This document shows positions 1 through 64,000 of a DNA stretch of 64,000 bases, one piece after another. Every line of letters starts with the position of its first letter. Within the stretch, counting starts at the first letter, position 1. Where the stretch lies: NCBI RefSeq assembly GCF_003852715.1, contig NZ_RIAV01000016.1:1-64000 (forward strand), read 5' to 3'. The notes beneath the pieces are model-generated. The model was not told where the DNA came from. It was given only the letters and a program-made list of their open reading frames with translations, and searched no databases. This DNA comes from Ectobacillus antri. GTDB taxonomy: Bacteria > Bacillota > Bacilli > Bacillales > Bacillaceae_G. A program made the translations under genes and the position numbers.

Positions 1-133
1 GTGATCCGCGAGCCGCTCTTGCGGGACAGTAAAACGCAGATAGCCGCTCTCACGTGATCCGCGAGCCGCTCTTGCGGGACACCAAAAAGTAGATAGCCAC
101 TCTTTTGTGGTCCGCGAGCCGCTCTTGCGGGCC
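1..133. repeat. 53-bp tandem repeat, three partial/complete copies
   Basis: Copies begin at 1, 54 and 107, giving an exact 53-bp period. Each contains TCCGCGAGCCGCTCTTGCGG. The third copy is cut after about 27 bases, and the array probably continues leftwards outside the window. The unit aligns, in reverse complement and at the same length, with the eleven-copy array at 7444-8043, so the two loci hold one family in opposite orientation. It has no coding frame and no unique spacers, so it is not a CRISPR. Confidence 0.85.
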
Positions 134-392
134 TCTTAATCTTAGAGCTTCTCAATCTTATGGTCCGACAAGCCTAGCGTTATACCCATATTAAGAATAA
201 TGGATCGGAACAAGAAATTTTGTCGTGTGAAAAGTTAATGGATTTATAGTTTAGTCAAGTAACACAAATTGTACATCACAGACTCCGGGTTGACATAATC
301 CACAACGTATGAAGAAGCGCAGCAGGATCCAGCTTACGATTCACTACAGAATCCAATGAACCCAATAAATAGAAAGATGATATAAGGAACTG
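134..392. other. intergenic stretch without recognisable gene
   Basis: I see no reading frame with a ribosome site here. The segment lies between the 53-bp repeats and the terminators of the decayed kinase. It may be degraded coding sequence, but no protein family is recognisable. Confidence 0.4.
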
Positions 393-449
393 GACCGATT
401 TCGGTCCCTTTTTTAGTATACAAAAAGCCAAGTCAGTGCTTGGCTTTTA
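393..449. terminator. two adjacent terminator hairpins
   Basis: GGACCG-ATTT-CGGTCC at about 387-405 is followed by a T run on the plus strand. A second hairpin, AAAGCCAAG...CTTGGCTTT, at about 423-449 has A and T runs on both sides. The second fits the end of the minus-strand kinase remnant. Confidence 0.6.
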
Positions 450-1782
450 TAATTGAATTTCCACTCTTGTTCCAATTCCTTGTGTGCTGTGAATATTAAT
501 TTCATCTTGATGCGCATGAATGATATCCTGTGCAATCGCCATTTCAAGTCCTGACCCTTTATGAGCTTCTCCCGTGTTCGTCCCCCGGTAATAGCGGTCA
601 AAGATACGACTGAGATCTTCCTGTGAAATCCCTTTGCCATCATCTTCAACAATAATCGCAATATGTTCCTTCTGCGCCACCGTAACGGTGATGTCAACGC
701 CTTCCTCGTTGTGAACAATCACGTTACAGCAGGTTGGTGAGCGCCCGCTTTACAAGCAATTCGTCTACTTCGAGTCGTATGGATTCTATATCTGCTTGAA
801 AGGCAATATTTCTGTTCATATACCTGGGGTCGTTCAAAATATCAATCACAATACCACGCAACAGCGACACAAGATTGATCGTCTTTTTATGCAGGGTGAC
901 GTCTTTGTTTTCAGTCGTGTTGTCAAATTCAAATCCTCAACAAATTCTTTAATATATAAAGATTTCTTTTCAATAATCTCCGCGTAGTCTTACATTTCTT
1001 CTAATGAAAATTGATAATCTGGATCTTTCATCATTTCTGCGTAGCCCTGAATCGAAGCAAGGGGTGTTTTAATGTCATGAGAAATATTTGCAGTCCATTC
1101 TTCCTTCATGCGGTCCAGTTTTTTTCGTTCCACTTCACTGGCTCTCAGTTCGTTGGAGAGCTGATTCATATTTTGAAATACTTCTTTATAAATGCCGGAC
1201 GGCTTGGGATAAAAATGAAATTTGTGATGGGCGAGCCGTTTAATACCATCTATTAAGGCATGCATAGGGCGATCAAGACGTCAATCAGTAAAACCAGGCC
1301 GCCGTTTTTTAAAAAGGAGACGAGGTCGCGGTTGTCAAAGTCAAGTACATAGCGCTTTACATTGTAATCTATCATACCGATCAAGTAGCTGTAAGCCGTA
1401 TCTTCCTTTTGACCGACGAATATCGTGGCCTCCGTATCAAGCTCCCGGTACTTATACACCTGAACAATATCGGTAGGCGTGTATTTCCGTTTCATGTTTG
1501 CAGGTGTTCCTATGCTGTATAGTTCCTGCCCGTTTTCATCCAGCACCTGCAACCATGCCTGCTTTTTTGTATCGCAGCTGTGCCCGCTTTCGTTACAGTA
1601 ACATCACGGCCGGAGACTAGAAGCTCCTTTTGGAATTGCCTTGTAAACTGCTCGGGAGATGTTTCCTCTGCAGGAACCTGCTTCAGCAGCAGGATGGTCC
1701 CGATGGCGATGTTGACGAAAATCACAAGCATGACGACGATTACAATGAAGGTCATATATCTGCCTGTCAGCTTCCAATTCAT
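447..1782 (-). pseudogene. Bce-type sensor histidine kinase, frameshifted
   Basis: This is the remains of a membrane histidine kinase. From the start at 1782 the pieces are an N-terminal membrane segment (FIVIVVMLVIFVNIAIG), an extracellular region, a second hydrophobic stretch, the phospho-acceptor box NISHDIKTPLASIQGYAE at about 1065-1120, and an ATP-binding domain with DDGKGI and GSGLEMAIA. These pieces sit in at least four different frames, with breaks near 1530, 1260, 985 and 725. The break near 725 is visible because LTNLL and NVIVHN are out of phase. The neighbours (response regulator, FtsX-type permease, ABC ATPase) identify a peptide-antibiotic sensing module. No functional kinase can be made from this sequence. 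Confidence 0.8.
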
Positions 1783-2075
1783 TTAGTTATCAGCTACCGT
1801 GAATTTGTAGCCCAGCCCCTTCATGGTGATTAAAAACCGCGGCTGGAAGGGCTGCTTCAATTTTTTCCCGCAATCTGCGCACCTGCACCATAACGGTGTT
1901 ATCGACACCGATGGTCTGCTCACCTCAAACTGCGTTATACAGGCTTTCCTTGCTGATGACGCGGTTTACGTTTTGTAAAAAGTGCTTCATCATTCCAAGC
2001 TCCTGCGGTTTCAGCTCAATGATAGTCCCGTTCTTTGTGAATTCCGCTTTTTGTTCATCCAATGTAAACGGTCCT
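1783..2075 (-). pseudogene. OmpR-family response regulator, C-terminal fragment
   Basis: Reading the minus strand, the fragments FTLDEQKAEFTKNGTIIELK, PQELGMMKHFLQNVNRVISK, then NTVMVQVRRLREKIEA and GLGYKFTVADN form a winged-helix DNA-binding domain. A frameshift follows the ESLYNAV segment, and a second shift lies near 1850. The receiver domain is absent: the fragment joins directly to the permease remnant. The stop codon at 1783-1785 abuts the kinase start, as in an intact two-component operon. Confidence 0.75.
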
Positions 2076-2185
2076 GCCTTTATAGTATTTTAAGGACACA
2101 AAGGTAAAGTAAATTACAATGCTGAAAATCATCGAGCCGAAATATAAGAAGTAATTTTTGAAGTTTTGCTTGATATTAAGGTCAT
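2076..2185 (-). pseudogene. BceB/FtsX-type permease, N-terminal fragment
   Basis: On the minus strand the frame reads LNIKQNFKNYFLYFGSMIF followed by SIVIYFTFVSLKYYKG. This is the typical first membrane segment of a BceB-like permease. The frame is broken within the first codons and runs straight into the response-regulator fragment. A deletion has therefore removed most of the permease together with the receiver domain. Confidence 0.65.
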
Positions 2186-2930
2186 TTATTCCTCACCTCC
2201 GAGCGTTGTTAGCAGATTCATAGTCTGTTGGAAAAATGCCTTGCGGTCTTGTCCGTCTTTATATAGTTCGGTGTCAATTTTTCCGTCCTTAATCAATAAA
2301 ATACGTTTGCAGAAGCTCGCGGCAAAAGCATCATGCGTGACCATCAGAATGGTGGCCTGCTGCTGTTCGTTTAGCATTGCCAGGCTTTCAAGTAGACTCG
2401 TCGCCGATTTGGAATCGAGCGCGCCGGTTGGCTCGTCCGCTAAAATAAGGCTCGGCTTTGCTATAATGGCCCGCGCGGCAGCAGTGCGCTGTTTTTGTCC
2501 ACCAGAGATATGATAGGGGTATTTGTTAAGGATTTCAATAATCTCAAAGGTCTCTGCAACCTGTGCAACGCGCATTTCAATTTCCTGTGCCGGCACTTTT
2601 GACAAAGCGAGCGGCAGTACGATGTTTTCTTTTACCGTCAAGGTATCAAGCAGGTTGTAATCCTGAAAGATGGACCCCAGCTGATTACGGCGAAAATCAG
2701 ATAAAGCCTCTTCGTTCATATTGACAATATTTTGATTTGCGATGATAATTTCACCGGCAGTCGGCGTGTCGATGGTGGACAGTAAATGCAACAATGTCGA
2801 TTTCCCGGCACCGGACGGCCCCATGATGCTAATAAATTCTCCTTCTTTAATATCCAAGTTAATATCCACTAACGCTGTATACGTGTTTTCTTTCGACCCA
2901 TACACTTTTTGCATGTAATATCGTTCTCAT
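2186..2930 (-). pseudogene. Bce-type ABC transporter ATPase with 5' frameshift
   Basis: The body is a complete ATPase domain: Walker A GPSGAGKST, signature SGGQKQR, Walker B LILADEPTGALD and the H-loop in VTHDAF. It resembles BceA/YxdL. The open frame starts only at an ATG at 2914, which has no ribosome site. The consensus site AAGGAGG (2938-2944) fits an ATG at 2930, but that frame is offset by one base from the ATPase body, so a small indel lies between 2930 and 2905. Without that indel the gene would begin MRTILHA and run into KVYGSKEN. Reduced expression from 2914 is possible, but the partner permease is destroyed. Confidence 0.65.
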
Positions 2931-3196
2931 TATTTGGCCTCCTTGTTTTTACAAAGCTGATTATATGTGTTCAACCTTACAGCGTTTGAATCGGACCTTT
3001 CAGGAAGCTTAAAAGTGTACAGGTTGAAGCTTTATTTTTTGCTTGGTATTAGGGAAGTCGCATGGTGTTTGTAGTTGTTCCTTTCTAAAAAAGAAAATCG
3101 TTTTTTACCTGAATGTATGGTTGATTCACATTCCATTTATTGGATGATTGTGATAATATTGTCTTAATATACTGAAAATTTAGGTGGTGTATATGC

Positions 3197-4138
3197 ATGA
3201 GTGTATTACAAGACTTGAAAGACAATGTAGCAAAGGTCATCATAGGGAAGGACGAGACAATTGAACTTGCGCTCGTTGCCCTTGTAGCAAGGGGACATAT
3301 TTTACTAGAGGATGTGCCAGGTACAGGAAAAACGTCTCTTGCGAAAAGCTTGGCTAAAAGCGTAGATGGTTCATTTCAACGTTTACAGTTTACATCTGAC
3401 ACATTACCGGGCGACGTCATCGGTTTGGAGTATTTTGATATGAAAGAATCCGACTTTAAAACGAGAACGGGACCTATTTTTGCAAATGTAGTACTTGTTG
3501 ATGAAATTAACCGTGCTGTACCACGTACGCAGTCGGCGTTGCTTGAGGTGATGGAAGAGCGTACGGTTACTATTTCGGGACAAACATATGCCCTTCCTAA
3601 TCCGTTTGTTGTTATTGCTACACAAAATTCGCTAGAATCAGCGGGAACGTTTCCTTTACCTGACGCGCAGCTCGACCGTTTTTTGCTGACGATTCGTCAA
3701 GGATATCCAGCACGTGAGCACGAGCTACAGATGTTACGCCGTTTTCGCGCGAACGATCCGCTTCTCTCGTTAGAGAGTGTAGTAACAGCAGAGCAAGTGC
3801 TGCAACTGCAGGAACAAGCGCAGCGCGTTACAATTCATGAAGATGTAGAAGGATATTTACTTGATATCATTGAAGAGACGCGAAAACATGAACTTGTTGA
3901 AATTGGTGTAAGTCCCCGTGGATCTCTGGCGTTTATGCGAGCTGGACAAGCACGAGCCGTTTTACATGGGCGTGATTATTGCACGCCGGAGGACTTTAGA
4001 GTGTTAGCAGGTCCTGTTTGTGCACATCGTCTTACACTCACATTAGAAGGAGAAATGAAAACGACAAAAAATCAAGTGATTATGCAAGTGCTCGACCGTG
4101 TTCGTGTACCTGTGGAGAGTGTATATGAAAAGTTATAA
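3197..4138 (+). CDS. MoxR-family AAA+ ATPase
   Basis: This 313-residue AAA+ ATPase belongs to the MoxR family. Such proteins usually act as chaperones with a DUF58 partner encoded next to them. Walker A is GTGKTS at residues 42-47, Walker B is VLVDEIN at 99-105, and a sensor region VIATQN follows. The ATG at 3197 is preceded by an AGGTGG ribosome site. It overlaps the DUF58 gene by 14 bases, and the three genes form one operon. The arrangement resembles the yeaC-yeaD region of B. subtilis, but no transglutaminase gene follows here. The substrate is unknown. Confidence 0.9.
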   Translation: MSVLQDLKDNVAKVIIGKDETIELALVALVARGHILLEDVPGTGKTSLAKSLAKSVDGSFQRLQFTSDTLPGDVIGLEYFDMKESDFKTRTGPIFANVVLVDEINRAVPRTQSALLEVMEERTVTISGQTYALPNPFVVIATQNSLESAGTFPLPDAQLDRFLLTIRQGYPAREHELQMLRRFRANDPLLSLESVVTAEQVLQLQEQAQRVTIHEDVEGYLLDIIEETRKHELVEIGVSPRGSLAFMRAGQARAVLHGRDYCTPEDFRVLAGPVCAHRLTLTLEGEMKTTKNQVIMQVLDRVRVPVESVYEKL

Positions 4139-5204
4139 GACAACACATCACTTTGCTGATTCTCGTGTTGTGGTGCTAGTAAGTGTATGTATGCTCTTAC
4201 TTTGGCTGTTTAGCAGTAACATACTATTATTTATAGGAAGTTTTTGTTACTTGTTACTGATTGGCACTGCGCATGGGTATGTGCATTATATGCGCAGTGT
4301 GCAGGTGGACATGAAACAGGAGAATAACTATCTGTTTGTGGAGGAATCAGATGTATGTCAGCTACGCTTTTACAATTCAATGCGTTTCCCTGCTTTCTTG
4401 ACCTTGAGCTTTCGTTCGGACGAGGGTATGGATTGGAACGGTGCGTTTACACGTACGAACCATTTTTATCAAGTACAGCTGGAGTTACCGCCTCGTGCAG
4501 AGAAGAGAGTAGACTTAACAGGGATTGCAAAGAAACGAGGTACACATACATGGCAGAATGTGCAACTGACTGTAACCGATCCATTCAATTTAGTAAACCT
4601 GCAGCTACAGTTGCAAATTGCGCCTGTGTTTCACGTGTTTCCGCGCATGAAAAAAGTACGAATTCCTGAGACGAAGCGCTGGCGTTATGGCTATCGTTCG
4701 GCCATAGCCTCTCCGCTGTTAGATGAAATGAAAATCATCGGTGTTAAAGCATACGAACAGGAGGCGTTTCGCTCCATCCATTGGGGTGCCACTGCTAAAA
4801 CAGGTGTGCTGAGCGCTAAAAAACTGGAGCCAGTACACGCGGATCGATACGCTGTATATTTGAATTTAGTCGGCCAACATGCCTTTATGCTTCGACCTGA
4901 TGCGGAAGAATTAATTGAGTTTACGGCAGGAACATGCAAACAGCTTTTGGAAATGGACTGTTCGTTTGAGCTGTGGGTAAACAGCGTCCAAGGACAAGGT
5001 GTGTTGCATATTGGGCCAGGTTTATATCGCAGGCAGCTGTATAAGGTACTTCAGCTACTTGCTACGCTTACAGTGCGTGATACACCACTTCCAAGTAAAT
5101 TATTTTATCAAACTGGCTTTCGGCGTCAGCAAGTGGATGCCATTCCCTTGATTATTGGTCGTCCACCTGAGGAAGTACGAAATTGGCTACAGGTTGCGAA
5201 GTAG
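4125..5204 (+). CDS. DUF58 domain protein
   Basis: This DUF58-family protein has about 359 residues and an N-terminal hydrophobic hairpin (residues about 15-55). The conserved C-terminal core includes IGVKAYEQEAFRSIHWGATA, the hallmark DUF58 segment. I chose the ATG at 4125 over the frame opening at 4098 because a GGAGAG site precedes it and because it overlaps moxR by only 14 bases. DUF58 proteins pair with MoxR ATPases; their molecular role is not settled. Confidence 0.88.
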   Translation: MKSYKTTHHFADSRVVVLVSVCMLLLWLFSSNILLFIGSFCYLLLIGTAHGYVHYMRSVQVDMKQENNYLFVEESDVCQLRFYNSMRFPAFLTLSFRSDEGMDWNGAFTRTNHFYQVQLELPPRAEKRVDLTGIAKKRGTHTWQNVQLTVTDPFNLVNLQLQLQIAPVFHVFPRMKKVRIPETKRWRYGYRSAIASPLLDEMKIIGVKAYEQEAFRSIHWGATAKTGVLSAKKLEPVHADRYAVYLNLVGQHAFMLRPDAEELIEFTAGTCKQLLEMDCSFELWVNSVQGQGVLHIGPGLYRRQLYKVLQLLATLTVRDTPLPSKLFYQTGFRRQQVDAIPLIIGRPPEEVRNWLQVAK

Positions 5205-5215
5205 GAGGAAGCGGT

Positions 5216-5896
5216 ATGAAGGCTTGGATAAAAGTACTTGTTGTACTTATGACACTAGGTTTTGCCTATATGGCATCGCAATTCGCTTTGTTTACTCAGC
5301 AGGAATTTCGAGATTTTATTCACTTAGATGAGCAGTTTGGTTTTCGGGGTGGGTGGAAGTGGGAAATGCCTGCACCAGATGGACCCGTTACAGAGCTTGA
5401 TGAGGAGAATGACGAGGGAGAAAGATTTGCTGTCTCATGGAATTTAGATGTACCAGATTTGCTTTCCTTGAATACGATTGTCACGGCTGCCAAAAATAAT
5501 AGGCTGTATGTGTATCTTATCATCGGCTGCATGTTAGTTTGGGTTATATTTAGGAGAATAAGAAAGCAAAAAAAAGTGGAGCAAGCGGTGCGAGTTCATG
5601 TAAAACGCCAGCCTGAGGTCATAACGAGAGAGAAAAAACACGAGGAGGTGTTTATAGAAGGTAGAGAAGTGAACGAACCAATTCGCCTTGCTTTAATCCA
5701 ATGGGAGAGGAGTCTGCCAGTTTATCGCCGCCGCGCTCATTCAGAAACCGTGCAACAGTGGTTCAATCGTCTCGGTTGTTCGCCTGAAATCATACCGATA
5801 TATGAAGAAATACGATATGGCAAAAAGGAAGCAAGGCATGAAGCCGAGCAGCTCATGAAAGCCTGGATTGATAAACATCAGTATATAGTCGGATAG
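5216..5896 (+). CDS. DUF4129-like membrane protein of the MoxR operon
   Basis: This is a 226-residue protein with an N-terminal membrane segment (about 5-25), an acidic extracellular stretch, a second membrane segment near residues 100-118 and a basic cytosolic tail. The tail holds a WFNRLG...YEEIRYG motif typical of DUF4129 C-termini. The ATG at 5216 follows AGGAGG. The preceding stop overlaps its leader, so it is the third gene of the moxR operon. Its function is unknown; DUF4129 is often fused to or next to transglutaminase-like proteins, and none is present here. Confidence 0.75.
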   Translation: MKAWIKVLVVLMTLGFAYMASQFALFTQQEFRDFIHLDEQFGFRGGWKWEMPAPDGPVTELDEENDEGERFAVSWNLDVPDLLSLNTIVTAAKNNRLYVYLIIGCMLVWVIFRRIRKQKKVEQAVRVHVKRQPEVITREKKHEEVFIEGREVNEPIRLALIQWERSLPVYRRRAHSETVQQWFNRLGCSPEIIPIYEEIRYGKKEARHEAEQLMKAWIDKHQYIVG

Positions 5897-5922
5897 CATG
5901 TCTATAGGGGCATGCTTTTTTA
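5894..5922 (+). terminator. terminator of the moxR operon
   Basis: The hairpin AGCATG-TCTATAGGGG-CATGCT followed by a T run lies directly behind the DUF4129 gene stop. Confidence 0.75.
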
Positions 5923-6003
5923 CTGTAGCAGCCGTTCAATTTCCTCTATATTAAATCCTGTCATTTTGGCAATCTCTTTCGTGGATATGCCGTTTGTATG
6001 CAT
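5920..6003 (-). pseudogene. C-terminal remnant of an Rpn/PD-(D/E)XK-type protein
   Basis: The minus strand holds a 27-codon frame reading MHTNGISTKEIAKMTGFNIE then EIERLLQ. This helix-turn-helix tail resembles the C-terminus of Rpn-family recombination-promoting nucleases (transposase_31 type). Nothing upstream of 6003 continues the protein. The assignment rests on a short motif and is tentative. Confidence 0.35.
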
Positions 6004-6130
6004 ATTCACAATAACAGAGATTTTTCCTTAATTTACGAGTTTTGTGGACATAGAGCGCCTCCTTTTTATCCATAGAAGCTTCTATATCTCTTTGTAAAAT
6101 ATGCTAATCTAGTAAAAAAGAGGTGAGATT

Positions 6131-6939
6131 TTGAAAAAACGTTGGTTATACATAGGGATAGTCGCATTACTTGTGGTTGTGTTTTGTTATATCCAAAATA
6201 ATCTGCTAACCATAACTAAGCTAAACGTTCGTTCGGAAAAGCTGCCATCTGCTTTTGATGGTTATACAATCGTGCATTTGTCAGATCTACACAGCAAGGA
6301 TTTTGGCAAAGCCCTTCCTGAAAAAATAGAAAAAGAGAAGCCGATATTATTGTGTTTACGGGTGATTTGGTAGACGCACGGCGCTATGAAGAAGAGGTTA
6401 GCCTAACACTTATGAAGCGTCTCGTTGCCATTGCGCCGACTTATTTTGTAACGGGCAATCATGAATGGAGCTCGGGGCAGTTTGCGGCGCTTGAAGTAAA
6501 GCTGCGCGATGCAGGTGTTCAGGTGCTGCGGAACGAAGCCATGCAGCTGACAAGAGCAGCAGCATCTATCCGTTTACTAGGCATCGATGACCCGCTTGGT
6601 AGCTATGATGAAGGTAATACGGTGGCAAGCGCCATTACTAGTGCAGCCCCGGGAAATGCGTTTACGCTGCTGTTATCGCATCGACCTGAATGGTTTTCGG
6701 TATATGTAAATCTTGGCGTAGACGTCGTATTTTCTGGTCATGCGCACGGGGGACAGGTGCGTATTCCATTCGTCGGTGGCTTAATTGCCCCCAACCAAGG
6801 ATGGCTTCCGGCTTATACGGCGGGTGCACATCAAAACGAAGCGACCACGATGATTGTCAGCCGAGGCCTTGGTAATAGCGTCATTTCGCAGCGGGTGTTC
6901 AACCGTCCGGAAATTGTCGTTGTGACGCTCCGCCGGTAA
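6131..6939 (+). pseudogene. metallophosphoesterase (YkuE/YaeI type), single-base frameshift
   Basis: This is a membrane-anchored calcineurin-like phosphoesterase. It has a signal anchor at residues 7-22, the metal motif SDLHSKD at 51-57, then GDLVD, GNHEW, LLSHRP and SGHAHGGQ. The frame breaks at about 6341. The sequence reads AAG CCG ATA TTA, where the family expects Lys-Pro-Asp-Ile-Ile, so one G is missing. The second half (from about 6352) continues in another frame to 6939. It could be a true pseudogene or a sequencing error. With the frame restored the protein would have about 269 residues, normal for the family. Confidence 0.8.
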
Positions 6940-6990
6940 AGCTGTAATTTTAGAAACTTCTTGTAGCACGAATGAGAGAGGGGAAAATAG

Positions 6991-7428
6991 ATGGAATGCT
7001 TCGGTTGCCGTTTGGCACATCAACAAGAGTCTGTGCACATGGTATACGAAGATGAATGGGTTTGCTGTATATTAGATCATGATCCATTTAATGAAGGACA
7101 TGTGCTGATTTTGCCAAAAGTGCATGTGGAGGATATGGATGAGCTTGACGCATTGACGGCCCGTGCAGTGTTTGAAGCAGCGCAGCGTCTGACAAAGGCG
7201 GTAAAGATGCTGTATAGACCAGACGGTGTGACGATTTGTCAAAACGGCGGTATATTCAGTGAGCTGACTCATTTTCATATGCATGTCGTGCCGCGCTATG
7301 AAGGACAGGACTTCGCTGCGTTCTATCAGGAAGCGCCCTTTAAAAATGAAGAAATACGAAGTAGGTTAGGAGAAACAAAAGAGCAATTGGCGGCGTTTCT
7401 CCAGGAACATCATTTTCAGCTTATATAG
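6991..7428 (+). CDS. HIT family nucleotide hydrolase/transferase
   Basis: This 145-residue protein of the histidine-triad family has the motif HFHMHVVPR at residues 94-102 and an N-terminal CxxC (C3, C6) that may bind zinc. HIT proteins hydrolyse or transfer nucleoside monophosphates; the substrate here is unknown. The start at 6991 follows a GAGAGGGG site. It stands alone in front of the 53-bp repeat array. Confidence 0.9.
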   Translation: MECFGCRLAHQQESVHMVYEDEWVCCILDHDPFNEGHVLILPKVHVEDMDELDALTARAVFEAAQRLTKAVKMLYRPDGVTICQNGGIFSELTHFHMHVVPRYEGQDFAAFYQEAPFKNEEIRSRLGETKEQLAAFLQEHHFQLI

Positions 7429-7443
7429 AGAGAAAAATAGAGG

Positions 7444-8043
7444 TTGGGTATCCTGACGAGCGTCTCGCGGAGCACGAGAGAGAGTGAAACTGAGGTTAGG
7501 TGCCCCGCAAGAGCGTCTCGCGGAGCACGAGAGAGAGTGAAACTGAGGTTAGGTGCCCCGCAAGAGCGTCTCGCGGAGCACGAGAGAGAGGAAAACTGAG
7601 GTTAGGTGTCCCAGGAGAACGTCTCGCGGAGCACGAGAGAGGAAAAATCCGGTGTTAGGTGCCCCGCAAGAGCGTCTCGCGGAGCACGAGAGAGAGGAAA
7701 ACAGAGGTTAGGTGTCCCAGGAGAACGTCTCGGGGAGCACGAGAGAGAGTGAAACTGAGGTTAGGTGTCCCAGGAGAACGTCTCGCGGAGCACGAGAGAG
7801 AGTGAAACAGAGGTTAGGTGCCCCGCAAGAGCGTCTCGCGGAGCACGAGAGAGAGGAAAACTGAGGTTAGGTACCCTGCAAGAACGTCTCACGGAGCACG
7901 AGAGAGAGGAAAACTGAGGTTAGGTGTCCCAGGAGAACGTCTCGCGGAGCACGAGAGAGAGTGAAACTGAGGTTAGGTGTCCCGCAAGAACGTCTCGCGG
8001 AGCACGAGAGAGAGGAAAACTGAGGTCAGGTGCCCCGGGAGAC
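7444..8043. repeat. 53-bp tandem repeat array, eleven copies
   Basis: The motif CGTCTCGCGGAGCACGAGAG starts at 7461 and recurs every 53 bases up to 7991, with no length change. Variants affect a few positions, for example CCCCGCAAGAGCG against CCCAGGAGAACG. Each unit contains the inverted repeat TCTCG-CGGAGCA-CGAGA. The reverse complement matches the repeat at 1-133. There is no open reading frame, and no spacers distinguish it as CRISPR. It fills the gap between the HIT gene and the cyd operon. Confidence 0.9.
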
Positions 8044-8102
8044 CACCGCGCGTTCGCAAAAAGAGTCTCGGGTTAGCCGATAGGACCGTTTCATCACCGA
8101 TA

Positions 8103-8139
8103 GAAAAAGTGACTTATATGCATGTAGGTCACTTTTTGT
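8103..8139. terminator. terminator hairpin before cyd
   Basis: The perfect arms AAAAAGTGAC and GTCACTTTTT flank TTATATGCATGTAG. The T run suits termination of plus-strand transcription coming through the repeat array, and the symmetric A run would also serve the other strand. Confidence 0.7.
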
Positions 8140-8190
8140 TATAGCCACCTGTCAAAATTTCTCCACGGTTTTGTAACAAAATCGCCTCAT

Positions 8191-8208
8191 TTGTGATAAG
8201 TTTCACAA
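8191..8208. promoter_or_regulatory. Rex-type operator upstream of cydA
   Basis: The palindrome TTGTGATAAGTTTCACAA has the TTGTGA-N6-TCACAA form that the redox repressor Rex binds in Firmicutes. Rex sites control cydABCD in B. subtilis according to established work. It lies 56 bases before the cydA start, overlapping the expected promoter. A second small palindrome, TTTTGTAACAAAA, lies at 8169-8181. Confidence 0.65.
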
Positions 8209-8263
8209 ACGAAGCAGATATATACTATTGCTATAGTATTTATACAGCTTAGAGGTGAAGAAA

Positions 8264-9589
8264 ATGGAGTCTGTTGAATTTAGTCGGTATTTATCCATGC
8301 TGACGCTGTCGGTGCACGTGGTGTTCGCGACAGTAGGTGTTGGCGTCCCGCTTTTCATTATGATCGCACATTGGCTTGGTTTAAGGCGTGGTGATGAGCA
8401 ATATTTATTAATGGCCAAACGCTGGGCGCGCGGCTATGTAATCAGCGTTGCGGTCGGGGTTGTGACCGGTACAGCAATCGCATTGCAGCTGGCGTTATTG
8501 TGGCCAAAATTTATGGAAATGGCGGGTCAGGTAGTGGCCTTGCCGTTGTTTATGGAAACCTTTGCGTTTTTCTTTGAAGCTATTTTTCTTGGGATCTACT
8601 TGTATACGTGGAATCGCTTCAAAAATCCGAAGCATCATTTTTACTTATTAATACCTGTCGCATTAGGTGCAGGGATGTCCGCGTTGTTTATCACATCGGT
8701 GAACGCGTTTATGAACACGCCGCAGGGCTTTGCGCTTGTGGATGGCAAACTCACCAACATTCAGCCGTTACTGGCGATGTTTAACCCGGCGATGCCGACA
8801 AAGGTGGCGCATGTGCTCACATCCGCGTATATGACCGCTGCGTTTGTGCTTGCGTCAATTGCGGCTTTTCACTTGCTGCGCGGCAGTCGCAGTTCGTATC
8901 ACCGTAAGGGTCTGGCGCTGACGATGAAAATTGGTTTGGTGTTTTCAATCGCAACCGCGCTCGTTGGCGATTTATCCGGTAAATTTTTGGCAGAGTATCA
9001 GCCCGAAAAACTGGCTGCAGCTGAGTGGCATTTTGAAACAGAGGGCGAAGCACCGCTTATTTTATTTGGTACCTTAACCGAAACGAACGAAGTAAAATAC
9101 GCGATTAAAATTCCGTATGCGCTGAGCTTCCTCGTCCACAGCAATTTCTCAGGTGAGGTGAAAGGATTAAACGATATTCCAAAAGAGAATCACCCACCGC
9201 TTGTGATTCACTATTTGTTTGATGCGATGGTCACAATTGGTATTGGTTTAACGGTATTATCACTTGCCTATGTAATTGGCTTACGCAGAAATTGGCGCTT
9301 TATCCAAAACAAACTGTTCCGCATGCTGCTTGTAGCTTCCGGACCACTTGCAATGCTCGCGATTCAAGCAGGCTGGTGGTTTACAGAGGTTGGTCGTCAG
9401 CCATGGATTTTAAATGGTTTGATGAAAACAAAGGATGCTGCGACAACATCGCCCCATGTATGGCTTATGTTTATCGCGTTCGCAGTGCTATATCTCATCT
9501 TAATGATTGGTACGGGGGTTGTCCTTACACGTATGTTTAAGAAAAATCCTGCCGAGCTAGAAATGGAGAAACGGGGGATTGCGCTATGA
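8264..9589 (+). CDS. cydA: cytochrome bd quinol oxidase subunit I
   Basis: This heme-bearing subunit of cytochrome bd oxidase is a 441-residue membrane protein. It couples quinol oxidation to reduction of oxygen to water. Visible features are His18 in LSVHVVFATVG and His183 in PTKVAHVLTS (heme ligands in the family), the acidic pair METFAFFFEA around 98-106, and multiple membrane spans. The length suggests the short Q-loop form typical of Firmicutes. I start at the ATG at 8264 because the GTG at 8255 lies inside the GAGGTG ribosome site. It overlaps cydB by four bases. A Rex-like operator upstream suggests induction under low oxygen or high NADH. Confidence 0.95.
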   Translation: MESVEFSRYLSMLTLSVHVVFATVGVGVPLFIMIAHWLGLRRGDEQYLLMAKRWARGYVISVAVGVVTGTAIALQLALLWPKFMEMAGQVVALPLFMETFAFFFEAIFLGIYLYTWNRFKNPKHHFYLLIPVALGAGMSALFITSVNAFMNTPQGFALVDGKLTNIQPLLAMFNPAMPTKVAHVLTSAYMTAAFVLASIAAFHLLRGSRSSYHRKGLALTMKIGLVFSIATALVGDLSGKFLAEYQPEKLAAAEWHFETEGEAPLILFGTLTETNEVKYAIKIPYALSFLVHSNFSGEVKGLNDIPKENHPPLVIHYLFDAMVTIGIGLTVLSLAYVIGLRRNWRFIQNKLFRMLLVASGPLAMLAIQAGWWFTEVGRQPWILNGLMKTKDAATTSPHVWLMFIAFAVLYLILMIGTGVVLTRMFKKNPAELEMEKRGIAL

Positions 9590-10599
9590 CAATTGAAGTA
9601 TTAGGGATTTCAGTATTATGGCTGTTTTTGTTCGGGTATGTGATTGTTGCTTCTATCGATTTTGGCGCAGGCTTCTTTAATGCCTCCACGATTATCACGA
9701 AGCAGCATCACGTTGTAAATGCTGTTATCCAGCGTTATCTATCACCGGTGTGGGAGATTACGAATGTGTTTTTAGTGTTTTTCTTTGTCGGTATGATTGG
9801 ATTTTTCCCAAAAACGGCGTATTATTTTGGAACGGTTTTACTGATTCCAATTAGCATTTCCATTATCTTATTGGCGCTGCGCGGCAGCTACTATGCGTTT
9901 GGTACGTACGGTACGAAGGGGCATAAAGGTTATACACTTATGTACGGTGTGACAGGTGCGCTCATTCCGGCTTCGCTTTCTACTGCATTAATTATTTCTG
10001 AAGGCGGATTTGTGAAAAAAGCTACAAATGGTACTTTGTCGCTTGACTATGCAGCGTTGTTTACGAGTCCATTTGCTTGGTCGATTGTTGTGCTGAGCTT
10101 AACAAGCGTTCTCTTCATTTCAGCTAGCTTTTTGGCTTATTATTCGCATGTGGCGGAAGATAACGGTGCGCTAAAGCTGTTCCGAAAGTACACCTGGATT
10201 TGGAGCTTTCCGACGCTGATTACAGCGCTTGGCATTATCATTGAAATGAAATGGCATAATCCGGCGCATTTTGAAGGGATGCTGAATCTTTGGTGGCTCT
10301 TCCTGTTATCAGCGATTTGCTTCTTTATTAGCCTATGGCTTCTGAAAAAGCATAGCTACGGGTGGTCCTTTATATTCGTCGTGCTGCAATTTGCACTCGC
10401 ATTTTACGGCTACGGTACATCACGTTATCCATACCTGTTGTATCCGTATTTGACCATTCACGACAGCTTTACAAACCAAACGATGGCAATTGCGCTCGTT
10501 GTAGTATTTGTACTCGGTCTGCTTCTATTAATTCCAGCGTTATACCTTGTATTTAAGCTGTTTATTATGAACAAGCCATATATTAAAAAAGGAAACTAG
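9586..10599 (+). CDS. cydB: cytochrome bd quinol oxidase subunit II
   Basis: The 337-residue integral membrane partner of CydA has the characteristic start in which a first helix leads into ASIDFGAGFF, a conserved CydB segment. About eight or nine hydrophobic spans follow. The ATG overlaps the cydA stop (ATGA type), which implies translational coupling. The next gene, cydS, begins 11 bases after the stop. Confidence 0.95.
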   Translation: MTIEVLGISVLWLFLFGYVIVASIDFGAGFFNASTIITKQHHVVNAVIQRYLSPVWEITNVFLVFFFVGMIGFFPKTAYYFGTVLLIPISISIILLALRGSYYAFGTYGTKGHKGYTLMYGVTGALIPASLSTALIISEGGFVKKATNGTLSLDYAALFTSPFAWSIVVLSLTSVLFISASFLAYYSHVAEDNGALKLFRKYTWIWSFPTLITALGIIIEMKWHNPAHFEGMLNLWWLFLLSAICFFISLWLLKKHSYGWSFIFVVLQFALAFYGYGTSRYPYLLYPYLTIHDSFTNQTMAIALVVVFVLGLLLLIPALYLVFKLFIMNKPYIKKGN

Positions 10600-10610
10600 G
10601 AGGCAGTACT

Positions 10611-10718
10611 ATGCATGAATTTCTCTTATTTTATGCGCCTTTTCTCATCGTAATTGCGGCGGCAGCTGCTTCGTTTTGGATCGCGGCGCAAGGTGGAAAG
10701 GTTGAGGAAATAGAATGA
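10611..10718 (+). CDS. cydS: CydS-like small subunit of cytochrome bd
   Basis: This is a 35-residue single-span protein starting MHEFLLFYAPFLIVIAAAAA. A strong AGGAGG site precedes the ATG at 10611, and the stop overlaps the cydD start (ATGA). Position, size and one-helix layout match CydS, the 33-residue third subunit seen in the Geobacillus cytochrome bd structure. The MxxFLxxYAP start resembles that peptide from memory. Its proposed role is to stabilise the heme-bearing subunit. Gene finders with a length cut-off would miss it. Confidence 0.8.
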   Translation: MHEFLLFYAPFLIVIAAAAASFWIAAQGGKVEEIE

Positions 10719-12466
10719 AGCACCTGCAAGCATTTGCGCGCCGGCAAAAGGCGCTTTACTATACATTATTTGCTTTAGCGATCGGAATGGGCGGGGCAAT
10801 CATTGCACAGGCGTACTTCATTGTATCTGTTGTAGATAAGCTGTTTTTGCAAAAGCAAGATTTCGCAGCTGTTGTGCCGATGCTCGGGGCGCTGCTGCTT
10901 GCGTTATTGCTTAGGACGTTCTTTTCCTATAGCACCAATCGAATTGGCATTCGTATGGCGGCATTGGCGAAAAATGATTATCGGAAACGATTGCTAGAGG
11001 CAGTATCCGATCAATCGCTATTATCGTCCTACGAAGGACAATCTGGTCAAAAGGTAAGCTTGTTGCTAGATACGGTGGATGAACTCGATAGCTTTTTCAG
11101 CAAATATATGCCACAGCGCATGGTATCTAGTGTTGTGGCTGTTATGATTATTATCGCGCTGTTTACGCAGCACTATATTTCGGCACTCATTGTGCTGGCG
11201 ACAGCACCGTTCATTCCTATGTTTATGGCGATTATTGGCCGCTCAACGCAGCAAAAGGCGGAGGAGAAGCTTGCGAACTTAAACGCTTTTTCGGGCCGCT
11301 TTTTAGATACACTGCAGGGGCTTGTGAGTTTGCGTTTATATGGACGCTCTGGTCATTATAAAGAGCTTATTCGAACGAGCAGTATTCAGTTTCGTGACTC
11401 AACGATGAGCATTTTAAAAATTGCTTTTACATCAGCATTTATGCTTGAATTTATCTCCATGCTCAGCATCGGACTTGTTGCACTTGAGCTCTGTCTGCGC
11501 CTTGTGGTCTTTAAAAGCATTGATTTTTTCCCGGCGTTTTTCATTTTGCTGTTGGTGCCAGAATTTTATCAGCTCTTAAAGGATCTTGGCAGCGCTTTTC
11601 ATGCTGGCCGAAGCAGTAGCGGTGCCGCAGCGAAGGTAGAGGAAGGGCTGCTAGTGCAAGAGGCAAAAGCGTGGGGTGATGCATCGCTTGCGAAAGGACC
11701 GGTTCATATTACACTCAGCAATGTCTCCTTTTCCTACGGTGACAAAATGATTTTACAAGATATTAACACCGTTTTGCCGTCTGTCGGGCAGGTCGCCCTT
11801 GTCGGAAAAAGCGGAGCGGGGAAAACGACGCTGCTGCATATCATTGCGGGGTTACTAGAAACAGAAGGTGTTACGGTAAACGGCAAAGACCGCTTTGCTT
11901 ATAAAGAACAAGACTGGCTCCGGCACATCAGCTATATTACCCAGCAGCCGTATTTGTTCGCTGGTACAATTGCTGAAAACATTGCACTTGGTCTCGATGT
12001 GACCCGTGCTGACATCGAGGAAGCGGCGCAAAAGGCAAATATTGCTTCGATGATACGATCGCTGCCGGACGGCTACGACACGGTCATTGGTGAAGGTGGA
12101 CGCGGCTTATCAGGCGGAGAAAAGCAGCGTATTGCGATTGCGCGTGCGTTTTTGCGCAAATCGTCTGTCGTGCTGCTTGACGAACCAACATCAGGTCTTG
12201 ATATCAAAACAGAGCATGTTCTGCAGGAGGCCATTGCGGCGTTGGCCGAAACGGCGCTTGTCGTAACCGTGGCGCATCGCTTGCCGACCATTCGCCGCGC
12301 CGATAAAGTGCTGTTTATTCATAATGGCACAATAGCGGCAGAAGGAACGCATGAAGAATTATATGAAACAGAAGCATATCAAGCTCTATTTACAAGACAA
12401 GGAGGCGGAACAGATGAACGAGCTACTGCAGATTGTGCGTATGATGCTCCGGGAAAAACGGGATAG
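10715..12466 (+). CDS. cydD: thiol reductant ABC exporter subunit CydD (cydC in B. subtilis naming)
   Basis: This 583-residue half ABC transporter has six N-terminal membrane spans followed by an ATPase domain: Walker A GKSGAGKTT near residue 365, signature LSGGEKQR near 465, Walker B SSVVLLDEPTSGLD. With CydC it forms the heterodimer that exports cysteine or glutathione and is needed for cytochrome bd assembly. The gene overlaps cydS at its start and cydC at its end by 53 bases. Confidence 0.92.
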   Translation: MKHLQAFARRQKALYYTLFALAIGMGGAIIAQAYFIVSVVDKLFLQKQDFAAVVPMLGALLLALLLRTFFSYSTNRIGIRMAALAKNDYRKRLLEAVSDQSLLSSYEGQSGQKVSLLLDTVDELDSFFSKYMPQRMVSSVVAVMIIIALFTQHYISALIVLATAPFIPMFMAIIGRSTQQKAEEKLANLNAFSGRFLDTLQGLVSLRLYGRSGHYKELIRTSSIQFRDSTMSILKIAFTSAFMLEFISMLSIGLVALELCLRLVVFKSIDFFPAFFILLLVPEFYQLLKDLGSAFHAGRSSSGAAAKVEEGLLVQEAKAWGDASLAKGPVHITLSNVSFSYGDKMILQDINTVLPSVGQVALVGKSGAGKTTLLHIIAGLLETEGVTVNGKDRFAYKEQDWLRHISYITQQPYLFAGTIAENIALGLDVTRADIEEAAQKANIASMIRSLPDGYDTVIGEGGRGLSGGEKQRIAIARAFLRKSSVVLLDEPTSGLDIKTEHVLQEAIAALAETALVVTVAHRLPTIRRADKVLFIHNGTIAAEGTHEELYETEAYQALFTRQGGGTDERATADCAYDAPGKTG

Positions 12467-14108
12467 CATATTGTCTATCGTATTTGGTTATATCGCCGGT
12501 GTAGTGGCGGTCGGACTGTTTGCGGCCAACGGCTATTTAATTGCACAGGCAGCATTAACACCGCCTCTTTATGTCTTAATTGGGATGGTCGTTGTCGTCA
12601 AGCTCGGCAGCATACTGCGCGCGGCAAGCCGCTACGGGGAGCGCTACTTTTCACACCGCGCTACGTTTACGATGCTCGGTGAACTGCGCGTGCACTTTTT
12701 TGAAACATTGTCTGCTATGATGCCAAGCAGCCTGCAGCGTTACCGAAGCGGCGATTTATTGTCACGCATCGTCGGTGATGTGGAAAGTATGCAAAATGTG
12801 TTTTTGCGTGTCGTGTATCCGCCGCTGGTCATGGTGACGGTGTTTCTCAGCACGATTGTATTTGTCTCCTTTTACTCCTTAGCTGTGGTCGTACTGCTTA
12901 CAATCGGTCTAATAGGAACGGGTCTTATCGTGCCGGCCTGGTTTGCATATCGCCGGCGCGGGCAAAGCGGCAACATTCGCGAAACGCGCGCCGCTTTGGC
13001 AACGGAAACGACCGAATGGCTACAGGGCTTTCGAGAGCTGAAAATTCACGGGCAATTGGGAGATAAGAAGGCGCAGCTGCTCGCTGCATCGAACACGTAT
13101 ATCACTGAGCAAGCCAACGCAGAACAAGAAACGATAAAAGCACATGCCGTGAATACTGTCATGTCATCGCTCATTGTGTGGGCTGTGCTTGCGGTCAGTG
13201 GCTTTTTGGTGGCAGGCGGTGAGCTGGACGGACTATTTCTTGCTATGCTTGTGATGATCAGTCTTACTGTGTTTGACCATGCCGCCCCGATGGCTGCGCT
13301 CCCGCTCTATTATGAAGAAAGCGAACAGGCGGCAAAACGTTTAAAAGCAGTAACAGAGGAAGCAAAGCGAACGCTACAAAACACATTACCAGGCGGTAAT
13401 ATTACCTTTTCTGATGTGAGTTATACCTTCCCCGGTGACTTCCGCCCGGCGCTTCGTGACGTAAGTTTCTGTGTGCCAGCCGGATCGAAAACAGCAATCG
13501 TCGGTGCGAGTGGGTCTGGGAAATCGACAATCGCAAAGCTCCTTTTAAAGCTGGCAGAACCGGATAGCGGAAGCATTGTTATTGGTGAAACACCGCTTGC
13601 TAATGTCACAAGCGAAGCAGTCTGGGCGCGCGCGAAGGTTGTATTGCAGGAAAATCACTTTTTTGCTGGTACGATTGAGGAAAACCTGTTGTGTGATAAC
13701 CCTGAAAATGTTCGTTCACTGCTCGAAGCAGTCGGGTTGCCGCACTTTGCGCCTTCGTCTGCCGTACAAGAAAAAGGAAGTAATTTATCTGGCGGCGAAA
13801 AACAGCGCCTTGCGATGGCGCGGGCCATCTGTAAAAGCGGCGATCTATGGATTCTGGACGAACCAACGTCTTCCCTTGATGACATGACCGAGCAGCGTAT
13901 TTATGATCTACTGACGCAGCACGCAAAGACTGATACAGTGCTGCTCATTAGCCACCGCCTCGAAGGCTTGCAGCATATGGATCAGATCATCGTTATGGAT
14001 GAGGGGCGTATTGTTGAATCCGGTACGTTTGCGGAGCTCATGAACAAGCAGGGTGTATTTTATGAATTAAAACAGATTGAAAGCAATATGATTGGAGCAA
14101 AGCCGTGA
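12414..14108 (+). CDS. cydC: thiol reductant ABC exporter subunit CydC (cydD in B. subtilis naming)
   Basis: This second half-transporter has 564 residues: six membrane spans, then an ATPase with Walker A GASGSGKST near residue 363, signature LSGGEKQR near 458 and Walker B LWILDEPTSSLD. The frame is open from 12351, but an AGGAGG site places the start at the ATG at 12414 (MNELLQIVRM). It is the last gene of the cyd operon and is followed by a terminator. Confidence 0.92.
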   Translation: MNELLQIVRMMLREKRDSILSIVFGYIAGVVAVGLFAANGYLIAQAALTPPLYVLIGMVVVVKLGSILRAASRYGERYFSHRATFTMLGELRVHFFETLSAMMPSSLQRYRSGDLLSRIVGDVESMQNVFLRVVYPPLVMVTVFLSTIVFVSFYSLAVVVLLTIGLIGTGLIVPAWFAYRRRGQSGNIRETRAALATETTEWLQGFRELKIHGQLGDKKAQLLAASNTYITEQANAEQETIKAHAVNTVMSSLIVWAVLAVSGFLVAGGELDGLFLAMLVMISLTVFDHAAPMAALPLYYEESEQAAKRLKAVTEEAKRTLQNTLPGGNITFSDVSYTFPGDFRPALRDVSFCVPAGSKTAIVGASGSGKSTIAKLLLKLAEPDSGSIVIGETPLANVTSEAVWARAKVVLQENHFFAGTIEENLLCDNPENVRSLLEAVGLPHFAPSSAVQEKGSNLSGGEKQRLAMARAICKSGDLWILDEPTSSLDDMTEQRIYDLLTQHAKTDTVLLISHRLEGLQHMDQIIVMDEGRIVESGTFAELMNKQGVFYELKQIESNMIGAKP

Positions 14109-14128
14109 CGAAGTGTCACGGCTTTTTC
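14101..14128. terminator. terminator of the cyd operon
   Basis: The hairpin GCCGTGAC-GAAGT-GTCACGGC followed by TTTTT overlaps the cydC stop codon. It sits between convergent genes. Confidence 0.85.
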
Positions 14129-14130
14129 AA

Positions 14131-14673
14131 TTACTTCCGTAGTCTGCGCCATGTGATAAACAGCAGCACAACTGCCAGCGCCGTAACAATCACCTTGCCC
14201 TCCCATGTCCAATTGATGACCTGATAGACGGAATACCCTTCAATGAGAAGTGCCGGCACTTTGCCAAGCGAGCTTGCGACCGCAAAGACGAGCAACGAGA
14301 CGCGGCCGATTGCGGCAACGAACGTGACTAAACCAGACGGTACGAAGGGCAAAAGCCGCAGAGCAAGAATGAGGGAAAAGGCTTCTCTGTCTTGTGCTCT
14401 GAGAAGCTTTTGCACCTTCGGATGAGAAAGCTTGCGTTCTGTCATGCTGCGAAAGCCTTTGCGGTATAAATAGAACGCCACAACCGCACCGGCTGCTTCG
14501 CCGATAAATGAAAGAAGCAAGCCTTCCCAAAGCCCGAATACAGCGAGATTAGCCGCTGTCAAAAATACGCTCGGCACCACGCCAAGCACGCTGATGAGGA
14601 TATTGATGAGAATGCTTAGTAAAAAAGCGATTTGTTCATAGGTAGTAAAAAGTTCTGTGATGTATTGCTGCAA
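14131..14673 (-). CDS. TVP38/TMEM64 (VTT domain) membrane protein
   Basis: The 180-residue membrane protein carries the VTT/SNARE-associated domain. It shows a glycine-rich GLWEGLLLSFIGEAAGAVVA segment and the LRLLPFVPSGLVTFVAA motif conserved in the DedA/TVP38 superfamily. Members are thought to scramble or translocate lipids; the function of this one is not known. The start at 14673 follows AGGAGG. Confidence 0.85.
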   Translation of the reverse strand: MQQYITELFTTYEQIAFLLSILINILISVLGVVPSVFLTAANLAVFGLWEGLLLSFIGEAAGAVVAFYLYRKGFRSMTERKLSHPKVQKLLRAQDREAFSLILALRLLPFVPSGLVTFVAAIGRVSLLVFAVASSLGKVPALLIEGYSVYQVINWTWEGKVIVTALAVVLLFITWRRLRK

Positions 14674-14694
14674 GTAGGAACCTCCTTCTAAATA

Positions 14695-14934
14695 CTAGCG
14701 CAGTAAAAGCAGTGCGAGAACGAATAAGCAGGGGATGTGACTGTATACATAAAGTCGTTTGTCTACATTTCGCAGCACATGGGTAAAAAGCAGTGCGAAG
14801 GCGATGGCGCCAAATACAGGCAATAAGGCAGATACCGTACTTTCCGTTATGAGTACGATACTAGGCTTCCAGATAAAAATATATAATAACATATAAAACA
14901 AAGCGTTGAACAAGGTATATTGGATAAGCTTCAC
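14695..14934 (-). CDS. small hydrophobic membrane protein
   Basis: This 79-residue protein has about three hydrophobic segments and starts at a GTG (14934) behind an AGGGGG site. The frame is open further upstream, but that stretch (YRLVKTFVRSYEKS and so on) overlaps the convergent sequence behind benE and lacks a ribosome site. I recognise no family. It may be co-transcribed with the VTT protein 22 bases downstream. Confidence 0.55.
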   Translation of the reverse strand: MKLIQYTLFNALFYMLLYIFIWKPSIVLITESTVSALLPVFGAIAFALLFTHVLRNVDKRLYVYSHIPCLFVLALLLLR

Positions 14935-14969
14935 ACAGAACCCCCTGTTAAAAATGTAATTTATATCCA

Positions 14970-16157
14970 TTATACAACTTTTTTCATAGGAGCGTACAAA
15001 CGTTTTGACCAAACGGTATGCACACAAATTCCTGCAAGTAAGCCCCAAAACGCCGAACCAATGCCAAACGCTGTAACACCGGAAGCTGTCACAAGGAAGG
15101 TGATCAGTGCGCTTTCTTTTTGGCTGCCCTCCATCGCCTGCGCGAGACTAGAACTGATAGATGGAAGAAGCGCGAGACCGCCAATCACCAGAATAAGTTC
15201 CCTTGGAAAAGCGCTAAAAAAGGAGGTGATGGTTGCGCCGCCAAAGCCGTACAACACATAAAGAACACCAGCCGCCATACCAGCGATATACCGCTTATTT
15301 TTATCGGGATGCGCTTCTTCTCCGGTACAAATTGCCGCGGTGATGGCAGCGATATTAAGACCGTGCGAGCCAAACGGTGCGAGAAGCAGGGAAGCGATGC
15401 CGGTGACCGAAATGAGCGGACTTGCGGGTGTGTTGTAGCCGCTTGCCCGCAAAACGCCGATACCGGTCGCATTTTGCGCCGTCATCGTGACGATGCAAAG
15501 TGGAAGGGCGAGCCCGATTAGTGCATCTAGTGAAAAGGTCGGCATGGTGAAAACCGGATGAACGGGGCTGACGGTTACATCATGCAAATGAAAACGTCCA
15601 AAGCCGGCAGCAAAGCTAATGCCAACGAGGAGCGTCAAAATGACTGCATAGCGCGGCAGCCAGCGTTTTGTCAGCACGTATACGAGAATCATCGGCACAA
15701 CAAGAGCAGGGAAGGAGCCGATGGACACAAAGACATCGAGTCCGAACTGCAAAAGAACACCGGCGAGCATTGCTGAGATGATTGCCATCGGAATGCGGTT
15801 CATTAGCTTTTCAAAGATACCGGTAATACCTAGTATCGTAATGATCACAGCTGATATGAAAAAAGCACCGATGGCTTCACTGTAGGAATACTGCGCCCAG
15901 CCAGATACAAGCAGCACAGCGCCAGGCGTTGACCACGCCGTTAGCACAGGCACACGGTAATACATGCTGAGAAAAAAGGATGTAATGCCGCAGCCTAAGG
16001 AAATGGCCCAGATCCAAGAGGAAAGCTGCGCGTGATTTAGTCCGGCAAGTTCCGCCGCTTGAAAAATAATTAACAGTGGTCCGGCATAGCCAACCATCGT
16101 TGCCACGAATGCGGCGGTAAGTGCAGATGCCGATATATCGCGCTTATACATCGCCAT
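14970..16157 (-). CDS. BenE-family benzoate/H+ symporter-like transporter
   Basis: The 395-residue membrane protein has about 12 spans. The N-terminal segment VGYAGPLLIIFQAAELAGL and the TAWSTPGAVLLV motif are typical of the BenE/YdcO family of benzoate:proton symporters. The true substrate cannot be read from sequence. Its start overlaps the end of the XRE-cupin regulator gene by 14 bases, so the two are co-transcribed and the regulator probably controls the transporter. Confidence 0.88.
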   Translation of the reverse strand: MAMYKRDISASALTAAFVATMVGYAGPLLIIFQAAELAGLNHAQLSSWIWAISLGCGITSFFLSMYYRVPVLTAWSTPGAVLLVSGWAQYSYSEAIGAFFISAVIITILGITGIFEKLMNRIPMAIISAMLAGVLLQFGLDVFVSIGSFPALVVPMILVYVLTKRWLPRYAVILTLLVGISFAAGFGRFHLHDVTVSPVHPVFTMPTFSLDALIGLALPLCIVTMTAQNATGIGVLRASGYNTPASPLISVTGIASLLLAPFGSHGLNIAAITAAICTGEEAHPDKNKRYIAGMAAGVLYVLYGFGGATITSFFSAFPRELILVIGGLALLPSISSSLAQAMEGSQKESALITFLVTASGVTAFGIGSAFWGLLAGICVHTVWSKRLYAPMKKVV

Positions 16158-16701
16158 AATGCATCACCACCTGAATCACAGCTTCGTCGTCTCCAGCGTT
16201 ATGATAGGAATGCGGTACGTTGCCAGCGAAGCGGATCGCTTCACCTGCCTCAAGTGTGTACGCTTGGTCATCAATACGAATTTGAAAGGTACCAGACGTG
16301 ACTGTAATATGCTCGTGCACGCCCTCGTTATGCGGCGTAGAACGGTAAGAAGAGCCTGCTTTCAAGATAATCGTGAAGATTTCAATTTGTGTTTGCGGGT
16401 CAAAGGGAAACAGCACATACACCAGGCAATTGCCGTTGTCCTCTGTAATATCCGGTGCACTTTTACGATGTACAACAGATACCGACCCATTATCCTCCTG
16501 CAGCAGTGAAGAAAATGAAACATGCAGCCCCGTCGCAATTTTCCAGAGCGTCGTCACGGTCGGCTGCGTCTCGCCTCGCTCAATTTGATGCAGCATCCCC
16601 TTACTAACACCCGTCATTTCCGCTGTTTTATCCAAACTCCAGCCGCGCTGTGCGCGCAGTCGCTTTACGTTTTGCCCAACGGTGATATGTATAGTATACA
16701 A
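16144..16701 (-). CDS. XRE-type regulator with C-terminal cupin domain
   Basis: The 185-residue regulator has a helix-turn-helix (VGQNVKRLRAQRGWSLDKTA) at residues 7-60 and a cupin sensor domain (HNEGVHEHITVTSGTF, EAGEAIRFAG) in the C-terminal half. I place the start at the TTG at 16701, eight bases after AAGGAGG. The longer ATG start at 16752 would put that ribosome site inside the coding region. The promoter probably lies in TATGATATATTATAC just upstream. It is coupled to the BenE-like transporter gene. Confidence 0.85.
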   Translation of the reverse strand: MYTIHITVGQNVKRLRAQRGWSLDKTAEMTGVSKGMLHQIERGETQPTVTTLWKIATGLHVSFSSLLQEDNGSVSVVHRKSAPDITEDNGNCLVYVLFPFDPQTQIEIFTIILKAGSSYRSTPHNEGVHEHITVTSGTFQIRIDDQAYTLEAGEAIRFAGNVPHSYHNAGDDEAVIQVVMHYGDV

Positions 16702-16754
16702 AACGAAAACCTCCTTTTTGTATAATATATCATATATTTTGTGCGTATGCATAA

Positions 16755-16782
16755 AAAAGAACCGTTATAAGCAACGGTTCTG
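16755..16782. terminator. hairpin upstream of the XRE gene
   Basis: AGAACCGTT-ATAAGC-AACGGTTCT forms a perfect stem between the IS element and the XRE gene. It could terminate transcription from the plus strand, or could be left from an interrupted neighbour. Confidence 0.5.
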
Positions 16783-16906
16783 TTATACCTTCAACAAACC
16801 TTTTCTTGACAACTCCCCATGCCTAAAGGCAGGGGATTCTTGGGTAGTAACTCCTATCGGAATCAAATTTACCAAGCTATCCCTCCCTGTCCGAGAGTTT
16901 AGTTAC

Positions 16907-17995
16907 CTATGTGTTCAACAATTTCAGTCCTTCTTGCAAAATATTCTTACTTGCGTTGATGTCCCTGTCATGATGCGTTCCGCAAGATGGACACTCCCAT
17001 TGACGCAAATTCAGGTTTTTGACTTCTTTGTTTTGATAGCCACAAACCGAGCAAAGTTGAGAAGAAGCGAATGTTTTTCCAACAACAGAAACGATTCTTC
17101 CGTACCACTGTCCTTTATATTCCAACATAGTGCGGAACATAGACCAAGATACTTCACTAATCGCTTTGGCTAACTTTTGGTTTTTCAGCATGTTTGACAC
17201 TTGCAAATCTTCTAAACAAATTGTTTGGTTTTCACAAATCAATTTAGTTGAGATTTTGTGCAAGTAGTCATTCCGGCAGTTTGCGATTTTCTCGTGAATT
17301 TGAGCAACACGAATACGAGCTTTGTTCCAATTCGAACCGCCCTTTGCACGCTTAGACAACATACGTTGCCATCTGATGAGTTGCTTTTCGTATTTGCGTA
17401 GATATTTAGGGTTCTCAAATACAACGCCGTCTGAACAAATAGCGAAGTCTTTTAAACCTAAGTCAACACCAACAGCTTTATTAACTTTCGGCAATGGTTG
17501 AACATCTACATCTGCAAGTACAGAAATGAAATATTTGCCGCTTGGATTTCGTCTGATTGTGGCAGACAAAATACGCCCTTCGATTTCTCTTGACTTGGCG
17601 AAGCGAACCCATCCGAGCTTTGGGATGAACAATTGATTCCCCTCTACTTTCATTTTTCCTACTGTCTTGTAGGATTGAACAGGATTTCGTCTTGATTTGA
17701 AGCGTGGGAAATCATTTTGCTTTTTAAAAAAGCGTTTGTACGCATCATCTAAAAATTTTAACGATTGCTGTAAAGAAGTAGAATCTACCTCCTTCAGCCA
17801 TACAAATTCCTTTTTGAGTTCTGTTAATTGCTTCGCGCAATCATTATATCCAAGAGATTTCTTGTCTGAAGCATAGATTTCTTTTCATTTTGCTAAGAAG
17901 TGGTTAAACACAAATCGTGAAGAACCAATCGTTTTGTTAATGATTGTTGCTTGCTCTTGTTTTGGATACAGACGAAATTGAAACGCTTTGTGCAT
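16907..17995 (-). pseudogene. tnpB: TnpB (RNA-guided nuclease family) with in-frame stop
   Basis: The 362-codon frame starts at the ATG at 17995 ([18 protein letters not shown]). A TGA at 17885-17887 interrupts it at about codon 37, within FNHFLAK-stop-KEIYAS, where the family usually has a tryptophan (TGG). The remainder is intact: Ruv[14 protein letters not shown], Ruv[11 protein letters not shown], zinc finger CSVCG...CPSCG, and Ruv[15 protein letters not shown]. The nuclease core is therefore preserved and only one base change disables the protein. Restart at an internal codon would lack the N-terminal wedge/recognition region. Confidence 0.85.
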
Positions 17996-17996
17996 A

Positions 17997-18419
17997 TTAA
18001 CCACCCCTTTCTTTTTGAGTTAAAACATACTGTTTGACTACTTCTAAAGTCACGCTTCCAACAGTGGCGACGAAATAGGAATTTGTCCAAAGTGAAGGAA
18101 GTCTTGATTTTAAATGAGGAAATTCAGTGCGCAATATGCGAGATGAATACCCTTTTAATTGCTTTACAATTTTGTGTATGCCGCATTGCGGGTCACAAGA
18201 AATGAGAAGATGACAGTGGTCTGGCATGATTTCCACTTCTAAAATATCGGCTTGTAGTCCATTTGCTTTTTCTACAAACAATTCTTTTAAACGAATATCA
18301 ACAGGATTCACTAATACTTTTTTCCTGTACTTTGGGCAGAACACGACATGATATTTGCAATCAAATGTGATGTTAGAGTTGCTTTGAACAGTTCTACTCA
18401 CTGCTATCACCTCTAACAA
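17997..18419 (-). CDS. tnpA: IS200-type Y1 transposase TnpA
   Basis: This is a 140-residue HUH single-strand transposase. The HUH-like motif is in [11 protein letters not shown], and the catalytic tyrosine lies in [10 protein letters not shown] near the C-terminus. N-terminal [15 protein letters not shown] is the typical IS200 signature. It appears intact, so the element could still move or mobilise relatives. The real start may be a GTG a few codons inside the frame. Confidence 0.88.
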
Positions 18420-18585
18420 CGTTTTATCAAAAATATGTTATTTTTTATAGATTTATCTAACGAAAAGAGTGAAAATGTAGGATGGTTACATTGGCTGAAG
18501 CCAACGCCCATCCTAAGTACCTTTCATCCCCATAGCTGAAGCAATGGGTTTTCTCGGCACTAATGATATAAAGGAGGTGACTATT

Positions 18586-19191
18586 ATGGCAGCAAAAAAG
18601 TATTATGTCGTCTGGAAGGGACGAAAAACAGGCATTTTCAACACATGGGCGGAATGTGAAGCACAAACAAAAGGGTTTACTGGCGCCCGCTTTAAATCAT
18701 TTCCAACGTTGGCGGAGGCACAAGCTGCCTTTAATGGGACGGCAACAACTGCAAGCAAGCCAAAAGCAAAAGCAGCGGAGCCGATTGCTATTGATGAAAA
18801 CAGCATTTCCGTTGACGCCGCCTGCAGCGGCAATCCGGGCATGATGGAATATAAAGGTGTTGATACCAAAACAGGAGCAGTACTTTTTCATTTTGGTCCT
18901 ATTCTTGGTACCAATAATATCGGTGAATTTTTAGCAATTGTGCATGCACTTAGCATGCTGAGAAAACAAAACTCATCAAAAACAATTTACACCGACTCTA
19001 AAACGGCCCTCGCTTGGGTGCGCAATAAAAAAGCAAACACAACACTGCGCCGCGATGCCGGCACCGAACAGGTATGGACGATGGTGGAGCGCGCAGAGAA
19101 ATGGCTGCGCGAAAATAGCTATTCTAATAAAATTATCAAATGGGATACCGCACAGCTTGGTGAAATTAAGGCTGATTTTGGGCGCAAGTAA
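18586..19191 (+). CDS. viroplasmin-like/RNase H1 domain protein
   Basis: This 201-residue protein has an N-terminal RNA-DNA hybrid binding (viroplasmin-like) domain (YYVVWKGRKTGIFNTWAECE) and a C-terminal ribonuclease H domain (SVDAACSGNPG, NNIGEFLAIVHAL, TDSKTALAWV). The catalytic acidic residues D, E and D appear present. The family degrades RNA in RNA-DNA hybrids. The start at 18586 follows AAGGAGG. The IS200/IS605 end lies within about 30 bases of that site, so the native promoter has probably been displaced. Confidence 0.85.
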   Translation: MAAKKYYVVWKGRKTGIFNTWAECEAQTKGFTGARFKSFPTLAEAQAAFNGTATTASKPKAKAAEPIAIDENSISVDAACSGNPGMMEYKGVDTKTGAVLFHFGPILGTNNIGEFLAIVHALSMLRKQNSSKTIYTDSKTALAWVRNKKANTTLRRDAGTEQVWTMVERAEKWLRENSYSNKIIKWDTAQLGEIKADFGRK

Positions 19192-19224
19192 GAGATAGTT
19201 CCTAAACGGGAACTATCTCACTTG
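19191..19224 (+). terminator. terminator of the RNase H-like gene
   Basis: The strong stem AGATAGTTCC-TAAAC-GGGAACTATCT directly follows the stop codon; the T run is short. Confidence 0.6.
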
Positions 19225-19311
19225 AAAGTACGTACTTTTTTTCGTCTCCTGTTTCCGGCATAATCATAGTCATGTATTACTCTCATATCAATCATTAGGA
19301 GGATTTAAACC

Positions 19312-20157
19312 ATGACTATACATTCTTTACAAGATACAACTGTGCTTCACAATGGCGTAAAAATGCCTTGGTTCGGCCTTGGTGTATTTAAAGTAGAAGA
19401 AGGCGCCGAGTTGGTGAACGCTATTAAACATGCAATTAAGCATGGATATCGCAGCATTGACACGGCGGCAATTTATCAAAACGAACAAGGTGTCGGACAA
19501 GGCATCCGTGAAGTTCTTGAAGAAACAGGACTTTCTCGAGAAGAGCTATTCATTACATCAAAGGTTTGGAATGCAGATCTAGGTTATGAATCCACCTTAG
19601 CAGCGTATGAAGAGAGTCTGAACAAGCTTGGTCTAGAGTATCTTGATCTGTATCTGGTGCACTGGCCAGTAGCAGGTAAATATAAAGACGCTTGGCGTGC
19701 TCTCGAAACACTGTACAAAGAAGGACGCGTGAAAGCAATCGGCGTCAGCAACTTCCAAATCCATCATCTCCAGGATATAATGAAGGATGCAGAAATCAAG
19801 CCCATGGTGAATCAAGTTGAATACCATCCACGTTTGACTCAAAAAGAACTGCAGACATTTTGTCAAGAACACGGCATCCAATTGGAGGCATGGTCTCCTT
19901 TGATGCAGGGACAATTGCTTGACAATGAAACGCTGCAAAGCATTGCTAACAAGCATAACAAATCGATTGCTCAAATCATTTTGCGCTGGGATTTGCAAAA
20001 TGGTGTTGTGACGATCCCAAAATCAACAAAGGAACAGCGAATTGTTGAAAATGCTAGTATCTTTGACTTTGAGCTGTCAAAAGATGAAATGAAACAAATA
20101 GACAGCTTAAATGAAAATCATCGCATTGGCCCTGATCCTGATCATTTTGATTTTTAA
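19312..20157 (+). CDS. aldo/keto reductase (YvgN/YtbE type)
   Basis: The 281-residue NADPH-dependent aldo-keto reductase has the catalytic tetrad visible in SIDTAAIYQNE (Asp, Tyr), FITSKVW (Lys) and YLVHWPV (His). The C-terminal cofactor segment TIPKSTKEQRI is also present. Members reduce glyoxal, methylglyoxal and other aldehydes; the substrate here is not defined. An AGGAGG site precedes the start. It is monocistronic. Confidence 0.92.
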   Translation: MTIHSLQDTTVLHNGVKMPWFGLGVFKVEEGAELVNAIKHAIKHGYRSIDTAAIYQNEQGVGQGIREVLEETGLSREELFITSKVWNADLGYESTLAAYEESLNKLGLEYLDLYLVHWPVAGKYKDAWRALETLYKEGRVKAIGVSNFQIHHLQDIMKDAEIKPMVNQVEYHPRLTQKELQTFCQEHGIQLEAWSPLMQGQLLDNETLQSIANKHNKSIAQIILRWDLQNGVVTIPKSTKEQRIVENASIFDFELSKDEMKQIDSLNENHRIGPDPDHFDF

Positions 20158-20260
20158 TTAAAAGGCTCTGTTAAAATTCCGTTTTGCTTTCCGTTAGAGG
20201 GATTCACTTCAAGTCTACAAGTGCCAATTAGCAACATCAGATTTTAAAACATCCAACCAA

Positions 20261-20302
20261 AAAACGACGTATCTGCTTGTAGCGGAGAACGTCGTTTTTT
20301 TA
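20261..20302. terminator. bidirectional terminator-like hairpin
   Basis: The arms AAACGACGT and AACGTCGTTT flank an 18-base loop, with A and T runs outside. It lies in the 500-base gap between the aldo-keto reductase and the cyanophycinase-like gene. That gap otherwise shows only AT-rich sequence. Confidence 0.65.
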
Positions 20303-20560
20303 CATTTTTACAGAAACAGCAGTTTGAGACAATATCTTTTCTCTTCTATATAAATACAACGTACTGAATTCACTTCTCCCTCTAAACCTTATACATAAAC
20401 GGATGCTACTTTATAGGATTGAATATATATAAATCTATTGCAAGAAAATATTCATCCGTATTTTCTGTGCAGAAAAATACGTCTTTCTATAACATAAAAA
20501 TCGTAATATAAAAATTAGAATTTTCTAAAAATTTAACTATTCTATTACCCTTTCCTCTTG

Positions 20561-20657
20561 TATAATAGGGTCAACTAAACTAGCTGTTACGGACGTTTCA
20601 GCCTTTCGTTCACCGTCCGTGCGCATATATTGCAAACATATTAAAGGGGGATCATGC
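20561..20657 (+). promoter_or_regulatory. promoter -10 and structured leader of the cyanophycinase-like gene
   Basis: A consensus TATAAT lies at 20561-20566; I see no good -35. The leader contains the complementary arms ACGGACG (20590 region) and CGTCCGT (20616 region) before the AAAGGGGG ribosome site. Confidence 0.45.
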
Positions 20658-23156
20658 ATGAAACGCAACATTATTTCCATTGCCGCGTGCTTGGCACTAT
20701 TGACTCCGCTTGGCACGCCCGTCAAAGCCGAGAGCAATGACATTAGGGGCAGCCTCGTTATCGTCGGCGGTGCCGTGGGCGCAACGAACAAAGCAATCTA
20801 TGAAGCTTTTATCAAGCGAGCCGGTGACGGTAAAATCGGGATTATTCCGGCGGCTAGCGGTAAGCTTCGCTCATCTAAAGACTTTAAAAAAGATTTGCAA
20901 AGCTACGGCATCAGTGAAAGCAAGATTGATATTTTACAAATTTCTGATCATGATTTTTCCGATACGCCAGAAGATGAATCCATTTGGGAAGCAAATGTGA
21001 ACAACGCTGCATTTGTGGACAAGCTCAAGGATTATACGGCGATTTGGTTTGTTGGCGGCGATCAGCTTCGCATTACTTCTTCACTTCGCAACGATGACGG
21101 CAGCAATTCTAAAGCACTTGACGCGATTTGGGATATTTACAAAGATGGCGCCGTGCTTGGCGGTACAAGTGCCGGAGCGGCCATCATGAGCGATGTGATG
21201 ATTACAGGTGGCGACAGCCTTGGGGCATTGCGAGCGGGTTTTGTTACAGAAGAGACAAAAACAGATAAGGAATATGCACCGGTATACATTGAAAAAGGAC
21301 TTGGCTTCTTTAAACACGGCATTATCGATCAGCACTTGGACGAGCGTTCTCGCCTGCTGCGACTTGCCATGACAGCACATGAATACGAAACGAACAAGGC
21401 AACAAACTTTGCATACGGCGTTGATGAAGACACAGCAATGGTCGTTGACAACAAAACAAATACAATCGAAGTTGTCGGACGCAGCGGTTTGGCTGTTGTA
21501 GATGTTAGCAAAATGAAAACGAAAAAGTTCACAAAAGGTAAACTGCCACGCAACGGCATTGCAGATATTGATATTAGCTATCTAGCACCTGGCGATAAAG
21601 TGCACTACGATACAAAAACATTCGAGTTTCCAAACAAAGACGAAACAAAAGGCTATGAATACTATTCCTTCGCACCTCGTCCGGCTACAGGTGTCTTTAC
21701 ATCTTACGGCAAGCTGAAAAATTATCTATCCTACTCACTTGTTGACAATTCTTCAGCCCAATCCGTAAGCAGCTACTTGTATGACAGCAAAGGCATCGGC
21801 TATGAAGCTGTATTCCGCAAAACGGAGAAAACAAATGGCTATTGGGGCTACACAGACGGACAAAAAGATGATTATTCCGTCGCACATGTGTCGTTGGATT
21901 TAATTCCAACCATTATGGAATTCAAACCAGATAATTCTGTAACGAAAGACTATAAGCCATCTGACTTTAAAGTACAAGCAACAAATCGCACAGATATTAA
22001 AGGAAATCTCGTTATCGCAGGCGGTGCACTTGGTAGTACAAATCGTGCTGTGTACGATGCGTTTACCTCCCTTGCGAAAGGAAAAATCGGGATTGTCCCA
22101 GCTGCAAGTAACCGTCTTTCTTCTTCTAATTCCTTTAAACAAGATTTGATTTCATACGGCTTTAAAGCGGAGGACATTGAAATTTTACCGATCTCCAATC
22201 ATGACTTTAAAGGCACACCAGAAGACGAATCTGCATGGAAAAGCAATATGAACAGCGACGAGCTTGCAAATAAGATCAAAGGTCTTGGCGGCATCTGGTT
22301 TGTGGGTGGTGACCAAACGTTAATTACTGGATCACTTCGCAACGATGACGGCTCCGATTCCAAAGTGTTAAACGCAATTTGGGATATGTATGCAAACGGC
22401 GGGGTGCTTGGCGGTACGAGCGCAGGAGCGGCCATCATGAGCGACGTTATGCTAGCAGGCGGCGACAGCTACGGCGCACTGCTGAACGGCTTTACAAATC
22501 AATACGACGGCATGACGCAGCAAGAAGGCGGCCCTGCTTACTTAGAACGCGGTCTTGGCTTCTTCCGCTACGGCATCATCGATCAGCATTTTGACAACAA
22601 AGCAAGGCTAGGCAGACTTATCACAACAGCTTACGAAAAAGGTAATAAAGCACAGCTTTCTTACGGGGTTGACGAAGATACAGCGATGGTTGTTCGCAAT
22701 GAAGCAAAAACCATTGAAGTAGTGGGTCGCGGCGGTGTTACACTCGTAGATTTAGCAAATGTAAAAGCAAAAAAAGCTAGCAACTACCAAGATATTTCTC
22801 TATCTTTCATTAAACCAGGGGATACAGTAAATCCAGAGACAAAAGCAATTGCCATTAACCCGAAAAAGTATGAAACAAAGGGCTACGAATACGCTGATAC
22901 AAAAGTGGCACCAAATGGCGGCGTCTTCTCACCGCACAATACATTAAAGCAATTCGTCTCCTATGACCTTGTAGACAATGCCGGCGTTGACAAAATCACA
23001 AGCTACAGCTTTGAAAATGGTAAAGGCTTTGAGTTAACGTTCCACAAAGGCAAAGAAACAAACGGCTACTGGACAAACACAGACGGTCAGCGTGATGACT
23101 ACTCCTTCACCAAGGTACTGCTTGACATCACACCGATTCGTGTGGAGAGCAAATAA
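20658..23156 (+). CDS. secreted tandem cyanophycinase-like (S51) protein
   Basis: This 832-residue protein has a signal peptide (residues 1-26, ending near VKAES) and two full copies of a roughly 417-residue unit. Each unit has a peptidase S51/cyanophycinase fold with GTSAGAAIMSDVM, in which the catalytic Ser is residue 171 in copy 1 and 588 in copy 2. A C-terminal module follows with ETNGYW, DGQ and DDYS motifs. Both copies also share a FVGGDQ segment. Known cyanophycinases cleave cyanophycin (Asp-Arg polymer); I infer hydrolysis of an external peptide or polymer, but the substrate is unproven. A terminator follows. Confidence 0.8.
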   Translation: MKRNIISIAACLALLTPLGTPVKAESNDIRGSLVIVGGAVGATNKAIYEAFIKRAGDGKIGIIPAASGKLRSSKDFKKDLQSYGISESKIDILQISDHDFSDTPEDESIWEANVNNAAFVDKLKDYTAIWFVGGDQLRITSSLRNDDGSNSKALDAIWDIYKDGAVLGGTSAGAAIMSDVMITGGDSLGALRAGFVTEETKTDKEYAPVYIEKGLGFFKHGIIDQHLDERSRLLRLAMTAHEYETNKATNFAYGVDEDTAMVVDNKTNTIEVVGRSGLAVVDVSKMKTKKFTKGKLPRNGIADIDISYLAPGDKVHYDTKTFEFPNKDETKGYEYYSFAPRPATGVFTSYGKLKNYLSYSLVDNSSAQSVSSYLYDSKGIGYEAVFRKTEKTNGYWGYTDGQKDDYSVAHVSLDLIPTIMEFKPDNSVTKDYKPSDFKVQATNRTDIKGNLVIAGGALGSTNRAVYDAFTSLAKGKIGIVPAASNRLSSSNSFKQDLISYGFKAEDIEILPISNHDFKGTPEDESAWKSNMNSDELANKIKGLGGIWFVGGDQTLITGSLRNDDGSDSKVLNAIWDMYANGGVLGGTSAGAAIMSDVMLAGGDSYGALLNGFTNQYDGMTQQEGGPAYLERGLGFFRYGIIDQHFDNKARLGRLITTAYEKGNKAQLSYGVDEDTAMVVRNEAKTIEVVGRGGVTLVDLANVKAKKASNYQDISLSFIKPGDTVNPETKAIAINPKKYETKGYEYADTKVAPNGGVFSPHNTLKQFVSYDLVDNAGVDKITSYSFENGKGFELTFHKGKETNGYWTNTDGQRDDYSFTKVLLDITPIRVESK

Positions 23157-23198
23157 AATAACACATAGCTTTTCAAACAATTGAAAACGTATAAAAAA

Positions 23199-23240
23199 CG
23201 AGTACAGCATCGCAAAGATGCTGTGCTCGTTTTTTATATG
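23199..23240 (+). terminator. terminator of the cyanophycinase-like gene
   Basis: The hairpin ACGAGTACAGCATC-GCAAA-GATGCTGTGCTCGT followed by TTTTT. Confidence 0.85.
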
Positions 23241-23360
23241 CAGGTACATTCTTTTTTTATTGCACATACCATAAAAAGGTAATTTTTATTAAAATATAAC
23301 TCTGCAATACAATTAAACAAGTTTGGTAGTGTATCAAAGCATAACATGGGGAGGTAAGTA

Positions 23361-23438
23361 ATGCATCCTGTTTTAAATCAAATCGGTACTGTGTTTATCC
23401 CAGTAAGTGACATTAAAAGGAGATTGTTTTTTACTTAG
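23361..23438 (+). pseudogene. VOC/glyoxalase-family protein, N-terminal stub
   Basis: An ATG at 23361 follows a GGGGAGG ribosome site and opens MHPVLNQIGTVFIPVSDIK. That is the usual N-terminus of a small VOC (glyoxalase-like) protein. The frame ends after 25 codons, exactly at the left boundary of the MITE-like element (23437). No remaining part of the gene appears beyond the element. Confidence 0.6.
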
Positions 23439-23562
23439 GCTGTTTTCGCAAACTTTGTTGCTATTTAACAAGTAGTGGGGAGTGCTTGATTTCCACTCCA
23501 ACCAACCTTAAACAAAGAAACCTATCTAAAAACAACAATTTTTTAGAAAAGAGCCTTTACTT
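23431..23562. mobile_element. MITE-like element, copy 1
   Basis: The 120-bp element at 23437-23556 begins AGGCTGTTTTCGCAAA and ends with the complement of AGGCTCTTTTCTAAAA (13 of 16 matching). The direct repeat TTACTT abuts both sides (23431-23436 and 23557-23562). A second copy lies at 29691-29826. It has no coding capacity. It truncates the VOC stub and abuts the MBL hydrolase gene's end. Confidence 0.75.
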
Positions 23563-23564
23563 AT

Positions 23565-24323
23565 CTAAAATTGCAAAACTTCCCCATCCTCCGGCACAAC
23601 CACACGTTGTGACAGCACTTTTTCCGCAATAAAGCTCTTCAGCTCTGTTCTTGTTAGTAAGCAATGATTCAGCGCCTCCATGTGCGATACAACAATTGTC
23701 GCCTGCGGTGCTGCTTTGTATGTTTGATAGATATCTTCTTTTGTCATCGTAATCGGATCACCTTGCAGGAACTGTGCAGCCCCGCCATTTACCACAATGA
23801 CTTCAGGATCGTGTGCTTCAATCGCTTCCTGTACGTCATCGCACCAAATCGTGTCACCTGCTATATATAACGTTTTTTCATAGGGATGCTTATACACAAT
23901 ACCAGAAACATTGCCCATCATCTTACCAATTTCGCCTGTGCCATGCTGACCATTTGTTTTTGCAATGATTACATCTTCTATTTGCACACCATGTTCAAAG
24001 GACTGCACATGAAAAAAACCATCTTTCCGAATCGCTTCCGCATCATCTTCATTTTGCGTATAAATAGGCATATCCTTTGGCAATACCTGTTTCGCTGCCT
24101 CATCAAAATGATCAAGGTGCAAATGTGTCACAAATACTGCATCAACCTTCACTAGCTCTTCTGCAGCAACTGGCAACCCCACCAACGGATTTTGTTTATC
24201 TTGATTTGGCGTATTCGGAAATGCCGGTATGGTTCCCTGCCCCGCAAAAAATGGATCAACCAAAAACCTCTTACCACCGTATTCTAACATAAGCGTCGCA
24301 TTGCGAATTTGTCGTATTTGCAT
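23565..24323 (-). CDS. MBL-fold metal-dependent hydrolase
   Basis: The 252-residue metallo-beta-lactamase-fold protein has the metal motif HLHLDH at residues 67-72. Further ligands are likely in NGQHGTG, IAGDTIW and SHMEALNH. It resembles UPF0173/RomA-like hydrolases of unknown substrate. I use the ATG at 24323, eight bases from AAGGAGG, rather than the GTG at 24329, which is too close. It is divergent from the Lrp-type regulator gene. Confidence 0.85.
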   Translation of the reverse strand: MQIRQIRNATLMLEYGGKRFLVDPFFAGQGTIPAFPNTPNQDKQNPLVGLPVAAEELVKVDAVFVTHLHLDHFDEAAKQVLPKDMPIYTQNEDDAEAIRKDGFFHVQSFEHGVQIEDVIIAKTNGQHGTGEIGKMMGNVSGIVYKHPYEKTLYIAGDTIWCDDVQEAIEAHDPEVIVVNGGAAQFLQGDPITMTKEDIYQTYKAAPQATIVVSHMEALNHCLLTRTELKSFIAEKVLSQRVVVPEDGEVLQF

Positions 24324-24441
24324 GAGCACTTCCTCCTTTTCATTTGCTTCTCCTATAAGATAATATGAAAGAGAGGAACAGGTACATAGACAAAATCAAG
24401 AGTTTTCCTCCATCTACTTGAATGTTGAAAGGAGTTTTAAA

Positions 24442-24849
24442 ATGCTCGATGCTACTGACAAAAAAATTATAGAGGAACTATCAAAAAATGGACGTATAAC
24501 GATGAAAGAGCTTGGCGCAAAGGTTCACCTTACTGGCCAAGCTGCTTCCACGCGCGTTTTGAAGCTAGAGGACGAAGGCATCATTGAGAACTATACCGTT
24601 AAAGTGAACCACAAAAAGCTAGGTCTGCCGGTACATACCTTTCTGCATATATACACAAAAAATGTTCATCATCAGCCCTACCTTGCGTTTCTTCAAACAC
24701 AGCCCTACATCGTTAACAATTTTAAAATCAGCGGTGACGGGTGCTATTTGCTGGAATGCCGCTTTCCCTCTCACGAAGAACTTGACCGTTTTTTAGTCGG
24801 GCTGAACGAACATGTAAACTATAAACTTTCCATTGTTATTAATAGCTAA
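24442..24849 (+). CDS. Lrp/AsnC-family transcriptional regulator
   Basis: The 135-residue protein has the AsnC-type helix-turn-helix (LDATDKKIIEELSKNGRITM ... LGAKVHLTGQAASTRVLKLE) and a RAM ligand-binding domain (FKISGDGCYLLECRF). An AAGGAG site supports the ATG at 24442 rather than 24418. It is divergent from the MBL hydrolase and convergent with the MFS gene; the target is unknown. Confidence 0.88.
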   Translation: MLDATDKKIIEELSKNGRITMKELGAKVHLTGQAASTRVLKLEDEGIIENYTVKVNHKKLGLPVHTFLHIYTKNVHHQPYLAFLQTQPYIVNNFKISGDGCYLLECRFPSHEELDRFLVGLNEHVNYKLSIVINS

Positions 24850-24868
24850 GCAGAAAACAAAGCTAGGG

Positions 24869-26101
24869 TTACGACATGGACTTATGATACCCTTGATCTG
24901 AATCCTTTGGCAGAACGGACGAAATAACGGAGGAGAAATCACCCCGCTTTGCGATACGTAAACTCATCAACCCCAGTAGGAGCACTGGTGCGAGTAAAGC
25001 GGCATATGAATATTGCACGCCGTATCCATCAGCAATTACACCTAAAACGGGCGCACCGATTGCCACCGAAGTTTGATTGATTGTTTGCCTTGTCGCAGCC
25101 ATTCTGCCGTAAAAGGCTGGTTCTGTTGCAACCTGCTGCACAGACTGCATTAATACGCGCAGCCAGGTCGTGCCAAGACCAATTACAAATATGCACCCAA
25201 ACGCAATCACCGGCTCCTTGAAAACAGCCATCCCAAGCAAGCCCAGCGCTGTTGCCAACAATGCGAAAAACGGAACATGATATTTTACTTTATATAAATA
25301 GAACGTAGCTGTCACCCCGGCGACAATTGCCCCTAACGAAGCGGCACTTTCCAAAATGCCGTACAGTGCTGCATCTCCCTGTAAGCGAGCGCTAGTATAT
25401 ACCGACAGCATGCCCGCCGTTGTATGAACCACAAGCTGCCCGACAAACATAAGTCCTAGCAAACTGTACATGAGGGGTACGCGGTGAATATAGCGAAAGC
25501 CGTCAGTCAAATCACGAAATACCGATGCAGGTTGATAAGCCCGCTCCTTCGGTTCATACGACACCATACCAAGACAAAGGAGCGTAATACAAAACGATCC
25601 CAATACAATACCAACTGCGCCTTCTGCTGAAAACCAATGCAGCGCAAAACCCCCAAAGCTTGTGCCAACTAAACCGCCCACCGAGACGGCTGATCCCTGG
25701 TGGCTAAAAATTCTTGGAATCTCTTTTTTCTCATATACCTCCGTAATGAACGCTTGCTGCGCCGTCCGAAATAAGGAAGCAAAGGTTTGTACACTCATAT
25801 GTACAGCAATCAGCATCCATGGCTTTATTACATCAAGCAGCATCGCGCCCCATAAGGCTGTAATAGACATCAAAATAATACCTGTTGCCAAAATCGTTAA
25901 CGTTTTCCGATTGGCGCGGTCCGCCCATACACCAAACACTAGATTCATAAACACCCCTGGCAAAAATCCGAAACCTACCATCAGTCCTGTATACGTTGCA
26001 TCAGAGGTTAACTCATACAAAATCCAAGCGACGACAATAAAGTACATCGTACTCCCGAAGGAAGAAAAAAAGGCAGCCGTCAATATGCTTTTATCTTTCA
26101 C
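24869..26101 (-). CDS. MFS transporter (MFS_3/EntS-like)
   Basis: The 410-residue protein has about 12 membrane segments. The loop motif GVWADRANRKTLTI lies between spans 2 and 3 and is typical of drug or siderophore exporters of the EntS-like MFS group. The substrate is not predictable. It lies 44 bases after the pentapeptide-repeat gene on the same strand. Confidence 0.85.
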   Translation of the reverse strand: MKDKSILTAAFFSSFGSTMYFIVVAWILYELTSDATYTGLMVGFGFLPGVFMNLVFGVWADRANRKTLTILATGIILMSITALWGAMLLDVIKPWMLIAVHMSVQTFASLFRTAQQAFITEVYEKKEIPRIFSHQGSAVSVGGLVGTSFGGFALHWFSAEGAVGIVLGSFCITLLCLGMVSYEPKERAYQPASVFRDLTDGFRYIHRVPLMYSLLGLMFVGQLVVHTTAGMLSVYTSARLQGDAALYGILESAASLGAIVAGVTATFYLYKVKYHVPFFALLATALGLLGMAVFKEPVIAFGCIFVIGLGTTWLRVLMQSVQQVATEPAFYGRMAATRQTINQTSVAIGAPVLGVIADGYGVQYSYAALLAPVLLLGLMSLRIAKRGDFSSVISSVLPKDSDQGYHKSMS

Positions 26102-26145
26102 TGCTGCTCACCACCAAATTCGCTTTCGTATGATTTCTTTTCCCT

Positions 26146-26973
26146 TTACTTTTTCCAATGCGCTGGCACTTTAACCGTAGCTGGTAGCTTTGTGGATGCA
26201 TCCCCTTTTGCCGCGTTCACCTGCGCCTGTGTCAGAAAAATACTTCCTCGCAGGTCGGCACCGCGCAAGTCAGCATCTCTAAAATCTGCGCCGATTACAT
26301 CGGTTTGTCGCAAATCCGCGCCGCGCAGATCAGCTGCGATTAACAGCGCCCCTCGTAAGCTAACTCCTCTTAAGTTCGCACCTTGTAACTTTGCACCAAG
26401 AAAATCTCTTCGTTTCGCAAGCTTCGCATTTGTAGGCTTAGGACGCACCATCTCACTCACCTTTAGCAGCAATTCATTAACATATGCGCGATGCCTTGGC
26501 ACATCAATTCCCAAGATTTCTGCAGGCGCTTTTTTTGTCAGCTGCTCCGTACGTTCAAACGCAATTTGCAATTCCTCATGAATAGATTGTGCTACTTGTG
26601 CTTCTAACGCTTCCTTTATATACCAAAGCATCTCATGAAGCTGCTGCACAATAGGAAAGACTTGAAACATTTCGTTCGCAAGCTCGGGATGCTTCACCCA
26701 GTCTTTTCCTTCATAAATATTTTGTGATACGTTTTGACCAGCACCAAAACATTCATACGCTACACAGCCTCGAAACCCCTTGCTTCGTAACTCGTCATGA
26801 ATACCACATAAAAAATCGGACTGCAAATTCCGGCACGGTGTACCACTATCTTTGTTAAAAGCGAAATCGGCTGATTTTGCGTAGGGCAAAGCCACGCAGC
26901 ACAAGCCAAAGCAGTTCATACAATCCGAGCGCAATTTTTGTTCTATACTTCGTTGATTAGACAATACAAACAC
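26146..26973 (-). CDS. pentapeptide-repeat protein with Cys-rich N-terminus
   Basis: This 275-residue protein has a cysteine-rich N-terminal part (DCMNCFGLCC, SGTPCRNLQSDFLCG, GCVAYECFG) and a helical middle. Its C-terminal run of about eleven pentapeptides (LQGANLRGVSLRGALLIAAD, LRGADLRQTDVIGADF) would form a right-handed beta-helix. The cysteines could bind metal. Pentapeptide proteins can mimic DNA (Qnr/MfpA), but this domain order differs; function unknown. Confidence 0.85.
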   Translation of the reverse strand: MFVLSNQRSIEQKLRSDCMNCFGLCCVALPYAKSADFAFNKDSGTPCRNLQSDFLCGIHDELRSKGFRGCVAYECFGAGQNVSQNIYEGKDWVKHPELANEMFQVFPIVQQLHEMLWYIKEALEAQVAQSIHEELQIAFERTEQLTKKAPAEILGIDVPRHRAYVNELLLKVSEMVRPKPTNAKLAKRRDFLGAKLQGANLRGVSLRGALLIAADLRGADLRQTDVIGADFRDADLRGADLRGSIFLTQAQVNAAKGDASTKLPATVKVPAHWKK

Positions 26974-27101
26974 TTCTTTCTATCAGATTCTTCAGAATGG
27001 TTTTTCCTTACCAAAGTCGTTTCCGCACACATCCTCACCATTTTCTTTGGTGGAATTTCTATTATTCTGGGTTCCATTCTCTCATTACCTTGGTAATCCA
27101 T
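26974..27101 (-). pseudogene. GyrI-like effector-binding protein, N-terminal fragment
   Basis: The minus-strand frame reads MDYQGNERMEPRIIEIPPKK then MVRMCAETTLV. This is the usual start of GyrI-like/AraC effector-binding proteins. It then loses similarity (RKNHSEESDRKK) and ends in the pentapeptide gene. Only the first ~30 residues remain. Confidence 0.5.
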
Positions 27102-27163
27102 GTCTAACATGCATGTCAATAACATATTGATAAAAAGATATCATGCATAAGGAGGCAACTATC

Positions 27164-27557
27164 GTGCTTCAACGTCCGCAATCGAACGAATACAATCCAT
27201 ATTTCGCAGGATACCTCGCAGTGGAGCCTAAAGGAGGCGCTCGGACATATCGCGGATACGGAGCGCGTGATGAGCTACCGTCTTCTTGTCGTGGCCCGTG
27301 GCGACCAAATGCCGCTGCCGTCATTCGATGAGGACGCCTATATGGAAACCACCGGCTCGAGTTGCATCATGTGCTTGCGGAGCTATCGGCGGTCCGTCAA
27401 TGCACCTGTTTCTTACTGACGTGCCTGCCCGATCACGCATGGAAGCGAACCGGCACGGTTTTGGAGTATCCAACTACCGTACGCGCAATCGCATATATCA
27501 TCGCCGGTCATGCGCTCCATCATCAAAACATCATACAAGAAAGATATATACTGAAAT
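27164..27557 (+). pseudogene. DinB-family protein, internally deleted and frameshifted
   Basis: A GTG at 27164 behind AAGGAGG opens LQRPQSNEYNPYFAGYL. The next stretch, in another frame, is WSLKEALGHIADTERVMSY and then RLLVVARGDQMPLPSFDED. A third frame ends with VRAIAYIIAGHALHHQNIIQ. These match the start, middle and end of a DinB/YfiT-type metal-dependent protein. About 45 codons are missing after FAGYL, and at least two frameshifts are present. Confidence 0.75.
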
Positions 27558-27567
27558 AGTACCACGG

Positions 27568-27601
27568 ACAAAGAGGGAAGAAAACACCGTCTTCCCTCAC
27601 T
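27568..27601 (+). terminator. terminator-like hairpin after the DinB remnant
   Basis: The stem GAGGGAAGA...TCTTCCCTC spans about 27572-27598, between the DinB remnant and the convergent serine hydrolase gene. Confidence 0.55.
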
Positions 27602-27696
27602 TCAATATCTCAGATAGGCTCAGACCAGCTCACACAAGAATCCATATCAGAATAATGGCCTCCTGCGGTCCAATTTTAGGCCCCTTCAGGACTTCC

Positions 27697-28941
27697 TCAC
27701 TTTTCATACCTCGTTGTACTGCCGTCTGGTCCTGTCACAGTAACCGCCCGCACGTGTCTCATCTCCAGCTCGAACACATACGTATCATGCACGAAATCGC
27801 TTTTGCACACAACCCTTTCTTCAGTGGCTTCAACAGGGAACAAACGGAATTTGTAAGGAACACCGTACATTTTTGGAATGATCGCGTACAACGTGTCATC
27901 AAAGCCGATGGACAGCGCCCCATACTCTCCTGTCAAATGCAGCATCGGCAGCTCGAGCGCGCGGAACGCCCGTAGCGGCCGCACCTCTTCCCCAAGCACA
28001 ATTTTTTTCAAATCCCTGCCGATGCTGATTACGGGTGTAATGTTAATGTTGCTTAACACGATTACAGTCAACTCGTTTTCCAAATCCAGCAGAAAATAAT
28101 TTACGAATCCGTTAATGTCACCAAAATGACTCGCTTGCCGCCCCTCGATGAACCAACCAAGCCCATAACCATGAGAGGCCTTGAACATTTCCTCCTGCAG
28201 TTCTTTACATAGCAGCTTGTTCGTTTGCAATGCCTTACTCCAAATATATAAATCTTCTATTGTGGAATATACACCATAGGCACCAAGCGGAAAGCTCATG
28301 TCGATGAATTCCGTGTGGATGACATCGCCCCATACCGTATGACCGGTCGCCAATGATGGTACAATCTGTCGCCCATTATCCACACCCGTGTTTTTCAGGC
28401 CTAATACATCGAAAATCTCTCTCCGCAAATAAGCTTCGTATGACATACCCGACACCCTTTCAATAATGGCTGTCAAAAGGAGGTAGCCGGAATTACTGTA
28501 GCTCATGCGGGTACCCGGATCAAACTCCAGTGGCATATGCCAAAACGAACTAAGCACCGCCTCCAAGGTCGTCCGCAATCGCATACTTTGCTCCCAATAT
28601 GCCGGAAACGATGTAAAATTTGGGATGCCGGATGTGTTTTGGAGCAAATGCCGAATTGTGACAGGCTCATGTGGAAAATCTGGCAATACTGTCTCGACAG
28701 CACAATCGATATCAAGCCTTCCCATTTCATGCAGCTGCAAAACTGCCATCGCTGTGAACGCTTTTGTCAAAGACCCGATGCGAAATTTGCTTTTCGTTGT
28801 ATGCGCTACTTCATATTGAAAGGAAGACATGCCATAGCTCTCTTTTAGCAATACATCTTCTTTATGTGCGACAAGCACAGCACCATTAAAATAATTGCTC
28901 GTGGCAAGCATATCCATATAGGCTTGTACCTTTTTCTTCAT
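27697..28941 (-). CDS. serine hydrolase of the beta-lactamase/DD-peptidase family
   Basis: The 414-residue class C beta-lactamase-like protein has Ser57-Leu-Thr-Lys60 (SxxK) and Tyr148-Ser-Asn150 (YxN). There is no clear signal peptide, so it is probably cytosolic or an esterase. A C-terminal domain of about 100 residues follows the catalytic part. An AAGGAGG site selects the ATG at 28941. The gene lies 27 bases downstream of a TetR gene and is probably controlled by it. Confidence 0.85.
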   Translation of the reverse strand: MKKKVQAYMDMLATSNYFNGAVLVAHKEDVLLKESYGMSSFQYEVAHTTKSKFRIGSLTKAFTAMAVLQLHEMGRLDIDCAVETVLPDFPHEPVTIRHLLQNTSGIPNFTSFPAYWEQSMRLRTTLEAVLSSFWHMPLEFDPGTRMSYSNSGYLLLTAIIERVSGMSYEAYLRREIFDVLGLKNTGVDNGRQIVPSLATGHTVWGDVIHTEFIDMSFPLGAYGVYSTIEDLYIWSKALQTNKLLCKELQEEMFKASHGYGLGWFIEGRQASHFGDINGFVNYFLLDLENELTVIVLSNINITPVISIGRDLKKIVLGEEVRPLRAFRALELPMLHLTGEYGALSIGFDDTLYAIIPKMYGVPYKFRLFPVEATEERVVCKSDFVHDTYVFELEMRHVRAVTVTGPDGSTTRYEK

Positions 28942-28967
28942 ATACTCCTCCTTATCAAGCAGTGTGT

Positions 28968-29582
28968 TCACTTTTTTCCTACATACAAGAGCACCATCTG
29001 TTCTGCTTGTATAAAATGACGGCGATACTCATATTCGTCACCAATAACTGAGTAATGCAGCGATAAACCATCAATTATGCCCCAAAACATGCTGGCGATT
29101 ACAGTCGCATCAACATGCGCCTCGAATTCACCGCTTGCTTTTCCCTCTTCAATGATCTCTTTCAAAAAATCACGATATTGATACTTATAGCGCGACACCA
29201 TAATGTCGCGGAGATTCTCATGACGAGCAGAATGAATCCAGAATTCCATATGCACCCGAATTAACCCTTGCCACTGCAGACCCACTTTCGCCTCTCGATA
29301 CATGCGAAACAGCTCTTTTATTTTTCCGGTCGCACCTTCAATCGTCGCAAAACGCTCACGAAGCGCAGTAAACGTTCGACTTGTTCTTTCTTCCATTAAT
29401 GCAATATATAATTCTTCCTTGCTGTTGAAATAGTTGTAAATAAACCCTTTGCTCGTTTTAGAATACGCGGCAATATCATCAATTGTGGTAGCATAATATC
29501 CTTTTTCCGAAAAGCATTGCAATGCACTTTCTAGCAGCAACTCTCTCTTTCTTTCCTTATATTCCTCAGAAACCTTTGGCAT
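28968..29582 (-). CDS. TetR/AcrR-family regulator
   Basis: The 204-residue repressor has an N-terminal helix-turn-helix (ESALQCFSEKGYYATTIDDI, SKGFIYNYFNSKEELY). A ligand-binding C-terminal domain follows, resembling YcdC/TetR_C_6 types (MFWGIIDGLSLHYSVIGDEY). An AGAGGA site favours the ATG at 29582. It precedes and probably regulates the serine hydrolase gene. Confidence 0.88.
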   Translation of the reverse strand: MPKVSEEYKERKRELLLESALQCFSEKGYYATTIDDIAAYSKTSKGFIYNYFNSKEELYIALMEERTSRTFTALRERFATIEGATGKIKELFRMYREAKVGLQWQGLIRVHMEFWIHSARHENLRDIMVSRYKYQYRDFLKEIIEEGKASGEFEAHVDATVIASMFWGIIDGLSLHYSVIGDEYEYRRHFIQAEQMVLLYVGKK

Positions 29583-29684
29583 ACGACACATCCTCTTATA
29601 TTCATTTCAATCTTATTTTTAGCATCATGGCGGCCTTGGAGCCCTTTTTTCTTCTAAAACCTGACCGTAGCCCATCTCTCTCTT

Positions 29685-29832
29685 TTATTTAGGCTGTTTT
29701 CGCAAACTTTATTGCTATTTAACAAGTAGTGAGGAGTGGTTGATTTCTACTCCAGTTTGCTCGCTTCAATCAACCTAAAGCAAAGAAACCTATCTAAAAA
29801 CAACAATCTTTTAGAAAAGAGCCTTTATTGAA
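29685..29832. mobile_element. MITE-like element, copy 2
   Basis: The 136-bp element at 29691-29826 has the same ends as copy 1 (AGGCTGTTTTCGCAAA and TTTTAGAAAAGAGCCT). Its interior is nearly identical, apart from about 14 extra bases (AGTTTGCTCGCTTC region) absent from copy 1. The flanks TTATTT and TTATTG look like a degraded duplication. It lies in the gap between the TetR gene and the alpha/beta hydrolase gene. Confidence 0.75.
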
Positions 29833-30014
29833 AACACTTTTTTCTTGTAAGCTTCGTTATTGCTTTCTGTTACGGGATGCGGGCAATCAGGGAGTTTTCT
29901 TATATAATAAACTGATTATTTAGTTTACCAAGATGATAGCATACAAACAAGTACCTCATGCGATATAATTAAAAATATTATTTTTATTCAGATTTATAGA
30001 AATTTGAGGTGAAT

Positions 30015-30590
30015 ATGATGCGCATAGAAGAAGGTCACTTACCAGGGCAACACCACTCTACTATCCCGTACACATTTTTCCGTCAAGACAGTCGCCATAA
30101 ACTTTGCATTGTATTTCCTGGACTAGGCTATACGGCACAAAGGCCGCTGCTTCATTACCCGACTGGTTTATGTATAGAAAACGGTCATGATGTACTTCTA
30201 GTAAACCATACATACAAAGATAACGCTGCTTTTCGAGAGCTGGATGAAGCAAGTAGGAATGCTTGGTTACAAGCGGATGGGGAAGCTATCCTCTCCTTGC
30301 TGGGAGAAACATATACCCATATCACCATGATCAGCAAATCTATCGGCTCTATTCCCATGGCGCACCTTGCCCTGCATCACTTGCCGGAAGCAACGCGCAT
30401 TTGGCTGACGCCGCTGCTTCCCCAAGACAATGTCCAGCAGGCGATTACATCCAAGCAATCCTTCGCCGTCATCAGTAAGGAAGACCCTTTTTTTCGCGAA
30501 GATATTTGGAAAGCAAGGGCAAATGCCAAGTTCTTTATGAAACATAAAAAAGCAGGACTCAAAGTCCTGCTTTTTTACCAAACATCGTAG
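30015..30590 (+). CDS. alpha/beta hydrolase family protein, probably C-terminally shortened
   Basis: The 191-residue protein has an alpha/beta-hydrolase core (LCIVFPGLGYTAQRP, ITMISKSIGSIPMA with the nucleophile Ser in SKSIGS). The last codons (KKAGLKVLLFYQTS) are read through a terminator hairpin at about 30548-30578, where the catalytic His region should be. The end also overlaps the convergent hydrolase gene by 16 bases. I infer loss of the last 20-30 residues, so activity is doubtful. Start at 30015 after GAGGTG. Confidence 0.7.
   Translation: MMRIEEGHLPGQHHSTIPYTFFRQDSRHKLCIVFPGLGYTAQRPLLHYPTGLCIENGHDVLLVNHTYKDNAAFRELDEASRNAWLQADGEAILSLLGETYTHITMISKSIGSIPMAHLALHHLPEATRIWLTPLLPQDNVQQAITSKQSFAVISKEDPFFREDIWKARANAKFFMKHKKAGLKVLLFYQTS
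30546..30580. terminator. bidirectional terminator inside two convergent gene ends
   Basis: AAAAAAGCAGGACT-CAA-AGTCCTGCTTTTTT is a near-perfect inverted repeat with A and T runs. It serves the convergent alpha/beta hydrolase and GH114-like genes. Confidence 0.85.
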
Positions 30591-31408
30591 CCGCGATTCG
30601 TGTGAAAATGAATAAATCCATTTTGCTTCGCAAACAACGCACTTTTTCCCTTCTCCGTAAACGAAACAGTTAATACTTCTAATCCATATTGCTTACGAAG
30701 AAGCTGAAGATCACGGATACGGTCAAGTGACCAACCATCACGAGATACCTTCTTATAGTGAAAATCCTCCCACATAATGGCGTCTACATAAGGTGCCGTT
30801 GTGGTTTTGAGTGTACCAAAGCCCCAGTTTTGAATCATAGACAAATGCGGATATTTTGCTTGAATGTCTTGCAGGAACGTTTTCAGACCTTGCTGCTGCT
30901 CTAGCAAAACATCACCTTTATGCTCATTGTCAATATCGCCTACCGTATCAAGAAAAATGCCGTCAAATCCCTTTTGGGCAATATGATTTTGAATCTCTTC
31001 CATCAAAACGCCGCGGTAATGCACGGAAGTAATATCCATTAAATAAGAATCCCACTCTGGATAATATATCTTTTGATCGTTACGATAAAAGAAATCCTCC
31101 GGGGCAAAGCGCTTCATTAGCTCTTGATTCCAGTTTGCAGCTTCCATCGTACTAATGTAGCCATAAACCTTTGTCCCCTTTGCTTTGATTTGCTTCACCT
31201 GTGCAGCTGTATAATGATACGGTTCAATAATAACAAAATCATAATTAGTCATCTCCGAAAGAATACGCTTATTCGGTGCATTATAATAAATTTTATAAGA
31301 CTTGGCATCCTTAAGCATATTTGACGAACTCGCCATACCCTTGCCTACGCTTGGCCAAAACGCAGCCAAAACCACCACCACACACAAAAAAAACTTTACC
31401 ACCTTCAC
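30575..31408 (-). CDS. secreted GH114/TM1410-like glycoside hydrolase (PelA hydrolase-like)
   Basis: This 277-residue secreted protein has a signal peptide (residues 1-26). Its TIM-barrel fold is related to endo-alpha-1,4-polygalactosaminidases, with YDFVIIEPYHY, VYGYISTMEA and FLDTVGD (152-158, likely catalytic Asp154). The same fold forms the hydrolase domain of PelA in Gram-negative bacteria. Here it is a stand-alone gene downstream of pelG, separated by about 800 bases of repeats. I infer that it trims or releases Pel-type GalNAc/GalN polymer. It could alternatively act on another galactosamine polymer. Confidence 0.75.
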   Translation of the reverse strand: MKVVKFFLCVVVVLAAFWPSVGKGMASSSNMLKDAKSYKIYYNAPNKRILSEMTNYDFVIIEPYHYTAAQVKQIKAKGTKVYGYISTMEAANWNQELMKRFAPEDFFYRNDQKIYYPEWDSYLMDITSVHYRGVLMEEIQNHIAQKGFDGIFLDTVGDIDNEHKGDVLLEQQQGLKTFLQDIQAKYPHLSMIQNWGFGTLKTTTAPYVDAIMWEDFHYKKVSRDGWSLDRIRDLQLLRKQYGLEVLTVSFTEKGKSALFAKQNGFIHFHTNRGYDVW

Positions 31409-31468
31409 TATAAATCCCTCCTAAATTAGGGGGATGGGAGGTTTCGCAGACTGGCGATCGGTATACCT

Positions 31469-31897
31469 GAAAAGCGGAGCTGACCGTTTTGGCACAGAAT
31501 CTAAGGTTCTCGGTCCTAAAAGGCGCTTTTTGCCTTTTTGTGACCGTGGTTCTTAGATGGCAGTGCCTGGTCAGCGCAGCTAGATCCCATGAAAAGCGGA
31601 GCCGGCTCGTTTAGCTCTATAGGGCAGAGGTTCCTGGCACACAAAGGCGCTTTTTTGCCTTTTTGTGCTAGGGTTCTCTGACCGGAAGAGCTAGTCGGCG
31701 CAGCTAGATCCCATGAAAAGCGGAGCCGGCTCGTTTAACTCTATAGGGCAGAGGTTCCTGGCACACAAAGGCGCTTTTTTGCCTTTTTGTGCTAGGGTTC
31801 TCTGACCGGAAGAGCTAGTCGGCGCAGCTAGATCCTGAAAAGCGGAGCTGACCGTTTTGGCACAGAATCTAAGGTTCTCGGTCCAGAGGAGCTAGGC
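31469..31897. repeat. array of 122-124 bp repeats
   Basis: Units start with GAAAAGCGGAG at 31469, 31591, 31715 and 31837, with periods of 122, 124 and 122 bases. The last unit is incomplete. Each unit holds an inverted repeat around AAAGGCGCTTTTTTGCCTTTT and a conserved AGCTAG-TCGGCGCAGCTAG segment. A related single unit lies in opposite orientation at 62371-62510 inside the trp leader. There is no convincing reading frame. The remaining gap, 31900-32227, is AT-rich with one stem (AGCGATAA...TTATCGCT, about 32117-32147). Confidence 0.85.
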
Positions 31898-32227
31898 GAG
31901 ACTGACCCTTATTACACTATCTTCAAGTATCGACGACCCATGTCTTTGCGTCCTTGCTTTTCAACAAGTTTGCCCATCACCATATTTTCATATTAAGTTT
32001 AATTTATAATGATAATTAAAACAATAATGAAAAAATAAATCAGAACACGAAAACAACCTTGTATTTTCGCATTCTTTTTCTTATATCATGTAACTTAAAC
32101 TCGTATATACTATGTAGCGATAAAACACAGAGTGCGTCTTATCGCTTTATAATTGTACAAATATCGAGATGCACTTTACTCTAATGACCTCTTACCGGCA
32201 GAACAAAAGCGTACAATATGTTTTCTA

Positions 32228-33658
32228 TTACAATCTCTCTAACATACTTCCTACTCGTTGAAAGAAATTGAACCTCTGTTTTGTTTGATTTCTCATGAAC
32301 GCATAAAACTCAATCTCTTTTACATAAGCGAAAAGACGCATGGCTGAATAAGCAAATGCTAGAATAGAGCCGATTGCAAAGCTTAAACCGTAACCGTCTA
32401 CACCAAGTGGCAGCAACAAAAGCGTAAGAATGCCGTTTGCTGTAAAAAAGAGAATACTGGTGTACATAGCCCCCCTGCGATCTTCAAAATATAAAAGCAG
32501 TAGACTTATTACAAACACAATTGCATTAGCCAAAGCTCCAACAATCGTAATACATAGCATGCCTAAAAACGGTTGTCTAAAACCAAATTCAGCGGCAAAG
32601 TATAAAATAGTAGCCAAAATAAGTAAGGAAAAAAGACCTTGATTGCGTAAAAGACGCTCCATTTCCTGTCGCAGTACGATTAACATCGTGTCTTTTGCTT
32701 TTTGTATTTGTGCTAGCGATCCCCCTTCATTAATATAGCCGTAAAAGGTACGATATCGCTGGTAAAATCTTGTTTCAATTGATAAAACAAATAACATCAT
32801 TGTAGGAATAATAGACAAATACGACCAAAAAATAGCTGTATCATAGAGTGTATGAAAACGAAACGACCCTTCAATGTAAGAAGATCCTTCCCCAAACCAT
32901 ATAATCCAGTTGCACACCCAAACGCCAATATTATATAAGAAACCCGTCCAAAATAAAGAAGGATAACGATCAAAATACACAAAATAGGCAAATTGATTCT
33001 CTGTCGTACGTTTCGGAAAACTAATCAAAAATGAAAAATATAAACTAAACAGTGTAATAATCATACCTGATGTAAAGGCCGCAAAAAGAGAAAGCACAGT
33101 TGCTTGCACAGAATATTCACCAATTTCAGCAACATATACAACAATCGCTACTGCTCCAACACTCACTATCCCACCAATCATAAAGCTATAGGCGATGGAC
33201 TGATAATACTTCGCTGCAGTTAAAAACATAAACAGAATCCAAATTAGGTTCATTACAGCAAATAAAATCAGCAAGACTAACTTATATACGAACGGCAAAG
33301 GTGAAATACATACAAATATCACCCAAAGTACGACCGCGGCTCCCACCGCTGTTTTTGATGCTCCAAGAAAGGTGGCATACACTTCATTGATACGCTTCTC
33401 ATAAAATAAATCTGCAATATATCGAGTTACAATCAAGTTTTGTGCTCCAAAAATAATCTGAGAAAAAATAAAGCAATACGAAATAGAGGCTAAAAATAAC
33501 TCACGTACCGCTATACTCAATCCAGCGCTCTGAATCAACCATTGTACAATAACGAGCACTGCAACAACTACAATCCATGGTCCAGCCGTAACAAGGCTTG
33601 CGAAACCATATGCCCGAATGCGTGCTGAAAAGTAATCTTCTTTAAATAATTCCTGCAT
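32228..33658 (-). CDS. pelG: PelG, membrane transporter of the Pel polysaccharide
   Basis: The 476-residue protein has about 12 membrane segments and belongs to the PelG/MATE-like flippase family. It is thought to carry the Pel polymer across the membrane together with PelF. The N-terminus (FSARIRAYGFASLVTAGPWI) is characteristic of PelG. It begins one base after pelF ends and is the last gene of the cluster. It is co-transcribed with pelDEAF. Confidence 0.9.
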   Translation of the reverse strand: MQELFKEDYFSARIRAYGFASLVTAGPWIVVVAVLVIVQWLIQSAGLSIAVRELFLASISYCFIFSQIIFGAQNLIVTRYIADLFYEKRINEVYATFLGASKTAVGAAVVLWVIFVCISPLPFVYKLVLLILFAVMNLIWILFMFLTAAKYYQSIAYSFMIGGIVSVGAVAIVVYVAEIGEYSVQATVLSLFAAFTSGMIITLFSLYFSFLISFPKRTTENQFAYFVYFDRYPSLFWTGFLYNIGVWVCNWIIWFGEGSSYIEGSFRFHTLYDTAIFWSYLSIIPTMMLFVLSIETRFYQRYRTFYGYINEGGSLAQIQKAKDTMLIVLRQEMERLLRNQGLFSLLILATILYFAAEFGFRQPFLGMLCITIVGALANAIVFVISLLLLYFEDRRGAMYTSILFFTANGILTLLLLPLGVDGYGLSFAIGSILAFAYSAMRLFAYVKEIEFYAFMRNQTKQRFNFFQRVGSMLERL

Positions 33659-33659
33659 T

Positions 33660-35072
33660 TTAAATCCGATGCCTGCGATAACGTTTCACCTCCATCTCAT
33701 ATATTGTTGTATACTCTTTTATCACATCACGCCATTGATACTTTGCTTCCACACGGCGTCTTCCATTTTCGCCAAAGCGCCTTGCTTCATCACGGTTATG
33801 GTACACCCACAAGGATTTATCAGCTAGAACTTTTGGATTTACAGGAGGCACGATAAAACCAGCCTGTCCAAAACCATCTTCCGCTAACAGTAACTCAAAA
33901 CACGAACCAACGTCTGTAGCTATAAATGGGATTCCCGCACCCAGGCCTTCTAAAATCGCCAACGGCTGCCCCTCTGAAATACTAGTAAGCCAAAGCAAAT
34001 CCAAAGTAGGCAAATGCTTCTTAACGTGTGTTTGTCCTGTAAATATCACATAATCCTGTAGCATAAGACGATCTTTTAACTCTAAGCATTCTTGTGCATA
34101 GTCCCAATCCTCATCCATAGGTCCCATAATACGCAACTCAAAATCAATTCCTTCATCAGCTAACATTCGTGCTGCGTACAGCATTGTTTTAATATCCTTA
34201 ATAGGAACTAGCCGAACAATTGCACCAATTCGAAGCTTATTTGTAACACCCTCACATTTAATATGCTTCAGACCATCATAGTCAATGCCATTTGGAATAA
34301 TACGCAATTTGTCATCTGGTGCACCTAGTTCCTTTTGATACTCACTGTTACGACCAAACAATGTGATGATTTGGTCAGCACTGTGATAGGCTTGTTTAGA
34401 AAGATGATAAAAATATTGAATCCAGCGTTCTTTGTATACATTTGGAATCCAAGTTGCTCGCAAAATTTCTTCTTCTCGTTCACGTGTATAAATACCGTGC
34501 TCGGTTAAGATAAACGGAATATTTTGTTGCTCTTTTATATACGCCCCTACTACACCTGCGTATCCCGTAGAAACAGCATGGACCAAATCTACCTCAGGAA
34601 AATCCTGCTGTAGCAGACTAACGATACTTTCACACATAGAACGATACATCCAAAAATAATCAATAAACGAACTCGATTGCGCTTCTTCCTGATACGTACG
34701 CTGTACAATATTCCAAAACGGTCTACTCTGCAGAAATGTTGAAACACTTCCTAGACGCCTGTAATCGGCTAAAATACGCAAAGCTTCTTCATCGGTTTGC
34801 TTAAAAGAAAGCCAATTTGATACACTGTTCATTTCTTGAGTGGAAAGCTGACTTTCACTCTGCAACTCGGACACTTTACCCAATTGATATACTCTTACAT
34901 TTTGAACGTTTTCTAGTAAGCTGTACTTATACTCTGCTTTAAAATCCTTTGGCATAATAGAGATAATCTCAAATTGAATATCTGGTTTACTAGAAATCAA
35001 CATATGAATCCAACTCGCGACACCTCCGCGAATAAAAGGGTAACTCCCTTCTGCTACAATTGCCACTCTCAT
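33660..35072 (-). CDS. pelF: PelF, GT4 glycosyltransferase
   Basis: The 470-residue cytosolic GT-B glycosyltransferase starts MRVAIVAEGSYPFIRGGVAS, the PelF signature, and has the family-4 motif EGLGAGIPFIATDVGSCFEL. PelF polymerises UDP-GalNAc-type donors in Pel synthesis and works with PelG, PelD and PelE. It is flanked with one-base gaps by pelA and pelG. Confidence 0.92.
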   Translation of the reverse strand: MRVAIVAEGSYPFIRGGVASWIHMLISSKPDIQFEIISIMPKDFKAEYKYSLLENVQNVRVYQLGKVSELQSESQLSTQEMNSVSNWLSFKQTDEEALRILADYRRLGSVSTFLQSRPFWNIVQRTYQEEAQSSSFIDYFWMYRSMCESIVSLLQQDFPEVDLVHAVSTGYAGVVGAYIKEQQNIPFILTEHGIYTREREEEILRATWIPNVYKERWIQYFYHLSKQAYHSADQIITLFGRNSEYQKELGAPDDKLRIIPNGIDYDGLKHIKCEGVTNKLRIGAIVRLVPIKDIKTMLYAARMLADEGIDFELRIMGPMDEDWDYAQECLELKDRLMLQDYVIFTGQTHVKKHLPTLDLLWLTSISEGQPLAILEGLGAGIPFIATDVGSCFELLLAEDGFGQAGFIVPPVNPKVLADKSLWVYHNRDEARRFGENGRRRVEAKYQWRDVIKEYTTIYEMEVKRYRRHRI

Positions 35073-35073
35073 T

Positions 35074-36885
35074 TTACTTCACTTCCTTTACAGGGATGCT
35101 AATAAGCGGCTTAGTGACCTGAACATGATATAAACCATCCATATATTTCGTCACATGATAGCCGGCAAACTTCCCTTCAACAAGAGTTCCCTTTTCCACT
35201 CTTACGAACACATCGCAGGGATTGACAAGACCTTTTCCTGAGATCGTTATCTGATCTTCACTATAATGCACATACAAATTCGCTTTACTATATTGTTTCA
35301 TTTTTTCTGCCGCATAAAAGGCTTGATACTCCCGCAAATATGGATACATGTGATTCATATGATACATTAACTCAGTCAATCCCTTTCGCATGGGCTTCCA
35401 ACCAGCTTTATGGGCACGGTCTATATCAAGTAAATCATCTGGATGAATAAAGTGACTAAACATACCAAAATTAGCGACAGCATCGGTGATTGCTAGCATC
35501 TCAAATGGTGCTTGTCCATAACCACTGGAAATACGGGGAAAATGGAACAAATCTTTATAAAATGCATCTCCTTCAAATTCTTGCTCAAATACCCCTTTGC
35601 CATCTCCACCATCATACAAAGAGCCGATGACTTGTATAGTGGGCATAGCTTGCTTGAGCGCGTGAATGCCTGTTTCGTTTAAAACATTAGAAGGTGGTAC
35701 ATAAGAACGGAGGATTTCATCAGGAAAGTAATACGAAAACAGTTGTTTCGCTTTTATTATAGAACTTTCCATATGCTGCTGATCACGCCAAGGTATATAC
35801 TGTAGTTCTGTGTCCATTGGTTCTCTACTAGTAACCAATGGCTGATGATTATATCCATGATAGCCCAGCTCATCACCGCGGCGTTGCGAATCTCGCCCAA
35901 AGAAAATCATTTGATGCCGCATATCCGAAATGAGCTGCTCACTTGTTACCATATCATCATTTCGATATGTACCTATAAACATATTGGTATATAACAAACC
36001 CGCTTCTTCGGCAATACGCTTCATGTCTGGCCACCAAATCTTCTCAAAAAATGCCTGTGTGGTCATGTCGTAGTCTTTTGTAATAACATCAGTAAAACCT
36101 GCTGGAAATGGAGCTGGAAAATCGTCAATAAACATGACCTTTGTAGCAACTTGTCCACTCACAAATTGCGGCGTTGCTAGACCCATCGATTGTGTAATTA
36201 ATCCCCTTGTAAATTTCGTAACTAAAAATGTAGCATTCCAATATACAACTTTTCCTTTTTCATACTCGTGAGTCCAAAGCATAGGGATATTTTCCGCTGT
36301 CATATATAGCTCTGCTTGATTAGAAAGCGTCACATCCATCATGCTATTTGGGATAGACCCTTGGGTATCTACAATCGTTTCGTACCCAGGAAACAACGGT
36401 TTTTGAATTTCAATCCCATACGCATTATTTTCAAAATACCCATTATTTTCTTCAATCCCTACAAGGCTATTCCATCTTTTATCTGTAAAACGCTGCGCAA
36501 CAAACAAGCGTCCACCTTGCTTTACAAAACGTTCTGTAGCTTCATACGGTAATATGTTATCCGTAATGACAAGAATATGATAGGGAGACGGTGTTACGTT
36601 CATAGCTTCTAAAGGGGTCCGATATGAAAATGGCACCTTTGCATACGTTAATGCTTGCGCAATATTATTCAAAATCGGATCTTCTTTATCCGTTACGAGG
36701 GTAACATGCACTTCCTGACCGCTGGGTATTTGATCTGTGCTCATTGTTTTTATAGGTGCTACTTCTTGTCCACGAGCTGGGAACAACTTATAAAATCCGT
36801 CCACTCGCATTACTTGTATGACCCCAACTAACGCTAATAAAATAATAGCTGTTCCCACCCAAACGAAATACAAACGCTGTCTCAT
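35074..36885 (-). CDS. pelA: PelA deacetylase-type protein (DUF2194), no hydrolase domain
   Basis: This 603-residue membrane-anchored protein has a hydrophobic segment at residues 8-25 and an extracellular part. The metal-dependent deacetylase motif is MFIDDFPAPF (Asp254, Asp255) plus His343 and His347 in GYHGYNHQ. It corresponds to the deacetylase region of PelA in Gram-positive Pel clusters and probably de-N-acetylates the polymer. The hydrolase domain found at the N-terminus of Gram-negative PelA is absent. A separate gene at 30575-31408 could supply it. Its start abuts the pelE stop. Confidence 0.85.
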   Translation of the reverse strand: MRQRLYFVWVGTAIILLALVGVIQVMRVDGFYKLFPARGQEVAPIKTMSTDQIPSGQEVHVTLVTDKEDPILNNIAQALTYAKVPFSYRTPLEAMNVTPSPYHILVITDNILPYEATERFVKQGGRLFVAQRFTDKRWNSLVGIEENNGYFENNAYGIEIQKPLFPGYETIVDTQGSIPNSMMDVTLSNQAELYMTAENIPMLWTHEYEKGKVVYWNATFLVTKFTRGLITQSMGLATPQFVSGQVATKVMFIDDFPAPFPAGFTDVITKDYDMTTQAFFEKIWWPDMKRIAEEAGLLYTNMFIGTYRNDDMVTSEQLISDMRHQMIFFGRDSQRRGDELGYHGYNHQPLVTSREPMDTELQYIPWRDQQHMESSIIKAKQLFSYYFPDEILRSYVPPSNVLNETGIHALKQAMPTIQVIGSLYDGGDGKGVFEQEFEGDAFYKDLFHFPRISSGYGQAPFEMLAITDAVANFGMFSHFIHPDDLLDIDRAHKAGWKPMRKGLTELMYHMNHMYPYLREYQAFYAAEKMKQYSKANLYVHYSEDQITISGKGLVNPCDVFVRVEKGTLVEGKFAGYHVTKYMDGLYHVQVTKPLISIPVKEVK

Positions 36886-37800
36886 TTATACACCCCTAAC
36901 TACATCCAATACAGGCTTAATATGATCTGGTATGTGAGCTTCTTCTACATGATGATGCAATTTCCTATATACGTCTTTCATACACCTAATATCTCCTCTT
37001 TGAAAATAAAGCTCCATAGCACGTATATATCCTTCGCTCGCCTTTGGGAATCGTTTCATCATCTCCTGTGCTATCTGCAATGCTAGTTCTTTTTCTTCTA
37101 GTTCTTTATAGACAAAAACAAGATAATCAGAAAAAACAATATATTGCGGAAATAATTCAACGGCTTCCTGTAATAGCTTTTTAAACTCTTTGTATAAACG
37201 CTTCTCGATTAATTCGTCAGCCACCTTACTACGCAGATATCGGTGATATGAATAGCATAGTGCCAGATAGCTGTTTACATCTTGAGGTGTGAGTAGTTTT
37301 TCCTGTTGTTCAATGCTCTTTTCATAACGCTCTTTTATATGATTAATTGTCGTGGCTGCGTAATGAACTGTTTCCATGTCAGTGCTACTAAGCGCTTTTG
37401 CCAATTGCACACCTCGGTTTTCAAACTCGGCTTCCATAAGTCTTACAATCAAATTCTTTCTTAATTTAGCGTCTGAACCTTGAAGACCTATAGAAAATGA
37501 GGTTAATGCCAAATCCTTTTCTGCCTCAATAGCAACCTCGTCATAATTTAAAAAATCAAATTGAATATATTGCTCGTACGAATGAATCGTACTCGTTTGA
37601 ACCATTCGCGCAGCCAACCACGCTATATATCCTAGCACTGTTCCAATAACGGGAATGATTATGCTAATTAGTGCGATCCATTGCCAAACACCAAGCTCCG
37701 TTACTTCTCTATTTCGTGCAAATTTCATAACGAAAACGACAATAGCCGTATGTACCATATAAAACAAAGCAACTGCTACTGTATATGTATTAAGTTCCAT
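36886..37800 (-). CDS. pelE: PelE, membrane/TPR subunit
   Basis: The 304-residue protein has two N-terminal membrane segments (about 5-25 and 35-60) followed by helical repeats (tetratricopeptide type, for example LALQIAQEMMKRFPKASEGY). This layout matches PelE, a partner of PelD and PelG in the synthase complex. It overlaps pelD by 11 bases and abuts pelA. Confidence 0.85.
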   Translation of the reverse strand: MELNTYTVAVALFYMVHTAIVVFVMKFARNREVTELGVWQWIALISIIIPVIGTVLGYIAWLAARMVQTSTIHSYEQYIQFDFLNYDEVAIEAEKDLALTSFSIGLQGSDAKLRKNLIVRLMEAEFENRGVQLAKALSSTDMETVHYAATTINHIKERYEKSIEQQEKLLTPQDVNSYLALCYSYHRYLRSKVADELIEKRLYKEFKKLLQEAVELFPQYIVFSDYLVFVYKELEEKELALQIAQEMMKRFPKASEGYIRAMELYFQRGDIRCMKDVYRKLHHHVEEAHIPDHIKPVLDVVRGV

Positions 37801-39028
37801 GTATGCTTGTCACCTCATCTTTTAACTTTGTGACAATTCGCTCTCGTAGCTGCGTTACGTACTTTTGCTCTGTACCTGGCAGTAAGAAATGCAGCATGCC
37901 TGTTTCTGCATCAAATCCAACTTTGTCCACTTCTCGTAAAAATTTACGCACAATCTCACTAATATCGTAAAGCTTTTCATGCTCTGCATGACCAATAAAC
38001 ACCTCAAAACATGCATAAGGTTGCTTGTACATTTCAAATCGCTGCTGCTCGATTTGTACATATTCATCAAAAAACGCTTTTTTATAAATGAGTGTGTCTG
38101 TATATAATTTATCGCGTTTTTTAACAATTGTTTTTGCAACTACACGCTCTGCCCCCTCTGAAATGACTTGAAGCAACCAGTGTAACAATTGAATGTTATG
38201 CTCGGTAAGCTGATATAAATCCATGTTGCGAATAATCAACACTTGACGAACTTCATTATTTATAATAATAGGACCGGCAATCACAGGTGCCGCTTCTTCA
38301 TCACTCTCGCGCTTTACTGTTAGATTACGTTCTTCAAAGAGACGTTGATAAAACTGTTTGGCCTCCTCCAGAAATATCGTTTGCGGCAGCAGCTCATGAG
38401 AACCTCTTCGTACTTTAATACGCAAAGTACGGCCTGACGTGTCGACATGATATATACCAAAATCCTGTGCATTAAAATAGGAAGATAAAATGGCAACAGC
38501 TTCATTTGTGACAAATTCTATATTATCTTGATCCAGAGCACGCATCATGCCATATACAGAGGAGATACTCATCTCGGATTGCAACAGCCTTTGCTCCAAT
38601 ACTTCATTTGTTATTGTTAGTTGAGATACTGCGTTTTGCGCAGATTTTAGTTCTTCTCTTAATTCCTCATTTACAAAAAGTAAGTCTTCATAACGCTCCT
38701 TCCAAGCTGTTCGTGAAGCACCTACAATGACAGCAATACACACATATACAAATAGCCATTTATTAGAAAGCATGTTGTAAAACATAACGAATACATCACC
38801 ATTTACTAGAACCTCTAAAGCAATGAAATAAATGAGAACAAAAACAAAACTAGTGATACCTGCTTTCCAGCCATAACGCATACTAAATAGCAATACTAAA
38901 AATAAAAACGGACTAGGTTGCATCACATGTACTTGAAGCATAAACAACTGATCTAGCACAAATACACTCAAAAAAGCAAGTATTATTTCTGTATATATAC
39001 GTATTTGATTGTTCTGTCTATACCCCAT
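37790..39028 (-). CDS. pelD: PelD, c-di-GMP receptor of the Pel synthase
   Basis: This 412-residue protein has about four N-terminal membrane spans, a coiled-coil (about 115-150), a GAF domain and a degenerate GGDEF domain. No GGDEF catalytic motif is visible. Arg365-Glu-Val-Asp368 (in KFLREVDKVGF) fits the RxxD site that binds c-di-GMP in PelD of P. aeruginosa. It is likely the post-translational on-switch of Pel synthesis. I use the ATG at 39028, because the GTG at 39040 is fused to the GAGGAG site. Confidence 0.88.
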   Translation of the reverse strand: MGYRQNNQIRIYTEIILAFLSVFVLDQLFMLQVHVMQPSPFLFLVLLFSMRYGWKAGITSFVFVLIYFIALEVLVNGDVFVMFYNMLSNKWLFVYVCIAVIVGASRTAWKERYEDLLFVNEELREELKSAQNAVSQLTITNEVLEQRLLQSEMSISSVYGMMRALDQDNIEFVTNEAVAILSSYFNAQDFGIYHVDTSGRTLRIKVRRGSHELLPQTIFLEEAKQFYQRLFEERNLTVKRESDEEAAPVIAGPIIINNEVRQVLIIRNMDLYQLTEHNIQLLHWLLQVISEGAERVVAKTIVKKRDKLYTDTLIYKKAFFDEYVQIEQQRFEMYKQPYACFEVFIGHAEHEKLYDISEIVRKFLREVDKVGFDAETGMLHFLLPGTEQKYVTQLRERIVTKLKDEVTSIHGT

Positions 39029-39081
39029 CCTCTTTTCCACCTCCTCATAATTTATAACAACTCATTTTATACATGTTCCTC

Positions 39082-39110
39082 ATAATATCCCACGCACATG
39101 TGCTTTTCAA
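39082..39110 (-). promoter_or_regulatory. promoter of the pel operon
   Basis: On the minus strand TTGAAA (39110-39105), a 17-base spacer and TATTAT (39087-39082) form a good sigma-A type promoter about 54 bases before the pelD start. Confidence 0.65.
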
Positions 39111-39247
39111 TTACAATATTATGAGTTACATTATATTTTTACGCACTACTATACAAATATAATGTATTACACCCTAATCCTTATTATCTTCACTATTCTA
39201 ATTTGCTACCCTGCGAAAGCCTAATATCTTCCACAAAAGAAAAACAA

Positions 39248-39284
39248 GAGGAATTTCAACAGTGCTGAAATTCCTCTTAATTTA
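39248..39284. terminator. terminator of the aspartokinase gene
   Basis: AGAGGAATTTCA-ACAGTGC-TGAAATTCCTCT is a perfect stem directly after the aspartokinase stop. A and T runs on both sides make it potentially bidirectional. Confidence 0.85.
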
Positions 39285-39301
39285 AATAAAGTGTATTCTT
39301 T

Positions 39302-40651
39302 TTATACTACCAGAAAAAACGCCTCATACAATGCACATACCGCTTTTTTCTCTTCTTCTTCCTTTACACCAAACATCATACTCACTTCAGAAGAGCCTTG
39401 ATTAATCATTTCAATATTTACACCGGCATTTGCGAGCGCAATTGCCGCCCGTGCCATCGTTCCAACGTTACTGCGCATACCTTCGCCAACCAGCATAATC
39501 ATCGCTAAATTCCGCTCCACTGCCACGCTGTCAACCGCAAGCTCATCTGTAATACGCGCAACTACGCGCGCTTCTATTTCTTCATTCAATTGTTGCTGGC
39601 GCACAATGACCGAAATATCATCAATCCCAGACGGTGTATGCTCATAGGAGATGCCTTCATCCTCCAAAATATGAAGAAGACGTCGCCCAAAGCCAACCTC
39701 GCGATTCATGAGATATTTGCTAACATTTATGCTGCAAAAACCAGTGTCACTTGCAATGCCGATAACAGGACCGTTCGTATGCTGACGTGTGTGCATAATT
39801 TTTGTCCCTGGAGCCTGCGGGTTATTTGTATTCTTAATATGAACAGGAATCCCCGCACGAAATGCCGGAATCAATGCCTCATCGTGAAACACCGCAAAGC
39901 CTGCATAAGATAACTCGCGCATTTCTTGATACGTTAATTCCTTAATTTCAGCCGGCTTGCTAATGAAGTTTGGATTGACCGCATACACCGCATCCACATC
40001 CGTGAAGTTTTCATATATGGTTGCTTTCATGCCGTTTGCTAAAATAGAACCCGTAATATCAGACCCTCCTCTAGAAAACGTTACAACCCGACCACTTTCG
40101 GAGTAGCCAAAAAAACCAGGAACAATTAATACACCGTCTTCCTGACGAAGCTTATACAAATGGTCATAAGATTGCGGTAGCACCTGCGCGTTGCCAGGGT
40201 CGTTCGTCACAATAAGACCTGCAACACCAGGGTTGATGTATTGTGCCTTTACACCTTGCTTTCTAAAGTACGCAGCCACAATTTTGGCGCAGTTATCTTC
40301 ACCACTCGCTTTTACCGCATCCATATAAGCTGCCGGGTCGGACTTATCTCCTTGCACAACCTCGTATAGGTCTGCACGAATTTGCTCCATCACATCTACA
40401 TCAAGCTCTCTTATAATCTCTTCAAAGCGCTCCAACACTTGATCTAAATATGACTCTCCATCACCTTGTATATAACCGTTTGCACATGCAATGAGTAAAT
40501 CCGTTACCTTGCTGTCATCTTTCGTTCGCTTTCCCGGTGCTGATACAACGACCACTTTTCGCATAGAGTCACTCGTCACAATTTGAAACACCTTTTTAAT
40601 TTGTTCTGCAGAAGCAAGCGATGTGCCACCAAACTTTACTACCTTCATCAT
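39302..40651 (-). CDS. aspartate kinase (aspartokinase III type)
   Basis: The 449-residue enzyme phosphorylates aspartate, the first step towards lysine, threonine and methionine. The N-terminal kinase domain begins VVKFGGTSLAS and contains FSRGGSDITGSILA. The C-terminal part has paired ACT domains (near DISVIVRQ and VGTMARAAIALANAGVNIEM). Length and domain form resemble B. subtilis YclM (ThrD). I see no lysine riboswitch in the upstream region. ATG codons at 40651 and 40648 are both possible. Confidence 0.92.
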   Translation of the reverse strand: MMKVVKFGGTSLASAEQIKKVFQIVTSDSMRKVVVVSAPGKRTKDDSKVTDLLIACANGYIQGDGESYLDQVLERFEEIIRELDVDVMEQIRADLYEVVQGDKSDPAAYMDAVKASGEDNCAKIVAAYFRKQGVKAQYINPGVAGLIVTNDPGNAQVLPQSYDHLYKLRQEDGVLIVPGFFGYSESGRVVTFSRGGSDITGSILANGMKATIYENFTDVDAVYAVNPNFISKPAEIKELTYQEMRELSYAGFAVFHDEALIPAFRAGIPVHIKNTNNPQAPGTKIMHTRQHTNGPVIGIASDTGFCSINVSKYLMNREVGFGRRLLHILEDEGISYEHTPSGIDDISVIVRQQQLNEEIEARVVARITDELAVDSVAVERNLAMIMLVGEGMRSNVGTMARAAIALANAGVNIEMINQGSSEVSMMFGVKEEEEKKAVCALYEAFFLVV

Positions 40652-40798
40652 ATCCCCACCTATATAAAAAGTCTGACAAATTGTATAAATTCAATTATCT
40701 ACTTACTTGTAAATTGGTGCAAACATTTTTTCCTTTCACATCCTCTCTTTGTTGTGAAGCGCTTCCAATGGTATAGTAGAGGCAAAAGGAGGATTTTT

Positions 40799-41521
40799 AT
40801 GCCCTATACTATAGAAGAATTCATTCATACATACGGACTCACACACCTGCAAAATGAGCTTTTGGCAAGTGTATTTCCTTGCATTCAGGTAAAGCCGTCT
40901 CCTCGCGCAGATATCGCAATCGGTGCTTCTAAAATGGGAGGTCACCCCGACTTACCTATAGGCTTTACTTATCCAGTTGTGAACGGAACACCTTTACGTT
41001 TCGTAGCGCAAATTCGACTAGCCGACGTGCCGCAAACAGCATTCTCTGCCGCTTTTCCTAAAACAGGAAGACTCTACTTTTTTTATCACGAAGATTCCCT
41101 TGAGAAACCTGGCTATGTCGTGTTTGATGAAAGTGATAATATTACACCTTATGAAGTCGAAACGCCTTATCCGCAAAGCGCATTATCCTTTAGCGTGACC
41201 TGCAAATTGCCAGAACTGTTTATTGAAGATGAAGCAGATAGCGACCGCTTCCTGCAAATGCTAGAGGAGCTGCAGCCTGACCATTATAACAACCACCAAA
41301 TGTTCGGAGAGCCGTTTTCCATTCATGAAGATGTATTTGAAATAGCCGCTCTTCACACCCAAAAACAAGCCGATGACTTTACACTGCTGCTTCAAATTGA
41401 TTCTGACCCGCAAACAGGTATGCAGTGGGGGGAAATGGGCATGCTGTACTTTGTTATTGCTAATGATGCTTTAAACGAACGACGCTTTAACGAAACAATT
41501 TGCGTGATGCAGTGCTTCTAA
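40799..41521 (+). CDS. YwqG-family DUF1963 protein
   Basis: The 240-residue cytosolic protein of the DUF1963/YwqG family shows the characteristic SKMGGHPDLP, RFVAQIRLADVP and GRLYFFYHED segments. An AAAGGAGG site selects the ATG at 40799, though the frame is open from 40583. The function is unknown. Divergent from aspartokinase. Confidence 0.88.
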   Translation: MPYTIEEFIHTYGLTHLQNELLASVFPCIQVKPSPRADIAIGASKMGGHPDLPIGFTYPVVNGTPLRFVAQIRLADVPQTAFSAAFPKTGRLYFFYHEDSLEKPGYVVFDESDNITPYEVETPYPQSALSFSVTCKLPELFIEDEADSDRFLQMLEELQPDHYNNHQMFGEPFSIHEDVFEIAALHTQKQADDFTLLLQIDSDPQTGMQWGEMGMLYFVIANDALNERRFNETICVMQCF

Positions 41522-41609
41522 TGACATGATTATTTTCATAAGGACAAGATTTCACACTTTCATTCCTGTCATATAATACTCCGGAGATATTCTAGAAAGG
41601 AGTATGGGT

Positions 41610-41993
41610 ATGGCTCTTCAACTTATGAAACTTTTAGTAACCGCTAGTTCCACAACGGAAACAACTCCGTCGCCATCACGCTTTTTTTATGTAACCCCTT
41701 CCGGGACAGCTGCAGGTGCAACCTTAACGATTGACGCTGCCAGCTTTTTTAACGATGCAGGTACAGCTGTCACATCTTTACCAACATTACCTGCAGGAAA
41801 TTCTTACTTTAATGTATTTATTAATGGTGTTTTGCAGATGGATGACATTTCAACATACACACCAGGTGCAACAGGTGTGGGATCTCTTGCTATTAACGTC
41901 CCTGCGGGCGGAGATGGCATTTTAACAGGCACACCGGTTATTTTAGAAGTGGTTAGCTTCACGCCTTCTACCACCACAACAGTTGAAACATGA
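41610..41993 (+). CDS. DUF4183 domain protein
   Basis: The 127-residue Ser/Thr/Ala-rich protein contains the DUF4183 core (FFNDAGTAVTSLPTLPAGNS, YFNVFINGVLQMD). It has low charge and no signal peptide. Some DUF4183 proteins of Bacillus are found with spore surface layers, so an exosporium or coat role is a possibility only. The ATG at 41610 fits the AAAGGAG site better than that at 41604. A strong terminator follows. Confidence 0.75.
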   Translation: MALQLMKLLVTASSTTETTPSPSRFFYVTPSGTAAGATLTIDAASFFNDAGTAVTSLPTLPAGNSYFNVFINGVLQMDDISTYTPGATGVGSLAINVPAGGDGILTGTPVILEVVSFTPSTTTTVET

Positions 41994-41995
41994 TA

Positions 41996-42031
41996 AAAAA
42001 GGATTCCGCACCTGGCGGAATCCTTTTTTAA
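41996..42031. terminator. bidirectional terminator
   Basis: AAAAAAGGATTCCGC-ACCTG-GCGGAATCCTTTTTT between the convergent DUF4183 and Ktr genes. Confidence 0.9.
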
Positions 42032-43374
42032 CCGATAATCACTTTTTCAATTGGATAATGATAAGCTTCTCTAAGTACCTTATTTCGTACTAAAAACAAT
42101 AATGAGAAAATGCCGATGCGACCAATAAACATGAGAACTGTCAGCAAAAGTTTGCCTGCCGTTGAAAGCTCTCCGGTAATCCCTAACGACAACCCAGTTG
42201 TACCGAAAGCTGATGCTACTTCAAATAAAAGCTTTACAATATGAACAGAAGGCTCCAGATAGCTCATAACAAACACCGAACCTGAATAAATGAAGAACGC
42301 TGTCGTAATAACAATAAAAGCTCGATGTACATCTTTTGGGTCAATCTCACGCTTAAACACCTTAATCGTATCCCGGCCTTGTGCATAAAAGAAAATACTC
42401 AAAACAACAATCGCAAACGTCGTCGTTCGAATACCGCCCCCTACACTGCTCGGAGATGCCCCAAGAAACATTAAAAAAGACAAAAAAACCTGCGTCGATT
42501 CTGAAAATTCATTAAGGTCTACCGTAGCCAAGCCTGCACTTCGGGTAGATGTGGAATGAAATAAGGCGTAAAACAACGAAGCATGCCATGTTTTATCCGC
42601 TAAAAAGCGATTGTGCTCCAATATATAAATGCCGATGGTACCCGCAAGTGTAAGCAAAAAGTACGTTGCTGTCGTCAGCTTTGAAAATAAAGAAAAACGG
42701 TAAGGCTGTTTCCCTTTATGCGTTAGGTATGATTTTACTTCAATCAACACCGGAAACCCGATTGCACCGGAAATAATTAAAAGAATGTGTACAAATTGAA
42801 TGAAGTAATCGTGTTGATACGAAATCAATGATTCCCCAGTGATATCAAAGCCTGCGTTTGTTGTGGCACTGATTGAGGAGAATACACCATGTAAAATCGC
42901 TTGTTTCCAGCTATAGTACTTTAAATAATATAAGCTCAGCACCAGAGCGCCGACAGCTTGAATCGACAAAATCAACAATAAAATTTGGCGCATGAGTTGT
43001 ACAAGTCCTGCTAGACCTGATTGATTTTGATCTGCTCGAATAAGCTGCCTCTCTTTAAAACCGATGCGCTTACCTAACATAAGCCAAATAGACGTGCCAA
43101 GCGTCATAATTCCAATGCCGCCAAGCTGAAACATAACGAGCAAAAAGAAATAGCCTGTATGACTAAACGTATCCACTGTCGATACAACGGTCAAACCCGT
43201 CACGCTAATCGCGCTTACCGCTGTAAACAGCGCATCAATTACAGACAATTCAACGCCCGGTTTTAACGAACCAGGCAAACAAAGCAGCAGCGTTCCAATT
43301 GCTACAGCAATTAAATAAAACAATACAATTAATTGAACCGCGGAAAGCTTTCTTCCGCGCAATTTATCCGCCAT
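42028..43374 (-). CDS. Ktr-type potassium uptake membrane subunit (KtrB/KtrD)
   Basis: This 448-residue channel-like subunit of Ktr potassium transport has four repeated membrane-pore-membrane units. Selectivity-filter regions are visible as AISVTGLTVV, SATTNAGFD, STRSAGLATV and AFGTTGLSLG. It needs a KtrA/KtrC RCK-domain partner, which is not encoded nearby; that arrangement is known for ktrC and ktrD in B. subtilis. The role is low-to-moderate affinity K+ uptake in osmoadaptation. Confidence 0.92.
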   Translation of the reverse strand: MADKLRGRKLSAVQLIVLFYLIAVAIGTLLLCLPGSLKPGVELSVIDALFTAVSAISVTGLTVVSTVDTFSHTGYFFLLVMFQLGGIGIMTLGTSIWLMLGKRIGFKERQLIRADQNQSGLAGLVQLMRQILLLILSIQAVGALVLSLYYLKYYSWKQAILHGVFSSISATTNAGFDITGESLISYQHDYFIQFVHILLIISGAIGFPVLIEVKSYLTHKGKQPYRFSLFSKLTTATYFLLTLAGTIGIYILEHNRFLADKTWHASLFYALFHSTSTRSAGLATVDLNEFSESTQVFLSFLMFLGASPSSVGGGIRTTTFAIVVLSIFFYAQGRDTIKVFKREIDPKDVHRAFIVITTAFFIYSGSVFVMSYLEPSVHIVKLLFEVASAFGTTGLSLGITGELSTAGKLLLTVLMFIGRIGIFSLLFLVRNKVLREAYHYPIEKVIIG

Positions 43375-43409
43375 AACCTAACCTCTTTTATACAAATTTC
43401 ACACGCTTA

Positions 43410-43544
43410 CTACCGCTGTAATCCCTTACGAATCAATTCATATACAGCGCCGGAAAAGCTGGAAATATAGTTTTCTTTTTGATATTTCTCAATTTCAAGA
43501 ACAAGCTCAGCAGGAAATTTAATTAATTTAGAAATGCGCTCCAT
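43410..43544 (-). CDS. 44-residue ribbon-helix-helix-like protein
   Basis: A GGAGG site lies about 10 bases before the ATG at 43544. The product reads MERISKLIKFPAELVLEIEK ... SFSGAVYELIRKGL, a pattern of a short basic strand and two helices as in CopG/Arc-type DNA-binding proteins. No toxin gene is adjacent. It lies between an MFS gene and the Ktr gene on the same strand. It could be a small autonomous regulator; the target is unknown. Confidence 0.6.
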   Translation of the reverse strand: MERISKLIKFPAELVLEIEKYQKENYISSFSGAVYELIRKGLQR

Positions 43545-43626
43545 GTTTCTTAGCCTCCAAGTATATACTAAACATATCCTAAATTTTGTCTATTATTAGT
43601 ATATATGAAAATAGCTGTTAAAACAA

Positions 43627-43652
43627 ATGCCCGTTACCAAGTGGCAACGGGA
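43627..43652 (-). terminator. terminator of the MFS gene
   Basis: The arms CCCGTTACC and GGCAACGGG surround AAGT. A T-rich tract follows on the minus strand. Confidence 0.6.
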
Positions 43653-43658
43653 CATACA

Positions 43659-44858
43659 TTAACTCACCCTTTGATCACGCGGCAACAGCCACGACAAAAT
43701 ACCAAGAAGCGGCAAAAAGCTGCAGCATAGCATAATAAATCGAAGACTATATACATCTGCCAATTTCCCTAGTGCCACTGCGCCGAGCGCACCCATCCCG
43801 AACGCAAGACCGACAATTAAACCGGACACCATTCCTACCTTACCGGGTAAAAGCTCTTGCGCATATACAACAGTTACACTAAAGCTGCTTGACATAATGA
43901 ATCCAATGGCGATAAATAATGGAATGACCCATCCAAGCGACACATGCGGCAGCAATAGGGCAAGTGGTGCCGAACCAATCATAGAAAGCCAAATCACATT
44001 CTTCTTTCCAAATCGGTCAGCAAGTGGTCCCCCAAAAAACGTACCAACTACACCCGCAATCATAAATGCAAATACATAATACTGTGCCTGTTCAATCGTC
44101 AGCTTATAATGCTCAATCAAATAAAACTGATAAAAATTACCAATACCAGCGCTGTACCAAGAACGTGCAAATACAAGAAAGATAAGTAGAATCATAGCAA
44201 ACTTAACTTCTTTACTCACTTTTTCTGCGGTTTGGGATGCTTTCTTTTTGACACGCTGCGCTCCTGCCAAAAGCTCTCGCCTATACCACGTCGATACATA
44301 CAAAAGAAGTACAATGCCAATCGCAGCGAGTGCCGTAAAAGAAAGGGCACCGCGCTGTCCAAATGGGACAAACACAAGCACTGTAAAAATCGGCGCCAGC
44401 GCATTTCCCGTATTGCCACCGACCTGATAAATCGCTTGTGCCAAACCGCGCTTCGCTCCCGCCGCCATATAAGCAACGCGCGCACCTTCAGGATGAAAGA
44501 CAGCCGAACCGAGCCCAACGAACAGCACCGAAAGCAAAACAATGTAAAAATTCGGCGCAAAGGCCAAACCAACCATCCCGAGCATGCTGGCAAACATACC
44601 GAGCGGCAACAAATAAGGGGCTGGCTTTTTATCCGTATAAAATCCAAAAACTGGCTGCATAATGGACGATGTCATATTGAGTGCAAACGCAATCCATCCC
44701 ACCTGCATATACGATAAATTCATCTCTCGTTCCAAAATAGGAAAAATCGCTGGAACCACTGCCTGCATCGAATCGTTTAAAAAATGTCCACAGCTGATGG
44801 CAAATAAAATACGATACATCGTTGCAGCTGGCAAGACCTGTTGTTTTGCAGCCTCCAT
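43659..44858 (-). CDS. MFS transporter, fosmidomycin-resistance (Fsr) type
   Basis: The 399-residue MFS protein has about 12 spans. CGHFLNDSMQAVVPAIFPIL at its start is the hallmark of the Fsr/YfnC group. A central basic loop (VKKKASQTAEKVSKE) separates the two halves. Likely an efflux carrier; the substrate is unknown. Confidence 0.88.
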   Translation of the reverse strand: MEAAKQQVLPAATMYRILFAISCGHFLNDSMQAVVPAIFPILEREMNLSYMQVGWIAFALNMTSSIMQPVFGFYTDKKPAPYLLPLGMFASMLGMVGLAFAPNFYIVLLSVLFVGLGSAVFHPEGARVAYMAAGAKRGLAQAIYQVGGNTGNALAPIFTVLVFVPFGQRGALSFTALAAIGIVLLLYVSTWYRRELLAGAQRVKKKASQTAEKVSKEVKFAMILLIFLVFARSWYSAGIGNFYQFYLIEHYKLTIEQAQYYVFAFMIAGVVGTFFGGPLADRFGKKNVIWLSMIGSAPLALLLPHVSLGWVIPLFIAIGFIMSSSFSVTVVYAQELLPGKVGMVSGLIVGLAFGMGALGAVALGKLADVYSLRFIMLCCSFLPLLGILSWLLPRDQRVS

Positions 44859-44946
44859 ATCAAACTCCCCTCTCCCCTTACGTACATCGTAACGAGTTTC
44901 ATTGTATACCTTATTGTCATACTTTTCTATCTAAAATGCTACACTG

Positions 44947-45864
44947 TTAGAATAAATTCATGCTCAAATAACGCTCACCTGTATCAGGTGCCATACATAG
45001 TACGCGCTTGCCTTCTCCCAAACGTTTCGCCACCTCCACAGCAGCAAATACAGATGCACCTGACGAAGGCCCCACTAAAATCCCTTCTTCACGCGCAAGA
45101 CGGCGCATCATAGTAAGCGCATCTTCATCCTCAATTCGCATAATTTCATCGTACACCTTTTGATTTAAAATCGCCGGAATAAAACCAGGACTCGTTCCAA
45201 CAAGCTTATGTGGACCAGGCTGTCCCCCTGATAACACCGGTGAACCAGCCGGCTCGACAACAGCAATATGGAGATGTGGTAAATGCGCACGAAGCACCTC
45301 TCCTGTACCCGTAATCGTCCCCCCTGTACCAGCTGTTGCCACAAACGCATCGAGAACCCCATCCATTTGTTCTAAAATTTCAAGCGCTGTCGTATTGCGG
45401 TGTGCATCTGGGTTCGCTTTGTTTTCAAATTGCTGCGGAATAAAGCTGCCCGGCATTTCATCATGAAGCGCAAGTGCCTTTTTAATAGCTCCAGGCATCC
45501 GCTCTGCCGCTGGCGTTAAGACAACCTCCGCTCCGTATGCCTTCAGCAAGTTAATCCGTTCCTTTGACATGTTATCCGGCATCACAAGAATGGCACGATA
45601 CCCTTTAGCCGCAGCGGTCATCGCCAAACCGATCCCTGTATTGCCGCTCGTCGGCTCAATAATTGTATCACCGGGACGAATTTTCCCTTCCTCCTCCGCC
45701 CTTGCGAGTAAGTTATACGCCGCACGATCCTTCACGCTGCGAGACGGATTGAACATTTCAAGCTTTACAAACACCTCTGCTGCTCCCTCTGGTACAACAC
45801 GAGCAAGCTTGACCACAGGAGTGTTTCCAATTAGTTGTGTAATATTCTCATAAATACGCATCAT
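44947..45864 (-). CDS. cysteine synthase (O-acetylserine sulfhydrylase)
   Basis: This 305-residue PLP enzyme of the CysK/CysM family has the lysine in PSRSVKDRAAYNL, the substrate loop PTSGNTGIGLA and the phosphate-binding GTGGTITGTGE. It makes cysteine from O-acetylserine and sulfide. Whether it is CysK, CysM or a specialised paralogue cannot be decided here. Promoter TTGAAA-N16-TATAGT lies just upstream. Confidence 0.9.
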   Translation of the reverse strand: MMRIYENITQLIGNTPVVKLARVVPEGAAEVFVKLEMFNPSRSVKDRAAYNLLARAEEEGKIRPGDTIIEPTSGNTGIGLAMTAAAKGYRAILVMPDNMSKERINLLKAYGAEVVLTPAAERMPGAIKKALALHDEMPGSFIPQQFENKANPDAHRNTTALEILEQMDGVLDAFVATAGTGGTITGTGEVLRAHLPHLHIAVVEPAGSPVLSGGQPGPHKLVGTSPGFIPAILNQKVYDEIMRIEDEDALTMMRRLAREEGILVGPSSGASVFAAVEVAKRLGEGKRVLCMAPDTGERYLSMNLF

Positions 45865-45882
45865 TTTCTCTCCTCTTTACAC

Positions 45883-45910
45883 ACTATATAAGTCTACAGA
45901 GTTTTTTCAA
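45883..45910 (-). promoter_or_regulatory. promoter of the cysteine synthase gene
   Basis: TTGAAA (45910-45905), a 16-base spacer and TATAGT (45888-45883) precede the AGAGGAG ribosome site. I see nothing else in the remaining gap up to 46145. Confidence 0.6.
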
Positions 45911-46145
45911 CATAGAAACAGAAAGAAAATCACAGCGCCAGAACGCCTCGCTACGTGTATATGTTCTTACTTGACACGCGTATCTCTTAGGCACTGACCG
46001 CAACCATACATTGCCCGTTCTTCTTTCCCACCCCAAAAAAGAATGTCGGTTTTTCTAGTTGTACTTATATAGAAAATTCTTGCAAATAACGTACCATTGA
46101 TATGATAGCACGTCAATTTTTAAGACAAGGGGAGACAGATCCCAT

Positions 46146-46188
46146 AAAAAAAGCAAGCGCATCATTTTCAAGCGCCTGCTTTTTTTAG
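46146..46188. terminator. terminator of the MFS gene
   Basis: AAAAAAAGCAAGCGC...GCGCCTGCTTTTTTT overlaps the end of the MFS gene at 46168, with A and T runs on both sides. Confidence 0.8.
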
Positions 46189-47349
46189 TTGTTGCTGTCT
46201 TTGCCATATAATTGTGATCATCAATGTTGCTAACAATAAGACGAACCCAAGCATGAACGGAACCATTATATTTACATCATATAGTACACCTGCTAAGGTA
46301 GGACCGAGCACATTCCCAATGCTCATATAGGCATTATTCATACCCATCGCAAAGCCTTGCTCGTTACCCGCAAGTTTGGAGATCAATGTATTTAAGACCG
46401 GACGAAGAATGGATGTTGCTAAGAAGATTAACAGCGTAATGCCAAAGAATATCGCATAACCCTTTGCAAATAAAGACAGTAAGAATCCAAGCGCCGCTAC
46501 AGCAATAAAAATATTCAGCACCCTCGCCTCACCAAACTTATTCACAACTCGCTCCACCACAAAAATTTGCACCACTACACTAATGATACCAGTAGCTGTA
46601 ATCATCACTGCGATCTGCTGCGGCGTTGCACCAAACTGATTTGCAACAAACAAGCCTAATACAGATTCATACGCCATAAGACCAAAGCTCATTACGAGGG
46701 TGATGACTAAAGGAATGAAAAACGGCATATGAACAGAACGAGCTAATTTTGTAAGCATTGGCTCATCTTTTGGCATTTCTGTCATATGCGGACGCTCGCT
46801 TTCTTTTAACCATACAACAGAAAAGATAACCGCAAGGAGTGAAACAAGCGCTGAAACTAGAAGCGGCATTTTCAAGCCGTAATCAGCAAGAAATCCCCCA
46901 ATTCCCGGTCCTACTACAATGCCAAGCGACATCGCTGCCGACACATAGCCGTTCCCTTTCGCACGTTGCTCTAGCGTTGTAATATCTGCCACATAAGCAA
47001 AAATAGCTGGAATCAATAAAGCTGCTCCCATTCCGCCAATTACCCTTGATATATAGAGTACCCACACTGAGTTTGATAAATAAAAAATGAACATCGAAAG
47101 CGTTAAGCCTGCCAGTCCATAAATAATCATCTTTCTACGACCATACTGATCCGCCCATTTCCCTGCAAGCGGTGAAAATAAAAATTGCGCCCCTGCAAAA
47201 ATGGCGATCATTAATCCTGCAGCCGTTCCCCCCTGCCCAATCGATTCCAAATACGCAGGTAAAATGGGAATAATAATACCGAAACTCCCGATTGCGATAA
47301 ACATATTAATCATTAATATGATCATCTTTTTTCTTTGTTCTGCCGCCAT
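46168..47349 (-). CDS. MFS multidrug efflux transporter (NorA/Bmr/TetA-like)
   Basis: The 393-residue 12-14 span exporter has motif A (GKWADQYGRRKMIIYG) and antiporter motif C (GIVVGPGIGGFLAD). It resembles Bmr/NorA-type proton-driven drug exporters. A GGGGGCG site selects the ATG at 47349 (MAAEQRKK) over the frame opening at 47415. Confidence 0.88.
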   Translation of the reverse strand: MAAEQRKKMIILMINMFIAIGSFGIIIPILPAYLESIGQGGTAAGLMIAIFAGAQFLFSPLAGKWADQYGRRKMIIYGLAGLTLSMFIFYLSNSVWVLYISRVIGGMGAALLIPAIFAYVADITTLEQRAKGNGYVSAAMSLGIVVGPGIGGFLADYGLKMPLLVSALVSLLAVIFSVVWLKESERPHMTEMPKDEPMLTKLARSVHMPFFIPLVITLVMSFGLMAYESVLGLFVANQFGATPQQIAVMITATGIISVVVQIFVVERVVNKFGEARVLNIFIAVAALGFLLSLFAKGYAIFFGITLLIFLATSILRPVLNTLISKLAGNEQGFAMGMNNAYMSIGNVLGPTLAGVLYDVNIMVPFMLGFVLLLATLMITIIWQRQQQLKKAGA

Positions 47350-47537
47350 GTAATCGCCCCCGATCGAATTTTCTCTCAAAAATTTTATTATAGTAAGGCA
47401 CCTACATGAAGTCAATGAATAAATCTTGGCATAACGATATAATCATGATATAAACATAAGAAAAGGTCGGCTTTATAAAAGAAACATGATACACTGAAAA
47501 AATACATAGTAGAAACTATATGGAAGGGGAAATTTTC

Positions 47538-47924
47538 GTGCGCAATAGAGGCGCGGTCGTGGTTATTCGCAATAAAGAAGTTGCCTTAATCAAAAGAAAT
47601 CGAGGCGGCAAAGTTTATTATGTATTTCCGGGAGGCGGCATCGAGGAAGGAGAAACACCTAAGCAAGCTGCAAAGCGCGAAGCTTATGAAGAACTCGGTG
47701 TGCACGTCATTGTTGGCGACTTGTTAACTGTACTGCACGCGAACGGAAAACATTATTATTTTTATGCCCATATTGTATCAGGAACGTTTGGCACGGGTAC
47801 AGGAGAAGAATTCAGTATGCCGGAACGCGGTACATACGAACCGCTCTGGGTTCCACTAACGCAATTATCTACTCTTGATGTAAGACCAAAGCGAGTAGCT
47901 GACATGCTTATACGTAAGAAGTGA
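47538..47924 (+). CDS. NUDIX hydrolase
   Basis: The 128-residue protein has an intact Nudix box GGGIEEGETPKQAAKREAYE followed by ELGV. It hydrolyses a nucleoside-diphosphate-linked substrate that is not defined by sequence. I start at the GTG at 47538 (RNRGAVVVIRNKEVALIKR) because GGAAGGGG lies 8 bases upstream; the ATG at 47520 overlaps that site. Confidence 0.85.
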   Translation: MRNRGAVVVIRNKEVALIKRNRGGKVYYVFPGGGIEEGETPKQAAKREAYEELGVHVIVGDLLTVLHANGKHYYFYAHIVSGTFGTGTGEEFSMPERGTYEPLWVPLTQLSTLDVRPKRVADMLIRKK

Positions 47925-47950
47925 AGTCGGTCATCTCGACTTCACTTCTC
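47921..47950. terminator. bidirectional terminator
   Basis: The stem GAAGTGAAGTCG-GTCAT-CGACTTCACTTC lies between the convergent NUDIX and nucleotidyltransferase genes. Confidence 0.75.
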
Positions 47951-48695
47951 ATAGTCCCCTTAATTGTTCATCATGCATATCAATACCATGTAATTGTCCC
48001 CATTCTTTACATGCAAACCATAGTTCTCCTGCCGCTTCTGCTGTTTCCTCACAAAGTAGCTTACGCAACAGCTCTTCATAACGCACTGGTACATCAGGCA
48101 AACGAAAGCTATCATGCAGCATCGTTTTATTAGAAGGATATTGATGACGATTGGCCAGACCTACACTCATCACTGCCCAGTGCGCAATAGCCACACTTTG
48201 CTGTCTGCGTGACAAATCATCCTCACATAAAAACATCTTATACACATGCTCGTACATATCCGCCAGCGCATCACGTAGCAGCTCTTTAAAATCTGCCGCG
48301 GCCTCACCAATTTTCGCTTCCTTCCGCCAGAAATCATACAAATGGTGCGGGTCATACAGCACTTTGGCAGTATGTACCGCATCTCCTTTGATCGGCCACT
48401 CATAATCAATAAAGCGACCTTCATTTTCAATACGATCTACAGAATTGTAGCTAATTCCAACAAACATCTCTTTATAAAAAAACGCGTGCCAGCGATGATA
48501 GTTTTGTCCCTTAAGGACTACACGGAATTCGAGATCTGACTGCGGCTTGGCCAGCCCCTTTGCAGTTGATCCTTCCACTGCAATACTAATCAGCTCATCT
48601 TCATATGTATCTTTTAGTTTTTCTACAATCTCACTGATAATTTCCCAGCGCTCCTGTTCTGAAAAGCGCTTTGGCTCCCACAATTGCTTTTTCAT
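47949..48695 (-). CDS. kanamycin nucleotidyltransferase-like protein
   Basis: The 248-residue nucleotidyltransferase has the catalytic pattern VEGSTAKGLAKPQSDLEFRV (Gly-Ser, then Asp-x-Glu). The downstream layout resembles ANT(4')-type kanamycin nucleotidyltransferases: a VLYDP segment, a helical C-terminal domain, and EWGQLHGID close to the end, compared with EWAERHGY from memory. Those enzymes adenylylate aminoglycosides. Here the true substrate is unknown and resistance cannot be assumed. It overlaps a NUDIX remnant by ATGA. Confidence 0.7.
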   Translation of the reverse strand: MKKQLWEPKRFSEQERWEIISEIVEKLKDTYEDELISIAVEGSTAKGLAKPQSDLEFRVVLKGQNYHRWHAFFYKEMFVGISYNSVDRIENEGRFIDYEWPIKGDAVHTAKVLYDPHHLYDFWRKEAKIGEAAADFKELLRDALADMYEHVYKMFLCEDDLSRRQQSVAIAHWAVMSVGLANRHQYPSNKTMLHDSFRLPDVPVRYEELLRKLLCEETAEAAGELWFACKEWGQLHGIDMHDEQLRGL

Positions 48696-48826
48696 GTCAC
48701 TTCCTCCTCTGTCACCTTCATGATATGTTGCAGTAAGAAGTGCCGATCTTCCTCAGGCTTTCCCTGTAATACCATAAGCAGCTTTCCTTCTTCATTTACA
48801 CATACTGCCGTTCCTATATAAATCAC
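48692..48826 (-). pseudogene. NUDIX hydrolase N-terminal remnant (44 codons)
   Basis: A GTG at 48826 behind AAAGGAG opens IYIGTAVCVNEEGKLLMVLQ then GKPEEDRHFL. This is the first strand-turn-strand of a NUDIX protein. The Nudix box is missing, and the frame ends at the nucleotidyltransferase start (ATGA overlap). I read it as an in-frame or near-frame deletion product that may still couple translation to the next gene. Confidence 0.55.
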
Positions 48827-48880
48827 CTTTCCATCTCCTTTACCTCACTTTTTATTTCGCTATTTGATTGAAAACTCCTT

Positions 48881-49333
48881 TTACAGCTTAAGCCAATGCG
48901 TCGTCTCTGGAAACTTTTCTGAGACTGAAAACCCGACAGAACGATACAACGCATCCGCTGCCGGGTTGTCCGTTCGAAGTGTCATATAAGCAAAATGCCC
49001 TTTGGCCATCTTCATCACCTCATGCAGCAATATCCGCGCCGCACCTTGTTTTCTATAGGCGCGCATCACATATAAGTGCCGGACTCGTCCTGCCTCTTCC
49101 TGAATATAAGGGTCTTGGTTTAATCCGCATACGCCAACGATATCTCCATCATGAGAAACAGCGAACAGCGCCTCTCCTTTTTTAGAAAACCTGTTCTTTC
49201 CAGATACATATTCCTCAGCTAAACGCCGCACAAACCGGTATCCTTCCTGCTCACTTTCTGCTACTAATGCTTGTAAAGCACTTGTTTCTAATTCATGTAG
49301 TTTGAATATTAAAAAAGTTAAACTCAAAACCAA
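48881..49333 (-). CDS. GNAT-family N-acetyltransferase
   Basis: The roughly 150-residue acetyltransferase has the acetyl-CoA motif RHLYVMRAYRKQGAARILLH and the late motif NPAADALYRSVGFS. The substrate is unknown. The start is a TTG at 49333 or 49327; the ribosome site is weak (GAGAGGG), so the exact N-terminus is unsure. Confidence 0.82.
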   Translation of the reverse strand: MVLSLTFLIFKLHELETSALQALVAESEQEGYRFVRRLAEEYVSGKNRFSKKGEALFAVSHDGDIVGVCGLNQDPYIQEEAGRVRHLYVMRAYRKQGAARILLHEVMKMAKGHFAYMTLRTDNPAADALYRSVGFSVSEKFPETTHWLKL

Positions 49334-49413
49334 TCCCTCTCTTTTACTTCTATTATATATTGACGAACTCCTTTGAAAAAAGGTTTAATGGTGATAAAGA
49401 AAGGAGCTAAAAC

Positions 49414-49656
49414 ATGACGAACTTTACAAACCGCTCGCCGTTTTTCTACGCGCGAATCTTCTTCGGTGTACTTGCGGCACTTTTTATTGTATTATTGGTG
49501 CTTGACAAAACCCCGGTTTCCTTTGCTTTATTCGCACTTGGTCTGATGGATATCATGAACGCAATGGATGCTTGGAAAGAGCAAAATCACAACAAAGCAA
49601 TGGGCACCGGTTTATTCGGAGCTGTATTTATCGGTCTAGGCTTTTATTTACTATAA
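49414..49656 (+). CDS. 80-residue membrane protein
   Basis: A small protein with about three hydrophobic segments (FYARIFFGVLAALFIVLLVL, FALFALGLMDIMN, GLFGAVFIGLGFYLL). I do not recognise the family. An AAAGGAG site precedes the ATG. The serine hydrolase gene starts 13 bases after its stop, so they are probably co-transcribed. Confidence 0.75.
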   Translation: MTNFTNRSPFFYARIFFGVLAALFIVLLVLDKTPVSFALFALGLMDIMNAMDAWKEQNHNKAMGTGLFGAVFIGLGFYLL

Positions 49657-49668
49657 GGGGGATAAGGC

Positions 49669-50661
49669 GTGGCATTCGATCGCCTTCTGTCATATACCAT
49701 TGATATCGGACAAAAGAATGGAGCCTCTGGTAGCGCACTTGCCATCCTACACCGCGACCATTTCACCTCCTATTACAGCGGGCATCATACGCATGATGCC
49801 GGAGCCCCTCCCATTCGGGAAAACTCACAATTTCACATTGCTTCTGCCCGTAAAAGCTATATCGGCTTCGCAGCTGCTTTAGCAGTATACGAACATAAAA
49901 TCCAATCTATAGATGATCCAGTATCTCGTTATCTACCCGATTGGGACAAAGATATACTTTCACACACTACCATTCGGCACTTGTTAACACATACACATGG
50001 CTTAAGCGAACATCCTGATGGCCATGTGTACCGCAAGTTTTCACCAGGTACACATTGGTCCTATGAAAACATCAATGTTGTTATGATTGCCGAAATTGTA
50101 AGGCGCACAATAGGACAAAGTGTCGGCGAATTGCTGCGTGAACGCGTGTTTAAACAACTTCATTTCAAAGAAACGCATTGGCTGACAGAACCAAACGAAT
50201 CTATGGTCTCTGTGATTACAGAAAACGGTTCAGACCTCCCTCTTGGTCTAGGCGATAATGGCGATGAAAAAAACTTATATGTTTCAGCTCGTGAGCTGAC
50301 CTATTGGGGATATCTTCATTTACGACGCGGTAATATCGGTGGCAATCAAATCATTCCGGAAGCTGTCTTTGATTTAGCCACCTCTCTACAAAGTCCAAAC
50401 CTATCTAACACAGCATTACCTGAAAACGGCTTCTTCTGGTATGTAAAGACCCGCGACACAGCCCTAAGTGAAATAGGCGCACTCGTACCAAGGGGTTCCT
50501 ACCAAATTTTAGGCGTAACAGGTCCCTTATTACTCGTGATTCCCGAGCATGATTTAGTAATCGCACGTATGTATAACAAACGCTATAACTACGGTGGCAA
50601 TCACTATTTACATTACCTGCGCGAGTTTGGAGATGAAGTGATGCGGTGCTTGCAAGCATAG
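49669..50661 (+). CDS. serine hydrolase of the beta-lactamase family
   Basis: The 330-residue protein has Ser59-Ala-Arg-Lys62 (SxxK) and Tyr132-Glu-Asn134 (YxN), like class C beta-lactamase-fold esterases and DD-peptidases. No signal peptide is visible. The start at 49669 is a GTG behind GGGGGAT. It is second in a two-gene operon with the small membrane protein. Confidence 0.82.
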   Translation: MAFDRLLSYTIDIGQKNGASGSALAILHRDHFTSYYSGHHTHDAGAPPIRENSQFHIASARKSYIGFAAALAVYEHKIQSIDDPVSRYLPDWDKDILSHTTIRHLLTHTHGLSEHPDGHVYRKFSPGTHWSYENINVVMIAEIVRRTIGQSVGELLRERVFKQLHFKETHWLTEPNESMVSVITENGSDLPLGLGDNGDEKNLYVSARELTYWGYLHLRRGNIGGNQIIPEAVFDLATSLQSPNLSNTALPENGFFWYVKTRDTALSEIGALVPRGSYQILGVTGPLLLVIPEHDLVIARMYNKRYNYGGNHYLHYLREFGDEVMRCLQA

Positions 50662-50734
50662 TACGAAACAATGCTTTGAAAATTTCCATCTGTACAACAT
50701 CTTACAAGCAGTAGTTTACTTAAATTGCTCGACG

Positions 50735-50763
50735 AAAAAAGCCTCGATTATAAATCGAGGCCC
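50735..50763 (-). terminator. terminator of the micropeptide operon
   Basis: On the minus strand GCCTCGATTTATAATCGAGGC is followed by TTTTTT. It ends the transcript of the five YrzI-like genes. Confidence 0.8.
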
Positions 50764-50800
50764 TCCATAATCAGCGGAAGAGACATCCCTCCCTCTCACG

Positions 50801-50854
50801 CTACGCGGAATCTTCCTCCACAAACCAGATCATTTCCTTTCTTCTCATCAACAT
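50801..50854 (-). CDS. 17-residue ORF at the end of the YrzI operon
   Basis: The ATG at 50854 is preceded by GGGAGAGG six bases upstream. The product is MLMRRKEMIWFVEEDSA. Its size and position next to yrzI-type genes recall additional tiny ORFs reported in the B. subtilis yrzI transcript (from memory). Expression is unproven. Confidence 0.4.
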   Translation of the reverse strand: MLMRRKEMIWFVEEDSA

Positions 50855-50889
50855 ATTCTTCCTCTCCCTTCCTTCATGATAAAACTGCT

Positions 50890-51012
50890 TTAGCAGTAGT
50901 ACGTTTGACGTTCTTTCACTTCTTCCATCATACTTTGTACACGCTCATCGTGACGCGCTTGCTTTAACGTTCTCTTTGATATAATCATAAACAACAACAG
51001 GTTGAGTGTCAT
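50890..51012 (-). CDS. YrzI-family small protein, copy 1 (40 aa)
   Basis: The product begins MTLNLLLFMIISKRTLKQAR and ends MMEEVKERQTYYC. It has a hydrophobic N-terminal third, a charged helical middle and the KERQ-x-YY end shared by all five copies. An AGGGAGGG ribosome site precedes it. It is the most divergent copy in the middle. YrzI proteins are tiny proteins of unknown function in Bacillus; toxicity on overexpression has been reported for B. subtilis YrzI as far as I recall. Confidence 0.7.
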   Translation of the reverse strand: MTLNLLLFMIISKRTLKQARHDERVQSMMEEVKERQTYYC

Positions 51013-51027
51013 ACAGAACCCTCCCTT

Positions 51028-51147
51028 CTACAGGTAATACGCTTGACGCTCCTTCACTTGTGCCATTAATTCCTTCACACGAAGATCATGTTCCTTCGCT
51101 GCACTTGGCTTCACTGTAATCGTAAACAGCAGTAAGTTTAATGTCAT
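51028..51147 (-). CDS. YrzI-family small protein, copy 2 (39 aa)
   Basis: The product begins MTLNLLLFTITVKPSAAKEH and ends KERQAYYL. It is nearly identical to copy 3 (same KPSAAKEHDL core), which points to recent tandem duplication. It has its own AGGAGGGA ribosome site and starts 17 bases after the stop of copy 3. Confidence 0.72.
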   Translation of the reverse strand: MTLNLLLFTITVKPSAAKEHDLRVKELMAQVKERQAYYL

Positions 51148-51163
51148 ACTACATCCCTCCTTT

Positions 51164-51283
51164 TTAACAATAATAAGTTTGACGTTCCTTTACTTCTTCC
51201 ATCAGTTCCTTAACGTGCAGATCATGTTCCTTCGCGGCACTTGGCTTCACTGTAATCGTGCATAATAGTAGGTTTAATGTCAT
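51164..51283 (-). CDS. YrzI-family small protein, copy 3 (39 aa)
   Basis: The product begins MTLNLLLCTITVKPSAAKEH and ends MEEVKERQTYYC. It has an AAAGGAGAAGG ribosome site. One cysteine replaces the Phe of copy 2 at position 8, and the last residue is Cys as in copies 1 and 5. Confidence 0.72.
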   Translation of the reverse strand: MTLNLLLCTITVKPSAAKEHDLHVKELMEEVKERQTYYC

Positions 51284-51298
51284 ACAAACCTTCTCCTT

Positions 51299-51430
51299 TT
51301 AGTGGTAATAGACTTGACGTTCTTTTACTTCGTTCATCATCTGTTTTACATGTATGTCGTGCTGTACTTGCGCTGTCGTTCGTTTCGACCTTGTAATTGT
51401 CACTGTAATGAGTAAGAGATTAAGTGTCAT
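51299..51430 (-). CDS. YrzI-family small protein, copy 4 (43 aa)
   Basis: The product begins MTLNLLLITVTITRSKRTTA and ends NEVKERQVYYH. It is the longest copy, with a four-residue insertion in the middle. An AAAGGAGGAA ribosome site precedes it. Confidence 0.72.
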   Translation of the reverse strand: MTLNLLLITVTITRSKRTTAQVQHDIHVKQMMNEVKERQVYYH

Positions 51431-51445
51431 ACAAATTCCTCCTTT

Positions 51446-51565
51446 CTAGCAATAATAAGCTTGACGTTCCTTCATTTCAGTCATCTTGTGCTGTACCTCT
51501 GCATCATGTGCTGTTTTTTGTTCTCGTTTTAATGTAACTGTGAACAAAATGAAATTGAGTACCAT
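51446..51565 (-). CDS. YrzI-family small protein, copy 5 (39 aa)
   Basis: The product begins MVLNFILFTVTLKREQKTAH and ends MKERQAYYC. It is the promoter-proximal copy, placed directly after the attenuator-like hairpins, with an AAAGGAGAG ribosome site. The N-terminus deviates slightly (VLNFIL instead of TLNLLL). Confidence 0.72.
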   Translation of the reverse strand: MVLNFILFTVTLKREQKTAHDAEVQHKMTEMKERQAYYC

Positions 51566-51597
51566 ACAAATCTCTCCTTTTCTCTAAAAAATCGCGC

Positions 51598-51670
51598 AAA
51601 AAAAACCGCAGGCATACGCATCCTACGGCAGGGCATAACAAAGCCGCAGGAAACTACTCGCACCTGCGGC
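51598..51670 (-). promoter_or_regulatory. attenuator-like hairpin pair upstream of the YrzI genes
   Basis: On the minus strand, hairpin 1 (51670-51643) pairs GCCGCAGG with CCTGCGGC. Hairpin 2 (51628-51606) pairs CCGTAGG with CCTGCGG and runs into eight T residues, a typical intrinsic terminator. The 5' arm of hairpin 1 is perfectly complementary (7 bases) to the 3' arm of hairpin 2, whereas hairpin 2 itself has a G-U pair. The two structures can thus be exchanged for an antiterminator. A perfect 13-base inverted repeat, CTAAAAAATCGCG (51584-51596) and CGCGATTTTTTAG (51690-51702), encloses the region. Confidence 0.6.
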
Positions 51671-51698
51671 TGAACGGTCTACATAAAAACGCGATTTT

Positions 51699-51782
51699 TT
51701 AGCGTACCATCCATTCGGTCGAATAGTTGTTTTCATATGCGATTGTAAACATCATTGCTTTGTTCATAACTAATTTCATCAT
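51699..51782 (-). CDS. 27-residue leader peptide ORF
   Basis: An AAAGGAGG site precedes overlapping ATG codons; the ATG at 51782 opens a 27-codon frame. It starts MMKLVMNKAMMFTIAYENNY and ends STEWMVR, with six methionines. Its stop codon lies in the outer inverted repeat of the attenuator-like structure. A competing ATG-AAA-TGA at 51787 overlaps its start. I infer a leader peptide, not a family member of YrzI. Expression is unproven. Confidence 0.5.
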   Translation of the reverse strand: MMKLVMNKAMMFTIAYENNYSTEWMVR

Positions 51783-51824
51783 TTCATTCGACCTCCTTTT
51801 TGGAATTTTTTTCTTACATTGCTA

Positions 51825-51853
51825 ATTATATGCTCACTACCACACTTTGTAAA
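51825..51853 (-). promoter_or_regulatory. strong promoter of the micropeptide operon
   Basis: TTTACA (51853-51848), a 17-base spacer and TATAAT (51830-51825) on the minus strand; the predicted start of transcription is near 51818, about 36 bases before the leader ORF. Confidence 0.75.
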
Positions 51854-51880
51854 CCTATTTTTCATAAAATAATGAAAAAA

Positions 51881-51914
51881 ACCACACTTCTTACACGGAA
51901 GTGTGGTTTTTAAT
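51881..51914. terminator. terminator of the PAS kinase gene
   Basis: The stem AAACCACACTTC-TTACACG-GAAGTGTGGTTT with A and T runs overlaps the stop of the kinase gene. Confidence 0.85.
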
Positions 51915-53519
51915 TGGTAGCAATACTTCAGCTACTGTACCTTCTCCGACTTCACTCGTAAAGGTAAGTTTGCCACCATGCGCTTCTACAATACGATAGC
52001 TTACCGTTAATCCAAGCCCCGTCCCTTTTTCTTTCACTGAAAAGAATGGCTCGCCCAAATGAGTAAGACGTTCCGGTGGCATACCACAGCCGTTGTCTTG
52101 GACCCGAATAGAGATGTAACCATCTCGCTCTTTTATCATCACCTTAACCATCGTCGCATTTGCCTCGAAGGCATTTTTAACAAGATTGATAAACAGCTGT
52201 TTCAACTGGTTGCCTTCACAATCAATGGCAGGTAAACCGTCTTCCTCAAATACAAGTTCAATTCCATGAAAGTTTGCTTGCGGCTGTAACAATGCCAATA
52301 CATCCTTGACGATTTGTCCCACACTTTCTCGTTCAAATACAAGCTGCTGCGGTTTTGCCAACACAAGTAGTTCTCCGACGATATTGTTAATGCGATCTAA
52401 TTCATCTAGCATAATAGTATAATAATATGCTTGTTGTAAATCGCTCTTTTGTAGGAGCTGGACAAACCCTTTTAGAGATGTAAGTGGGTTGCGGATCTCA
52501 TGAGCCACACCTGCCGCCAACTCTCCTAGTGTGGATAACAATTCCGAGTGCCGCAAACGTTCTTCTGTTTGTCTTATTTTTGTAATATCCTGACTGTAAC
52601 CAATCATCCCCACAACATTTTGTTCAATCATCATCGGTACAAATGTGCAGCTTAACGTTCGCTTTGTTCCATCTTTTCGACGAATATCAATTTCCTGTGT
52701 AACATATGCTTCCCCCTCCGCTAATACCTTGCGAAACGCCAGCACAATTGCATTGCGATAAGGCTCTTCAATTAAATCAAGTAAATTGCCACCTATGAAG
52801 CTTTCACGCGCATAACCTGTTATGACTTCAAATTGCGCATTGAGATTCGTCACCTTTCCATCTCCATCTATCATATATACTAAATTAGGATTATATTCAA
52901 ATAAAGATTTATACCGTTGCTCGTTTTCAGCAAGACGTTTTTCGGCATTTTTCCGTTCCGTAATATCTCTACCGATTACAATAAGAGCTTTCCGACTACC
53001 ATCTTCATGAAACAAAGGCATCTTTGTTGTATCGAAGATTCTACATCCACCTTCAGGTAGAGGAATGATTTCTTCGACTCTAGTCAGCTTCCCACTTTGC
53101 CACGTTTCTTCATCAGATTGTTCACAGTATATGAGCGCATCTCGGTAAAATTCTGTGTATTCGCCAAGTTCACGATCCGTTTTTCCTTTATAATCTACAT
53201 GCTCTAGCTGAAACAAACGCAATCCGAAATCATTCACCTGAATCCACCGACCTTCCCCATCTTTAAAACTAATAAAATCGGTCATAGAATTCATTAGCGT
53301 ACTTAAACGATGTTCTTCCTTATCAACTTCATGTGTTTTTTGCTGACGCATTAATATGTATAGGAATACACATGAAAGAACTGCATATAGCACATCAATC
53401 AGACGACTATATAATACAATATTCCGTAATGTTGGGACTGACTGTCGAACGACTTCCGTCACGGCAAACCATGCAACGCTAGCCCCCGCGTAATAGGCTA
53501 CAACTTTCCTTTTCCCCAC
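51891..53519 (-). CDS. PAS-domain sensor histidine kinase (sporulation kinase-like)
   Basis: The 542-residue kinase has two N-terminal membrane segments (about 8-25 and 38-58), two PAS domains with PAC motifs (about 70-190 and 200-320) and the H-box GVAHEIRNPLTSLKGFVQL. The ATP-binding domain shows NLVKNAFEA, DNGCGMP and KGTGLGLTVS. The layout resembles KinA/KinE/KinB-type kinases feeding the Spo0 phosphorelay. No response regulator is adjacent, which is typical of those orphan kinases. Confidence 0.88.
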   Translation of the reverse strand: MGKRKVVAYYAGASVAWFAVTEVVRQSVPTLRNIVLYSRLIDVLYAVLSCVFLYILMRQQKTHEVDKEEHRLSTLMNSMTDFISFKDGEGRWIQVNDFGLRLFQLEHVDYKGKTDRELGEYTEFYRDALIYCEQSDEETWQSGKLTRVEEIIPLPEGGCRIFDTTKMPLFHEDGSRKALIVIGRDITERKNAEKRLAENEQRYKSLFEYNPNLVYMIDGDGKVTNLNAQFEVITGYARESFIGGNLLDLIEEPYRNAIVLAFRKVLAEGEAYVTQEIDIRRKDGTKRTLSCTFVPMMIEQNVVGMIGYSQDITKIRQTEERLRHSELLSTLGELAAGVAHEIRNPLTSLKGFVQLLQKSDLQQAYYYTIMLDELDRINNIVGELLVLAKPQQLVFERESVGQIVKDVLALLQPQANFHGIELVFEEDGLPAIDCEGNQLKQLFINLVKNAFEANATMVKVMIKERDGYISIRVQDNGCGMPPERLTHLGEPFFSVKEKGTGLGLTVSYRIVEAHGGKLTFTSEVGEGTVAEVLLPIKNHTSV

Positions 53520-53696
53520 GTTCCGTTCTCCTTTTATCTCTGACCTATCCTCATTTTAACTACTTCGGCATAATTCGACAATAGTTTCACCCCTTACAGA
53601 AGTTATTTTTTCGAAAATTTCGTATTTTTACGTGACTATACGATAAATATTTTTACAGTTTCGCATCACTACTATATTAAAAGAAAGTTCAATACA

Positions 53697-53981
53697 TTAT
53701 TTATTCATCAGGTGAAATAAAAACATGCCAAAAAATAATACATAACCAACAAGCAAGCAAATGAGTGCACCTTTTGCGGTCATATGTAAAATCGTGCTCG
53801 CCGGCAAAGCGAACGGAGCATAGAAATATACAAGACACACAATTACACCATAGGAAACAACGGATGCCCGAAGTGCCGTTTGCTTCCAAACAAATAAACA
53901 TACAAAAATACTAAGCAGCGGCAGAAGCGCTAATAAGGTTTGCACAACACCCTCTGTTATATAACAATTTTTCTCTATCAT
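53697..53981 (-). pseudogene. L-lactate permease-like N-terminal fragment
   Basis: The 94-residue hydrophobic frame reads TLLALLPLLSIFVCLFVWKQ ... LICLLVGYVLFFGMFLFHLM. It resembles the first two or three helices of LctP-family lactate permeases, which have over 500 residues. The frame stops after LMNK and the rest is absent. It might instead be a small unrelated membrane protein. Confidence 0.45.
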
Positions 53982-53985
53982 AACA

Positions 53986-54014
53986 AAAAAGCATCACTTA
54001 AGCGATGCTTTTTT
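53986..54014. terminator. terminator of ppaC
   Basis: AAAAAAGCATC-ACTTAA-GCGATGCTTTTTTG, symmetric A/T runs, directly after the pyrophosphatase stop. Confidence 0.75.
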
Positions 54015-54021
54015 GCTATAA

Positions 54022-54954
54022 TTATGCTTCTAATGCAGCTGTTAACACAGGTACGATTTGCTTCTTACGAGAAACAACACCTTTTAATACTGCTGTGTTA
54101 TTTTCAAGCGTAACATTATATGCCTTCTCTACTGCATGCGCAGCCTTTCCTAATGCTAATGCAACAGAATCGTTATTTAAGATATCAGTAACAACAAGCA
54201 AGAACAAATCAAGCTCCTTTTTCGCAATTACATCCTGTAAAACTGCTTCTAATTCTGCTTGACGCTCCATTACTTGCGCCGTGTCTACCGCGTTTACTTG
54301 TGCGATTTCTACTTTATGACCACCCATTTGGAATTCTTTTGCATCAATAGCAATCAACTGCGGCACTGTTTTATCACTTAAATCTGCACCAGCTTTCAGC
54401 ATTTCAAGTCCGTAGCTGTCTACATCGACACCTGCAATCTCCGCAAGTTCTTTTGCCGCTGCTACGTCTTGCTCTGTGCAAGTTGGAGATTTAAACAATA
54501 AAGAGTCGGAGATGATAGCAGAAAGCATTAAACCTGCGATTTCTTTACGGATTTTCACACCGTTCTCTTTATACAATTTGTTTAAGATTGTAGCTGTGCA
54601 GCCTACAGGCTCCGCACGGTAATATAACGGATCGCTTGTCTCAAAGTTTGCGATGCGGTGATGGTCAATTACCTCAAGTACGCGTACTTGGTCGATATCA
54701 TCCGCACTTTGTTGACGCTCATTGTGGTCAACCAAAATAACATTGCTTACTTCTGCCGCTACTTTTTCTACCAAACGAGGCGCATCTACGTTAAAGTAGT
54801 TCAACGCATATTGTGTTTCACCGTTCACTTCACCAAGACGAACTGGCTCAGCATCCATGCCCAATTCTTGCTTTAATGCCGCGTATGCGATTGCAGAGCA
54901 AATCGTATCTGTATCAGGGTTTTTATGTCCGAAAATAAGTACTTTTTCCATCAT
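54022..54954 (-). CDS. ppaC: manganese-dependent inorganic pyrophosphatase
   Basis: This 310-residue family II pyrophosphatase hydrolyses PPi in the cytosol. It has the DHH-type motifs [14 protein letters not shown] (metal ligands His, Asp, Asp), VDHNE and EVIDHHRI, and the C-terminal DHHA2 region ending [11 protein letters not shown]. Length is normal. There is no CBS insert. Confidence 0.95.
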
Positions 54955-55071
54955 GACTCTCCTTACTAAATAAATTCAATCGTTCCTATTTTATCACACT
55001 TTATAGACGTGTACATACGGAGTTGCAAGGTTTATTCATAATGATTATGATATAAGAAGGAGTTGATACAT

Positions 55072-55599
55072 ATGATAACGATTAGACAAGAAACATCTGC
55101 TGACCATGTACTTACTGAGCAGGTTGTTCGTTCTGCTTTTGCAAATGCCCCTTATAGCGACCAAAGCGAACATGCTTTAGTAGAACGGCTCAGAAAATCT
55201 GATGCATTCATACCAGAGCTGTCTCTGGTGGCAACTGATGATGAACAAATCATAGGCCATATTTTATTAACAAGAGCAGCAATTATAAATGAAGAAAAGC
55301 AGACCGAGACACTGGCGCTCGCACCTGTTTCCGTCTTACCTGCTTTTCAAGGGCAAGGCGTTGGCAAAAAGCTGATTGCCAAGGCTTTAGAGATTGCGGC
55401 TCAGCTCGGCTACCATTCTGTCATCGTGCTCGGTCATTCAGAATATTATCCGAAGTTTGGCTTTAAACGCGCTTCTACTTGGAATATTAAGGCCCCTTTT
55501 GATGTCCCTGATGAAGTGTTTATGGCACTGGAGCTTGAAAAAGATGCACTATCAGGCGTTTCAGGAACCGTTTCATACGCATCGGCATTTTTTGAATAA
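55072..55599 (+). CDS. GNAT N-acetyltransferase (YhbS-like)
   Basis: The 175-residue acetyltransferase shows the YhbS-type motif LAPVSVLPAFQGQGVGKKLI and VIVLGHSEYYPKFGF. The substrate is unknown. AAGGAG selects the ATG at 55072. A terminator (AAAAAAGACGTCC-TT-GGACGTCTTTTTT) overlaps its end. Confidence 0.88.
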   Translation: MITIRQETSADHVLTEQVVRSAFANAPYSDQSEHALVERLRKSDAFIPELSLVATDDEQIIGHILLTRAAIINEEKQTETLALAPVSVLPAFQGQGVGKKLIAKALEIAAQLGYHSVIVLGHSEYYPKFGFKRASTWNIKAPFDVPDEVFMALELEKDALSGVSGTVSYASAFFE

Positions 55600-55642
55600 A
55601 AAAGACGTCCTTGGACGTCTTTTTTATTTAATCCGGCTACTT

Positions 55643-55716
55643 TGGAATACATTTCAGTCACTTTCACCCGCATTCCGGTCACTTTTACATATATTCCGGT
55701 CACTTTTCACTTTATT
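55643..55716. repeat. short tandem repeat of 22-24 bases behind trpA
   Basis: On the minus strand the motif AAGTGACCGGAAT and close variants (AAGTGACTGAAAT) recur three times between the trpA stop and the GNAT terminator. No gene is present in this gap. Confidence 0.6.
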
Positions 55717-56475
55717 TCAGCTACCAATCAGCTCGCGAATTTCTCCATAACGACCTTGCTCAAGCAACTCAATAATGCGGCTGCCGACTACAACACCGTC
55801 GCATACATCACCCATTTCTCGTACCTGCTCCGGCGTAGAAATTCCAAATCCTGCCAAAACCGGCAAGTGCGCTACTTCCTTGACGCGGCGCAAATAGTCG
55901 AATTGACTTTGTGCGAAATCGCGCCTTGCTCCTGTCACACCCGTTACCGTCACAGCGTAGATAAAGCCCTGTGCTTCTTCTGTGATTTTAGCGATACGTT
56001 CAAGCGGGCTCGTTAGCGTTACAAGCGGAATTAACGCAATTCCAACCCGCTCGAGCGCATCCGACACAATACTCTTTTCCTCATACGGAAGATCCGGCAC
56101 AATGATGCCGCTCACCCCTGCTCCCTGGCAGCGCTCAACAAACCGCTCCACACCGAACGCCAAGACCGGATTCAAATACGTCATGAGTACGAACGGCACC
56201 TCCACCTGCTGGCGCACCTCCGTCAGCGCCTGGAAAATACCTTCAAGGGTCGTCCCGTTATCTAGCGCACGCTTACCCGCACGCTGGATGGTCGGTCCAT
56301 CCGCAACCGGATCGGAAAACGGAATGCCGATTTCGAGGATGCTCGCGCCTGCTTCATCCAAAAAGCGGATGTTTTCCTTCAGCTTCTCCATTCCGCCGTC
56401 ACCAGCCATGATATACGGCACAAACGCTTTTCTACCTGTTTCACGTAATTTGTTCAATACGTCATTAATATTCAT
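55717..56475 (-). CDS. trpA: tryptophan synthase alpha subunit
   Basis: The 252-residue TIM barrel cleaves indole-3-glycerol phosphate. Catalytic Glu48 (ASILEIG) and Asp59 ([10 protein letters not shown]) are present, and the phosphate site VVVGSRII lies near the C-terminus. It is the last gene of the trp operon, one base after trpB. Confidence 0.95.
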
Positions 56476-56476
56476 C

Positions 56477-57670
56477 TCATTTCCCCTCCAAATATGCTTT
56501 TACGCTTTCAACATCCTTATCACCACGCCCTGATAAACAAATCACGATTCCTTCCTCTTCCTTCATCGTCGGCGCTAGTTTTAGTGCGTACGCAATCGCA
56601 TGCGAGCTTTCAAGCGCCGGAATGATTCCCTCCTCACGCGCCAGCAGCTTGAACGCTTGCAACGCTTCTTCATCTGTCACCGCATAGTACTCTGCACGCT
56701 GCAAATCCTTCAGCAAGCTATGTTCAGGTCCCACACCCGGATAATCTAATCCCGCCGAAATGGAATGCGCTTCTTGAATTTGTCCGTCCTCGTTCTGCAG
56801 CAAATACATCATGGACCCGTGCAGCACGCCGACCTTTCCCTTCGTCAAGGTTGCTGCATGTTTATCTGTATCTACACCAGCACCCGCCGCCTCTACACCA
56901 TACAATTTTACTTCTTCATCCTTTACAAACGGATAAAACATACCCATCGCGTTGCTGCCGCCGCCTATGCAGGCGATAACTGCGTCTGGAAGCTTGCCTT
57001 CTAGCGCTTTGTACTGCGCTTTCGTTTCGTTGCCAATCACACTTTGGAAGTCGCGCACCATTTGCGGGAATGGATGCGGCCCGAGCACAGACCCCATAAT
57101 ATAGTGCGTATCTCCTACATTTGTCACCCAGTAACGAAGCGCCTCGTTTACCGCATCCTTCAGCGTTGCACTACCTGATGACACTCCTTCTACCCTCGCA
57201 CCGAGCAATTCCATCCGAAACACGTTCAATTTCTGACGGCGAATATCTTCCTCTCCCATGAAAATAACGCATTCCAAACCGAGAAGCGCACATACCGTCG
57301 CCGTAGCTACACCATGCTGACCGGCGCCCGTTTCCGCAACAACCTTCTTTTTGCCCATTCGCACTGCTAGAAGTGCTTGCCCAATTGTGTTGTTGATTTT
57401 ATGGGCACCTGTATGATTTAAATCCTCGCGCTTCAAATAAATTTTCGGACCGCCGCACAAACGCGTTAAGTTTTCCGCGAAGTAAAGCGGTGTTTCCCGT
57501 CCTACGTACGTTTTCAAATAATAATCCAGCTGCTTTTGAAACTCAGCGTCAGCCATCGCTTCCTTATACGCGGCTTCTAGCTCCAGCACTGATTGCATCA
57601 ATGTTTCCGGCACGTAGCGACCACCGTATACGCCGTAATGTCCTGTTTCATTTGGATATGTGTAATGCAT
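56477..57670 (-). CDS. trpB: tryptophan synthase beta subunit
   Basis: The 397-residue PLP enzyme condenses indole and serine. Lys91 in [12 protein letters not shown] is the PLP lysine, and GGGSNAMG binds the cofactor phosphate. AAGGAG before the ATG at 57670 fixes the start. The ribosome site lies inside the end of trpF. Confidence 0.95.
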
Positions 57671-57672
57671 GT

Positions 57673-58281
57673 TCAACACTCCTTCACCGTTTCAATAAAT
57701 GTTTTAATTTTTTGTAGATCCTTCTTTCCCTCTGTTTCAAGGCTGCTGCTGGCATCGACCATGTACGGTCTAACGATACGAATGGCGTCTCTCACATTAT
57801 GCGAGCCCAGTCCGCCCGCCAAAATGATGCGTCCTCTCTCCTTTTCATTAAGCTCCTGTAGCAACTCCCAAGGAAATACCGTTCCGTTCCCGCCGCGATA
57901 AACGCCTTTCGGGCTGTCAAGCAGCACATATGCCGCCTTGCTGTTCATCGCACGGGTCACATCCTCTCGAGAAGCGACGCCGAACGCCTTAATAAACGGA
58001 ATATTCAGTCTCTCCATGTAACACGCATCCTCGTCACCATGGAGCTGGACGTAATCCAGACCGCACATCGCTGCGATCTCCTCTACTCGCTCTACCGTCT
58101 CATTCACAAACACGCCAATCTTTTGCACATGCGCCGGCAGCTCCTTAATGATGTCCGCCGCTTCCTCTGGCGTGATTCTTCGCTTGCTTGGGGCAAATAC
58201 AAACCCAAGCGCATCAGCGCCGTATTCACACGTTCGCTTTGCTGTTTCAACATCCGTAATGCCGCATACCTTTACCCTCAT
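57673..58281 (-). CDS. trpF: phosphoribosylanthranilate isomerase
   Basis: The 202-residue TIM barrel begins [14 protein letters not shown] with the catalytic Cys in KVCGI, and the general acid Asp lies in [19 protein letters not shown] binds phosphate. It overlaps trpC by four bases. Confidence 0.95.
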
Positions 58282-59039
58282 ATGCGCAATGCTCCGAACA
58301 AGTCGGCTACTGAGTCAGCTCTCATGAACGCCTCACCAACCAAAATTCCTTGTGCCCCAACTCGCTGCACACGCACAACATCTTCTTTTGTAAAAATGCC
58401 ACTTTCACTAATAAGCAATGCACCTGATGATACAACCCGCTTTGCCAATCGTTCTGTTGTCTCAAGATTTACCTCGAATGTTTTTAAATTGCGGTTGTTC
58501 ACACCGATAATCGCCGGCCCAATCGCCAAAGCTGCTTCCAATTCTTCTTCATCATGCACCTCTACGATAACTTCAAGGCCAAGTTCCGTTGCATAGCGGT
58601 ATAACTCTTGCAAACGCTCGACGGGCAACGCCGCCACAATTAATAAAATAATATCTGCTCCCGCTTCATTTGCTTTTTGAATTTGCACTTCATCTATCAT
58701 AAAGTCCTTACACAAAAGCGGCACTGACACAACACTGCGTGCATCTTTTAAATCTTGAAACGAGCCTTTAAAAAAGTTCGTATCTGTCAAAACGGAAATC
58801 GCACCTGCACCAGATAATTCGTATTGCTTCGCTTGTTCCTTCACATCAACCTCTACATTCAACGCTCCCTTAGAAGGAGACGCACGCTTGATTTCAGCAA
58901 TAACTGTCACACCTGGTTTCTTCAAATTCTCGACTAAAGATACATGCGGTCTTACTTCTTCATATCGAAATCCACTTCGCTGTAATTCTGCCACTTCCAA
59001 CTTCTTCTGCGCGATAATCTTATCTAAAATCGTTTCCAT
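58278..59039 (-). CDS. trpC: indole-3-glycerol phosphate synthase
   Basis: The 253-residue TIM barrel has [13 protein letters not shown] (catalytic Lys and Glu), [16 protein letters not shown] and SESGI. It closes the ring of CdRP to indole-glycerol phosphate. The start follows directly on the trpD stop. Confidence 0.95.
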
Positions 59040-60059
59040 TCATCTCACCTCTTCAACAATTTGACTTTCCTGTACAAGAAGCGCAAGTTTTGCAAGCGCG
59101 CTGCCTGAATCGATACTTTCCTTCGCCAGCTCTACACCTTCCGCGATTGTCTGGGCTTTGCCATTCGCGAACAATGCTAAAGCCGCATTGAGCAATACCG
59201 TGTCACGATGCACACCATACTCTCCTCGCAATACACTTCTCGTAATTTCTGCGTTTTCCTTCGGCTCACCGCCGCGAATCGCTTCGTTCGATGCCACTTG
59301 TAAACCGAACTCTTCCGGATGCACCGTCATTTCGGTAATCACACCGTCCTGTAAGAAAGCGATATGATTTTCTCCTTGCAAAGAGGCTTCATCTAAAAAG
59401 CCATTTCCGTTCACGACAACCGCGCGCTTGCGACCAATTTTTTGCAGAACCTGCGCGATTGGCACAAGCATTTCCCGTTTGTAAATACCGACCAGCTGCG
59501 TGTCCAGTTCAACCGGATTCGTAAGGGGGCCAATTAAATTGAAAATCGTTGGTACATTCAGCTCTTTTCGCACCTTCATGATTTTTTTCAAGTTCGGATG
59601 CACGGATGGTGCAAATAAAAACGCGATACCGACTGTTTCAAGCAGCCTTTCAATTTCATGCGGCGGACAAGCGATGTTCACACCCAGCAATTCCAGCACA
59701 TCCGCGCTGCCGGTCTTACTGGAAACGGCGCGGTTGCCGTGCTTTGCGACCTTCACACCCGCTCCAGCCAAAACGAACGCCGTCGTCGTACTGATATTAA
59801 ATGTTTGGGCGCCGTCTCCACCCGTTCCGCAGTTATCCATCGCACCCTTTACATCCCGAAAGCGAAGCGCCTTCTCTCGTAAGGCACGCACCAAGCCGTA
59901 TATCTCATCAGGCGTTTCGCCCTTTGTTTTCAGTCCGACCAAAAACGCAGCGATTTCGCTTTCCGTGACCGTCCCGTCCAGCATACCGATTCCTGCCTCA
60001 TATACCTCTGTCTCACTTAAATTCTTTCGTTCGATCAACTTACGCAGATACTGATTCAT
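59040..60059 (-). CDS. trpD: anthranilate phosphoribosyltransferase
   Basis: The 339-residue enzyme has the PRPP-binding motif [17 protein letters not shown] and the [18 protein letters not shown] loop. It transfers phosphoribose to anthranilate. It overlaps trpG by 20 bases. Confidence 0.95.
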
Positions 60060-60630
60060 ACGCCTTCGCCTCCATTATGAATTGTTGAATTAATTTACTT
60101 CCTTCTTCCGTAGCAATGCTTTCCGGATGAAACTGCATGCCATACAAAGGATGGTAATGATGCTTAATCGCCATGACTTCATCGTCGTCCATCGATGTTG
60201 CCAATACTTCAAACATTGATGGCAGTGTATGCTTATCTGCCACGAGTGAGTGATAGCGCATCGCTTGAAACGGCTGCTTTACGTATTCAAAAATACCTGT
60301 ACCGCTATGGCGCAGCATCGATGTTTTACCGTGCTTCACCAGATTCGCACGAATGACATCACCGCCAAACGCGTGGACGATTGCCTGATGCCCGAGACAA
60401 ATACCAAGGATCGGGATTTGCTTATAAAACCGTTTGATGACAGCCGTACAAATCCCGGCATCTTCCGGCCTTCCCGGTCCTGGCGATAGGACGATTGCCG
60501 TAGGTTTCAGCTCTTCAATTTCCTGCAACGTCAACTTATCGTTCCGCACAACCTCCACCTTTTCATATACACTTAACAATTGATATAGGTTATACGTAAA
60601 GGAATCGTAGTTATCAATTAATAAAATCAT
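60040..60630 (-). CDS. trpG: anthranilate synthase glutamine amidotransferase subunit
   Basis: The 196-residue class I amidotransferase has catalytic Cys78 (LGICLGHQA) and the His-Glu pair in [13 protein letters not shown]. In Bacillaceae such a protein may also serve PabB. In B. subtilis the trpG (pabA) gene sits in the folate operon and is shared. Here it is inside trp, so it is at least dedicated in regulation. It overlaps trpE by ATGA. Confidence 0.92.
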
Positions 60631-62045
60631 GATAATACCTCCAGCAGCGCTTTCGCTTTATTAATCGTTTCCATATATTCCGCCTCGGGCTCGGAATCGT
60701 ACACGATCCCTGCTCCTGCCTGAATGTAAGCTTTGTTATCCTTAACCACCATCGTCCGAATCGCGAGCGCCATATCCATATCGCCGTTGAACGAGATATA
60801 ACCGACCGTACCGGCATACACACCGCGTTTTTTGTTTTCCAGCTCATCGATGATCGTCATCGCCCGAATTTTCGGTGCACCGGACACAGTACCGGCCGGC
60901 AAGCAGTATTGCAAAGCATCTAAGCACGTTACACCCTCGCGTAATTGCCCAGACACTTCGGAAACAAGATGCATCACATGCGAATATCGCTCGATCTCCA
61001 TGAATTTTTCAGGCTTCACTGTACCAATTTCACTAACGAGTCCCAAATCATTTCTTCCTAGGTCCACCAGCATCAAATGCTCCGCTTTTTCTTTTTCATT
61101 ACCGCGAAGCTCCTTCGCGATTTTTTCATCCTCTTCTTTATCTCTGCCGCGTGGTCTTGTGCCGGCAATCGGATTTGTGATAACCTTATCCCCCTTCACC
61201 GACAGCAAGCTCTCCGGGGAGGAGCCAAGTACCGTATACGAACCGAAGTCCACATAAAACATGTACGGTGAAGGATTTGTGATACGCAAGCGGCGATACA
61301 ACCCGAACGGATCGCCATCAAATGTCGTACGCAAGCGCTGCGAAAGTACTACTTGGAAAATATCACCTGCCTTGATATACTCCTTAGCTCGATTCACCAT
61401 TTCATAAAACTCATCTTCCTTAATATTTGAATGAAATTCTGCCTTCAGCTTTGCTACCGGTGTTGCCGGTGCACTTTGACGCTGCGCTTTTGTTTTCATA
61501 TCCGTTAACATCTCTTGCACTTGTTCATAAGAAGTCTCTTCCTGTGGGCGGTATACGTACACGAAAGATACCTTCTGCAATTTGTGATCGTACACCGTAA
61601 ATGCTTGATAAAACAGAAGGTGTGTTTCTGGCATTTCCAGCTCGTCGTTATTTGCCGTACCAATCTCCTCATACTGCCTAATCACATCATAGCCGACGTA
61701 ACCAATCGCTCCCCCCGCAAATGGAAACGGACTGTCCGCTTTTTGAAAAGCAAGCAGCTCCCTAATTACATCAAGCACTTTTCCTTGCCGCTGCTCCACA
61801 TCGGTTCCGGAGATAATATTCACTACCTTGCCATTGCTGGTAATTTCCATGTACGGATCGCTGCCAATGAAGGAATAACGCCCTTTGTCTTCATGGGTGA
61901 GCGAGCTTTCTAGCAAAAACGTTTTATTTCCCGCAAGTCGCTGGTATAAAACAATGGGGGTTACCTCGTCTCCTTCCATTTCATCTGTTATGAAAAACAA
62001 TTGCTTCTGATTCCGCATCATGTCGAACGTTTCTTTTGTCATCAT
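60627..62045 (-). CDS. trpE: anthranilate synthase component I
   Basis: The 472-residue chorismate-utilising enzyme has the N-terminal LLESSL motif used in tryptophan feedback binding, then DIFQVVLSQR, NPSPYMFY, PIAGTRPRG, MLVDLGRNDLG and PAGTVSGAPK. With TrpG it makes anthranilate from chorismate and glutamine. GGAGG lies 11-14 bases before the tandem ATG codons at 62045/62042. First gene of the operon, behind two T-boxes. Confidence 0.95.
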   Translation of the reverse strand: MMTKETFDMMRNQKQLFFITDEMEGDEVTPIVLYQRLAGNKTFLLESSLTHEDKGRYSFIGSDPYMEITSNGKVVNIISGTDVEQRQGKVLDVIRELLAFQKADSPFPFAGGAIGYVGYDVIRQYEEIGTANNDELEMPETHLLFYQAFTVYDHKLQKVSFVYVYRPQEETSYEQVQEMLTDMKTKAQRQSAPATPVAKLKAEFHSNIKEDEFYEMVNRAKEYIKAGDIFQVVLSQRLRTTFDGDPFGLYRRLRITNPSPYMFYVDFGSYTVLGSSPESLLSVKGDKVITNPIAGTRPRGRDKEEDEKIAKELRGNEKEKAEHLMLVDLGRNDLGLVSEIGTVKPEKFMEIERYSHVMHLVSEVSGQLREGVTCLDALQYCLPAGTVSGAPKIRAMTIIDELENKKRGVYAGTVGYISFNGDMDMALAIRTMVVKDNKAYIQAGAGIVYDSEPEAEYMETINKAKALLEVLS

Positions 62046-62072
62046 TTTGTGTGTCCTCCTTTTTTGGGTACA

Positions 62073-62335
62073 AAAAAGTCCTCTGCATGTACATGCAGAG
62101 GACGATATGATTACCGTGGTGCCACCTCAGTTTGGGTTCGCGAAAGAACCCCTCTTTTTCGGGTACACATGATACCCTATCCTTGATAACGGAGGAATCC
62201 GTGTCTTCCTACTCCATCTTTCAAAAGACCTCTCGTAAGCCCATTCGGTATACAATATCGTACCGGCTCTCACCTCCCCCGGCTCTCTGGAACGCATCTC
62301 GTATACGTACTCTTCTTACTCAGCGATTTATATTT
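62073..62335 (-). promoter_or_regulatory. trp T-box riboswitch 2 (proximal to trpE)
   Basis: On the minus strand the AG-bulge segment AGAAGAGTACGTATA lies near 62310. A TGG (Trp) specifier sits at 62243-62241 within CCGAATGGGCTTAC. The T-box AGGTGGCACCACGG is at about 62113-62126. A terminator with arms GTCCTCTGCATG and CATGCAGAGGAC followed by TTTTTT sits at 62073-62103. Uncharged tRNA-Trp is expected to stabilise the antiterminator and allow trp transcription. Confidence 0.88.
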
Positions 62336-62370
62336 TATTTGGTTAGGTGTTACATCCATTTTGGTCATAC

Positions 62371-62510
62371 AAGCCGATTCCGCTTTTCTTCTGTCCAGCT
62401 GCATCGGCTAGCTCCTCCGGTCTGAGAACCCCGTCCCATAAAGGCAAAACGCGCCTTTTTGAGCCGGGAACCTCCCCCCTATGGACCTGAACGAGCCGAT
62501 TCCGCTTTTC
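62371..62510 (-). repeat. single 122-bp repeat unit between the T-boxes
   Basis: On the minus strand GAAAAGCGGAATCGGCT occurs at 62510 and again at 62388, bounding one 122-base unit. In between lie AGGTTCC, AAAGGCGC...TTTTGCCTTT, GGTTCTCAGACCGGAGGAGC and GCAGCTGG, in the same order as in the array at 31469-31897. Its position separates the two T-box elements without interrupting either. Confidence 0.75.
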
Positions 62511-62515
62511 TATAC

Positions 62516-62775
62516 AAAAAGGGCCCACTCATCCTTTAGTAAAGGACGAGAGGACCCGTGGTACCACCTTCATTGGTTGCAAATGCAACCCGCTTTAACG
62601 CATCAAGTTCAATGCGCGTCTCTTGTAACGATGAGACTGTTCGCCAAAGCCTACTGTTAGTTCGGTTTGGAAGCTCCGAAGCCCATTCCCTATTACGCCC
62701 ATACTGATTCGCACCAACCATCAGCTCTCTGACATGTTTGTAATACGTACTCTTCTTCATCAGCGCTTTTCGTTC
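62516..62775 (-). promoter_or_regulatory. trp T-box riboswitch 1 (promoter-proximal)
   Basis: On the minus strand AGAAGAGTACGTATT (near 62755) begins stem I. The TGG specifier is at 62685-62683 in GGGAATGGGCTTCGG. The T-box AGGTGGTACCACGGG is at about 62556-62570. The terminator GGGTCCTC...GAGTGGGCCC with TTTTT spans 62516-62557. This is the first of two serial tryptophan-sensing T-boxes. Confidence 0.88.
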
Positions 62776-62790
62776 ACTAAATTTGAACTT

Positions 62791-62820
62791 ATTGTAGTAT
62801 ATGCTCATTTTATTCGTCAA
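62791..62820 (-). promoter_or_regulatory. trp operon promoter
   Basis: TTGACG (62820-62815), an 18-base spacer and TACAAT (62796-62791) on the minus strand lie directly upstream of the first T-box leader. The 280 bases between this and putP are AT-rich and hold no gene. Confidence 0.65.
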
Positions 62821-63100
62821 GAACTTTTTGAAAAAAGTTTTTGAACTATACATCCCCAATGAATATTTATAACAATAATATTATATCAGAAAAAATATTA
62901 TTAAATTTTGTAACATAACTATTTATCATAAATAAACATGATTATACACTTTCCGAACGAAAATTAAAATTATTATACCATAAAAAAACACGCGATTAAA
63001 CCGCTTACATATTAGAAAATTCTTATTTATTTGTTTATTTTTTATGCAAAAAGTGATATAGTATAGAAAAAGAGAACTACTTTAAAGGGGGAGTCACAGC

Positions 63101-64000
63101 ATGAATACACAAATCTTAATTTCTATCAGCATTTATATGCTTGGTATGCTTTGTATTGGTTACTATGCATACAAACGTACCACAGACTTATCTGATTACA
63201 TGCTAGGCGGTCGTAATGTAGGACCGGCAGTTACAGCACTAAGTGCGGGAGCTGCAGATATGAGTGGTTGGCTGATGCTCGGCCTGCCGGGTGCAATGTA
63301 TGCATCGGGACTGAGCAGCGGTTGGATCGTCATAGGTCTCACACTTGGCGCTTATGCAAACTGGCTATATATAGCACCTCGCTTGCGCACGTACTCTGAG
63401 ATTGCCAACAACTCTATTACAATACCACAGTTTTTAGGCAATCGTTTTGATGATACGTCGAATGTATTGCGTCTCACATCCGGACTCGTTATTTTAGTTT
63501 TCTTTACGTTTTATGTAGCTTCTGGATTTGTTTCAGGTGCCGTTTTATTTGAAAATACCTTTAAATTTGACTATCACTTGGGTATTTGGATTGTAGCCGC
63601 TGTTGTTATTGCTTATACATTATTTGGAGGATTTCTTGCCGTTAGTTTGACTGACTTTGTACAGGGTGCCATCATGGTTCTGGCCTTAATTCTCGTACCA
63701 CTTGTAACTATTCTTCATGTTGGTGGTATCGGTCCGACGTTTTCAGAAATCAAGTCCGTAAACCCGGCTTATTTAGATATTTTTAAAGGCACTTCTTTAA
63801 TTGGTATCATCTCCTTGTTCGCTTGGGGACTCGGCTACTTCGGTCAACCGCATATTATCGTACGTTTTATGGCTATCACATCTACAAAAGAAATTAAAAG
63901 CGCGCGTCGCATTGGAATGAGTTGGATGATTTTTTCAGTGGTAGGAGCGATGTTCACTGGCTTGATTGGTATTGCTTATTTTTCGAAAACAGGGACAAAA
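63101..64000 (+). CDS. putP: sodium/proline symporter PutP-type, partial at window end
   Basis: The first 300 residues of a sodium:solute symporter are present. The start MNTQILISISIYMLGMLCIG is followed by DYMLGGRNVGPAVTALSAGA ADMSGWLMLGLPGA (sodium and substrate site region) and LGYFGQPHIIVRFMAI, all typical of PutP/OpuE. An AAAGGGGGAG site precedes the ATG. The gene runs beyond the window. A role in proline uptake for nutrition or osmoprotection is expected. Confidence 0.9.
   Translation, partial: MNTQILISISIYMLGMLCIGYYAYKRTTDLSDYMLGGRNVGPAVTALSAGAADMSGWLMLGLPGAMYASGLSSGWIVIGLTLGAYANWLYIAPRLRTYSEIANNSITIPQFLGNRFDDTSNVLRLTSGLVILVFFTFYVASGFVSGAVLFENTFKFDYHLGIWIVAAVVIAYTLFGGFLAVSLTDFVQGAIMVLALILVPLVTILHVGGIGPTFSEIKSVNPAYLDIFKGTSLIGIISLFAWGLGYFGQPHIIVRFMAITSTKEIKSARRIGMSWMIFSVVGAMFTGLIGIAYFSKTGTK

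Follow-up and report, generated by a model that had tools for sequence, protein, structure and literature searches.

Which signal decides whether a run of very small genes is transcribed, and how much of that decision is written into the RNA preceding them, are questions raised by a locus of Ectobacillus antri, where five genes of the YrzI type follow one another behind an attenuator-like leader. Among the targets known for RNase Rae1, which associates with the ribosome, the yrzI operon is a main one, and it has also been read as a toxin-antitoxin system. A previous examination, made from the letters of the DNA alone (the sequence-only reading), had linked the locus to this operon and had proposed that a short leader open reading frame (ORF) and two hairpins with exchangeable arms govern the genes behind them. 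Here, the locus is considered both within the window, i.e., the whole stretch of 64,000 nucleotides of E. antri DNA that was analyzed, and in comparison with its counterparts in genomes of the order Bacillales.

Layout of the unit

As read from the sequence, the whole unit occupies the minus strand (51853-50735; Table 1) and is set apart from its neighbor, an upstream histidine-kinase-like gene, by the terminator of that gene (51911-51877). The parts that the sequence-only reading had named were all recovered, namely the consensus promoter, the leader ORF of 27 codons, the two hairpins of which the second ends in T8, and the ORF of 17 codons which, together with a terminator, closes the unit. 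It is the yrzI operon as known from Bacillales, in which YrzI has here expanded to a row of five copies, and both the protein family and the type of operon are known.

Table 1. Features of the yrzI unit in the window, listed from the promoter to the closing terminator
Feature	Position	Strand	Basis or remark
Sigma-A promoter TTTACA-N17-TATAAT	51825..51853	(-)	11 of 12 consensus matches, best of the region; position conserved across the order
Predicted RNA start	about 51818	(-)	from the promoter
Element S, GGTCGAAT, overlapping the end of the leader Shine-Dalgarno	51786..51793	(-)	pairs with E; covariation
Leader ORF, 27 codons, MMKLVMNKAMMFTIAYENNYSTEWMVR	51699..51782	(-)	preceded by Shine-Dalgarno AAAAAGGAGGT
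Element E, AACTATTCGACC, within the leader ORF, about six codons ahead of its stop	51717..51728	(-)	pairs with S or H
Hairpin 1, terminator-like	51642..51671	(-)	top is H
H, top of hairpin 1, GGTGCGAGTAGTT	51664-51652	(-)	pairs with E
Hairpin 2, terminator-like, 51629-51605 with T8	51598..51629	(-)	sequence
YrzI copy 1, 39 aa	51446..51565	(-)	TIGR02413/PF09501 match
YrzI copy 2, 43 aa	51299..51430	(-)	TIGR02413/PF09501 match
YrzI copy 3, 39 aa	51164..51283	(-)	TIGR02413/PF09501 match
YrzI copy 4, 39 aa	51028..51147	(-)	TIGR02413/PF09501 match
YrzI copy 5, 40 aa	50890..51012	(-)	TIGR02413/PF09501 match
S1025-like ORF, 17 codons, MLMRRKEMIWFVEEDSA	50801..50854	(-)	motif and position common across the order
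Closing terminator GCCTCGAT-TTATA-ATCGAGGC-T6	50735..50761	(-)	sequence

Several other features were noticed elsewhere in the window. A c-di-GMP-I riboswitch (31893-31984, minus strand) lies directly ahead of a polysaccharide-hydrolase-like gene (30575-31408, minus strand), beside which a pelDEFG-like cluster was read by eye (32228-39040), and two tandem T-box leaders (62095-62332 and 62539-62772, minus strand) precede trpE. Also read by eye were an ORF of 845 residues with two similar cyanophycinase-like halves and a signal peptide (20619-23156, plus strand), and a TnpB-like ORF of 248 residues whose N-terminal part is apparently missing (16907-17653, minus strand).

The YrzI genes and their copy number

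In profile searches, all five ORFs match TIGR02413 and PF09501 from position 1 to 42-43 (E 2.7e-4 to 5e-12), which supports their earlier assignment to the YrzI type; three of the five exceed the Pfam gathering score, and none reaches the NCBIfam cut-off of 47 bits. There are no YrzI copies outside the array, and the five are the whole set of this genome. They comprise 39, 43, 39, 39 and 40 codons, each behind its own Shine-Dalgarno sequence, at start-to-start distances of 135-147 nt, in agreement with the 39-43 codons, separate ribosome sites and spacing of about 130-150 bases reported before. Two copies had been called nearly identical, which overstates their likeness: copies 3 and 4 (51164-51283 and 51028-51147) share only 80% of their DNA and 33 of 39 residues. 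The expectation that such genes are missed by usual annotation holds in part, the family being already curated as YrzI (TIGR02413).

Across the order, PF09501 is matched in 205 of 399 genomes. At the 103 loci that were examined closely, window included, one copy is found 72 times, two copies 19 times, three copies seven times, four copies four times and five copies once, in the window. The idea that a five-copy array is a new form of the system was rejected, since arrays of three to five copies occur elsewhere in Bacillales: L084, L085 and the same-genus genome L013 hold four copies, and L075 holds four plus a fifth interrupted by a run of N. Judged by these counts, the array is a copy-number variant at the upper end of the known range. 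In L013, the four genes are accompanied by the same leader and the same 17-codon ORF, and the third copy begins like window copy 3 and, from about its 20th base onward, follows window copy 4, a pattern that points to one crossover between the 80%-identical copies 3 and 4. A second relative, L014, has three copies.

The closing ORF and its relation to Rae1

The 17-codon ORF at the end of the unit recalls S1025 of B. subtilis, which we take to encode 17 residues. S1025 adjoins yrzI and was the first Rae1 substrate to be characterized (PMC11780869, PMC10632193). The window ORF ends ...WFVEEDSA, and its conserved site reads VEED, not VEKD. Among ORFs of 15-28 codons with a ribosome site, a C-terminal [KE][DG]xx motif is present in 44 of 172 near yrzI versus 1 of 169 control ORFs; the common form of the motif is EKD, and an ...EKD(S/T/Q)x ending recurs throughout the order. 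In B. halotolerans, B. tequilensis, B. inaquosorum, B. spizizenii, B. velezensis and B. atrophaeus, YrzI is followed by a 17-codon peptide such as MLRMELLMHYTMEKDQV, which ends ...MEKDQV in these relatives of B. subtilis.

The location, the length and the motif, in which Glu stands in place of Lys, all make the window ORF the counterpart of S1025. The B. subtilis operon and the window thus have in common the succession of YrzI and a 17-codon ORF and, as seen in the B. subtilis relatives, the promoter and leader architecture, whereas B. subtilis has one YrzI copy and EKD in the small ORF and the window has five copies and EED. A Rae1/YacP gene is present in the genome (E 5e-57) and, together with the S1025-like ORF, lends support to the earlier link with the Rae1-attacked operon. 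Once the mRNA of the unit exists, Rae1 cutting within the translated 17-codon ORF probably limits it. Variants of the small peptide were also observed: at L056, L078, L083, L122, L129, L136, L137 and L141, a peptide ending WY..VKGLT precedes yrzI rather than trailing it, and at L058 and L087 a peptide of the GKGFV form lies downstream of yrzI. Both may possibly represent other Rae1-type sites.

A leader specific to the operon

A promoter and an ORF of 20-50 codons behind a strong ribosome site are found upstream of yrzI at 91 of the 103 loci. When the promoter-plus-ribosome-site pattern was searched for in the 399 genomes of the order, it matched in 78, once in each, and the reversed pattern matched in none. 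Most matches lie at loci with Pfam YrzI matches, and ten further loci, some of them without a Pfam YrzI match, all precede YrzI-like genes, mostly with EKG, EKD or EED peptides. The leader is therefore specific to this operon, and what had been seen as an attenuator-like leader in one genome is conserved across the order. In Rfam, the leader has no relevant match at the gathering score, and matches below that score are at chance level.

Two groups of loci depart from the general picture. In the family group f21 (L161, L162, L163, L168, L169), the leader pattern precedes arrays of YrzI-like ORFs, with starts such as MLPFHLVIITR..., MLTINLVFVTIGI... and MTLNLVFVTITV..., which alternate with short EKGLT peptides; several of these genomes lack a Pfam YrzI match, so that the leader detects members that profiles miss. 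In f40 (L080, L119, L120, L140), yrzI retains the conserved -10 region and is preceded by a different leader of about 130 nt without ORF or terminators, an exception that counts against the attenuator reading given below, as does the VEED site of the window ORF.

The leader ORF has a strong ribosome site and is predicted to be translated. In 57 leaders that were picked by promoter and ribosome site only, with no ORF criterion, the frame is open from ATG through element E in 56 cases, versus 24 of 114 for the other two frames. Across genera, E is read in all three frames (29, 20 and 8 of the 57 cases) and encodes Ser-Thr, Arg-Pro or Phe-Asp accordingly. Since the ORF nevertheless stays open, translation appears to matter, in contrast to the peptide; on the same grounds, both a leader peptide and a regulatory codon were rejected as the conserved feature. 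A Tyr-rich stretch ahead of E was also considered, and its frame preference was unconvincing. The leader stop codon mostly ends 20-38 bases past the point where E begins, which would place a ribosome that terminates there at E or on top of it.

Mutually exclusive pairings in the leader RNA

Across Bacillales, element S, which consists of the end of the leader Shine-Dalgarno sequence and the bases that follow, is complementary to ATTCGACC in E, near the end of the leader ORF. This pairing is kept by different sequences, i.e., GGTTGAAC/GTTCAACC, GGCTGAAT/ATTCAGCC, CTGAACGAAA/TTTCGTTCGG and GGGAAGG/CCTTCCC. In an alignment of 50 sequences (A1), 89.6% of the S:E cells pair versus 24-47% when slid, both sides have changed in six of eight pairs, and doubly changed cells number 25 versus 8.4 after shuffling, figures which undercount the support for S:E, as MAFFT misaligned a few divergent rows. 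In a permutation that drew one locus from each of 23 families and matched S to entire leaders, the fit of S to its own leader exceeded that to the others by 1.9 kcal/mol (z -4.9); preselecting E by its fit to S biases such a test. The ATTCGACC motif is common to most leaders, and much of the pairing is thus attributable to common ancestry. Even so, that an ordinary YrzI operon with tandem terminators should carry these pairings by chance or shared ancestry is very improbable, given the independent compensatory forms of S and E in unrelated families and the clean negative controls described below.

The second partner of E is H, made up of the last GG of the hairpin-1 5' arm and a loop such as CGAATAGT, which is complementary to E and to the bases ahead of it. 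In family-level permutations (20 families), E pairs better with the H of its own leader, by 2.6 kcal/mol (z -5.0), and in the controls of the same kind (E versus the hairpin-2 loop, S versus H, S versus the hairpin-2 loop) no preference for the own genome was found. The preference of E persists with the hairpin-1 loop alone (z 4.9) or with only the upstream part of E, and the complementarity lies mostly within the loop; in L164 and L165, H and S are identical in sequence (GGTCGAA). The partner of E in the B. subtilis relatives is the hairpin-1 5' arm instead (GCCTGTGG with CCGCAGGC, -13 to -17 kcal/mol). As they share E, the S:E and E:H pairings are mutually exclusive, and both covary.

Between the leader ORF and the genes, nearly all leaders have two hairpins with T-runs, which are predicted terminators; the second hairpin is present in most. 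For the hairpin pair, whose covariation in relatives had been suggested as a check, a preference within genomes was seen between the hairpin-1 3' arm and the hairpin-2 5' arm (z -3.9). An exchange of arms, as put forward in the sequence-only reading, has comparative support, but S:E and E:H are key pairings as well. If the hairpin-1 5' arm joins the hairpin-2 3' arm, a terminator ahead of T8 remains; hairpin 2 would be removed by an exchange between the hairpin-1 3' arm and the hairpin-2 5' arm. An outer stem around both window hairpins (AAAAAATCGCG with CGCGATTTTTT) was dismissed, being conserved no further than the close relative. S:E and E:H are conserved and covary, and the leader is an RNA switch that is both real and conserved.

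How the switch could act

We consider a ribosome-mediated transcription attenuator of the yrzI operon to be the best reading of the leader, with a probability of roughly two in three. The RNA would begin near 51818. With no ribosome on the leader, S:E would close the leader Shine-Dalgarno sequence, hairpin 1 would form and transcription would stop. During normal translation, the ribosome at the leader stop would cover E, and hairpin 1 would form again, so that a short leader RNA would be the default product. If a ribosome stalls or moves slowly in the early leader, S would be covered and E free, and E could capture H as soon as this emerges; the hairpin-1 3' arm could then join the hairpin-2 5' arm, and the polymerase would read on through the YrzI array to the S1025-like ORF. 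What we infer here is this order of events, that antitermination takes place, that stalled ribosomes provide the signal and that Rae1 cleaves the RNA in E. antri.

Equilibrium folding of the window with masks in place of a ribosome, as had been suggested earlier, agrees with such a switch in part: the window does switch, and the result depends on the length of the mask. Without a mask, a transcript ending at hairpin 1 folds into S:E plus hairpin 1. Under a mask that covers S and the first dozen codons, E:H together with the arm exchange is the unforced minimum and both terminators are lost, whereas with no mask or with E masked, hairpin 1 or its exchanged form remains, and with a slightly shorter early mask hairpin 1 stays at 0.90. 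In B. atrophaeus, too, the antiterminator is predicted to abolish the terminator. Across 71 loci, hairpin 1 is kept at equilibrium in 69 despite the early-leader mask, and antitermination is favored in two, so a thermodynamic switch in every species is unsupported. Either the switch acts during transcription, and kinetic folding at that stage could decide the outcome, or hairpin 1 persists and E:H is a contact with its loop.

The latter option leads to a different explanation, in which the leader controls its own translation and not transcription: the hairpin-1 loop would capture E and thereby open the Shine-Dalgarno sequence, and the hairpins would be leaky terminators for basal yrzI expression. 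That the complementarity to E is concentrated in the loop, that the stem persists at equilibrium in nearly all loci and that a loop contact could coexist with the terminator all speak for this explanation. However, in the B. subtilis relatives E pairs with the hairpin-1 stem itself, which is incompatible with the terminator; control of the translation of a non-conserved peptide alone would have no evident purpose, and two terminators ahead of the operon need relief. We therefore regard it as unlikely, and a transcription attenuator as the better account.

Read as such an attenuator, the leader resembles those of the trp type, where the protector 1:2 corresponds to S:E, the antiterminator 2:3 to E:H and the terminator 3:4 to hairpin 1, and where strand 2, here E, lies near the leader stop. 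It differs from them in that strand 1 holds the Shine-Dalgarno sequence of the leader itself, the peptide is not conserved, no conserved regulatory codon is seen and two terminators stand in series. Another parallel may be the bmrB attenuator of the B. subtilis bmrCD operon, where antibiotic-dependent ribosome attenuation takes place in a leader ORF and which is also cut by Rae1. In B. subtilis, the mRNAs of both yrzI and bmrCD rise on depletion of the tRNA maturase, which the authors discuss in terms of mRNA stability, not readthrough (PMC10100781), and which is compatible with attenuation of yrzI but is not proof of it. The genes and sequences of the two systems differ.

Published RNAs from the leader region

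Several published transcripts can be related to the leader. In B. subtilis, ncr2184/ncr60, an RNA of 234 nt from the yrzI-yrhG interval, is known only as a small RNA candidate associated with Hfq (22-fold enriched; PMC3574147), and the literature searched describes no attenuator for it. Counted from its predicted start, an RNA that ends with hairpin 1 would measure 211-235 nt in five B. subtilis relatives and 199-226 nt in six more, and a YrhG-like transporter gene, identified by eye, lies directly upstream of the leader in relatives. By position and length, ncr60/ncr2184 matches a leader RNA ended at hairpin 1. Likewise, the 5' UTR of B. licheniformis yrzI was measured as 301 nt (PMC3871023), and the predicted start lies 276-305 nt ahead of yrzI in eleven relatives.

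From the same RNAs, the leader could be seen chiefly as a small RNA or mini-mRNA in its own right, of the ncr60/ncr2184 type, that acts in trans, possibly with Hfq, its pairings serving for stability. Besides the recovery of the B. subtilis RNA with Hfq, the yrzI-yrhG transcript of B. velezensis FZB42 was listed among highly expressed small-protein transcripts formerly called small RNAs (PMC4634765). Many terminated cis-leaders co-purify in the Hfq study, though (PMC3574147), and every checked match of the leader pattern stands directly upstream of a YrzI-type operon, which points to action in cis and makes a role mainly in trans improbable.

Implications

The yrzI operon is known, and its leader switch appears to be undescribed; no description of it was found in the literature searched, a scope outside which the main Rae1 papers lie. 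We lean slightly towards the view that it constitutes an undescribed, order-wide, translation-sensing attenuator, in which the protector strand is the leader Shine-Dalgarno sequence and a Shine-Dalgarno mimic forms the terminator top. The attenuator idea is testable by single-base mutations in B. subtilis, and the reading as a terminated leader would explain the orphan RNA ncr60/ncr2184. Moreover, the leader can serve to locate YrzI-like micropeptide genes that escape protein profiles, as in one family group here. A leader that senses the progress of the ribosome would place the yrzI operon in the response to translation stress and, if the proposal is true, the YrzI and S1025 micropeptides would form a module that is turned on by ribosome stalling and turned off by the ribosome-associated RNase Rae1.
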